From Desulfobacterales bacterium (GTDB lineage: Bacteria > Desulfobacterota > Desulfobacteria > Desulfobacterales > JARGFK01), in contig JARGFK010000032.1 in NCBI GenBank assembly GCA_029211065.1, positions 1 through 41,642 on the forward strand: a stretch of 41,642 bases of DNA, read 5' to 3'. The notes under the pieces were generated by a model. It was not told the origin of the DNA, made no database searches, and was given only the letters and a program-made list of their open reading frames with translations. Made by a program: the position numbers and the translations under genes. Of the stretch, positions 1 to 41,642 are shown one piece after another (positions within the stretch are counted from its first letter, which is position 1; the number at the start of each line of letters is the position of its first letter).

Positions 1-24
1 CCTGTGTCGCGCCAAATGATTATT

Positions 25-30
25 GGAGGT
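25..30 (+). promoter_or_regulatory. Orphan Shine-Dalgarno GGAGGT upstream of groEL
   Basis: A perfect GGAGGT lies about 60 bases before the first usable ATG of groEL. A start codon would be expected 6-9 bases after it. Instead an in-frame TGA (55-57) lies between it and the GroEL reading frame. It looks like the original groEL ribosome-binding site separated from its gene by a rearrangement or mutation. This is inference from spacing. Confidence 0.4.
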
Positions 31-90
31 AACCCTCTACATATAGTGGGCGGTTGAGTTAACTGCATACCCAGTTTAATAAAATATGAC

Positions 91-1701
91 ATGAAAGCCC
101 GTGAAGCGATGCTGAACGGGGTACGAATCCTTGCGGATGCGGTTGTTGTTACCTTGGGTCCCAGAGGAAGAAATGTCGTCATCGACAAATCATGGGGTTC
201 GCCGACGATCACCAAAGACGGCGTCACAGTGGCCAAAGAAATCGAATTGGAAGACAGGTTCGAAAACATGGGCGCCCAGATGGTAAAGGAAGTCGCCAGC
301 AAAACCAGTGACACGGCCGGTGATGGCACCACCACTGCCACGCTTTTGGCCAGATCTATTTATGAAGAGGGGCAGAAGTTGGTGGCGGCCGGCAATGATC
401 CCATGGCCATTAAACGGGGGATTGATGCCGCGGTAGCAGTAGTGGTGAAAGAACTTCAAAATTTGAGCAAACCCACCCAGGACCAGCGCGAAATCGCCCA
501 GGTCGGCACCATTTCGGCGAACAATGATGAAACCATCGGCAAAATCATTGCCGAGGCCATGAATAAAGTCGGTAAAGAAGGGGTCATCACCGTTGAAGAA
601 GCCAAAAGCATGGAAACAACACTTGAAGTTGTTGAAGGCATGCAGTTTGATCGTGGATACCTATCGCCATATTTTGTGACCAATGCCGAAAAGATGGTCG
701 CCACTCTGGAAGATGCTTACATTCTGATCAACGAGAAAAAGATCAGCAACATGAAAGATTTTTTGCCCATCCTTGAACAAACCGCGAAAATGGGCAAACC
801 GCTCCTGATCATTGCGGAAGATATAGACGGCGAAGCTTTGGCGACACTGGTTGTCAACAAGTTGAGAGGCACCCTGCAGGTAGCCGCGGTTAAAGCGCCG
901 GGTTTCGGCGACAGACGAAAAGAGATGCTGGAAGACATAGCCGTTTTAGTCGGCGGTCAGGTGGTCTCCGAGGATTTAGGAACCAAATTGGAAAGTGTAA
1001 CGGTTGCAGACCTCGGCAAGGCCAAACGGATTAACATCGATAAAGACAACACCACCATCGTCGACGGCGCCTGTTCGCGCGCGGCCATCGAGGGCCGGGT
1101 GAAGCAGATTCGAGCTCAAATCGAAGAAACCACCTCCGACTACGATCGTGAAAAACTTCAGGAGCGGTTGGCCAAACTGATCGGCGGGGTGGCGGTGATC
1201 AGCGTGGGGGCAGCCACAGAGACGGAAATGAAGGAGAAAAAAGCCCGGGTCGAAGATGCCCTTAATGCAACCCGTGCGGCTGTAGAGGAAGGGATCGTGC
1301 CTGGCGGAGGGGTGGCGCTGGTTCGCTGTCTGTCCGCGCTGGAGAAAATGAGAATCAAAGCCGATCAAAAGCTGGGGGTGAAAGTTGTCATGCGCGCCAT
1401 GGAGGAACCACTGCGTCAGATTGCCAACAATGCCGGTTCTGAAGGTTCCGTCGTCATCGCTAAAGTCAAAAACGGCGAGGGCGCTTTCGGCTACAATGCC
1501 GAAACGGACGCCTATGAAGATCTGTTGAAAGCCGGTGTAATGGATCCGACCAAAGTGGTCCGTCTCGCACTACAAAATGCAGCCAGTGTGGCTTCACTCA
1601 TGCTGACCACCCAGGCCATGGTTGCAGAAAAACCCAAAGAAAAAAAGGGGGCGCATCCGGGCGCTCAAGGAATGGGCGGCGAAATGGATGAAATGATGTA
1701 A
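91..1701 (+). CDS. groEL: Chaperonin GroEL (60 kDa), N-terminus shortened
   Basis: This is the chaperonin subunit that forms the double-ring ATP-driven folding chamber in the cytoplasm. The ATP-binding elements are present: TLGPRGRNV (residues 21-29), TKDGVT (41-46), [11 protein letters not shown] (74-84), and VEDALNAT followed by GGGVAL near residue 400. The ATG lacks a Shine-Dalgarno, and the usual first 10-12 residues are missing. The four in-frame codons just before it (79-90) read Ile-Lys-Tyr-Asp, as in the normal GroEL leader, but no ATG, GTG or TTG precedes them before the stop at 55-57. The C-terminal tail is short, [10 protein letters not shown] rather than a long GGM repeat. No groES is visible, although only 90 upstream bases are available. 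It is probably a secondary, stress-island copy. Family assignment is certain; the start is not. Confidence 0.96.
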
Positions 1702-1727
1702 ACCTCCGTAAAAGGGAGATCATTACG

Positions 1728-1910
1728 ATGAAGAAAAAAGCTATGGCGTATTGGAGTGCTGTTTGCCCTGGATGTAATTTTGGAAGGAAATATCCAAATT
1801 CATTTATAGGCAAACGGGTAGTTGAACATTGGAAAAAAGGTTGTCCTGCAAATGAAGCTTATATAGAAGTATTAGGAAAGAAGGAAGAAAAAAACAAGCA
1901 AAATAATTGA
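1728..1910 (+). CDS. Small Cys-containing hypothetical protein
   Basis: This is a 60-aa protein I do not recognise. It starts 26 bases after the groEL stop, behind a GGGAG-like ribosome-binding site, so it is probably co-transcribed with groEL. It has a CPGC pair near residue 13 and a third Cys near residue 39, with a Trp-Lys-Lys-Gly segment between. The C-terminus is strongly Lys/Glu/Asn-rich. No signal peptide or membrane segment is visible. A small zinc-binding or redox role is possible from the CxxC, but this is a guess. The base composition is more A+T rich than in groEL. A strong terminator follows closely, supporting a real end of the transcription unit. Confidence 0.6.
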   Translation: MKKKAMAYWSAVCPGCNFGRKYPNSFIGKRVVEHWKKGCPANEAYIEVLGKKEEKNKQNN

Positions 1911-1968
1911 AGCCGGATGACCCGCTAATGAGTTAGTTTTAATAGCGGGAAAACACGATTGATATTGA

Positions 1969-2009
1969 AGCCCTGTCACTATGAAGTCGACAGGGCTTTT
2001 TGTTTTTTT
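1969..2009 (+). terminator. Rho-independent terminator after groEL unit
   Basis: A perfect 9-bp stem (AGCCCTGTC / GACAGGGCT) with an 11-base loop is followed at once by a run of T on the + strand. A second hairpin with CCCGCTA / TAGCGGG arms sits just before it (1921-1949). Together they close the groEL transcription unit. Confidence 0.85.
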
Positions 2010-2098
2010 ACGAGAAAAAAAGAGAATTGCCGGCTTCCCAAGCTCATAAATTATCGCATTATTCTGAGATATCTACAGCCTTAATCATACAAATTTGC

Positions 2099-2488
2099 TT
2101 AATTGTCTCTATCGCTTTCATTGTCAGCTTTTTTATATTCCCATTTGCCGTGTTCATTTATATAAGAATTCAAAACCCAACTAACAATGCTTATCAGGAG
2201 TGAACCAGATAAAGCAGGCCAAAACCCATCGAGCTCGAAACCGGAAACTACACCTGAAGCCATCAATAGTAAGATTGCGTTTATCACAAAGGTAAAGATC
2301 CCTAAGGTCATGATATTTAGCGGCAGGGTCAGCATGATTAATATTGGCCTAAAAAAGGCGTTTAGGATTCCCAATATGGCGGCTGCAGAGAGTGCGGACA
2401 AAAACCCGCTCACACGTATTCCATTAAGCAGATAAGATGCGATTATGATCGCAATGGTTAAAACAAGCCACCTTATAAAAATACCCAT
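2099..2488 (-). CDS. YvlD / phage-holin-4-superfamily membrane protein
   Basis: This 129-aa integral membrane protein has four hydrophobic segments: about residues 4-20, 30-52, 58-78 and 90-108. The layout and the phrases NAFFRPILIMLTLPLN and FVINAILLLMAS are typical of the YvlD family (Pfam holin 4_2 type). These are small bacterial inner-membrane proteins of unknown function, often tied to envelope stress. They are not true phage lysis proteins, and no phage genes are nearby. A GGGAG Shine-Dalgarno sits 8 bases before the ATG. The C-terminus is charged and soluble. It is the last gene of the long minus-strand series, facing groEL. Confidence 0.85.
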   Translation of the reverse strand: MGIFIRWLVLTIAIIIASYLLNGIRVSGFLSALSAAAILGILNAFFRPILIMLTLPLNIMTLGIFTFVINAILLLMASGVVSGFELDGFWPALSGSLLISIVSWVLNSYINEHGKWEYKKADNESDRDN

Positions 2489-2571
2489 AATAGTATCTCC
2501 CGTTTATCCATTAATATTATCAAGCATACTACTAACTAAGGCCGAGGACTCCTTGCCAGCAACGACAATGC

Positions 2572-2976
2572 TTATCCACGGTGATCATTTTGGCACCAAG
2601 TCTGTCGTTTCAGGTATGCTTGAAATTCTTTGAGAACATACTTGTCGGGAAAATCAGGATGGGAAAAATAATTTAACGTACTTTTGATAAAAGAATCCAT
2701 CAATCCGTGCAGCACCGCGTCTTTTTCCCGCTCGTCGATATAGTGGCGTTCCCTTTTCTGTTGGAAACGTACGGCTTCCCCCAGAGTATTTCTAATTTCC
2801 ACGACACTGTAATTTGAAAGCTGTTGATTGGTTAACAGCGAGTCGGTTAATGGAATATCGATCCGCGCAATCATCCCAACGTACCACCGGTCACCGGCCA
2901 GTTTGCGGGAAATGTCATAAAAGTCTAATTTCAAACCATTACTGAGTTCCATTGTTTTTATCAATGTCTGTTCCAT
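2572..2976 (-). CDS. Hypothetical protein, 134 aa
   Basis: This soluble protein has no signal peptide or membrane segment. It alternates short beta-like and helical stretches (GLKLDFYDIS, RWYVGMIARIDIPL, EIRNTLGEAVRFQQKRERHY). I recognise no catalytic motif. It looks like a member of a conserved uncharacterised family of small proteins from sulfate reducers, but I cannot name it. It lies downstream of the two GH130 genes in the same orientation, so it may be the tail of that operon. The Shine-Dalgarno is weak. Confidence 0.6.
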   Translation of the reverse strand: MEQTLIKTMELSNGLKLDFYDISRKLAGDRWYVGMIARIDIPLTDSLLTNQQLSNYSVVEIRNTLGEAVRFQQKRERHYIDEREKDAVLHGLMDSFIKSTLNYFSHPDFPDKYVLKEFQAYLKRQTWCQNDHRG

Positions 2977-3102
2977 CTCGCGTTCACCGTTTTGGGTTAT
3001 TTTTTAGCTCAAGGATGATTTCATATCTCTTGTTCCTTAGTCGCTCGTCTCAACCCTTTTGATCAACCGTGTGAAGTTTTACGTGCACCAATCTTAAAAC
3101 CG

Positions 3103-4581
3103 CTAAGCTGCCGCATGCATACAGTTAAGCAAATCGTTGACTGAAACGGTTGCTATACCGGAATTGACATCAGACATGGCGTAAGGGATGACCAATTTGT
3201 TATTATGAATTAGCGCACCGCAGGAATATACAACATTGGGTACATATCCCTCACGCTCTTTCTCATGCGGGGCAAGCAACGGCTCATCCAGGCAGGCGAT
3301 GACTTTTGTCGGATTTTCAAGATCAAGCAGTATGGCGCCGATGCAATACTGACGCATGGGCCCGACACCGTGGGTGAGCACGATCCAGCCTTCATTGGTT
3401 TCAAGGGGTGACCCGCAGTTGCCGATCTGGATGAATTCCCAGGAATATTCAGGCTCCTGGATGATTTGGGACTTCTGCCAGAAATGGATATTGTCTGAGA
3501 ACATGATATGATTGTTTTCACCGTCCTGGCGCGAGAGCATGGCATAACGGCCGCCGATTTTCCGGGAAAAAAGCGCCATGCCTTTGTTTTGTACGGCTTT
3601 ACCGTTGAGCGTTAAAATGTTGAACCTGATAAAATCCTTTGTTTCAATCAACTGCGGTAATATTGTAATGCCGTTGTAAGCGGTATAGGTCGCATAATAG
3701 ACGACCTCCCCGTTGTCATTGAAAAATTGAACGAAACGGGCATCTTCAATGCCCCTGCTTTCGTTTTTCGAAACGGGAAAGATCACCCGTTCGGATATAC
3801 TGTGATCGGGGTGGAAACTCACCTCGTAGTTGGAATCCGCAAGCCAGCATATCACTTCGAAGGTTCTGTTTTGGATCGTTATTGAAAATTGCGGTTTTGC
3901 GCGAAGTATTTCGATTTTTTCTATTAATTCGTTATACGTAAAATTTTCCGACAGCTGATGAAGAATATGGGCGGTTATCTCATTGCCGGCCCCCATTTCA
4001 TTGAGCTTGCGCTGGAAGGGATTGAGCTTGTAAACCGGGTCTAATTGGAGGTCCGGCGTTTCTACAAAATCACTGATCGGATCGAAGAGAATCCTATTGT
4101 AGCGGTCAAGGATGCCGCTGCGAAATACAATTGACGAAACATGGCCTTCCCCGGTTGCCCGCAGGCTCATGATAAAGCGTAAACTGCCTTTGTTCAGATG
4201 GCTTTGATCAGGATGGGGGACGATGGAAGGGTTGAAAAGAGCGGCCGATTCAATAGAGTACTCCTTGGTAAAGTAAGCGCCGATGAGGGCCTTTTGGACA
4301 TCGCTGAGCATGGCATCCCGGGGAAGATAAGCTTTCACTTCTTTTAAATGCCGCTCAAAAATGTGCCCGATGTCTGCGTGCCTTCCGGAAAAGTCGATCA
4401 TTATTTGTGCAATTAAATTTTCGGCCGCCGCATCCGGCAAGCGCATTATCCGTTGAATTATTTTAGAGATGCGATAGCTCTCATCGGGAAGATGAAGCCG
4501 GGTGATCACCCGTGAAGTATCCCCTACGATCTTATTCGCTTTTCTTTTAACTTTCAGCTTTTGACGTTTTTCAGGGTGCAT
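3103..4581 (-). CDS. Glycoside hydrolase family 130-like protein, long form
   Basis: This 492-aa protein carries a GH130 five-bladed beta-propeller in its C-terminal half. GH130 enzymes are mainly inverting beta-mannoside phosphorylases, with some hydrolases. The family EDxR motif is at Gly-Ile-Glu-Asp-Ala-Arg, with the presumed catalytic acid at Asp280. Later blades show NCGSPLETNEGW, LTHGVGP and GYVPNVVYSCGA. The first ~270 residues are far longer than in the 313-aa neighbour and include a helical region. At the position where mannoside phosphorylases usually have Lys-Ile-Gly (a phosphate-site region), this protein has Gln-Ile-Gly, so phosphorolysis is uncertain. It is cytoplasmic, with no signal peptide. 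It lies downstream of a second GH130 and two GT4 genes in one orientation. Substrate cannot be read from the sequence. Confidence 0.85.
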   Translation of the reverse strand: MHPEKRQKLKVKRKANKIVGDTSRVITRLHLPDESYRISKIIQRIMRLPDAAAENLIAQIMIDFSGRHADIGHIFERHLKEVKAYLPRDAMLSDVQKALIGAYFTKEYSIESAALFNPSIVPHPDQSHLNKGSLRFIMSLRATGEGHVSSIVFRSGILDRYNRILFDPISDFVETPDLQLDPVYKLNPFQRKLNEMGAGNEITAHILHQLSENFTYNELIEKIEILRAKPQFSITIQNRTFEVICWLADSNYEVSFHPDHSISERVIFPVSKNESRGIEDARFVQFFNDNGEVVYYATYTAYNGITILPQLIETKDFIRFNILTLNGKAVQNKGMALFSRKIGGRYAMLSRQDGENNHIMFSDNIHFWQKSQIIQEPEYSWEFIQIGNCGSPLETNEGWIVLTHGVGPMRQYCIGAILLDLENPTKVIACLDEPLLAPHEKEREGYVPNVVYSCGALIHNNKLVIPYAMSDVNSGIATVSVNDLLNCMHAAA

Positions 4582-4687
4582 ATTATTGTGTCCTTAGCGT
4601 TGTAAGTCTGTTAATTTTGGTGAATTGTCAATTCCAGCCTATCCTCGATGTTGAATCTCCGGTCTGCGATCACACGACAATGCGCAT

Positions 4688-5629
4688 CTACATCGGTGGC
4701 CGGGAAACCGAGAGGCAGAGCGCTACCAATTCATCAATGACGGCCGTGCCGGCACACATGACCGAATCCGCTCCGCCCCAGTATATTTTTACCGTACCGT
4801 CGTCTTCCGGAACAGCGCCGCAGGTAAAGACAACATTGGGGACATAGCCGGTTACCTCCCAAGGGTCCTCCGGCTGCAATATCCACTGATCGGAAACGCC
4901 GATGATGTTGGCCGGATCACCAAGGTCATGCAAGGCCGCGCCGAGACGATACACCGTTCCGGACATGGTCTTAAAAACGCCATGGTAAATATGAAGCCAG
5001 CCTTTCTCGGTTTTAAATGGCGGTGCGCCGGGCCCGATTTTCATTTCATCCCAGTGATAGGCCATCGGTTTCATAATCACCCGGGAATCACCCCAGTGCA
5101 CGAGGTCGGGAGAATAGGAAATCCAGATCGACCAGGACGAAATTTCGGAATGCGGCCGGTCCAGACGCACATACCGATCGCCGAACTTTTCAGGAAAAAT
5201 GACCACATTGCGCAGATCGGCCTGGGTGATCAGCGCAATGCGTTCCACTTTTTCAAAATCCCGGGTGCGCGCCAGGGCAATCCGCACGCCGTGACGGGAA
5301 TAGGCGCTATAGGTCAGCAGATATTCTCCCGCTACGGGGCAAATTCTAAGATCCTCGACCCCGAACGCTTCATATTCGGCAAAAATATTGTCCGTTGAAG
5401 GTATCAGAAAGGGATTGGGATGAACCGTAAATGAAAAACCATCCTCGCTGTCGGCCCTGCCGATGATGGAGCGCCCGTTCAGCAGATGCGACCTGAAAAG
5501 CATAATGTAACGGTCGTTGTGTTTGACGATGCCCGCATTGTGAACAGTAGCTACCGGATACGGCACATCCTTTTTTGTCAGGATGGGATTTTTTTTAAAC
5601 CGTTTGATGACTGGATGATGCATTTTCAT
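4688..5629 (-). CDS. GH130 beta-mannoside phosphorylase-like protein
   Basis: This 313-aa protein has the usual length of a single GH130 propeller. The EDxR motif appears as Gly-Val-Glu-Asp-Leu-Arg with Asp93 as presumed proton donor. It keeps Lys-Ile-Gly-Pro-Gly, GWLHIYHGV and GYVPNVVFTCGA, matching the phosphate-binding pattern of the mannosyl phosphorylases. The likely reaction is reversible phosphorolysis of a beta-mannoside in the cytoplasm, releasing or consuming mannose 1-phosphate. Its ATG overlaps the stop of the upstream glycosyltransferase by 4 bases (ATGA), so the two are translationally coupled. The family is well supported; the linkage (beta-1,2 or beta-1,4) is not determinable here. 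Confidence 0.87.
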   Translation of the reverse strand: MKMHHPVIKRFKKNPILTKKDVPYPVATVHNAGIVKHNDRYIMLFRSHLLNGRSIIGRADSEDGFSFTVHPNPFLIPSTDNIFAEYEAFGVEDLRICPVAGEYLLTYSAYSRHGVRIALARTRDFEKVERIALITQADLRNVVIFPEKFGDRYVRLDRPHSEISSWSIWISYSPDLVHWGDSRVIMKPMAYHWDEMKIGPGAPPFKTEKGWLHIYHGVFKTMSGTVYRLGAALHDLGDPANIIGVSDQWILQPEDPWEVTGYVPNVVFTCGAVPEDDGTVKIYWGGADSVMCAGTAVIDELVALCLSVSRPPM

Positions 5630-6645
5630 ATGGATTTGTCCTGTAAAATCATTTCATAGACCTTTATATATTCCGCGATCATGCGGTCGACTGTGAAATG
5701 CCGCTCAACATGGCGACGACAGGTTGCGCGGTCAATCTCTCTAATACGTCCAACCGTCTTAACAGCCTCGTCCACAGTGTTGACCAAAAAACCACTTTTG
5801 CCGTTTTCGATAAGTTCAGGCATGCTGCCCCTATCAAAGGCGATCACAGGCGTACCGCAGGCCATGGATTCGATCACAGACAGACCGAAAGGCTCATCAA
5901 ACTGTATCGGGTGCAATAGCGCGCAGGCTTTGCCGAGCAGCCGGTTGCGCTCAACGGGTCCGACGCTGCCGATATAAACCACCTTGTCGTTGTCTATGTG
6001 AGGGGCGACATATTGGTTATAGTAAGCCTGGTCCTGGATGATACCCGCCATTATCAGCTTTTTACTGCAGGCCCCGGCGATTTCGATCGCTTGCCGGACG
6101 CCCTTGTCATTGTGAATGCGCCCGAAAAACAGCAGGGTGTCGTCCGGAGCAGGCTGAAAATCAAACTGCCGGACATCAATGCCGTGATGGATGGTTTTGA
6201 TATAATCAAGATCCGGCGATCGATCGGCATCGCTGATGGAAACATAAAACGCCTTGCCGTTGTATTTCTTGTAAACCGGCAGAATCCCGGGCGATGAAAA
6301 GCCGTGGATGGTGGTCACCACCGGGGTGGTGGTCAGGCCGGTATAGGTCAGCGGCAGGAAATCAAAATGGTTGTGGACCATGTCGTATGCGTCGGCATGC
6401 TCAAAGAGTTCGGAAATGTGCAGAGACTCCCATACTTTTGGAATGAGTGCGCGATCTTCTTCATAACCCCGCGGGCAAACAGCGTGCAGCGTGCCGCTGG
6501 TCCGGGAATCCGCGGTTGCAAACAAGGTCACATCATGACCGCGCAAAACCAATCCTTCGGTCAAAAGTGACGCCACGCTCTCCCAGGGGCCGTAGTGACG
6601 CGGCGGCGTGCGCCAGGCAATGGGCGAAAGTATGGCAATGTGCAT
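5626..6645 (-). CDS. Glycosyltransferase family 4 (GT-B) protein
   Basis: This 339-aa retaining glycosyltransferase has a GT-B fold. The N-terminal domain contains PRHYGPWESVASLLTEGLVLRGHDV, and the donor-binding C-terminal domain contains FFGRIHNDKG and the EX7E motif in EPFGLSVIE, then ACGTPVIAFDRGSMPELI. It has no membrane segment, so it is cytoplasmic or peripheral. The donor is probably a nucleotide sugar such as GDP-mannose, judging from its GH130 neighbours. It begins 14 bases after the stop of the preceding glycosyltransferase and overlaps the following GH130 gene, making a tight four-gene unit. Specificity is inferred from context only. Confidence 0.9.
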   Translation of the reverse strand: MHIAILSPIAWRTPPRHYGPWESVASLLTEGLVLRGHDVTLFATADSRTSGTLHAVCPRGYEEDRALIPKVWESLHISELFEHADAYDMVHNHFDFLPLTYTGLTTTPVVTTIHGFSSPGILPVYKKYNGKAFYVSISDADRSPDLDYIKTIHHGIDVRQFDFQPAPDDTLLFFGRIHNDKGVRQAIEIAGACSKKLIMAGIIQDQAYYNQYVAPHIDNDKVVYIGSVGPVERNRLLGKACALLHPIQFDEPFGLSVIESMACGTPVIAFDRGSMPELIENGKSGFLVNTVDEAVKTVGRIREIDRATCRRHVERHFTVDRMIAEYIKVYEMILQDKSI

Positions 6646-6659
6646 GGCTGATCCTTTTG

Positions 6660-8966
6660 TTAAAAGGTTTTCTGTGACAGCGGCTGGTTTAAAATCTCGT
6701 CGGCATAAAGCTTTTGCAATGTCATCAGCGAAAGCAGCCAGGCAAGGGAAGATTCGGCGCCTTCATTCTGATTGATGCCGTCCGCCATCAACCCATCGCG
6801 GCAGCCGCCGGTCTTGGGATCATAGAGCGGCATATTCAGGTCATTGTGGCCGAGAAACCAATTGAAACACATAACTGCATTGTCGAACCATGTTTTATCC
6901 CGGGTGACGTTAAAGGCTTTCACACAAGCCTCGACCATGGCATGGGCTTCGACGGGCTGCTGGTCGAAGCGGGCCCTGGGTCCGCCTTTTTCATACCATC
7001 CGTTGCTGCCGATGGGCACAAAGTGATTGTCTTCGGTTTGGATGGCAAGCAGCCACTTGAGGGAGTTGAGTCCCATATCGATCATGTCGTTGCGATGCAT
7101 CCGCTTGCCGGACACCATCAGGGCATGCGGCAGTTTGCCGTTGGCATAGTTCAAGGCGTTCTCAAGCCAGGGCCAATCGTCTGTTGCATGGTTTTTAAAC
7201 TGATTGAAAAGCCTGCCGGCAAGGACTTCCTGAATTCTGCGCACATCACTGTCGCCGGAAAATTTATCGAGATAAGCATTCATGCCAATCAGGCAAAAAG
7301 CGATGGCGCGGGGTGAATAAAAATTCTCGACAGCTCGAAGTGCCTTGTTGAAAAGGGTTGTGCTCATTGCAAGCTGCCCGGGGTCGTCAAGAAAAGCCAC
7401 TGCCTTTCCTATGCACCAGAGCGCTCTGCCATGCGCATCCTCGGACCCGATCTCCTCTATCCACTGCCGCGAATAATTCATGAAATTGCGAAAGCGCCCA
7501 TTTTTTTCATTATAGGCATACAGAAGAAATCCGAGATAATGACCGCTGAGACCATCAAGCCCCAAACCGTTTGCCGGCAGGCATTTTTGACCCATGGCGG
7601 CAACCAGCAGCGCTCTGGCATTATCATCAGTGCAGTAGCCATGGCTGCGATCGGGAATGGTATAGGTGGCATGTTGCAGGATGCCGGTATCATCGGTAAA
7701 GGCCTTCAGATGATCGAGCTTGATCTCCGGAAGCTCAAAATTCGTGATGGCCTTGATGTTTTCAACATAGGAATGCCGGGGACGGGGGTGCCGGGTGCGG
7801 TTTTGCTGCACCTCACTGAAAGCCTGGAGGTATTTTCGGGATACCTCCTTCCAGACCGCGTCACGACTGAATGTATAGGCTTTTTTGCGCATGGCGTGCC
7901 GTTCAACATCGTTGTCCAGAAGTTCGATAATTTGCTGGGCCATGGCTTCCGGATTGCGGAAGGGCACAATTCGGCCCCGGCCTTCGGCAAGCATCTCGGT
8001 GGCATACCAGTACGGGGTTGAAATAACGGCTTTGCCGGTACCCATGGCATAGGCAAGGGTCCCGGAGGTAATCTGGGCTTCTTCAAGATAAGGGGTTACG
8101 TAAATATCGGCGATGCCGAGAAATTCACATAACTCTTTTAGTTCAACAAAACGATTTTGAAAAATGACATGCTCGCCGATATTGAGTTTGCGCACGAGCT
8201 GCTGCAGCATGATACGGTATGCATCCCCCTGCGACTTCAAAATATGCGGGTGGATTGCACCCAGGACAATATAGACCACATCCGGATGTTTTTTGATGAT
8301 CGCCGGAAGCGCCTGCAATACATTTTCGATGCCCTTATTTGGGGAAAGCAAGCCGAATGTGAGCAGCACTTTTTTGCCTTCCACACCGAACTTGTCTTTG
8401 TAAAAGCTTGAATCAATAAACGGCGTGTCGGGAATGCCGTGATGGATAAAGGCAATTTTCTCCTCGGGCACGGCATAGATATCTTTTAGGAAATCAGCTG
8501 CCTTATGGCTCATCACCACCAGTTTATCGGATAAATCGGACAGCTTGCACATGACGTCATGGTATTCCGGCGCGGGGTCCTTTAAAACCGTGTGTAACGT
8601 CGTCACCACCGGCATGCGCAGATCACCCAATAGTTTCAGCAGATGGCTGCCGGCCGGACCTCCAAAAAGACCGAATTCATGCTGCACACAGACAATATCC
8701 GTCTGACTGATATTGAGAAATTGAGATGCGACGCTGTAATCGCTCATCTTGTTCTGGTTGATCTCGAAGCGTACTTTTTCCGGATAAGGATATCCCTCGG
8801 GTTTGTCGTTCATGGCAGCCGCCCAGCAGTAAATACCGGTGGCTTCCGCGGATAAGCCTTCAACCAGATCCGTGGTGAAAGTTGCAATACCGCACTGGCG
8901 GGGCAGATAGTTGCCGATGACGGCAACCGAGTCGATTCCCTCATAATACTTAATAACAGATGTCAT
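6660..8966 (-). CDS. GT4 glycosyltransferase with C-terminal helical toroid-like domain
   Basis: This is a two-domain protein of 768 aa from the chosen ATG. The first ~390 residues are a GT4 domain (NYLPRQCGIATFTTDL, TLHTVLKDP, LLTFGLLSPNKGIENVL, GTGKAVISTPYWYA). The second Glu of the EX7E motif is not evident in EEAQITSGTLAYAMG. The remaining ~370 residues are helical with repeated Trp/Tyr-rich segments (CTDDNARALLVAAMG, DWPWLENALNYANGKLPHAL, NQNEGAESSLAWL), resembling (alpha/alpha)6 six-hairpin glycosidase-like domains. An in-frame start at 9032 is possible, but its Shine-Dalgarno abuts the ATG and better fits a short overlapping ORF in another frame. The fusion suggests coupled synthesis and trimming or sensing of a glycan. 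It heads the GT4-GT4-GH130-GH130 unit. Confidence 0.85.
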   Translation of the reverse strand: MTSVIKYYEGIDSVAVIGNYLPRQCGIATFTTDLVEGLSAEATGIYCWAAAMNDKPEGYPYPEKVRFEINQNKMSDYSVASQFLNISQTDIVCVQHEFGLFGGPAGSHLLKLLGDLRMPVVTTLHTVLKDPAPEYHDVMCKLSDLSDKLVVMSHKAADFLKDIYAVPEEKIAFIHHGIPDTPFIDSSFYKDKFGVEGKKVLLTFGLLSPNKGIENVLQALPAIIKKHPDVVYIVLGAIHPHILKSQGDAYRIMLQQLVRKLNIGEHVIFQNRFVELKELCEFLGIADIYVTPYLEEAQITSGTLAYAMGTGKAVISTPYWYATEMLAEGRGRIVPFRNPEAMAQQIIELLDNDVERHAMRKKAYTFSRDAVWKEVSRKYLQAFSEVQQNRTRHPRPRHSYVENIKAITNFELPEIKLDHLKAFTDDTGILQHATYTIPDRSHGYCTDDNARALLVAAMGQKCLPANGLGLDGLSGHYLGFLLYAYNEKNGRFRNFMNYSRQWIEEIGSEDAHGRALWCIGKAVAFLDDPGQLAMSTTLFNKALRAVENFYSPRAIAFCLIGMNAYLDKFSGDSDVRRIQEVLAGRLFNQFKNHATDDWPWLENALNYANGKLPHALMVSGKRMHRNDMIDMGLNSLKWLLAIQTEDNHFVPIGSNGWYEKGGPRARFDQQPVEAHAMVEACVKAFNVTRDKTWFDNAVMCFNWFLGHNDLNMPLYDPKTGGCRDGLMADGINQNEGAESSLAWLLSLMTLQKLYADEILNQPLSQKTF

Positions 8967-9027
8967 AACCGCTGCCTTTTTTCTGTTCTTCTCGTTTAGC
9001 TTTATCTTTTTTCCCCTTGTCGCCCAT
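8950..9027 (-). CDS. Short Lys-rich ORF overlapping the GT4 gene start
   Basis: This 25-codon reading frame begins with Met-Gly-Asp-Lys-Gly-Lys-Lys-Asp-Lys and ends in TAA inside the first codons of the following glycosyltransferase. A GAGGG Shine-Dalgarno is well spaced (5-6 bases) from its ATG, better placed than for the longer in-frame start of the glycosyltransferase. Short lysine-rich proteins with this kind of opening occur widely in Desulfobacterota and are usually somewhat longer, so this may be a truncated copy or a leader peptide. Its stop overlaps the downstream ATG by 17 bases, which would allow translational coupling. It may also be chance. Confidence 0.4.
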   Translation of the reverse strand: MGDKGKKDKAKREEQKKGSGYDICY

Positions 9028-9049
9028 CGCATCCCTCTTTCTTTTCAAA

Positions 9050-9799
9050 TTATTTTTTATCCATTAACTTGAGCAGCGGCGTGAACAGATCCATGGGAAA
9101 GGGGAAAATGGTGGTCGTGTTCTGCTCGGACGACATCTCCCGCATGGTCTGGAGGTATCTGAGCTGCAGCGCCATGGGATGCTCACTAATGATTACTGCG
9201 GCTTCGGCCAGCTTTGCGGCTGCCTGAAATTCGCCTTCGGCATTGATTATCTTGGCGCGCCGTTCTCTTTCAGCTTCAGCCTGCTTGGCCATGGCCCGCT
9301 GCATTTCCTGCGGCAGATCGATGTGTTTGAGCTCCACCGTGGCAACCTTTATTCCCCAGGGATCCGTGTGTGTGTCGAGTATTTCCTGAAGCTCTGAATT
9401 TATTTTTTCCCGGGCCGACAACAGTTCATCCAGCTCGGCCTGGCCGCAAACACTTCTTAAGGTTGTCTGGGCCAGCTGGGACATGGCATACTGATAATTT
9501 TCCACTTCGATGATGGCCTTGACCGAATCAATGACCCTGAAGTAGATAACGGCATTTACCTTCACTGAGACATTGTCACGGGTGATAACATCCTGAGGAT
9601 CCACATCCAGGACCAGAAGACGCAGGCTTACCTTGACCATCTTATCGACAACCGGAATCAGTATGATCAATCCCGGCCCTTTGGCGGCAATAACCCGCCC
9701 CAGCCGGAATATAACCCCGCGCTCATACTCGTTTAAAATCCGTATGGCTGTGGACAGGAAAAAGACAACCAGTAGGACAATGGCAATAGTGGTATACAT
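9050..9799 (-). CDS. Slipin / stomatin-like SPFH-domain protein
   Basis: This 249-aa protein has one N-terminal membrane segment (residues 2-19), then the SPFH domain: [53 protein letters not shown]. It ends with a helical region ([35 protein letters not shown]). This is the typical bacterial slipin pattern and length. Slipins scaffold membrane microdomains and commonly associate with membrane proteases (NfeD-type or FtsH). No NfeD partner is present here. Instead ftsH lies just upstream with one small gene between, which parallels the known HflKC-FtsH link. An AAGGAG Shine-Dalgarno precedes the ATG. It is probably in one operon with ftsH. Confidence 0.93.
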
Positions 9800-9801
9800 T
9801 T

Positions 9802-9987
9802 TTAGTTCTCCTTATTTAAATTAATTGAACAATTCCATACGGATCGATTTTGCCCTTTCCGAAGCTCACCCTCATTTAATTTTCGGTTGTCCGGAGGAGC
9901 TTTATATTTTTTGTCGTTAGATCCGAATTCCTTTGAGATCAGTTCTCTGACATAAGCCTGAACATCATATTTCAATATGTCTGCCAT
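9802..9987 (-). CDS. Small hypothetical protein between ftsH and slipin
   Basis: This is a 61-aa soluble, charged protein ([17 protein letters not shown] at the start, polar afterwards). It is preceded by a strong AGGAGG Shine-Dalgarno, and its stop sits directly before the slipin ribosome-binding site. The good ribosome-binding site and tight packing between ftsH and slipin argue that it is expressed. I do not recognise the family. A possible role as a small adaptor of the FtsH-slipin pair is speculation from location. Confidence 0.65.
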
Positions 9988-10035
9988 TTTTTCCTCCTAT
10001 GGTATCAATATTGATGCAACCCTTTACCAGTTATT

Positions 10036-11946
10036 TTAAACCGATGACGAATCTGCAATTGTCGGTTTGGCTGCCGACAGCATCCTTCTAAGCTCCTCTC
10101 CCTGCACACTTTCCTTCTGCGAAAGGAGATGGGCCAGATCATCCAGGACAGCTCGCCGCTCAGAGAGGATTTTACGCACGCGCTGATGGGCTTCCTCGAC
10201 GAACCGAGCGACTTCCTCGTCAATTTGGGCGGCCTTGGCCTCACTGTAATTTTTATTAGGAGAAAAACTATCCGGAAGAAACATCGCCTGGCGTGGGCGC
10301 TCATAGCTCACCAGCCCCAGGAGATCGCTCATGCCGTATTCCGTAACCATGGACCGGGCAATGTCAGAGGCCCGCTGCAAGTCGTTCTGGGCGCCGGTGG
10401 AAATTTCCTTAAACACCAGTTCCTCCGCCACCCTGCCGCCCAAGAGAACAGCCAGCCGGTCCAGCAGTTCCGAGCGGGTCATTAAGTAGCGGTCCTCGGT
10501 GGGTTGCTGCTGGGTATATCCAAGCGCCGCGATCCCCCGGGGAATAATGGAAATTTTGTGCACCGGGTCGGCATACTCGACAGACTCGGCCACAATCGCA
10601 TGTCCGGACTCATGGAAGGCGACAATCTCTTTCTCCTGAGCATTCATCACCCGGTTCTTTTTCTGCAGACCCGCAACCACCCGGTCGATGGCCTCGTCGA
10701 AATCCGCCAACTCTACCGTTTCTTTGTCATTTCGGGCAGCCAGCAATGCGGCTTCATTGATGATGTTGGCCAGGTCGGCTCCCACAAAGCCCGGGGTGCG
10801 GCCGGCGATCTTGCGAAGATCGACTTCGGGGCTTAACAGCACATTCTTGGAGTGAATTTTTAAGATGGCTTCCCGTCCATTGATGTCCGGTCGGTCCACC
10901 AGAACCTGCCGGTCAAACCGCCCCGGCCGCAGCAAGGCCGGATCCAGGATTTCCGGCCGGTTGGTGGCGGCCATGATGATGACCCCTTTGTTCGTTTCGA
11001 ATCCATCCATTTCCACCAGGAGTTGGTTGAGGGTCTGCTCGCGTTCGTCATGACCGCCCATGACATTCATTCCCCGGGCTTTTCCCAACGCGTCCAGCTC
11101 ATCGATGAAGATGATGCAGGGGGCCTGGCCGGCAGCCTGGGCGAAAAGATCGCGAACCCTTGCTGCACCCACGCCGACGAACATCTCCACAAACTCAGAC
11201 CCGCTGATGCTGAAAAAAGGCACCTTGGCCTCCCCGGCTACGGCCCTGGCCAGCAGGGTTTTGCCGGTCCCCGGCGGGCCGACCAGAAGCACCCCTTTGG
11301 GAATTCTCCCCCCCAGCTTCTGGAATTTTTCCGGAGTGCTCAAAAATTCAACGACTTCCTGGAGTTCTTCTTTGGCTTCATCGATGCCGGCGGCATCGGC
11401 GAAAGTGACCTTAGTCTCACTCTCGGCGAAAATCTTGGCTTTGCTCTTGCTAAAAGACATGACCCCCATCCCCGGCCCCATCTTTTTCATGGCATAGCGC
11501 CAGATCAGGAAAAAAATGCCCATGGGGATGATCCAGGAGAGAAGCGCTCTCAGAAATTTACTCTCATAGCGTCCGGAGTAACTGACCTTGTGATCATCCA
11601 GATCCTTCACCAGGTTGGGATCATCCACCCGAAGCGTCGTAAACTTTTGGACCGGCGTTCCTTTTAGCATCCCATTTATATTTTCCGGGCCGATAATCAA
11701 TTCATTCACGTTGCCTTGGGCGATGTGTTGTTTAAACTGGCTGTAGGAGATCGATTCCACTTTTGAAGAAAAATAGGTTTGCTGCAGGTAGCTGATCGTA
11801 AGAAACACGACCAGGAAATACCATATGCTGAAACGCGCCTTGGGGGGCAAGCCATCCTTTTGTTTCTGCGGGTCTTTAAGACCGAAGAGGGAACGAAGCT
11901 TGTCTTTTAAATCTTCCAGCGGCTCTTTTTTTTCATTAGGCGCCAT
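10036..11946 (-). CDS. ftsH: ATP-dependent zinc metalloprotease FtsH
   Basis: This membrane-anchored AAA+ protease degrades unassembled membrane proteins and regulatory proteins. Two membrane segments (about residues 40-57 and 131-150) flank a periplasmic domain. The AAA module has Walker A GPPGTGKT (223-230), Walker B IIFIDE (278-283) and the second region of homology with RPGRFDR (340-346). The protease domain has the zinc motif HESGH (445-449) and a later Asp ligand in [11 protein letters not shown]. All key residues are intact and the length (636 aa) is normal. An AAGGA Shine-Dalgarno precedes the ATG. Its position with slipin and small membrane proteins suggests an accessory, stress-island FtsH rather than the housekeeping copy. 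A remnant of a second ftsH lies about 2 kb upstream. Confidence 0.97.
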
Positions 11947-12064
11947 TTTTATTTTCCTTATTCGGAATTCGGTTCAAGTCGCATAGGGCTTCGTGTGAAT
12001 AATAGCGCGTTGGAAATGAAGATATTTGTTTCTTTCTTTTATATGCCAACCTGCAATAGCCATC

Positions 12065-12415
12065 TCAATTTTTGACAAGAAGTATAATCCCATCGGCGCA
12101 TGCTCGGCTCACAGCATAATCAGCCTTCTTTTGCCCGGGCATTTTATCCCAGCCGCCCTTTTCAATGAATTCAGATCTCTTCCAGTAACCTGCCTCCTCA
12201 AATTCTTTGAGTTTCTCCTCTTGGTTCGGTTCTTTCTTAAATTGGGCGACGCAGATCGCTGCCTGACTCGCCAAAACCGCCTCTGCAGTCATCGTTTGGG
12301 TCGTGCCGGCGGTTGTCCAGCCTCCCCACGCAAAACCGATGATTATTGCGATGACTGCCCCAACGACTATCCCCCAACTTCCAAACTTAACTTTCCCTTC
12401 AGTTTCCGGTTTCAT
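12065..12415 (-). CDS. Small membrane-anchored protein, paralogue A
   Basis: This 116-aa protein has a short basic N-terminus, one membrane segment (residues 13-33, with IIIGFAWGGW) and an extracytoplasmic domain with two conserved Cys (ICVAQF and the RACAD region). The domain also shows KLKEFEEAGYWKRSEFIEKGGWDKMP. It is clearly paralogous to the protein encoded at 13015-13374: both share FAWGGW, ICVAQF, KLKEF, YWKR and a GW-x-x-MP motif. Similar proteins of unknown function occur in other proteobacteria, including rhizobia as far as I recall. A strong AAGGAGG Shine-Dalgarno is 8 bases from the ATG. It lies directly upstream of ftsH in the same orientation. The two Cys could form a periplasmic disulfide. 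Confidence 0.75.
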   Translation of the reverse strand: MKPETEGKVKFGSWGIVVGAVIAIIIGFAWGGWTTAGTTQTMTAEAVLASQAAICVAQFKKEPNQEEKLKEFEEAGYWKRSEFIEKGGWDKMPGQKKADYAVSRACADGIILLVKN

Positions 12416-12553
12416 TGATAATACCTCCTTGAATTTTGTTGTGATATTTTTGCCAGTGATGACCCTGGGACCAATGCGTAGGCTGAGGTGATCGGCTCCG
12501 GTGATGTTTATCTTAATAAATATATCGTTTGCATATTCTACAGTATTGATCAG

Positions 12554-12883
12554 TCAGTTTCTTTTTTTTCTTACGGAATTGACAGCTTCGATTCCTTCAG
12601 AATTTGAGACCGTAAAGATTTGAATTTTCAATGGCTCACATAAAAGGGTCTTTGATCCAAGCAAAACACCGAATCGATGCGACCTTAGATGATGTTCCAG
12701 ATCTTCACGGGTTTCCCACTCCTCTATCAGGCTGAAAAGATTCTTGTCTTCGATATCACAAAAGACGGCATAGCTCAGACAACCCGCTTCCTTTCCCGTT
12801 GGCTCGATCATGGAGAGAAGCGTTTGCGAAACCTCCAGCTGTTTTTCCGGAAGTACGTTCATATTTATCCTGACAATGATCAT
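12554..12883 (-). CDS. Antibiotic biosynthesis monooxygenase (ABM) domain protein
   Basis: This protein of about 109 aa has the ferredoxin-like ABM fold pattern: MIIVRINMNVLPEKQLEVSQTL, then GCLSYAVFCDIEDKNLFSLIEEWETREDLEHHL. This matches the YgiN/ABM group of small dimeric quinol or small-molecule oxygenases. The ATG at 12883 is chosen because GAGGAG lies 7 bases before it; a longer in-frame start at 12913 lacks one. It sits between the two paralogous small membrane protein genes. The function is uncertain, since many ABM proteins in anaerobes have no known substrate. Confidence 0.8.
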   Translation of the reverse strand: MIIVRINMNVLPEKQLEVSQTLLSMIEPTGKEAGCLSYAVFCDIEDKNLFSLIEEWETREDLEHHLRSHRFGVLLGSKTLLCEPLKIQIFTVSNSEGIEAVNSVRKKRN

Positions 12884-13014
12884 GAAAGCTCTCCTCGCCG
12901 TAGAGCAGAACACTCCACGGTAAAAACACGTGATAGCGAGACTATAGATCCGCCGGTAGGGGCCACTTCTGAAAATTTAAGGATTGATCGTTTGCCGATG
13001 CCGGCAGTCGTTGC

Positions 13015-13374
13015 TCATAGGCTATTTTTCATTATCAGTGCGGAACAGCTGTCTATAACACGGCTATCAGGCTCCTTCTCAAAAGGCATTGTTGCCCATC
13101 CCTGATCTTTGATATATTGATCTCTTTTCCAGTAATCGGTTTCTTTGAATTCTTTCAGTTTTTTGTCTCTCTCCGGATCCTGATTAAATTGCGCAACACA
13201 AATCGGCGTCATACGATCGGCAACGGCAGTTTGCGCCATTTTTTCAGCCATATTCAGAGAGTTACTTCCTAAAACCCATCCGCCCCAGGCAAAGCCGATA
13301 ATCATTGTTACAATTGCACCACCAACAGCACTCCACACACCTGTTGTGATTTTATCTTTGCTCACTTGATTCAT
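13015..13374 (-). CDS. Small membrane-anchored protein, paralogue B
   Basis: This protein of about 119 aa starts at the ATG behind AAAGGAGG (MNQVSKDK...); an in-frame Met 14 codons upstream is less likely. One membrane segment (VGGAIVTMIIGFAWGGWV) is followed by an extracytoplasmic domain with ICVAQFNQDPERDKKLKEF, YWKRDQYIKDQGWATMP and a C-terminal Cys (DSCSALI). It is a diverged duplicate of the protein at 12065-12415, with the same two-Cys arrangement. The two copies flank the ABM gene, so the duplication was either not tandem or was later interrupted. Function unknown. Confidence 0.75.
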   Translation of the reverse strand: MNQVSKDKITTGVWSAVGGAIVTMIIGFAWGGWVLGSNSLNMAEKMAQTAVADRMTPICVAQFNQDPERDKKLKEFKETDYWKRDQYIKDQGWATMPFEKEPDSRVIDSCSALIMKNSL

Positions 13375-13532
13375 TGGATACCTCCTTTTACGGTTAAGCG
13401 AATTGATAGCTGACATCTAGATGTTCAAGTTTCGTGCCATGGAAGCCAGATCTCTGTTTATTTACACAAGACACTGATTTTTTAATGTGTTTTTTATAAA
13501 AAGGAGCGCCTGTGGATTGGTGAGCGGTTGTA

Positions 13533-13575
13533 AAGTCTGGCCATATATAACCAATGGTCATATATGGCCAGACTT
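13533..13575. repeat. Perfect 16-bp inverted repeat
   Basis: The arms AAGTCTGGCCATATAT and ATATATGGCCAGACTT are exact complements around an 11-base spacer that itself contains CCA-A-TGG. It lies in the 339-base gene-free stretch between the SHOCT gene and paralogue B (13375-13713), 139 bases past the SHOCT stop and about 160 bases before the paralogue B start. There is no clean T-run, so it is not a standard terminator. An operator or structured RNA element is possible. I see nothing else in this gap. Confidence 0.75.
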
Positions 13576-13713
13576 GCTCTCTTTGGCGCGGTCGGATCTT
13601 TCGCAGGGATAAGGAATTGATTTGGAGAATATTTGGGAGATGGGACGATGAGACGTCACGTCGAATGGACGGGCAGTATCCCAGCGGGGGCAGGTCCTTT
13701 GTTGAAAAGTCCT

Positions 13714-14031
13714 TTATGATTCCAAGTCCTTTTTCTTCCGGTCAAATTCCGCTTTGTCGATTTCACCTTTTGCATAACGCTTCTTCAAGATATCTAAAGG
13801 TGTTTCTATGATCGAACCATCGGAGCCTTTTGATTTTGAAACTTGAACCCAAAAATAAATAACAACACCGACTAAGACCAGAATTATTAGCCACATAAAT
13901 CCTCCACCATAACCGTATCCCATCATATGGCCCCAGTTACCCATGGATCTGTCATATGGACCTTGTGCACAAGCAAAAATTGAGAGCGGTGCCAGTATCA
14001 AAAACATAAAAATTATTTTTTTCATTCCCAT
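13714..14031 (-). CDS. SHOCT-domain small membrane protein
   Basis: This 105-aa protein has an N-terminal signal or anchor (IIFMFLILAPLSIFAC), a Gly/Tyr/Met-rich linker (HMMGYGYGGGFM), a membrane segment (WLIILVLVGVVIYFWV) and a C-terminal SHOCT motif (DILKKRYAKGEIDKAEFDRKKKDL). The Cys after IFA could be a lipobox Cys, but the -2 Phe is atypical. SHOCT peptides are short C-terminal modules of many small bacterial membrane proteins, thought to mediate oligomerisation. The Shine-Dalgarno AAGGAGG overlaps the end of the ftsH remnant just upstream. It is probably co-transcribed with the downstream stress genes. Confidence 0.88.
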   Translation of the reverse strand: MGMKKIIFMFLILAPLSIFACAQGPYDRSMGNWGHMMGYGYGGGFMWLIILVLVGVVIYFWVQVSKSKGSDGSIIETPLDILKKRYAKGEIDKAEFDRKKKDLES

Positions 14032-14036
14032 ATCCT

Positions 14037-14219
14037 TTACCTCCTTAAATTATTAAATTGGGAACGCTCCTTTCCATAACGATACAGGGGATACCAGCGG
14101 TTGAAATGAGACTTGCGCGACAATGCCTTCTTTTTCTCCTGGGGGTTTTTAAAGCCTAAGCGGGAAGATAACTTACCTTTTAATTTTTCCAGCAGTTCCT
14201 TTTTTTCAATAGATGGCAT
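14037..14219 (-). pseudogene. Remnant of a second ftsH (N-terminal fragment)
   Basis: The 60 codons from the internal ATG align with the N-terminus of the intact FtsH in this window. The pattern EKK-x-x-LE-x-LK-x-KL, LGFKNPQEKKKA and the F-x-x-WY just before the first membrane segment correspond to [24 protein letters not shown] and FSIWYF. The reading frame then turns into an unrelated basic tail (YRYGKERSQF) and stops, with no membrane, AAA or protease domain. A longer in-frame start at 14255 exists, but the FtsH similarity begins at the internal Met. This is best explained as a duplicated ftsH that lost more than 90 percent of its length. It may still be translated as a leader for the SHOCT gene. 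Confidence 0.7.
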
Positions 14220-14353
14220 TCGTATTTTTCCTTTTTTTCTTAGACCACGTGCCATGCATTTTTAAAACTTGCGTCATGTCAATAAAATTTCCCTGCAGCT
14301 CTTTACAGTCGTATCCTACAAATAAGTTACAAAATTAATGTCAATCCTCACTT

Positions 14354-14854
14354 TCAAAAGCCACTAAGCGATTTTTGGTCTTCTGAGAAGCGCCCAGACG
14401 CTTCCCCCGGCCCCACGCTTCCAGGTCCTCGTTCTCTGGACGCCAACGCTCCTTGGACTGTACTTTGAAGATCTTCCAGTCTAAAGGGTTTGAATATGAC
14501 TGAGTCTACAGACCCTCTTTTCACCTTCTCCAGAACAGCCTCACTGTCAGAGCCCGTTAGCAGTATGACCGGGGTCCTTGGGGATCTTTCTTTAATGTGG
14601 CCGGCCAGGGTCAAACCGTCCATGGCGGGCATCTCAAAGTCGGTTAAAACCAAATCGAAAGTTCTATCGAGAAAGACAGCCAGAGCTTCAATGCCGTTGA
14701 TAGCAAGCGCCACCTCATATCCTATGAACTCAAGGAACTCGGAAACTACGTTCCGAATAGCCTTGTTATCGTCAGCCAACAGTATACGTCTGGATCTTGC
14801 TTGTCCTGCGTTTGAGGATACAGATTTATTCGTCTCTTTCTTAGTCTTTCCCAT
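14354..14854 (-). CDS. Response regulator receiver (CheY-like) protein
   Basis: This 166-aa protein contains a single receiver domain (residues 22-135) and no output domain. The phosphorylation pocket is complete: Asp28-Asp29, phospho-acceptor Asp72 (VLTDFEMPAMDG), Thr100 (ILLTGSDS) and Lys122 (IFKPF). It has a Lys/Ser-rich N-terminal extension and a Gly/Ser-rich C-terminal tail. The Shine-Dalgarno AGGTGG precedes the ATG closely. No histidine kinase lies in this window, so its partner is elsewhere. It lies between the sigma54 activator and the stress genes and could take part in their control; that is inference. Confidence 0.92.
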   Translation of the reverse strand: MGKTKKETNKSVSSNAGQARSRRILLADDNKAIRNVVSEFLEFIGYEVALAINGIEALAVFLDRTFDLVLTDFEMPAMDGLTLAGHIKERSPRTPVILLTGSDSEAVLEKVKRGSVDSVIFKPFRLEDLQSTVQGALASRERGPGSVGPGEASGRFSEDQKSLSGF

Positions 14855-14979
14855 GTTCCACCTGTTTTTGTGAACAGTGATGTTTCCATCCCATGCCCGT
14901 TCAGTTGTGCAGAAAGCAGCATATCACCACCCTGCCTTATTTGGACTTTGAGGCTGCATCGTGATAGGCGCTCTTTACT

Positions 14980-15120
14980 TCAGCCCTTCTTCTTTCCCAC
15001 GACCAGCAACAAGATGCCGCCCACGAGGGAAATACCCCCTACAATCGGCGGAAGCGGAATTGTTCTCGTCTTCTCAGCCGTCAAGTGGATGGGACCGATA
15101 ACGAAATTTCTTTTTTTCAT
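14980..15120 (-). CDS. 46-aa single-span membrane peptide
   Basis: This short gene starts at an ATG preceded by AAAAGGAG at ideal spacing. The N-terminal part (MKKRNFVIGPIHLTAEKTRT) is polar. It is followed by a Pro-Leu-Pro-Pro turn and one hydrophobic span (IVGGISLVGGILLLVVG) ending in Lys-Lys-Lys-Gly. The positive-inside rule suggests a tail-anchored or small regulatory membrane peptide. It resembles the many DUF-type one-span peptides of stress regulons, but I cannot name a family. It is the first gene downstream of the candidate sigma54 promoter and lies next to the sigma54 activator gene. Confidence 0.7.
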   Translation of the reverse strand: MKKRNFVIGPIHLTAEKTRTIPLPPIVGGISLVGGILLLVVGKKKG

Positions 15121-15217
15121 AGCGATTACTCCTTTTTAACAGATGGTTTTACCTGTTTGCTTTAATTTCTCCGTAGTTCGGAAAATACTTTTGCAGCGCG
15201 ATTCATAGTTTTATAAG

Positions 15218-15234
15218 TTCAATTTATGTGCCAG
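15218..15234 (-). promoter_or_regulatory. Candidate sigma54 (-24/-12) promoter
   Basis: Read on the minus strand the site is CTGGCACATAAATTGAA. The -24 element CTGGCAC is perfect, and the -12 element has TTGA instead of the consensus TTGC at the correct spacing. It would start transcription about 85-90 bases before the 46-aa peptide gene. The gap holding it (15121-15430) otherwise contains only the terminator of the adjacent sigma54-activator gene. The mismatch at the critical -12 C lowers confidence. Confidence 0.4.
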
Positions 15235-15326
15235 GGTTCTGACACTAAGGGTCTCCGCATCCATCAGTCTGATTTATTGGAATAATTTACATGACAAACA
15301 CTTGCAGGCAAGGCATTTACAGCCAT

Positions 15327-15373
15327 AAAAAATGGGTCATATTTGCCCAAGTGGTCAAATACGACCCTTTTTT
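15327..15373 (-). terminator. Terminator after the sigma54 activator gene
   Basis: Arms of about 18 bases (AAAATGGGTCATATTTG against CAAATACGACCCTTTT, with one wobble and one mismatch) form an A/T-flanked hairpin that ends in T-runs on both strands. It lies about 60 bases past the stop of the activator gene and can act in either direction. Confidence 0.75.
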
Positions 15374-15430
15374 ACGAGTCACTGATGTAACGGGTGGAAA
15401 ATAAGGGCAGGTTGAATTCAGAATGAGAAT

Positions 15431-16921
15431 TTATGGTTTTCGGATATTATATTTACGCATGCGGGCGCGCAGGGTGCTGCGGTTTAGCCCGAGGATTTCG
15501 GTTGCACTGTCTTTTCCGCTGACTTTCCACTGGGTCTGCTCAAGCACCCGAATAATATATTCGCGCTCAACCGCTTCTAAAGTTTTTTGGCTGGCACTTA
15601 AATCCTTGAACGGCTTTTTGAGTTCATCAACCAGCCGCAGCTTGGGACCCGACGAGTTGATCACCGCACGTTCAAGGACATTTTCAAGCTCCCTGACATT
15701 TCCAGGCCAGTGATAATTTTGTAAGGCATTCATGACGCTTGTCGGGATGATTCCAATGGCCTTACCCATTCGCTTGGAAATCTTTTTGACATAAAAATCC
15801 ACAAGCAGCGGCAGGTCATCCATGCGATCCCGGAGCGGCGGCATGGTAATCGGGAAAATATTTAACCGGTACCACAGATCGTCACGGAAACGGCCCTTGC
15901 GGACTTCCGCTTCCAGATTGCGATTGGTGGCGGCAATAATCCGTGCATCGACCTTGATGGTGCGGGAGCTGCCCAACCGTTCAAACTCACCATCCTGGAT
16001 CACCCTGAGCAGCTTGGGTTGCAGTTCCAGCGGTAATTCGCCGATTTCATCCAGAAAAAGGGTGGCGCCGTCGGCGACTTCGAATCGCCCCAAGTGCCTG
16101 GAATGCGAACCGGTGAAAGCACCCTTCTCATGACCGAACAATTCGCTTTCGATCAGGTTTGCGGGTAGTGTGGCGCAATTTACTTTTACCAGCGCCCGAT
16201 TTTTGCGCTGGCTCAACCCGTGAATGGCCCGGGCGACCAACTCCTTGCCGGTTCCGGTTTCACCAAGAATCAATACGATGGTATTGCTGGCGGCAATCTG
16301 TTCAACTTTGTAAAGCACGTATTCGAGCCCGTCGCTTTGACCGATAATGTTCTCATGGTTGTATTCCAGTTTGATTTCTTCCTGCAGATAGGCCCTTTCC
16401 GCCTCCAGCTGATCTTTTAATTTTTTTATTTCTGAAAGGGCGGTCTCAGCTGTTTGTTTGTCTTTTTCCGCTGCTTCCCTTGCGACGACAAGTTCGGCCG
16501 TTCGATTTTTAACAAGAACCTCGAGATCTCTTTTATAATCTTCCCGTTCCGTCACATCCTCAATGGCCAAAAGGATCAGTTGGGTCTGGTTCGTTTTTCT
16601 GTAAATCCGCTTGGCGTTTAAATGCATTATCTTTCGGCCGATTGCCTCAAAGTTATGTTCCACTTCAAAGTCATGGAATACGGTATTTTCAGGAAGGATA
16701 TCTTCAAGCAATTCTCTCAGCTTTGGGATGTTCCATTGCCGGTTGCCAAGATCATATATTAATGTTCCCTCGGTCTCATCCGGTTTGACGTTGAACGTCC
16801 GGTAAAAGGACTGATTAGCCTTTACAACTTTCAAATCAGGATCGAGAACCACTAAAGGTTCACGAATCGAACCCAGGATGCTGTCAAAAACTTCAATAAA
16901 TTTTTGTTTCATTTTTAACAT
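15431..16921 (-). CDS. Sigma54-dependent transcriptional activator with PAS domain
   Basis: This 496-aa enhancer-binding protein has an N-terminal PAS sensor (about residues 8-125), a coiled coil (130-185), a sigma54-interaction AAA+ domain and a C-terminal Fis-type helix-turn-helix (about 450-490). The AAA+ domain shows Walker A GETGTGKE (220-227), the sigma54-contacting GAFTGS loop (267-272) and Walker [12 protein letters not shown] (286 onward). No receiver or membrane domain is present, so it probably senses a cytoplasmic ligand or redox state through PAS. Its start overlaps the end of the radical SAM gene by 20-29 bases, depending on which of two in-frame Met codons is used, implying coupling. 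A candidate -24/-12 promoter lies just downstream. Confidence 0.95.
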
Positions 16922-18512
16922 CTAATTCCTTTTTTGCGATTTTAAGTTTGTCTAAAAATGCGTCTTTCCTAAATGTTTTAAACCAGTTTTTTACGATAAA
17001 ATAGCCGCCAAATCTCAACATGTAATTTCTAAAGTATCTTCTGTGCCATATATTAAAAGCCAGCGTGATATATTTCACTCTACCGACAACGATTGTAAAT
17101 GCAGACGTAAACACAATCGCCGGGAAATTAATTAATATGTTTTTTAAGATTTTCCAAAAATTGCTGAAATTATAAAATCTATACATCAAATCTCCAACAA
17201 TCTGCTGTATTTCTTCCGGTTCCAAACCATCGTCAGGCATAAAAAGGGGGTATTGTCCGTCATAATATTCCCAACCCACCCGATCAATCGTAAATATACG
17301 ATTTTCTTGAATCAGTCGTTCCCTTAAATCTGTGCCGGGCAAGGGTATTGTCAGCAACACCTGGAGCGTATCAATCCTTGCTTTTTTGATAAAATCTTTG
17401 AAATATTTTGCTTTTTCGCTTAACGGAATAACTTTGTGTGAAACATCAGATTTTCTGGGATAGCCAAAAATGAACATGCCATGGATAAAAAAGCCATGTT
17501 CATGAAATGTGTTTGTCCAATTTATGAGATCTTTTGACAAGTATCCTTTTCTCATGGCAATTAATTCTTCGTCAATAGGGGATTCATACCCAATACAGAC
17601 GTTATGAATATTGGCTTTTTTCATCGCCTCCAATAAGTCCGGATATTTTGCATCGGTTATTCTTGTTTGAACCGTTATTTTAAGTTTTATTTTGTATTTT
17701 TGCTGGTATTCCTTCAGTAGGTTGCAAAATTCGATAGCTTCTTGTCGATTTGCCGCAAAATGGTCGCTTGCTTCAAAAAATTCGCGAGCCCCATGAGTTT
17801 CGACAAGATGCCGAATCTGGTTCATCATATTTTCCGGAGAACTACATCTGGCTTTATCTTTAACCGCGCAAAATTCACAGTTGGAATTACAGCCCCTTGT
17901 TCGCGTAATTGGATATAGTTTTATTTTAGCATATCGCATCAAATTAAAATCAGGTAATGGAAGGATATCAAAGTCTTGTATCAATGCTCTTTCTGGTGTT
18001 TTATAGACGCTTCCGTCTTTTAAGAATGCAATGCCCTGAATGTCGGACAGATCCTGGTTCTTTTCCCATGCTGAGAGCAGTTCTTTAATCGTTATTTCAC
18101 CCTCCCGCAACACGACCACATCAATATCATGATCTAAAGCCTCTTCAATTAATGCTTCAACATGTTTGCCGCCGGCGACGGTTTTTACACCGGCGCTTTT
18201 ATAGAATGCTGCAAGTTCATAAATCCTTGGGGCAGTCGATGATATTGAAGCATAAAAACCAACTGCGTCAGCGGGTCTTTCTTTTTGTAGTTGCCTATGA
18301 TCCAGCAAATTATTTTTATCCCTAGGGTAGAACCTGCCGTGACAATTATTCTCATCGATGATTTCAACATCCCAGTTATCCAGCTTGCTTGCATTTGTTG
18401 CCACATAGATTGGTCCAATAGAAGTTGTGTGGCTTGCCAAAGAGGTATAGATGTTGAAATTTGGAAAGACAGGAATAAATATTCTGAAACGAAACCTTTT
18501 TCTATTTATCAT
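16893..18512 (-). CDS. B12-binding-type radical SAM protein
   Basis: This protein of about 539 aa starts at the ATG behind AGGAGGT. An N-terminal Rossmann-like domain of the B12-binding type (residues 10-190, with [22 protein letters not shown] and [10 protein letters not shown]) lacks the DxHxxG cobalamin motif. The radical SAM core has C-x3-C-x2-C (Cys208, Cys212, Cys215 in [10 protein letters not shown]). The C-terminal ~100 residues are hydrophobic and aromatic ([21 protein letters not shown]), suggesting membrane contact and a lipid-like substrate. The layout resembles the hopanoid and lipid-modifying radical SAM proteins, but specificity is unknown. The gene is visibly more A+T rich than its neighbours, consistent with transfer. 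It is downstream of a fatty acid desaturase. Confidence 0.88.
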
Positions 18513-18799
18513 AGGAGTACCTCCTGTGTGATCTATCTTAATAAACATAACTGTTGGCAGTCTGGAGCCTGTTCAAGAACAGTGGGATATCATGTAGAAT
18601 TGGAAAAAATAATTCGAAATAGAAATATGTTAAAATCGGGCAAAATAATAAAGCATTTCGGTTGAATTGAGCGGCACGGTCTATAGGGTTGAACTGCACG
18701 TCCCGGCTGCATTCCACGCATACGCCTATGAAGGGTCCTTCTTTGCCCCTTGGCAACCTGCTATGCCAGAACTTGATCTTTCAGTGAAAACTGACCATT

Positions 18800-19831
18800 T
18801 CAAGGAAAAGCGACCATTTTCTGCCGCTCCTCATCCCATAATTTCAGTCGAAAACAAGAAAGGCTTTTCACGATTGTGAGCGGCGTCCTGGCTTGCAGCG
18901 CCGGAACAGAATCGTAACACTTTTTCAGGTGATAATTGGGAATTCTGGGACTCAGGTGGTGGACATGGTGATAACCGATGTTACTTGAAAGCCACCGCAG
19001 AACAGCCGGCAACTTGTAGAATGAACTGCCTTCCATGGCTGCGCGCAAAGGCTCCCACTCGCTTTTTCGTGCCCAATACCCCCCCTCGAACTGATGCTGC
19101 ACGTAAAACAGCCAGATTCCCGCCGCACCGGCAAGCAACAGCACCGGCAACTGGATCAGGAGGTAGATCCGCCACCCAATAACCCGGGCGGCAACCAAAA
19201 ACACGGCAATGATGAGCAGGTTGGTGAAAAGTACGCTCATACGTTCCTTCCGCTTCACCCTTCGGGTTGGAAGCCGGTTGCCGAGCAGAAAATTGAATAT
19301 TACGCCCAATCCAATCAGCACCACAGGGTTGCGGTAGAGCCTGTATTGCAACTGTTTTCTCTTCGGCAAATCCTCATACTCCGATCGCGTCATGGTCCAG
19401 ATATCGCCAAATCCCCGCGCATCGAGATTTGCGTATGTCGCATGGTGCCGAAGGTGGCTGAAGCGCCAGTCCTCAAACGATGTGAACACCAACACCCCTA
19501 AAAGGTAGCCCAAGAATGTGTTGGCGCTCATCGATTTAAAGAACGAACCATGCACACAGTCGTGGAATAAAATGAATATCCGGACCAGAAACGCTGCGGC
19601 AGGCAGGATGAGAATCAGCGTCAACGTGAACGGGTAACCAATTTGAATCGACCGGATCATCAGATACCAAAGACAGCAGTAAGGGACTAACGTGTTTATC
19701 AGTTGCCAGAAAGCTTTCCGGCTGTCGGAATTCCGGAAAGTTGCCAGTTCCGGGTACCAATCGGGCCACAAGCGACCGGGACTTTTCCTTTCCTCATTGC
19801 TGCTGGCTCTATTCGCTTCACGACCAACCAT
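18800..19831 (-). CDS. Membrane fatty acid desaturase
   Basis: This protein of about 343 aa starts at the ATG 7 bases after GGAGG; an in-frame TTG two codons earlier is less likely. Histidine boxes of the di-iron membrane desaturases are all present: HDCVH (about residues 90-94), HLRHH (126-130) and YHHVHH (287-292). At least four hydrophobic segments are present. The family introduces double bonds in acyl chains of membrane lipids and needs O2, which is notable in an otherwise anaerobic gene set; in such bacteria it may serve oxygen or cold stress. Its upstream neighbour is the enzyme I homologue, and a radical SAM gene follows. Confidence 0.92.
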   Translation of the reverse strand: MVGREANRASSNEERKSPGRLWPDWYPELATFRNSDSRKAFWQLINTLVPYCCLWYLMIRSIQIGYPFTLTLILILPAAAFLVRIFILFHDCVHGSFFKSMSANTFLGYLLGVLVFTSFEDWRFSHLRHHATYANLDARGFGDIWTMTRSEYEDLPKRKQLQYRLYRNPVVLIGLGVIFNFLLGNRLPTRRVKRKERMSVLFTNLLIIAVFLVAARVIGWRIYLLIQLPVLLLAGAAGIWLFYVQHQFEGGYWARKSEWEPLRAAMEGSSFYKLPAVLRWLSSNIGYHHVHHLSPRIPNYHLKKCYDSVPALQARTPLTIVKSLSCFRLKLWDEERQKMVAFP

Positions 19832-20167
19832 ATTCAAACCTCCGCCTGGCTGTTCCTCCCTTCAAAGCCCTGGCTCAGTTCCGCCTCGGCATTTCTTCGC
19901 TCAGGGGGATTACCAAAACAGTCCCCCCGGGGTTATCGTTCATTTCAAGCCTGTCAAATATTAGCTACGCATCGTATTTACGATGAGCACTCAAACTGTT
20001 TTATCAGGTTTTTAAGTTTCAGTTTAATCCATTTATTACCATATCTAACTGAAAAATCAAATATCACAACATTTCTCTTTTTTATTTTTTGAGGTATAAA
20101 AAACCCAAAAAGGATAGTTTAAAATAGGTTAGGTCCTTTGCCCGTGACGGCCCGGGAAGGAAGGTCG
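19832..20167. other. Gene-free stretch between enzyme I homologue and desaturase
   Basis: I see no convincing gene here. On the minus strand a weak 6-bp hairpin (AAAGGA / TCCTTT) followed by a T-rich stretch near 20085-20130 could terminate the enzyme I gene. The part near the desaturase carries its GGAGG ribosome-binding site but no clear promoter. Confidence 0.4.
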
Positions 20168-21814
20168 TCAAGTGCTTGAATTCCTTATGGCATTTTTCAC
20201 TTCCGGAACCAATGCAGCGGCCACGCTCAAAGACCTGATCCCGGTTTTCAGCAACCTGGGGAGAACATCGATACGGCCCGCAAGCTCCCCACAAAGCGAC
20301 ACGGGAGTGTCACCGGCTTCCCTGACCACCATCTCGATGAGCCGCAGGATAGTCGGGTGGTCGTCAATGAAATACTCGGTGACCAGGGGGTTCTCTCGCC
20401 CGGCGGCCATGGTGTATTGCGTAAGGTCATTAGAGCCGATGCTTAAAAAGTCCACATGTTTCTTCAGGGAAGGGATTGACAATGCCGCTGCCGGGGTCTC
20501 GATCATCGCACCGATACGTGGCAAATCGCAAATGCCCATTTCAGCGGCCAACTGATGAAACCGCTCCGCGACCTGAACCACATCGCTCTCCGTGGTTACC
20601 ATCGGTATCAGAATCCCAATGCCAAATTGCTGAGACACTTCCAGCATAGCCCGCAGCAGCGCCTCCAACAGGTCGGGATACTCACGCAGCACGCGCACGC
20701 CACGCCGTCCCAGAAAGGGATCGGGTTCCGGTGGCAGATGGAGATAGATCGGATTCTTGTCGGCGCCAATGTCGAGAAGACGAACGTCGATATGCATTCC
20801 TCGTGCCGGGTAGAGGCTGTCAAGAAGAAACTCAGCAAATTCTTTGTCTGAGGGAAAGTGCTTGGCTGACAGAAAGAAAGGCTCTGTACGAAACAATCCG
20901 ATCCCGTCAGCGCTGCCTTCCATCGCAAGCGCCACATCTTCGCGGCTGCGGACGTTGGCCATGACAGAGACCTCAATACCGTCCAAGGTAACAGTGCTTC
21001 CGAAGGGGCTGACCTGTGCCATCGTTTCCTTGCGTTTTCGCACTTCGTCAAGAGATATTTCGTATCTTTGCAGGGCGTGTGCGTCCGGGTTGATCACCGC
21101 CGTTCCCTCGGCCCCATTCAAAAGCACAACGTCTCCCGTGTGGACAGTTTCTAATAATTCGGGAATCCCGCCCACACAGGGGATGTCGAGTTCCCGAGCG
21201 AGAAGGGCCGCATGCGCTGCATGGCCGGCAAACTCTGCAAGAACAGCGACAGTGGACGAACGCGAGAGAAACACCGTGTCCGAAGGGAGCAACCGACGCG
21301 CGACGAGCACCGTGTTCGCAGGCAGGTTCTCGAGGCTGTGTGCGTGAATTCCGGCCAATGACAACAATAATCTTCGGGACAAATCGTCTATGTCGTCTCC
21401 TCGCTCCCGTAGAATTTCACTGTTCATGTCTCTGAATCTGCGGGCCAAGAGCCTGAACACCGTTCTGACCACCTGCTCGGCATTGATTAGCTTCTCTTCC
21501 AATGTTTTTTTTAATTCCATGACAACAGAGGAATCAAGCAGGATAGCCTTTTGTGCGAGGAATATGTCTGCCGAATGCTTGCCCACCTTACGCTCAATCT
21601 GCTTCGCATCAATAGCCAGGCTCTGCCGTACATCGTTGATTGCCTTATCAATTCTGGCCTTCTCTTCACCGATCTGGGCGCGGTCTATTATATAGAGTTC
21701 TGAGTCTCGCTGAAGCACGTCTATATAGACGAATGCCCTCCCTTTAGCCAGTCCCGGTGAGACTCCTTTCCCAATCAGCGTAAACATCTTGTCTTTTCTC
21801 GACTCAGTATTCAT
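20168..21814 (-). CDS. PEP-protein phosphotransferase enzyme I homologue
   Basis: This protein of about 548 aa, from the ATG downstream of GAGGG, matches enzyme I of the PEP:sugar phosphotransferase system. It opens with GKGVSPGLAKGRAF. The phospho-His region reads GHAAHAALLAR, with the active His at about residue 201. The PEP-binding barrel contains GIGLFRTEP, RLLDIGADKNP, FLGRRGVR, the IGSNDLTQYTMAA motif and the catalytic Cys in SLCGELAG. A longer reading frame starting at TTG 21880 exists but lacks a ribosome-binding site. No HPr or EII genes are nearby, so it may serve regulatory phosphorylation, or be a stand-alone EI-like enzyme of the stress cluster. The catalytic residues look intact. 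Confidence 0.93.
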   Translation of the reverse strand: MNTESRKDKMFTLIGKGVSPGLAKGRAFVYIDVLQRDSELYIIDRAQIGEEKARIDKAINDVRQSLAIDAKQIERKVGKHSADIFLAQKAILLDSSVVMELKKTLEEKLINAEQVVRTVFRLLARRFRDMNSEILRERGDDIDDLSRRLLLSLAGIHAHSLENLPANTVLVARRLLPSDTVFLSRSSTVAVLAEFAGHAAHAALLARELDIPCVGGIPELLETVHTGDVVLLNGAEGTAVINPDAHALQRYEISLDEVRKRKETMAQVSPFGSTVTLDGIEVSVMANVRSREDVALAMEGSADGIGLFRTEPFFLSAKHFPSDKEFAEFLLDSLYPARGMHIDVRLLDIGADKNPIYLHLPPEPDPFLGRRGVRVLREYPDLLEALLRAMLEVSQQFGIGILIPMVTTESDVVQVAERFHQLAAEMGICDLPRIGAMIETPAAALSIPSLKKHVDFLSIGSNDLTQYTMAAGRENPLVTEYFIDDHPTILRLIEMVVREAGDTPVSLCGELAGRIDVLPRLLKTGIRSLSVAAALVPEVKNAIRNSST

Positions 21815-21981
21815 CAGTTGAATTCCCTCGGTGTCCCAACGAGATTGTAGAAAAACATAGAATAAATCTTCCTGCAACAAAACTTGTCGGCGAACCTTTC
21901 GGCTGTGCGCCCTTCGGTCATGAGCCTCAGGTTCAATGACTCAGGGCCGAACAACTCAAGTCGAGTTCCTGCAGGGAAGTT

Positions 21982-22953
21982 TCAAGTAAAATTTTGTTTC
22001 ACCTGATTCCGGAGAGCCTCAATTAACTCGGCCATATCGGCCGGCAGCGGGGCCTCAAATGACATCGGCCTATCATCTGCCGGATGGGTAAATTGAAGGC
22101 ATTGGGCATGCAGCATTTGCCGGGCGGCCTTTAAAGCACTTTTACCTTTTCCGGACAACTCCAGGCGCCGGCCGCCGCCGTAAACAGCGTCGCCGACAAC
22201 CGGGTGCCCGATGGCGGCGCAATGAACCCGGATCTGATGGGTGCGTCCGGTTTTTAAATCAAGGTCCAGCAGGGTCGCGCCGTCAAAGCGTTCTTTGACC
22301 TTCCAGCGGGTTTCGGCGCCCCGGGCCTTGCGGCTGCGGGTGGACATTTTTTTCCGGTCAACCGGGTGCCGGCCGATGGAAAAGGCCATTGTTCCACTGT
22401 CCGCCTTAACCGGACCATGAACCAGCGCCAGATAATGCTTTTGAACTTTCCGGGATTTGAATTGTCCGGCGAGATCATGATGGGCCGCATCGTTCTTGGC
22501 AACCACCAGGACGCCGGAAGTGTCCTTGTCCAACCGATGGACGATGCCCGGCCGGATTTTTCCGCCGATGCTGCCAAGGGTCGGGCAATGATATAAAAGG
22601 GCATTGACCAGGGTGCCGCTGCCATGTCCCGGCGAGGGGTGAACCACCAGGCCCGGCTGTTTGTTGATGACAATCAGCGCTTCATCTTCAAAGAGGATAT
22701 CGATGGGAATGGGTTCCGGGCTGAACGTCGGCGGTTCCGGCGGCGGGATAATGCCTTCAACCCGATCACCGCTTTTAGCCCGGTAACCCGGTTTCATTAT
22801 TCTTCCCTGAACCTGTATCCGGCCGTCGGCTATCAGATGGGCGATGAAGGAACGGGAGTGATGGGAAAGGCGGGCGGCAATCAGAACATCCAGGCGCTTA
22901 CCGGCATCGATCGCGTCGACAACAATGGTAAAAGCACCGCAATCGGTTATCAT
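21982..22953 (-). CDS. rluD: RluA/RluD-family 23S rRNA pseudouridine synthase
   Basis: This protein isomerises uridines to pseudouridine in 23S rRNA. It has an N-terminal S4 RNA-binding domain (RLDVLIAARLSHHSRSFIAHLIADGRI) and a catalytic domain with the signature HRLDKDTSGVLVVAK, whose Asp is the nucleophile, and GRTHQIRVH. The length (about 323 aa) is normal. An in-frame TTG at 22980 inside the end of carD is an alternative start. Neither start has a clear Shine-Dalgarno, so coupling to carD is likely. The gene is the last of the carD-rluD pair. The exact target uridines cannot be read from the sequence. Confidence 0.93.
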   Translation of the reverse strand: MITDCGAFTIVVDAIDAGKRLDVLIAARLSHHSRSFIAHLIADGRIQVQGRIMKPGYRAKSGDRVEGIIPPPEPPTFSPEPIPIDILFEDEALIVINKQPGLVVHPSPGHGSGTLVNALLYHCPTLGSIGGKIRPGIVHRLDKDTSGVLVVAKNDAAHHDLAGQFKSRKVQKHYLALVHGPVKADSGTMAFSIGRHPVDRKKMSTRSRKARGAETRWKVKERFDGATLLDLDLKTGRTHQIRVHCAAIGHPVVGDAVYGGGRRLELSGKGKSALKAARQMLHAQCLQFTHPADDRPMSFEAPLPADMAELIEALRNQVKQNFT

Positions 22954-22963
22954 TTGGGAAACG

Positions 22964-23509
22964 TTATTTGTCGGAGGCAAATAATGAGTTGATTTCAGTA
23001 AGAATGGTATCCTCGTCCGTATTTTTGGCGGTGGACAGTTCCCTGACCAGCAGGCCCTGGGCGGTGTCGTAGAGTTTGCGCTCGCCGAAAGAAAGGTCTT
23101 TTGTCAGCTTCAGCAGATAAAGATCCCTGAAGACTTCGGCGACTTCATAGGGTGAACCGGTTTTGATTTTGTCCATGTACTCTCTGTACCTGCGGTTCCA
23201 AGTCTGGTTCTCACCGGTTCCGTCTTCTCTCTTTTTCATTACTTCGTAAACTTTACTGACTTCTTTCTTGCCGATAACGTCCCGGAGGCCCACCGATTCC
23301 ACGTTGCTGGTGGGAATCATAATAACCATGCCGTTTTCAAGAACCTTCATGATATAGAAATTGTGTTTTTCGCCGTTGACAACCCTGCTTTCAATCGATT
23401 CAATGCGGCCGACGCCATGTGCCGGATAAACAGCGAGATCACCGGTTTGAAACACTTTGGCTTTCTGCTTTGAATTTAAAACTTTCGGTTGTGTCACTTT
23501 TCCAGCCAT
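22964..23509 (-). CDS. CarD-family transcriptional regulator
   Basis: This 181-aa protein has the CarD/TRCF RNA-polymerase-interacting domain at the N-terminus (FQTGDLAVYPAHGVGRIESIE, residues 20-40) and the helical CarD C-terminal DNA-binding domain (WNRRYREYMDKIKTGSPYEVAEVFRDLYLL and KKLYDTAQGLLVREL-type helices). CarD proteins stabilise the open promoter complex at rRNA and stress promoters. It follows pth on the minus strand and overlaps or abuts rluD. An AAAGGTG ribosome-binding site precedes the ATG. Confidence 0.94.
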   Translation of the reverse strand: MAGKVTQPKVLNSKQKAKVFQTGDLAVYPAHGVGRIESIESRVVNGEKHNFYIMKVLENGMVIMIPTSNVESVGLRDVIGKKEVSKVYEVMKKREDGTGENQTWNRRYREYMDKIKTGSPYEVAEVFRDLYLLKLTKDLSFGERKLYDTAQGLLVRELSTAKNTDEDTILTEINSLFASDK

Positions 23510-23604
23510 ATATACACCTTTATCAGTTTTTTTCCTGACCGTCCGCTGACAAAATTTTAACTAACAATTTTTATTTATATCATTATTGCAACTGATAATC
23601 AATT

Positions 23605-23640
23605 AAAAAAAGGGATCGACGCTAATGCGTCACCCCCTTT
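23605..23640 (-). terminator. Terminator downstream of pth
   Basis: On the minus strand, AAAGGG-type and GACGC/GCGTC stems separated by a 3x3 internal loop are followed by a run of seven T. It lies between pth and carD, so carD probably has its own promoter in the following ~90 A+T-rich bases. Confidence 0.7.
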
Positions 23641-23722
23641 AACGGTCGTCATGACGGTGCCTGCAACCATGACCGGAACAAAAAGCATCAATCGGGCGAC
23701 CCCGGGCATGTCATCCCTGAAT

Positions 23723-24310
23723 TCAGGTAATAACTGTCCTGTTATTAAACGTGTTCATCCCTTCCTTAATGCCTTTATCGAAGATAGTGACAATTGCATC
23801 CCGGGCCTTGCCGATGATCTGGTCAAGGACGCTATTTTCCGCAGCATTAAACTTCCCCAGAACGTGATCCGTAACGGTAAATGCTTCGGAACGCCCGATG
23901 CCGACCCTGATCCGCCCAAAATCCCCCCCGCCAAACGCATCGATCAGGGATCTTAAACCATTGTGTCCGCCATGGCCGCCGTTTTCTTTAATTTTTATTC
24001 TGCCAAAAGAGAGGTCAATGTCGTCATGAACGATCAACATTTCCTCACATAATATTTTAAAATAGTTGGCAAGCTTTAAAACAGGGGGGCCGCTGCGGTT
24101 CATGTAGGCTTGGGGTTTTGCCAAAATCACCTCACGGGTTCCAATCAATCCGCGCCCCATAACCACATCAAACTTTTTTCTATCCAGGGGAATAGAGAAC
24201 GATTCGGCAAGCTTGTCCAAAACCAAAAATCCGGCATTATGACGGGTTTCATGGTAGGCGTCACCCGGGTTCCCCAAGCCCACAACCAGACGAATTTCTT
24301 TCGAAGGCAT
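23723..24310 (-). CDS. pth: Peptidyl-tRNA hydrolase
   Basis: This protein hydrolyses peptidyl-tRNA released from stalled ribosomes. At 195 aa it is the usual length. Key motifs are visible: VGLGNPGDAYHETRHNAGFLVLD with catalytic His and Asn, PQAYMNRSG, VHDDIDLSFGRI and GGHGGHNGLRS. It forms the classic rplY-pth pair with the gene 160 bases upstream, within the conserved prs-rplY-pth order. A terminator follows on the same strand. Confidence 0.97.
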   Translation of the reverse strand: MPSKEIRLVVGLGNPGDAYHETRHNAGFLVLDKLAESFSIPLDRKKFDVVMGRGLIGTREVILAKPQAYMNRSGPPVLKLANYFKILCEEMLIVHDDIDLSFGRIKIKENGGHGGHNGLRSLIDAFGGGDFGRIRVGIGRSEAFTVTDHVLGKFNAAENSVLDQIIGKARDAIVTIFDKGIKEGMNTFNNRTVIT

Positions 24311-24471
24311 GTTCAGGTCCCGTTGCGCATGATCACATCCGGCCTAACGCCGAAATTGGGCAACAAAGTGGCGGTGCAAAGGTCTGGTGTCATGCCCATA
24401 CCCATTTTGCAAGGCGCGACATGAGACCAAAAGATTTAAACACGGCAGGGCGCACCGACAGGAAAAGCAGA

Positions 24472-25134
24472 CTATTCCTTATCCGCATCTTCCGATTCAG
24501 ACTCTTCTTTCTCGGCTTCTTCGCCTTCAAGCTCAACGCCTTCTTCAACTTCTTCTTCCGGTTCCTCTTCTTTCATCGGGCTGGCAACGGTCAATATCGT
24601 AAAATTGACATCATCCGGCAGCTCCAGACCCTCTTTTAAGGGAATATCCTGAACATGGATGGCATCACCGATATCCAGGTCGGTAATATCCAGTACGATT
24701 GAATCCGGTATCTCAAGGGGCAGGCAGAGCAGTTCGATTTCACGCCGGACAATCTGCAGAATGCCGCCCAATTCGACCCCTTTTGACTTTCCTTTGGTTA
24801 AGATGGGCACACCCACCCTGAGCTTGCGATCCATGGCGATTTCATAAAAATCCACATGCAGAAATTTCCGAGAAACCGGATGGGTCTGCATTTCACGGAT
24901 CATGGCGGTACGGTTGGCGGTATCACCATCCTGGATCGTCAAATTCACCAACACCTCACCGGCCGTACTTTTTTTCAACACCTGCTCCAGCGCGAGGGTG
25001 CTCACGGACAGCAGTACCGGTTCTGTTCCCGGACCGTATAATACCGCTGGGACTTGTCCCTTGCTCCGCAAAACCCTTGCGGCGCTATTTCCCCGACTTG
25101 TTCTGATATTTGTATTAAGATCAATTAGTTCCAA
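24472..25134 (-). CDS. rplY: 50S ribosomal protein L25 / general stress protein Ctc
   Basis: This 220-aa two-domain form (Ctc type) has an N-terminal 5S rRNA-binding domain (NTNIRTSRGNSAARVLRSKGQVPAVLYGP) and a C-terminal beta-rich domain (EVPDSIVLDITDLDIGDAIHVQDI-like). The tail is very acidic (many Glu after residue 185). The start codon is TTG, supported by GGGAGG nine bases upstream. Context prs-rplY-pth is the standard arrangement. Confidence 0.96.
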   Translation of the reverse strand: MELIDLNTNIRTSRGNSAARVLRSKGQVPAVLYGPGTEPVLLSVSTLALEQVLKKSTAGEVLVNLTIQDGDTANRTAMIREMQTHPVSRKFLHVDFYEIAMDRKLRVGVPILTKGKSKGVELGGILQIVRREIELLCLPLEIPDSIVLDITDLDIGDAIHVQDIPLKEGLELPDDVNFTILTVASPMKEEEPEEEVEEGVELEGEEAEKEESESEDADKE

Positions 25135-25164
25135 AGTAAAAAACCTCCCTGTATAAATAATATT

Positions 25165-26118
25165 TCAAACGAAAAGAGACGTTACCGAATCCCCCCGATA
25201 GCAGCGGATAATCGCCTCTCCAAACAATTCCGTAACCGATAGTACTTTTATTTTAGCGCAGTCGGCGGCTGCCTTCCCCAATGGAATCGTGTCCGCAACG
25301 ACAATGCTTTTTAATTCTGATGCGGTAATCCGATCAACAGCCGGTCCCGACAGAACAGGGTGCGCGCAGCAGGCGTGAACTTCGTCCGCGCCCTTTTCCG
25401 CAAGAGCGCCGGCAGCCTGTGTCAGGGTGCCGGCCGTGTCCACCATATCATCGAGAATGACGACGGTTTTTCCGGCCACATCCCCGATAACCGCCATGGC
25501 TTTTGCCTTATTGGGGGCGTCTCTGCGTTTGTCGATGATGGCAAGCCCCGCATTCAGACGTTTGGCAAACGCCCGGGCCCGTTCAACCCCGCCGGCATCC
25601 GGCGACACAATCACCAGGTCCTGATGAAAGTTGTTCTTGATATAATTTATCAGAACCGGGGCCGCAAACAGGTTGTCCACCGGAATATTAAAAAAGCCCT
25701 GTATCTGTCCGGCGTGCAGATCCATGGTGATAATTCGTTCGGCGCCGGCAACCGTCAACAGGTCTGCAACCAGTTTTGCGCTGATGGGAACCCGCGGGGC
25801 AACCTTCTTGTCCTGCCGGGAATAGCCATAGTAGGGAATCACGGCTGTTATCCGGCTTGCCGAAGAACGCTTAAAGGCGTCGATCATCAGCAGCAGTTCG
25901 ACCAGATTATCGTTCACCGGTGCACAGGTCGCCTGGACAACAAAAACATCCTTGGACCGGACATTTTCATCAATTTCTATTTGGACCTCGCCGTCGCTGA
26001 ATCTTTTTACCTTGGCGCCGCCGATCTCAATATTGAGATATTCACAAATTTTCTTTGCAAAGGCCGGATTGGAGTTGCCCGTAAAAACAGAAAATTCTCC
26101 CATTTGCATCACCACCAT
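25165..26118 (-). CDS. prs: Ribose-phosphate pyrophosphokinase (PRPP synthase)
   Basis: This enzyme makes PRPP from ribose 5-phosphate and ATP for nucleotide, His and Trp synthesis. It shows [13 protein letters not shown] at the N-terminus, the flexible-loop motif [10 protein letters not shown], the divalent-metal motif [13 protein letters not shown] and the PRPP loop [13 protein letters not shown]. The length (317 aa) is normal. Two further in-frame Met codons (residues 4 and 6) are possible starts; residue 6 fits the usual family N-terminus best. It lies between the tRNA-Gln gene and rplY. Confidence 0.97.
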
Positions 26119-26137
26119 TCACCGGTTGTAAGTATCA

Positions 26138-26212
26138 TGGCTGGGGCGGGAGGATTCGAACCTCCGAATGCAGGAACCAAAATCCTGTGTCTTACCGCTT
26201 GACGACGCCCCA
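26138..26212 (-). tRNA. tRNA-Gln (anticodon TTG)
   Basis: This 75-base gene includes an encoded 3' CCA. The acceptor stem is TGGGGCG / CGCCCCA, and the anticodon arm is CAGGA-TTTTGGT-TCCTG with anticodon TTG. The T arm is CGGAG-GTTCGAA-TCCTCC-like. Placement between ispE and prs is common in Desulfobacterota. Confidence 0.97.
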
Positions 26213-26254
26213 AATATAAAATCAGATCAACTTGTTGCCGGCCCGAGACCATTT

Positions 26255-27094
26255 TTATAAAATGACATCCCCGACAAAAACCTGCCGGCCTCGGTGCCGG
26301 CTTAGGGCGGGGAGGGCCTTGGCAGCACCTTCCCGGTCCCGGAAAAGACCGTATACGGCGGACCCGCTCCCGGACATCAGCGCGCCTATTGCGCCATGTT
26401 TTAAAAGATCATTTTTTATTGCAGCGATTTCAGGATATTTTTCCTCAGCCATTTCCTCAAAATCATTGCATAGATGCCGCTGGATATCAAACCCCTTATT
26501 TTTAAAAGATGAAATTTTAGTTTTTTCTATCCCCTTTGTCAATCTCAAATTAATATTTTTGAACATCTCGGCCGTCGACACGCTGAATCCCGGGTAAACC
26601 ACCATCACCGTATACGGCTCAAGGCCGCTGTAAGGTACCAGTATTTCACCCACGCCTGTTGCAATGGCCGGTTTCTGATCAATAAAAAAGGGCACATCGG
26701 CCCCAATGACCACCCCCAGCCTGATCAGTGTTTCCCGGGATAGCGGGTGTCCGTAAAAACGGTTCAATCCCAGCATCACCGTTGCGGCGTTGCTGCTGCC
26801 GCCTCCCAGACCCGCACCGATGGGAATCTGCTTTTCAATGGTTATCCCGACGCCCGCTTTTGTGTTGAGATGGTCTAAAAAAAGTTTTGCCGCACGGTAA
26901 GCCAGGTTGGTATGGTCTTGGGGAACCAATGGGTGGGCACAGACCACGGAGATTTCTTTGGCCTCGAAATCAAGGGAAATAGCATCATACACCCCCACGC
27001 AGCACATCAGCGTCACCAGGTCATGATAACCATCCGCCCGTTTCCCGATGATATGTAAAAACAGGTTGATTTTTGCCGGTGAAAGCAATCTCAT
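26255..27094 (-). CDS. ispE: 4-diphosphocytidyl-2-C-methyl-D-erythritol kinase
   Basis: This GHMP kinase performs the ATP-dependent fourth step of the MEP isoprenoid pathway. The N-terminal signature SPAKINLFLHIIGKRADGYHDL, the GHMP ATP loop PIGAGLGGGSSNAATV and the C-terminal SGSGSAVYGLF motif are all present. The length is normal at 279 aa. Its ATG overlaps the degP stop (ATGA), so the two are translationally coupled. Confidence 0.97.
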   Translation of the reverse strand: MRLLSPAKINLFLHIIGKRADGYHDLVTLMCCVGVYDAISLDFEAKEISVVCAHPLVPQDHTNLAYRAAKLFLDHLNTKAGVGITIEKQIPIGAGLGGGSSNAATVMLGLNRFYGHPLSRETLIRLGVVIGADVPFFIDQKPAIATGVGEILVPYSGLEPYTVMVVYPGFSVSTAEMFKNINLRLTKGIEKTKISSFKNKGFDIQRHLCNDFEEMAEEKYPEIAAIKNDLLKHGAIGALMSGSGSAVYGLFRDREGAAKALPALSRHRGRQVFVGDVIL

Positions 27095-28548
27095 TTTACC
27101 AGCTTAATAACGACAAATCCGGCGTTCATGCGCCTTATAAACAATTGGATGGATTCCCCGGGCTGAACCGCGGCGATCTCACGGGTATAATCCGCTACGG
27201 TTTGAACCGCCTGATGGTTCACCTCTTTAATGATATCGCCCACCTGCATACCGGCTTCACCACCTTTGCTTTCTGCTTCGACACCGACAACAATAACACC
27301 TTCCGGATCCTTCAGGTTGAACCGCCGTGCGACTTCTGCGGTAAGGTCCGTCACCCGGATGCCCATCGTATCCTCATCTTTTCGCTCCGGCTGCCGGGAA
27401 GATAATTTAACTTCATCCCTTTTTGCTATCTCAACCCGGAAAATCTTTTCCTGACCATCGCGCAAGACTTTAAGCGTCACGGTTTCGCCCACGGCGGTAT
27501 TGGCGATCATCCGGGTAAGGTCTCTGCTTTCTTCAACCCTTTTATTGTTTACCTCAAGGATGATATCTCTGGGTTTGACTCCGGCTTTCTCGGCAGGATC
27601 GCCGCTAAAGACTTCCGTCACCAGCACCCCCTTACCGTCTTTGATGCCGTAGTAATCAGCAAGTTCCTGACTGAGGGGCTGTATGGCCACCCCCAGCCAG
27701 CCTCGGGTTACCTCGCCGCTGGTTTTTAGTTGATCGATAATCCCTTTTGCCATGTTGATGGGTATGGCAAACCCGATCCCCTGTCCGCTGGCAATGATGG
27801 CGGTATTGATCCCCACCACTTCACCGGCCATGTTAATGAGGGGTCCGCCACTGTTGCCCGGATTGATGGACGCATCGGTCTGGATAAAGTCGTCATAAGG
27901 ACCGGAACCGATGACGCGCCCCTTGGCACTGACGATTCCCGCTGTCAGGGTCTGTTCAAAACCAAAAGGACTGCCGATGGCAACGACCCACTGTCCCACC
28001 TTGATGGCGTCGGAATCTCCGATTTTCACAACCGGCAGGTTGTTTTTTGATTTGATTTTAATCAATGAAAGGTCGGTGTTGGCATCCCGCCCCACAATCT
28101 CGGCATCAAACTCATCCCCGTTTTTCAGTTTAACCTTGATTTTATCAGCGTTCTCCACCACATGATTGTTGGTTACAATAAACCCTTCTTTATCGATAAT
28201 AAATCCGGACCCCAGGCTGCGCTGCTTGAAATCCCGCTGCTGCTCATCGCCGAAAAACTTGTTGAAAAAGTCCTGGAAAGGATCTTCTTTTTCAAAAGGC
28301 CCCGGCATGAAATGACGAAAAACCCGCCCGCCGCCCTTAACGGTTTTAACCGTTCGGATGTTGACGACAGCCGGACTCACCCTTTCGGAAATATCGCTGA
28401 AGCTTGACGGCGTCAAAAAGTCCCCGCCCTGCTTGGACGGTGCGGCTGCGGTTAGGGGCGAAGCCGTCAACAGACAGAAGGCGGCGCCCAGAAATATGAT
28501 AAACACAAAATATCCGCAGAAATGCGGTGCACTTGTTTTAAATTTCAT
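27091..28548 (-). CDS. DegP/HtrA-family periplasmic serine protease
   Basis: This 485-aa Do-type protease and chaperone has an N-terminal signal peptide (hydrophobic FVFIIFLGAAFCLLTASP, cleavage near AAA). The catalytic triad is His in VTNNHVVENAD, Asp in ANTDLSLIKI and Ser in NPGNSGGPLI. Two PDZ domains follow (GWLGVAIQPL onward and GIRVTDLTAEVARRF onward). It degrades misfolded envelope proteins and fits the stress theme of the window, though it sits in the housekeeping block next to ispE. The family assignment DegP/DegQ/DegS cannot be split further. Confidence 0.95.
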   Translation of the reverse strand: MKFKTSAPHFCGYFVFIIFLGAAFCLLTASPLTAAAPSKQGGDFLTPSSFSDISERVSPAVVNIRTVKTVKGGGRVFRHFMPGPFEKEDPFQDFFNKFFGDEQQRDFKQRSLGSGFIIDKEGFIVTNNHVVENADKIKVKLKNGDEFDAEIVGRDANTDLSLIKIKSKNNLPVVKIGDSDAIKVGQWVVAIGSPFGFEQTLTAGIVSAKGRVIGSGPYDDFIQTDASINPGNSGGPLINMAGEVVGINTAIIASGQGIGFAIPINMAKGIIDQLKTSGEVTRGWLGVAIQPLSQELADYYGIKDGKGVLVTEVFSGDPAEKAGVKPRDIILEVNNKRVEESRDLTRMIANTAVGETVTLKVLRDGQEKIFRVEIAKRDEVKLSSRQPERKDEDTMGIRVTDLTAEVARRFNLKDPEGVIVVGVEAESKGGEAGMQVGDIIKEVNHQAVQTVADYTREIAAVQPGESIQLFIRRMNAGFVVIKLVK

Positions 28549-28608
28549 TGAAGCTCCTTTCCGCCTGCCGGGTTAACCGTTTGGGCGGAATCAATTGATA
28601 GAACAAAT

Positions 28609-29091
28609 TTACTTTTTTTCTTTGACGTAAAACATCCGCAGCTCGTACAGCACATGCTTTATGAGGTTTTCCTCGTCTGCATTTAAGTTGCCCCGGGTCT
28701 TTTCCTGCAGCATGCCCAGAATATCAATCGTTTGTTTTGCCAATGGTAAATTTTTAACATTTGTACTGGAAGAGGGATCCTCAACCAATCCCAAATTAAC
28801 CAGGGCGGACGCGTTTAAGGACAAGACAAAGGTTACAAAATTAATTTCGGGCAGCTGGGTTTCAGATTCAGATGTCTTGCCGGAATCGGCTGCCGCAGCG
28901 GTTGTGTCCATCTTTGCTTTTGGATCGGCCTGTTCTTTGGTCTTGTCCGGATCCGGCGCTTTTTTGGCGGGCTGTTCCTTGGCTTTGCCTTTCTCGGGCG
29001 CCTTTTCGGCTTTCTGTTGTTCTTGGTCTTTACCGTCGCCGGCGAAAATTCTGCGGTCTTTGACGACAAATTCTTTTTTTTCTTCTGACAT
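28609..29091 (-). CDS. DUF1844-domain protein
   Basis: This 160-aa protein has a long Lys/Glu/Ala/Pro-rich disordered N-terminal half followed by the compact DUF1844 domain. That domain shows INFVTFVLSLNASALVNLGL, LAKQTIDILGMLQEKTRGNL and HVLYELRMFYVKEK. The family is widespread in Desulfobacterota and other phyla with unknown function. The Shine-Dalgarno AGGAGG is well placed. It is transcribed with degP, whose start is 60 bases downstream. Confidence 0.9.
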   Translation of the reverse strand: MSEEKKEFVVKDRRIFAGDGKDQEQQKAEKAPEKGKAKEQPAKKAPDPDKTKEQADPKAKMDTTAAAADSGKTSESETQLPEINFVTFVLSLNASALVNLGLVEDPSSSTNVKNLPLAKQTIDILGMLQEKTRGNLNADEENLIKHVLYELRMFYVKEKK

Positions 29092-29130
29092 GTCTATCCT
29101 CCTGTCTGGTGTTCAAAGGACATTCGTTAG

Positions 29131-29231
29131 AAGTCATTGCAAAATCCCATCTGAGTTTTGATAGCTGCGTTGTCCCGTTTAAAAGCGGGACGCCTTGCTC
29201 TCAGACCTGATCTGAGGTTTTGAAATGACTT
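29131..29231. repeat. Imperfect inverted-repeat element
   Basis: Arms of about 21-24 bases (AAGTCATTGCAAAAT...CTGA against TCTGAGGTTTTGAAATGACTT) face each other around a central perfect 6-bp hairpin (GTCCCG / CGGGAC). It fills most of the 258-base gap between serA and the DUF1844 gene. The form suggests a small palindromic intergenic or MITE-like repeat rather than a terminator. Confidence 0.5.
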
Positions 29232-29350
29232 ATAGTCAACAACATTTTAACATTACAGCCCGACAACCCGAATCAAGATTGATTTCTTGACCGGTAGAAA
29301 CAGGCCCTAAGTTTGGGGTACGACGCCATATAACTATTAAGCACTCCGGC

Positions 29351-30931
29351 TTAAAACTCAAGGGGGGTAACGGTTTTAACTGTCGGCAGCGTCCGCAGCT
29401 CGGCCACTACAGCCTTCGGAATCGGGGTGTCCGTGCAAAGAAAAATAATATTGCGATCCCCTTCTTCTTCCTGGCCCACCTGCATGCGTCCGATGTTGAT
29501 ATTGTGTTTGCCGAGGGTGGTGCCGATTTCCCCGATGGACCCCGGCCGGTCATAGTTGTGAATCAGTGCAAGATGTCCCTTGGGCACCATCTCCAGGCGG
29601 AACGTGTTGATTCGAACCACCCGCGAATCGCTTTTGCCGAATATCGTTCCGGACACCATACTGGTCATCTCAGTGGTAACCACCTTGGCGGTAATCAGAT
29701 TGATGTAATCTTCGGACTTGGCGCTGGATGTCTCCGTAACCTTGATGCCCCTTTCTTTGGCGATGATCTTCGCGTTCACGAAGTTCACATCGTCCTTGAC
29801 CACCCGGGTCAGGAGTCCCTTTAAAACAGCCGTTGTAACCGGGGACAGGTCCAGGCCCTGAAAATCGCCGGCATATTCGATGGCAGCCTCTTGTATTGGT
29901 CCATTGATCAGTTGGGCCTGCAAAGATCCGATCTGATCCCCCAGCGATAAAAACGGCCCCAATTTTGTCATTAGTTCGCCGGTAACCGACGGCACATTAA
30001 CGGCATTGATGATGGTGCCGTTCTTTAAAAAATCGACAATCTGGTTGGCCACGGCCACGGCGACATTGACCTGGGCTTCGCGTGTCTCCGCCCCCAGGTG
30101 CGGCGTGCCGATAACATTGTCCAGCTCAAACAACGGGCAGTTTCCCGGCGGCTCTTTTTCAAACACATCTAAAGCGGCGCCGGCGACTTTTCCGGATTTG
30201 ACGGCATCGTACAAATCACATTCATCAACGATACCGCCCCTGGCACAGTTGATGATCATAACCCCGTCCTTCATCTGCTCGATTGCTTTTTTATTGATCA
30301 ACCCCACGGTATCCTTCAGCTTGGGTACGTGGATTGTGATATAGTCCGATCGGCGGTATAATTCTTCCAGCGACACACACTCATACCCTGCCTTTTCGAT
30401 CAGGTCGGGGGTGACATGGGGATCGCAAACAATTACCCTCATTTTTAAACCCCTGGCCCTGTCCGCCACAATCGAGCCGATCTTTCCGAATCCGATCACC
30501 CCAAGGGTTTTATCAAAAATCTCCCTGCCCTGAAGATATTTCTTGTTCCACAGCCCCTGCCGCAGCGACGCGGTCGCCTGGGGGACATTCCGTGTCAGGG
30601 ACAGCATCATGGCGATGGCATGTTCAGCGGTCGTTATCACATTACCGCCGGGAGTGTTCATCACCACGACCCCTCTCTTGGTAGCGGCGGGAATATCAAC
30701 ATTGTCAAGACCGATTCCCGCCCGCCCAACTACTTTTAAACGGGTCGCGGCCGTCAACAAGTCTTCCGTAACCTTTGTTGCGCTGCGAATAGCCAAGGCG
30801 TCATAGCCGCCGATGATGCTTTTCAGTTCTGCGGGTGTTAGCCCTGTTTTAACCTCAACTTCAATTCCCGGTTCTTCCCTTAAAATTTCAATACCCGCTT
30901 CGCCCAGATTGTCACTGACCAAGACTTTCAT
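29351..30931 (-). CDS. serA: D-3-phosphoglycerate dehydrogenase (long form)
   Basis: This NAD-dependent enzyme performs the first step of serine biosynthesis. It has an N-terminal catalytic domain, an NAD-binding domain with the dinucleotide motif GFGKIGSIVADRARG, catalytic Arg and Glu/His regions (NCARGGIVDE, GTPHLGAETREAQ), then an intervening ASB domain and a C-terminal ACT domain (LIHNYDRPGSIGEIGTTLGKHNINIGRMQVG) for serine feedback. At 526 aa it is the long type. GGAGG lies 7 bases from the ATG. Confidence 0.97.
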   Translation of the reverse strand: MKVLVSDNLGEAGIEILREEPGIEVEVKTGLTPAELKSIIGGYDALAIRSATKVTEDLLTAATRLKVVGRAGIGLDNVDIPAATKRGVVVMNTPGGNVITTAEHAIAMMLSLTRNVPQATASLRQGLWNKKYLQGREIFDKTLGVIGFGKIGSIVADRARGLKMRVIVCDPHVTPDLIEKAGYECVSLEELYRRSDYITIHVPKLKDTVGLINKKAIEQMKDGVMIINCARGGIVDECDLYDAVKSGKVAGAALDVFEKEPPGNCPLFELDNVIGTPHLGAETREAQVNVAVAVANQIVDFLKNGTIINAVNVPSVTGELMTKLGPFLSLGDQIGSLQAQLINGPIQEAAIEYAGDFQGLDLSPVTTAVLKGLLTRVVKDDVNFVNAKIIAKERGIKVTETSSAKSEDYINLITAKVVTTEMTSMVSGTIFGKSDSRVVRINTFRLEMVPKGHLALIHNYDRPGSIGEIGTTLGKHNINIGRMQVGQEEEGDRNIIFLCTDTPIPKAVVAELRTLPTVKTVTPLEF

Positions 30932-31445
30932 TCAACAACCTCCATTCACATAGACCAATTTTAAAATAACCTATGATTATAACGAAAAATATTACCTTGT
31001 TTACAACCGTAATAGCATATTCAGTTTCATGCGTTTGTCAAGACTAAACCCTGTTGTTGCAAAAGCTGAGGATGCCCCAGTTCCAAGGCGTCCAAGGGCA
31101 AAACCGTAGTCTTTTACTGTGAGCCCTTGGCAACGAAGGAAATGGGGTATAATCGGCTTTCCCTGCGGGTAAAAACATGACAAAATCTTTGTTTGCTTGA
31201 GGTCTCACCAAAGGCTTATTCAGGAAACAAGTACAAACGTATTCAAATGCCTTGTTATTATCTTTTTTTCTATACCTTGTCATGTTTTTATGCAACTGCA
31301 GGGTAAAGCAAATGTTACAAAGCCTGTAAAAAGGATTTCGGCTTCAACCTGTTTTATGCTAAACATCCATAACCTTGACCAGTTGATACAGTTGATTTTT
31401 TTGCCTCCGAAAATACCTGCGTATAATTTTGAACAGGCATTAAAA
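30932..31445. other. Gene-free stretch between serA and sfsA
   Basis: These 514 bases separate divergent serA and sfsA. Apparent reading frames have poor protein character, and the longer + strand frame only becomes SfsA-like from its ATG at 31446. A long-range inverted repeat (31170-31290) is the only clear structure. No promoter could be assigned with confidence. Confidence 0.5.
31170..31290. repeat. Long-range 14-bp perfect inverted repeat
   Basis: TAAAAACATGACAA (31170-31183) and TTGTCATGTTTTTA (31277-31290) are exact complements 93 bases apart. CCCTGC / GCAGGG pairs lie just outside the arms, at slightly different distances. Such spacing suits the ends of a short non-autonomous element. 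Confidence 0.45.
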
Positions 31446-32177
31446 ATGAATAAAACTTCTAAAACAGCCCCTGCCGGAGAAATTTTCTGGCCCAGGCTGA
31501 TTCCGGCCACCCTTATCCGGCGCTACAAACGTTTTCTGGCGGATGTCCGCCTTAAAGATGGGTCCGAAATAACGGCACACTGCCCCAATTCCGGCAGGAT
31601 GCTGGCCTGCTGCGAACCGGAGAGACCGGTTTATCTGTCCTGCCACGACAATCCCAAACGCAAATTAAAATACACCTGGGAACTCATCGAGATGCCCGCC
31701 TCGCTGGTGGGAGTGAACACGCTGGTGCCCAACCGGCTGGTGTTTCAGTCCATTCTGACAGGGAAGATCGATGCCCTTGGCGGGTACCCGGAGGTCTCGC
31801 GCGAGGTTAATATCGGAAACGGTTCCCGGCTGGATCTCCTGCTGAAGAAAGGTAATGGGGAGGCGTGCTATGTGGAAGTGAAAAACTGCACCCTCGTTGA
31901 AGAAGGCATCGCCCGCTTCCCTGACGCGATCACCTCAAGGGGGCGGAAACATTTACGGGAGTTGCGGAAATTAAAGGCCGCCGGCGCACGCTGTGTCATG
32001 TTCTTTTTAGTTCAACGAATGGACGCCGCTCTTTTCAAACCGGCGGACCGGATCGATCCGGACTACGGCCGGGAACTTCGAAAGGCCGTCGATAAAGGGG
32101 TGGAAATTCTGGTCTACGACGTAAAAATTGATTTAAAGCGGATCGTTTTGAATAAACAGATACCCTTTCAATTATAG
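31446..32177 (+). CDS. sfsA: DNA/RNA nuclease SfsA
   Basis: This is a 243-aa protein. SfsA family members bind DNA and carry a PD-(D/E)XK nuclease fold. Visible hallmarks are RYKRFLADVRL and HCPNSGRM in the N-terminal OB-like part, and GSRLDLLL and CYVEVKNCTL giving the Asp and Glu-x-Lys of the nuclease site. HLRELRKL follows. The ATG at 31446 gives the normal family length; the preceding in-frame 83 codons are non-conserved. The gene stands alone and converges with cooS. Confidence 0.92.
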   Translation: MNKTSKTAPAGEIFWPRLIPATLIRRYKRFLADVRLKDGSEITAHCPNSGRMLACCEPERPVYLSCHDNPKRKLKYTWELIEMPASLVGVNTLVPNRLVFQSILTGKIDALGGYPEVSREVNIGNGSRLDLLLKKGNGEACYVEVKNCTLVEEGIARFPDAITSRGRKHLRELRKLKAAGARCVMFFLVQRMDAALFKPADRIDPDYGRELRKAVDKGVEILVYDVKIDLKRIVLNKQIPFQL

Positions 32178-32376
32178 TTGGAATCAGCCCCGTAAGGACA
32201 GGCTTTGTTTACCCCCAGAGGGGATTGGCTTAGTTGGAATTGCATACACTCACTGAAATTCCAAACATCAAATTCCAAGTATCAAACAATTTCCCATGAC
32301 CAAAATTCGAAAATCCAAGGCAAAGCCAGTTGATTATGACCTTACCCTAAGAGCCAAGTTTTCTTTGCTTGAATAA

Positions 32377-32405
32377 ACAAAGGGGCTCATAAAGAGCCCC
32401 TTTGT
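32377..32405 (-). terminator. Terminator between convergent sfsA and cooS
   Basis: A perfect 12-bp stem ACAAAGGGGCTC / GAGCCCCTTTGT with a 5-base loop. The T-rich 3' side suits minus-strand cooS, and it can also act on sfsA transcripts. Confidence 0.85.
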
Positions 32406-32449
32406 TGTGCATAACGTTTCTGTTATTCGTGCTTAAATGCGACGTGCCG

Positions 32450-34423
32450 CTAGGCCGCTTCCATTTCCCGACGGGTTGCCATATCAACAAGGACGCGTTC
32501 CCTGGCCTTGTCGATGCCAAGGGCTTTTCGCTTTTTGTCGATATGCGCAATCATCATCCGGGCCATCTCATGGGGATCCGGCGTAAAGCCCCATTTGCCG
32601 AAGCCCATCGTTTCAAGTTCTTCAAACAGGTGTTTATGAAACTTGGTGCCTTCAACAATGGGGAAGGTGACGCCAAAGACGGTAAAAACTCCGGAAGCCA
32701 CAAAATATTGCCCGATGGCAATGGCTTTTTCGCTCATGTATTCAGGCGCAGCGCCGGCAACCGGCAGATCGGCAATGCTTTCCCCCAGGCCGCCCTGTCG
32801 CACCATCTCCGAACAGGCAATCAGGATGCGGGTATTGTCGACACAGGCCCCCAGCCCCAGAACCGGCGGCATGCCGACGGTTTCGCAGACCTCACGCAGT
32901 CCCGGGCCGGCCAATATAGCGGCCTCCGGTGTCGTCATGCCGGCTTTGGCCAGTGCGATCTGCGAGCATCCGGTCTGAACAACCAGCACGTCGTTTTTTA
33001 TCAGTTCCTTAACCAGTTCCACATGCACCCAGTCCTGCTTGACCCTGGGATTGGTGCAGCCCACCACGCCGGCCACACCTCTGATCCGGCCGTTGATGAT
33101 GTTGTCGTTCAGCGGCGCGTAAGACGCCCGGAAGCTGCCGCCCAGCATGTAGTTGATATATTCATGCGAAAAACCGTGGACCCCGCGGCTTGTTTTTTTC
33201 GGAATTACCACCGGGATTTTTCGATTTTTAAATCGCGTAATGGCCTTGATGACGACTTCATCAGTGCAGGCTTTGGGATTGCGCTCATGGAATTCGATAT
33301 GGGTGGCCCCTTCGATTTTACAGCGCGGATTGGTTGTAAAAAGCTGAGTTCCGTAACACTCGGCAACTTTGACCAGCCCCTGCTGAATGCACTGGATATC
33401 CACTGCCATGGCATCAACCGCACCGGTTACCAGTATCGATTCCGTCGAAGAAAAATTTCCGGCATGCGGTATCCCGTGCCGTGAGAGCATTTCAAGTCCG
33501 GAACAGCACATCCCCACCAGGTTAATCCCTCTGGCGCCCGCCTGCTTGGCGGACTCAACCAGGGTCGGTTCATTTACCGAGGCAATCATGGATTCAAACA
33601 AATTGGGTTCATGACCGTGAACGATAATGTTGACCTGGTCTTCCTTAAGGACCCCCATATTGACTTCGATGCTCACCGGCGAGGGGGTTCCGAACAGAAT
33701 GTCGCCGATTTCAGTTGCAACCATGGATCCGCCCCAACCATCCACCAGCGCAGTCCGGCTGGCCTGTTTGATGATGTTGCGGTAATCCTGGTCAACCCCC
33801 ATATGGGTGCGGTTCATCATTTCCATGATCTCCCGCATGGCCCCCCGGGGAACAACCCCGTGCTTGCGCCAGGTTTCCAGGGTTTTCGGAGGAACCCGTT
33901 TGGCAAAGGGGATTTCACCCTCCACCTGGGTATATGTTTTCTCCAGTTCATGATACAGATCTTTGGCAATATCCAGGATCTCGCGACCTTCGGTTTTAAT
34001 GCCCACCGAAGCGGCGACTTCTTCCAGCTTAATGGGATCTTTGATGGAATAGTCATCGATGTCGCCGTTGACCACATCCCGGAAAAGCTCCAGCATGGCC
34101 ATGCCGTGATCGTTGTGGCAGGCGGTCCCGGCCGCCACCATGCGGGCGAAATTTCGGGCCATAATCGTATCGATCGTAGCGCCGCAGACGCCTACCTTGC
34201 CGTAAGGGTCTTTGGCATTCAGCCGGCAGGGCCCCATGGCGCAGTGCTTACAACAGGCCGAATCCTTTCCGATGGGACAGGCCTTCATATCGGCCGCCCG
34301 GTCAAAGGCCAGCGACACCCCGTCGATACGGGCTTTCGTTATCATCTGGGCCGTGGACTCGCATGTTGTCAGTTCTTTTGGGTCAATCTCCTTCTTATCG
34401 GAGATGGTTGTCTTTTTTTCCAT
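32450..34423 (-). CDS. cooS: Anaerobic Ni-Fe carbon monoxide dehydrogenase, catalytic subunit
   Basis: This homodimeric enzyme interconverts CO and CO2 with low-potential electrons. All cluster ligands can be placed: D-cluster Cys49 and Cys57; B-cluster Cys58, Cys61, Cys66 and Cys80 (spacing as in Rhodospirillum CooS); and C-cluster His in the HGHEP motif (269-271), Cys306, Cys344, Cys455, Cys485 and Cys536. The likely general-base Lys is in MSEKAIAIG near 565. The length (657 aa) is normal. No cooF, cooC, hydrogenase or acetyl-CoA synthase genes flank it, so the electron partner is elsewhere. It could work in the Wood-Ljungdahl pathway or in CO detoxification. Confidence 0.97.
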   Translation of the reverse strand: MEKKTTISDKKEIDPKELTTCESTAQMITKARIDGVSLAFDRAADMKACPIGKDSACCKHCAMGPCRLNAKDPYGKVGVCGATIDTIMARNFARMVAAGTACHNDHGMAMLELFRDVVNGDIDDYSIKDPIKLEEVAASVGIKTEGREILDIAKDLYHELEKTYTQVEGEIPFAKRVPPKTLETWRKHGVVPRGAMREIMEMMNRTHMGVDQDYRNIIKQASRTALVDGWGGSMVATEIGDILFGTPSPVSIEVNMGVLKEDQVNIIVHGHEPNLFESMIASVNEPTLVESAKQAGARGINLVGMCCSGLEMLSRHGIPHAGNFSSTESILVTGAVDAMAVDIQCIQQGLVKVAECYGTQLFTTNPRCKIEGATHIEFHERNPKACTDEVVIKAITRFKNRKIPVVIPKKTSRGVHGFSHEYINYMLGGSFRASYAPLNDNIINGRIRGVAGVVGCTNPRVKQDWVHVELVKELIKNDVLVVQTGCSQIALAKAGMTTPEAAILAGPGLREVCETVGMPPVLGLGACVDNTRILIACSEMVRQGGLGESIADLPVAGAAPEYMSEKAIAIGQYFVASGVFTVFGVTFPIVEGTKFHKHLFEELETMGFGKWGFTPDPHEMARMMIAHIDKKRKALGIDKARERVLVDMATRREMEAA

Positions 34424-34763
34424 TTTTCCTCCCTTCGTGGAAAGGTTTATGTAATGATGGGTTAATCAATAGTTAATAAAATTCTCTAAGTTTTGGCGAA
34501 AGACCGATCTGGATGGTGAGATATAATGATGAACAATAACGTAACAATGAATGCCACCATGTGTCAAAGTAAACAATTCTGGCAAACCGATTGGTACCCG
34601 GCTTCATGAAAAATCGGTTTATCATAGGCAGAAAAAATACAAAGATTTATATGTCACTCAATATATTTTAGATGCACGCTGTCATATGTTTCATTTGCCG
34701 AGGAGACACGATGTTTCAGCTAAACATAAGTTTCTTTTGAGAACAGAAATAGCGATCTATTAT

Positions 34764-34774
34764 TGATAATCATT
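34764..34774. promoter_or_regulatory. Candidate Fur-type box
   Basis: TGATAATCATT matches the core of the Fur consensus GATAATGATAATCATTATC; the right half then departs (CCTA). A Fur-family gene is in this window at 38641. The match is partial and A+T-rich sequence gives such hits by chance. Confidence 0.3.
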
Positions 34775-34877
34775 CCTAATAATATTAAGCTTGCTGAATT
34801 CTTTTGTCAAGTCGTGTGCTGTTTCTTTTCAGTAAAAAAATGACGGACAACAAATACCTGCCAATTTATGGGGCGTC

Positions 34878-34906
34878 TTTACAATTCTGAACCCCTTTGC
34901 TATGTT
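34878..34906 (+). promoter_or_regulatory. Sigma70-like promoter for the AhpD-arsS unit
   Basis: TTTACA (-35), a 17-base spacer and TATGTT (-10), placed about 65 bases before the ATG of the AhpD-like gene. Confidence 0.45.
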
Positions 34907-34972
34907 ATTATGCATATTAGATCCAACCGCTTACGAACTTAATCTTAAATCCACTAAATCTTAGAGGATAGG

Positions 34973-35306
34973 ATGGAAACATACTACACCCCGGATGATC
35001 TTCCAAAGTTTGAACAAATCGGCAAAGATGCCCCTGAACTGGCAAAAAAATTTTTTGACTATTACCAGGCCGTTTTTTCCGAGGGCGAACTGACCGAAAG
35101 AGAAAAAGCCCTGATCGCCCTTGCCGTTGCCCACGCGGTTCAGTGCCCCTACTGCATCGACGCTTACACCCAGACCTGCCTGGAAAAAGGTTCGAATCCA
35201 GCAGAAATGACCGAAGCGGTCCATGTGGCCGTTGCCATCCGCGGGGGGGGCATCTCTGGTCCACGGGGTTCAAATGCGAAATATTATTGAAAAAGTTTCT
35301 TTGTGA
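34973..35306 (+). CDS. AhpD-like (CMD family) protein with a frameshift in a G8 tract
   Basis: This is a carboxymuconolactone-decarboxylase/AhpD-fold protein with the redox pair Cys-Pro-Tyr-Cys (CPYC, about residue 58) in HAVQCPYCIDAYTQ. As written, translation ends at 35290 with a non-family tail (GGGISGPRGSNAKYY). If one G of the eight-G run at 35243-35250 is removed, the frame reads GGASLVHGVQMRNIIEKVSL and stops at 35306, which is the normal family ending (110 aa). Either a sequencing error, a true mutation or a slippery tract is involved. AhpD-like proteins of this type commonly sit next to arsS and are called arsenosugar biosynthesis-associated peroxidase-like. ArsS starts 28 bases after the restored stop. 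Confidence 0.85.
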
Positions 35307-35334
35307 CATATCCGTAATAGTAGGAAACGTTCAT

Positions 35335-36342
35335 ATGCGCCCAGAACTTGCCAACCGCGAGCCGACGACTTCCAGGGAGGAGCGGCTCAGCATTCCGACT
35401 TTTTACCAGACGCTTTTAAAGCATAGGCTCAAACTGGTCAAAGACGCCGTCTCTACGCTTCAAATCAACGTCGGCCTGCTGTGCAACCAGTCCTGCCGGC
35501 ATTGCCATCTGGAAGCCGGTGCCGGTCGCAGCGAAATCATGTCCGCCCGGACGATGGATCAGGTCTTTGCTTTGGCGCGCACGGGCGACTTTAAAACCAT
35601 CGACATCACCGGCGGCGCACCTGAAATGCACCCGCAAATTGATGATTTTAACGAGCGCCTGACGCCCCACGCTCCCCGCATGATCTTGCGGTCAAACCTG
35701 ACGGCCCTTGCCCGGAAGGGACCGTCCCTGATGACCCTTTTAAAAGACAACGCCGTGATCATTACCGCCTCGCTGCCCTCCTTAAATGAGGTTCAGTCCG
35801 AAACCGTCCGGGGCGGGGGGACCTTTCTTTCCGGCATTGCTACGCTTAAAAAGCTCAACCGCCTGGGCTATGGACAACCGGAATCGGGGCTTGAACTCAA
35901 TCTGGTGTCAAACCCGGCCGGGGCATTTTTACCCCCGCCCCAGGCCGGACTTGAAAAACGCTTTCACACGGTCCTCGCGCAAAAATATGGCATTGCTTTC
36001 AACAATCTGTTCAGCTTTGCCAATGTGCCTTTGGGACGATACCGCCGCTGGCTGATTCAATCCAACAATTTCGATGCGTATATCAACAAATTGGCAGCGG
36101 CCTTTAACCCCTGCACGGTTCCCGGCCTCATGTGCCGGACCATGCTGTCGGTCTCATGGGACGGGTACCTGTATGATTGTGATTTTAACCAGGCGGCCGG
36201 GCTTCCCCTGGAAAACCATCCCTCCCACATTTCAGCAATGACCCCGCCGATCCCCGCCGGCAGGTCCATTGCTGCGGGATATCATTGCTACACCTGCACG
36301 GCCGGCTCCGGTTTTACCTGAGGGGGCGCCATTGCGACCTGA
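35335..36342 (+). CDS. arsS: ArsS-type radical SAM protein, predicted selenoprotein
   Basis: This radical SAM/Cys-rich protein is of the family named arsenosugar biosynthesis radical SAM (seleno)protein ArsS. The 4Fe-4S motif is C-x3-C-x2-C at Cys50, Cys54 and Cys57 (NQSCRHCHLEAGAGR). The C-terminal Cys-rich domain includes PCTVPGLMCR, YDCDFNQ and HCYTCTAGSG. A conventional stop (TGA) falls at 36319-36321, right where the family has the ending Ser-Ser-Cys/Sec-Gly-Gly. Reading this TGA as selenocysteine gives Sec329 followed by Gly-Gly-Ala-Ile-Ala-Thr and a second TGA at 36340. A hairpin follows. The start ATG is preceded by a weak AGGAAA. It is co-oriented with the AhpD-like gene. The exact substrate is inferred from the family. 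Confidence 0.85.
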
Positions 36343-36347
36343 GGTCG
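36335..36347 (+). promoter_or_regulatory. Candidate bacterial SECIS hairpin
   Basis: CGACC-TGA-GGTCG forms a 5-bp stem 13 bases after the in-frame TGA, placing a GGTC-bearing apical region at about the distance seen in bacterial SECIS elements. An alternative fold (GACC / GGTC with an 8-base loop) is possible. The stem is short, so this is suggestive, not proven. Confidence 0.5.
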
Positions 36348-36514
36348 GGTCTGGAGAGCTGCTTGAATCTGATAGATCGTAAACAAAATGAAATCATTTT
36401 AACTTTTATTTGAATACAAGGATGGAATGTATTATCTTTTTCCAATATGAAAGCCTGAAGTTATCCGCATAAAAGTTGTGAATATTAATATATTTATCAT
36501 GAAAGGAACCCGTT

Positions 36515-36769
36515 ATGGCTGAAAAACCCGTAAAGGTCTATTCACTAAGCACCTGCGGCCACTGCAGGGAGGCCAAGAAATTTTTAGGCGACTGTGAAAT
36601 CAAATATGAGTTTGTCGATGTCGACAAGCTCCAGGGCGAAGAGCGGGCCGCCATCCTGCAGGATGTCAAAAATTTTAACCCCCGCTGCTCTTTCCCTACC
36701 ATCATTATCGGCGACAAAGTGATCGTCGGATACAAGGAAGCTGAAATCAAGGAGGCGCTGGGACTCTAA
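36515..36769 (+). CDS. Glutaredoxin-like (thioredoxin-fold) protein
   Basis: This 84-aa glutaredoxin-fold protein has an N-terminal redox motif Cys-Gly-His-Cys (in LSTCGHCREAKKFL). The cis-Pro is in RCSFPTIIIGDKVIVGYKEAEI. An AAAGGA ribosome-binding site precedes the ATG. The stop overlaps the ATG of the ferredoxin:thioredoxin reductase gene by one base (TAATG), so both proteins are made from one message. The likely role is to receive electrons from the reductase and reduce target disulfides. Confidence 0.93.
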   Translation: MAEKPVKVYSLSTCGHCREAKKFLGDCEIKYEFVDVDKLQGEERAAILQDVKNFNPRCSFPTIIIGDKVIVGYKEAEIKEALGL

Positions 36770-37101
36770 TGGATACGCAACAGCTGTATGAAATGTTGAA
36801 AAAGGTCCAGGAACCCAAGGGATTCTTTTTCAATAATGACATGGAGAAGGTCTTTGAACTGCTCCAGGGCCTGCTGGTCAACAAAGAACGCTATGGTTTC
36901 ATGGTTTGCCCCTGCCGGCTGGCATCCGGTGACCGCGAAAAAGACCGGGATATTATCTGCCCCTGTGAATATCGAACCCCGGATGTTAAAGAATACGGCA
37001 CCTGCTATTGCAGTCTCTATGTTTCAAAGGAATGGAACGAAGGCAAAATCCCCCATGAATACGTGCCGGAAAGAAGACCGCCTGAAAAAATGTTTTTATA
37101 G
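36769..37101 (+). CDS. Ferredoxin:thioredoxin reductase catalytic subunit
   Basis: This 110-aa protein carries the FTR catalytic-chain motifs CPCR (near residue 47), CPCEYR (64) and CYC (78), which bind the 4Fe-4S cluster and form the active-site disulfide. It transfers electrons from ferredoxin to thioredoxin-type disulfides. No variable (alpha) subunit is present, as in other anaerobes. Translational coupling to the glutaredoxin-like gene indicates that this protein is its partner. The Cys pattern is complete. Confidence 0.94.
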   Translation: MDTQQLYEMLKKVQEPKGFFFNNDMEKVFELLQGLLVNKERYGFMVCPCRLASGDREKDRDIICPCEYRTPDVKEYGTCYCSLYVSKEWNEGKIPHEYVPERRPPEKMFL

Positions 37102-37205
37102 GGGTGTTCAGGTTGAGTAGTCGAAATGAATCTTAAACATCAAACGATGAAAATTTCGACAGTTACTATAATTTACGAATATTCTTATCTGAGATGAGGT
37201 GCCCT

Positions 37206-38384
37206 ATGGAAGAATGTCGTCCGATATTAAACACCGGGCTGCGGGGCTTTACCGTGGCCACATCCAGAATCAGCGACGTTGACGGCAACACCGGCAAACT
37301 GGTCTATCGCGGATATCTGGTAAAGGACCTGGCTGTCAGCGCCGGTTTTGAGGAAATCGCCTACCTGCTGTTATACGAAAAACTGCCGAACAAAGATCAG
37401 CTCCAGAAATTCAATCAGACCCTTTCAGCAGAACGTCCGGTCTCTCCTGAATTGATCGCCGCTTTGAAAACCAGGCCCAGGTCCGCCCTATCCATGGACA
37501 TCCTCCAGGCCGGGGGCTCCCTGCTGGCGCATCATGATCCGGATTTAGCGGATCCCTCCCGGGCGGCCGCTTTAAGAGTCGCCGTCCGCCTGATCGCAAA
37601 GCTTCCCACCCTGGTTGCCGCCTGGGACAGAATCCGCAACGGCAAGGAACCCCTGGAACCCTCCCCTGAGCTGAACCACGCCGCCAATTTCCTTTATATG
37701 CTGAGCGGTGAGGTTCCGGATGAGGAAACCGCCCGGTTTTTTGATGTGGGCCTGGTCCTGCATGCCGAGCATACATTTAACGCCTCCACCTTTGCGGCCC
37801 GGGAGGTGGCGTCGACCCGGGCGCACATGTACGCGGCTGTGTCTGCTGCGGTGGGCTCCCTTTCCGGTGAACTGCACGGCGGGGCCAATGTCCGGGTGAT
37901 GCAGATGCTCCAAAAGATCGGGTCCGTTGATAAGATAGAAGCGTACATCCAGCAGGAGCTTGAAGCCGGCCGGCTCATTTTCGGCCTGGGTCACGCGGTA
38001 TACAAGGTGGACGATCCCCGCGCCCTCATTCTGGCGCCCATGTCCAAAAAAATGGGGGAACAGACCGGACAGCCCCAGTGGTATGAAATTTCCACCCAAC
38101 TTGAAAAAAAGGCCAAGGCGGCCTTTAAGAAACACAAGGGCATCGATATCTTCACGAACGTGGATTTTTACAGCGCCTCGTTGTTTTTCAGCATGGGGAT
38201 CCCCATCGATCTGTTTTCACCGGTATTTGCCATTTCCAGAATAGCCGGCTGGACCGCACATGTCCTGGAGGAGCAGTTTGCCGATGCCGCCCCCAAACCT
38301 GTCTTATACCGGCCGGAATCCCAGTACGTGGGAGATTACTGCGGTCCGGAAGAGTGTAAGTTTGTGCCCCTTGAGCAACGATAA
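37206..38384 (+). CDS. Citrate synthase family protein
   Basis: This protein of about 392 aa is of the citrate/2-methylcitrate synthase fold. It opens with GLRGFTVATSRISDVDGNTGKLVYRGY. Catalytic His residues are in GELHGGAN and GLGHAVYK, and the catalytic Asp is in NVDFYSASLF. The ATG at 37206 is chosen because GAGG lies 7 bases before it; an in-frame ATG at 37194 has none. It makes citrate from oxaloacetate and acetyl-CoA. The methylcitrate alternative cannot be excluded from sequence. An A+T-rich segment (ACTATAAT) about 35-40 bases upstream could be a -10. Confidence 0.95.
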   Translation: MEECRPILNTGLRGFTVATSRISDVDGNTGKLVYRGYLVKDLAVSAGFEEIAYLLLYEKLPNKDQLQKFNQTLSAERPVSPELIAALKTRPRSALSMDILQAGGSLLAHHDPDLADPSRAAALRVAVRLIAKLPTLVAAWDRIRNGKEPLEPSPELNHAANFLYMLSGEVPDEETARFFDVGLVLHAEHTFNASTFAAREVASTRAHMYAAVSAAVGSLSGELHGGANVRVMQMLQKIGSVDKIEAYIQQELEAGRLIFGLGHAVYKVDDPRALILAPMSKKMGEQTGQPQWYEISTQLEKKAKAAFKKHKGIDIFTNVDFYSASLFFSMGIPIDLFSPVFAISRIAGWTAHVLEEQFADAAPKPVLYRPESQYVGDYCGPEECKFVPLEQR

Positions 38385-38640
38385 ACAGGCGCGAGCTGAG
38401 CGAAGCCCCCTTTTCCCATGGCATTTGAGGGAACGGATTACAAATAACCCTTGACAGGGATCCTGTTTCGACTTAGTCACACAACAAAAAACGGATATTG
38501 TTCCTAATCTTATACCGCTTTCCATAATAAGGTTCCGAAACAATGAATGGCGGTATAAGCGGTTATAGAAAAAAACAGTGGGATAACGGAACGTTTTTTT
38601 GACAACCGCTATAAAAGGAAGACCCTTAAAAAGACCCGAT
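38385..38640. other. Region upstream of fur-family gene
   Basis: This gap of about 250 bases has no gene. It carries a pair of 10-bp inverted arms (38509-38518 CTTATACCGC and 38550-38559 GCGGTATAAG) and a second, looser ACCGCT-type site at 38604-38610. These could be operator sites for the downstream regulator. Confidence 0.35.
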
Positions 38641-39042
38641 ATGTTAGAAACCCAGAACCTTCGGATGACCCGCCAGCGCCAGGTAATTTTGGAGGAGCTC
38701 CGAAAAGTAAAGACCCACCCCAGCGCTGATGAATTATATGAAAAGGTGAAAAGACGGCTGCCGCGCATCAGTCTCGGTACGGTGTACCGGAACCTGGAAA
38801 TTCTCACCCGGCTGGGTGAGATCCAGCATGTTGAGATCGGCGGCGGTATGAAACGGTTCGACGGCAACACCCACAACCATTACCACATCCGCTGCGCCCG
38901 CTGCGCCCGGATAGACGATGTCCACATCGACCCCTTGAAACAGGTCGAAGATGCCCTGGACGGGTACACCGATTATCAAATCACCGGACACCGGCTTGAA
39001 TTTGTAGGGCTGTGCCGGAAATGTTCCAAGAAAAGCGTTTAA
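38641..39042 (+). CDS. Fur/PerR-family transcriptional regulator
   Basis: This protein of about 133 aa has an N-terminal winged helix (LRMTRQRQVILEEL, SLGTVYRNLEILTRLGEI) and a C-terminal dimerisation domain. It has His-rich metal sites (HNHYHIRC) and two zinc-binding CxxC pairs (CARCARIDDV and CRKC). This favours a PerR-like or zinc/iron sensor rather than a specific one. The in-frame TTG at 38599 is an alternative start; the ATG here aligns with the family. No strong Shine-Dalgarno is visible. Confidence 0.93.
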   Translation: MLETQNLRMTRQRQVILEELRKVKTHPSADELYEKVKRRLPRISLGTVYRNLEILTRLGEIQHVEIGGGMKRFDGNTHNHYHIRCARCARIDDVHIDPLKQVEDALDGYTDYQITGHRLEFVGLCRKCSKKSV

Positions 39043-39120
39043 TCGAGCACTGCTTTAAACAACCCCATCGCAAGATTCTTCTAGAGGCCATCTCAAAAAT
39101 AGGATTTTCACTCTGAAGCC

Positions 39121-39266
39121 TTGAGACCTATGAAAAATGTTCAATTTTTTTCAAATTCAAGGAAGGCGAAAATTTAAACCACAGGAATACCTGGAGTATT
39201 TCGAGGATTTGAATTTGAGCCTGACGCTGAAATTGAGCAAAAGGGGGCATTTTGCATAGGTCTCAA
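39121..39266. repeat. Long imperfect palindrome (MITE-like)
   Basis: Outer arms TTGAGACCTATGAAAAATG and CATTTTGCATAGGTCTCAA match at 18 of 19 positions. Inner segments (TCAATTT / AAATTGA and CAAATTCAA / TTGAATTTG) also pair, so the whole ~146 bases fold into one hairpin. It ends two bases before the stop of the aminotransferase and may serve as its terminator. Nothing coding is seen in it. Confidence 0.65.
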
Positions 39267-39267
39267 C

Positions 39268-40437
39268 TTATCTTCCGATCTCATCCACCGCCTGCCCGAT
39301 CCGCTCAATGGCTTTTTTCAGGTTCTCCATGCTGGTGGCAAAGCACATGCGCAGATGATTGTCGGCATGAACGCCAAAAGCCGATCCGGGCAGCGTGGCC
39401 ACGCCCGCATGCGCCAGCAGGTAGTCGGCAAAGGCCTCTGCCCCCATTGGAAGCCGGCTGACGTTCGGGAATGCGTAAAAAGCCCCGGCCGGCAGTTTGC
39501 AGGAAATCCCCGGAATCTTGTTGAGACCCGCTATAAACATATCCCGCCGCTTTTTGAAGTCCGCCATCATGGCCCGGCTTTCGGCCTGGTCGCCCAGCAG
39601 TGCTTTTGCGCCGGCATACTGCACAAAGGGCGGAACGCAGCTGGCCGAGTTGGTGATGAGCTGGGTCAGCGGTTCGGCCAGCCAGGCCGGGGCGGCCACA
39701 AACCCCATGCGCCAGCCCGTCATGGCATAGGTCTTTGAAAAAGATTCCAGCAGGATGGTGCGGTCCCGCATCCCCGGCAGGGTGCCCATGGAGATTTGCT
39801 CACCGTCAAACAGCATGTGGGCGTACACCTCGTCGGACAAGACCACGATGTCCCTTTTAACGGCGATATCCGCAATGGCGTCAAGCTCCGGCCGGGTCAG
39901 GGTGCCGCCGGTGGGGTTGTGGGGGTAATTCAGAATAATGAGGCGGGTGCGATCCGTCACGCGGCCGGCCAGATCTTCGGCCGTGAACCGGAAATCGTTT
40001 TCCTCCAGCATGGGAAGGGGCACGGGCGTTGCCCCGGCATAGCGCGTCACCGACTCGTACACCGGAAAGCCCGGGTCCGGATAAATCACCTCGTCCCCGG
40101 GTCCGGCCAGGGTCATGATGACATAATAGAGAAACGACTTTCCCCCCGGTCCCACCACAATCTCCCGGGCGCTGTAATCCCCCCGGCGGCTGCGCCTCAG
40201 CCATTGACTGCAGGCTTCGCGCAGTTCCGGGATGCCTGCGGAAGCACAGTAGTGGGTATGCCCTTTTTTCATCCGCCCATAAGCCTCTTCAATGATGTCC
40301 GGGGGCGTGTTGAAATCCGTGTCGCCGATCTCAAGGTGGACGATGTCCCGGCCCTGGCCCTCAAGTTCGGTAGCCTTGGCAAATACCACAAACGCGCTTT
40401 CCTTTTTCAGGCGATGCATCCTCTCGGCAAGCTTCAT
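39268..40437 (-). CDS. PLP-dependent class I/II aminotransferase
   Basis: This 389-aa fold-type I aminotransferase has the PLP-binding Lys in SFSKTYAMTGWRMGF, and NYPHNPTGG and SDEVYAHMLFDG for cofactor and substrate contacts. The C-terminal LRMCFATS holds the carboxylate-binding Arg. It resembles aspartate/aromatic aminotransferases; substrate not determinable. GAAAGGA precedes the ATG. It is followed by the long palindrome. Confidence 0.94.
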   Translation of the reverse strand: MKLAERMHRLKKESAFVVFAKATELEGQGRDIVHLEIGDTDFNTPPDIIEEAYGRMKKGHTHYCASAGIPELREACSQWLRRSRRGDYSAREIVVGPGGKSFLYYVIMTLAGPGDEVIYPDPGFPVYESVTRYAGATPVPLPMLEENDFRFTAEDLAGRVTDRTRLIILNYPHNPTGGTLTRPELDAIADIAVKRDIVVLSDEVYAHMLFDGEQISMGTLPGMRDRTILLESFSKTYAMTGWRMGFVAAPAWLAEPLTQLITNSASCVPPFVQYAGAKALLGDQAESRAMMADFKKRRDMFIAGLNKIPGISCKLPAGAFYAFPNVSRLPMGAEAFADYLLAHAGVATLPGSAFGVHADNHLRMCFATSMENLKKAIERIGQAVDEIGR

Positions 40438-40515
40438 AAACCGTCCTTTCGTATCGCAAATAAATATCGTAACCTACAACAGCCCTTTTTCTTCGTCAAC
40501 CCTTTCCCCCTGTCT

Positions 40516-40617
40516 CCTCGTCCCTCGCCCCTCGTCTTTCGTCCATCGTCCATCGTCCATCGTCCATCGTCCATCGTCCCTCATCCATGGGTTTTCGTCC
40601 CTCGTCTTTCGTCCCTC
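40516..40617. repeat. Heptamer tandem repeat (CGTCCAT)n
   Basis: Five perfect copies of CGTCCAT (40540-40574) are flanked on both sides by degenerate copies (CGTCCCT, CGTCTTT, CGCCCCT). The tract lies 20-120 bases from the ATG of the aminotransferase on its upstream side. Heptamer repeats change length by slippage. Confidence 0.85.
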
Positions 40618-40683
40618 TCCCATCCTCCCAGCTCTCGAACCCTTCCTTCTCCGCCCTGCACCTAAATTAATAGTTTTTGCTAC

Positions 40684-40725
40684 AAAAAAAGAGCCCGGCA
40701 CGTCACTATCCCGCACCGGGCTCTT
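40684..40725 (-). terminator. Terminator downstream of hppA
   Basis: A 10-bp stem AAGAGCCCGG / CCGGGCTCTT with a 17-base loop is followed on the minus strand by a run of T. It lies about 50 bases past the pyrophosphatase stop. Confidence 0.85.
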
Positions 40726-40777
40726 ATTCATTGCCGCCCCTACCCCAAAACGATAGGGAAACAGCCTATAACTGCTT

Positions 40778-41642
40778 TTACAGCATCGGAACAATCAACA
40801 GGGCCACAATATTGATGACCTTGATCATCGGGTTGATGGCCGGGCCGGCGGTATCCTTGTAGGGGTCGCCGACGGTGTCGCCGGTGACGGAAGCCTTGTG
40901 CCCGTCACTCCCCTTCTTGTGAACGACGCCGTTATCGTCGGTCACGCCGTCTTCAAAGGACTTCTTAGCGTTGTCCCATGCGCCGCCGCCGCTGGTCATG
41001 GCAATGGCCTGGAAAAGCCCGGTCAGAATGCTTCCGATCAGAACCCCTCCCAGGGCTTCCCGGCCGAGGGTCAGGCCGACAACTATCGGAACCACCACCG
41101 GGATAAGGGCCGGGACCATCATCTGCTTGATGGCGCCTTTGGTGACAATGTCAACGCATTTGCCGTATTCCGGTTTTGCCTTGTATTCCATGATGCCGGG
41201 AATCTCTCTGAACTGCCGCCGCACCTCTTCAACAACGCTGCCGGCAGCCTTGCCCACGGCCTCCATGAGGAGCGAACCGAAGTAGTAGGGCAAGAGTCCG
41301 CCGATGAAAAGACCGGCCAGGACCATCGGGTTCGAAAGGTCGAACTTGAGTTCAACTGAAAATGATCGCGAATACTCCGCAAAAAGAACCAGCGCGGCAA
41401 GCCCGGCCGAACCGATGGCATACCCCTTGGTAACCGCCTTGGTGGTGTTTCCCACTGCATCCAGCGGATCGGTGATGTTGCGGATCTCATCCGGCAGTCC
41501 CGCCATTTCGGCAATGCCGCCGGCATTGTCCGTAATCGGGCCATAGGAGTCAATGGCAACGACGATTCCGGTCATGGACAGCATCGAAACCGCGGAAAGC
41601 GCGATGGCAAACAGACCGCCCGAAGCGTCGCCGGAAAATCCA
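40778..41642 (-). CDS. hppA: Membrane-bound proton-pumping pyrophosphatase (C-terminal part)
   Basis: The gene is cut by the window edge, so only the C-terminal ~288 residues are seen. Motifs include [30 protein letters not shown] and [18 protein letters not shown], with the acidic and Lys residues that bind Mg-pyrophosphate, and several membrane helices. The GNTTKA segment has Lys where K+-dependent enzymes have Ala, which indicates a K+-independent H+-translocating type. The protein uses pyrophosphate hydrolysis to pump protons across the inner membrane. Confidence 0.95.

Follow-up and report, generated by a model that had tools for sequence, protein, structure and literature searches.

The question raised by this locus is where its arsS gene ends. 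In the window, by which we mean the whole stretch of 41,642 nucleotides analysed here, an ATG at 35335 opens a reading frame whose first in-frame TGA lies at 36319-36321 and whose second lies at 36340-36342. The original prediction held that the first TGA is read as selenocysteine (Sec), and that the C-terminus continues as CYTCTAGSGFT-U-GGAIAT up to the second stop; the sequence is just as described, and reading through adds Sec and six residues. The parts of the gene are as follows.

35335..36342, + strand: arsS coding sequence of 335 residues up to the second TGA, its internal UGA predicted to be decoded as Sec (TIGR04167, Pfam, AlphaFold2)
35482..35505, + strand: radical SAM motif CX3CX2C (Cys50, Cys54, Cys57), invariant in 40 aligned homologues
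36286..36297, + strand: C-terminal CYTC (Cys318, Cys321), both Cys invariant in the 40 homologues
36319..36321, + strand: apparent stop and putative Sec UGA codon, residue 329, a TGA/Cys column in homologues
36322..36339, + strand: GGAIAT tail after the UGA, with silent codon differences from the paralogue C28

The TIGR04167 profile, named 'arsenosugar biosynthesis radical SAM (seleno)protein ArsS', matches the window protein with 365.5 bits, against a cut-off of 300, from position 2 to position 303 of its 303 positions. The match covers residues 34-333 of the read-through protein, and so extends beyond the TGA at 36319. Pfam places a Radical_SAM domain and a DUF3641 domain in the same protein. 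The traits of ArsS are present as well: that is, the CX3CX2C motif, whose three cysteines we take to be the ligands of the SAM-binding 4Fe-4S cluster, and a C-terminal CxxC followed by Cys or Sec. In a 40-row alignment, to whose homologues the window protein is 37-62% identical, Cys267 and Cys282 are also invariant, and the column that contains the UGA is Cys or Sec without exception.

To characterise this column at the level of codons, we drew homologues from a TIGR04167 search that took in the window's genome and 145 others of its order, 146 in all, and from a comparison of the window protein with GTDB species genomes. The pattern used to collect C-terminal tails left the UGA column open to any stop codon as well as to Cys, Ser, Thr and Ala. 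Among the tails of 126 loci, some of which are one record met twice, the codon is TGA in 71, TGC in 35 and TGT in 20; TAA and TAG occur at this column in none of the 126, though the pattern admitted any stop. Some members of the family had been said to have Cys at this point. They make up 55 of the 126 tails, and these read on, so that it is not the case that the homologues all end at the TGA.

If the codons past the TGA are translated, their differences should be mostly silent. The window gene and its paralogue C28, from the same genome, both encode GGAIAT after the TGA; four of the six codons differ (GGG GGC GCC ATT in the window versus GGT GGA GCT ATC in C28), all of them silently. Across 66 distinct Sec tails, where two tails differ by one base within any of the first four codons past the TGA, the difference is synonymous in 86% of cases, compared with an expectation of 29% derived from the codons; the counts are pairwise and not independent. 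Because the gap between them is so large, despite the non-independence of the pairs, we consider this strong evidence, at the level of the codons, for translation of the stretch beyond the TGA.

Decoding of UGA as Sec in bacteria is associated with a hairpin in the message, and the window has a candidate that overlaps the second stop.

36336..36351, + strand: hairpin of the bacterial SECIS type, stem GACCUG/CGGGUC around the apical loop AGGU, whose second base is G (folding, homologues, covariation)
36340..36342, + strand: natural stop TGA, of which U and G close the 5' arm of the stem and A opens the loop

Positions 36336-36341 pair with 36346-36351, giving six base pairs of which one is G-U, and the loop AGGU (36342-36345) sits 20 nt past the UGA. 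The bSECIS model calls for a loop of 3-9 nt, a stem of 4-16 bp, a G at loop position 1 or 2, a spacing of 16-37 nt and an energy limit of -7.5 kcal/mol (PMC13188914). The window hairpin is within the rules for loop (4), stem (6), G (position 2) and spacing (20), and the 6-bp hairpin alone, at -7.3 kcal/mol, is slightly short of the energy limit; longer stretches fold at -11.9 (36322-36360) and -16.7 kcal/mol (36319-36365). Such a hairpin is not rare. It is equalled in 140 of 5000 dinucleotide shuffles (2.8%), and 49 of the 1559 TGA triplets of the window (3.1%) have one as good, a number that falls to 19 of 1559 when spacing and loop are fixed to the type found in homologues. Scanned as a whole at the Rfam gathering level, the window gave a tRNA only, and a permissive Rfam scan of 36280-36420 returned no match; the hairpin was therefore tested by comparison. 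By itself it is weak evidence, whereas the comparison is strong evidence.

The commonest form among the Sec homologues places the loop AGUU 19-21 nt past the UGA, on a CCUG/CAGG stem lengthened by at least one pair. A hairpin whose stem has 5 bp or more and whose 3-5 nt loop carries G at its first or second position, at a similar spacing, is found in 63 of 71 Sec homologues versus none of 55 Cys homologues, and the mean energy of the best hairpin is -7.2 kcal/mol in the former and -0.35 kcal/mol in the latter. In the 26 gap-free sequences, 90.4% of the stem cells are paired, the stem covariation score is 0.267 compared with 0.108 in shuffles (none of 500 as high), and changes on both sides of the stem occupy 13 cells against 5.6 expected (1 of 500). 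Since the 3' arm of these 26 sequences lies outside the coding region, codon constraint does not explain its match to the 5' arm. Thus the downstream hairpin of the original prediction stands as real, shared and covarying in Sec homologues and absent in Cys homologues; its apex, given there as GGTC, is drawn slightly differently here, with the loop AGGU.

The selenium machinery was located by family searches of the genome, and selA, selB, selC and selD, for which a search had been proposed, are all present: a tRNA-Sec (selC) with anticodon UCA (77.2 bits), SelB (391.6 bits), SelA (610 bits) and three genes for a probable Sec-containing SelD, with one in-frame TGA each (C7:48811-49737, C26:15131-16048, C37:30071-30988). 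The estimated contamination is 4.29%, and a mixed bin may therefore lie behind the three selD. There are also three arsS genes (window, C28 and C136), all with TGA at the UGA column. The third, C136:8856-9776, is 40% identical and of the UGA-Sec type, and its hairpin, GCAGGCG-GUU-CGCCUGC, has a perfect 7-bp stem and lies within the coding frame.

The genes on either side of arsS include a companion.

34973..35290, + strand: AhpD/CMD-like companion (TIGR04169), upstream of arsS, 162.9 bits, residues 2-92 only

A relative lies beside arsS at 65 of 71 Sec loci and 46 of 55 Cys loci, and is therefore a standing partner of arsS. In the window this gene shifts frame at eight consecutive G (35243-35250) close to its 3' end and loses its last part; the shift may reflect true decay or a mistake in sequencing or assembly at the homopolymer. 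The companion ahead of the C28 arsS, at about 27722-27900 of C28, is a remnant whose first half is missing. Both identified copies of the partner gene thus look damaged, and the three arsS of the genome are intact. Directly 3' of arsS, at 36515-37101, are a glutaredoxin-like and an FtrB-like gene, both with Cys, whose neighbours in NCBIfam include selenoprotein families. Since the model nearest to it in NCBIfam is a double selenoprotein, the FtrB-like gene was examined as a possible selenoprotein; it was rejected, as it scores below that model's cut-off, has Cys and contains no in-frame TGA.

Could the TGA at 36319 nevertheless be an ordinary stop, giving an ArsS of 328 residues with a frame that is open beyond it by chance? 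A standard gene call does terminate there, open stretches of six codons commonly arise by chance, and the hairpin alone has a chance level of about 3%. Yet the family profile and the 55 Cys homologues run through the column, coding is conserved past the TGA, the homologues have no TAA or TAG at that point, and the genome has the full Sec machinery; we regard an ordinary stop as very improbable. The Cys of other homologues might suggest, alternatively, that readthrough or reassignment puts a residue other than Sec, for example Trp or Cys, at the UGA. This we find scarcely credible, given the presence of tRNA-Sec (UCA), SelA, SelB and SelD and a covarying hairpin that goes with TGA and not with Cys; TGA is, moreover, the terminal stop in the same genes, and therefore UGA is not generally reassigned.

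It is also conceivable that the window arsS is decaying, so that its motif is inherited and the gene is out of use. The frameshift in the neighbouring AhpD-like gene, the remnant beside C28 and the existence of two more arsS in the genome would all fit such a history. The arsS frame itself, however, is intact with every invariant residue kept, its tail differs from that of C28 only silently, and the run of G could reflect an error in sequencing or assembly, so that we judge decay to be improbable. The selenoprotein reading of the original prediction is upheld by the TGA/Cys column, the conserved tail, the hairpin and the Sec machinery, from which we infer that 35335-36342 very probably encodes an ArsS with a DUF3641 C-terminal domain whose UGA at 36319 is decoded as Sec.

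For the selenoprotein, the sequence of events would be as follows. SelB with Sec-tRNA(Sec) would bind the hairpin at 36336-36351, and the ribosome would insert Sec at UGA 36319, add six residues and terminate at UGA 36340, inside the hairpin. Sec329 would then stand in place of the Cys of other ArsS and join Cys318 and Cys321 in a flexible C-terminal tail, where the three may form a thiol/selenol redox group or an As(III)-binding group. As had been claimed, the standard gene call is seven residues short, losing Sec and GGAIAT beyond 36319; reading through corrects the annotation, and the Sec that is dropped probably serves in catalysis or metal binding.

A maximum-likelihood tree of 117 proteins requires six changes between Sec and Cys, all of them forced by well-supported branches. 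On this tree Sec and Cys appear to have been exchanged at least six times, which is a small new detail. The window and C28 copies fall in a Sec clade of 61 rows, among whose members two (L097, L102) have Cys. The C136 copy branches with a Cys protein of Nitrospirota, and the genome therefore holds Sec-ArsS of two separate lineages. Sec-ArsS with TGA occurs also in Gordonibacter (Actinomycetota) and in one Eubacteriales genome (L128, L134, L137, L145); their position among Cys homologues suggests separate changes from Cys to Sec. The family thus offers a data set on why arsenic enzymes recruit selenium, combining a Sec versus Cys column, these repeated exchanges and paralogues within one genome.

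The placement of the second stop is a feature of the Sec tails as well. A terminal TGA lies six codons past Sec in 49 of the 71, usually within the hairpin; a second small new detail is that most of the window's clade has its natural stop built into the SECIS hairpin. In the Cys homologues the terminal stop is mostly TAA or TAG. One might speculate that in this Desulfobacterota-dominated ArsS clade the overlap of the stop with a SECIS hairpin of the CCUGAGUUCAGG type was selected and is not mere economy, in which case a single RNA element may serve both to recode the first UGA and to affect how translation terminates at the second, seven codons on; we consider this rather unlikely.

As to function, adenosylation of arsenic by radical SAM enzymes is part of oxo-arsenosugar biosynthesis (PMC12159101, citing Cheng et al. 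2021), and the Synechocystis enzyme SsArsS acts with SsArsM in arsenosugar biosynthesis (PMC8552651). By homology, the window ArsS would carry out the step of arsenosugar formation that makes the C-As bond, in which dimethylated arsenite receives a 5'-deoxyadenosyl group. An ArsM is encoded in the genome (328 bits, cut-off 263), on a contig other than that of the window arsS.

How does this protein compare with known systems? Its AlphaFold2 model has a mean pLDDT of 91.3, with the last residues below 50, and Foldseek assigns to it a radical SAM fold nearest to SkfB and SuiB. A search of the PDB sequences turned up matches to the radical SAM core only, and no solved structure of an ArsS. The best Foldseek match is SkfB (6efn), a RiPP maturase of the radical SAM/SPASM type, with a TM of 0.56 by query length; the radical SAM core is common to the two, and they are 15% identical. 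The C-terminal domain and the substrate of SkfB are unlike those of ArsS, and SkfB is not known to contain Sec. Cyanobacterial ArsS probably has Cys at the position of Sec in the window ArsS, as would be expected of the Cys-type family. It (SsArsS in PMC8552651; Cheng et al. 2021, cited in PMC12159101) is a radical SAM enzyme named as a partner of ArsM in arsenosugar biosynthesis. As for the family itself, TIGR04167 was known to include selenoproteins, as had been stated, and is tabulated as a predicted selenoprotein family with the example AAR34688.1 (PMC9312934, PMC13188914). Because the family is already so listed, the window ArsS is no new discovery; it is a well-supported ordinary member of a recognised selenoprotein family, and the picture of that family is unchanged by it. 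The window ArsS shares with this family the C-terminal CxxC...Cys/Sec and a predicted UGA-coded Sec near the C-terminus, and the window protein, at most 62% identical to the aligned homologues, differs from known TIGR04167 ArsS in its individual sequence only.
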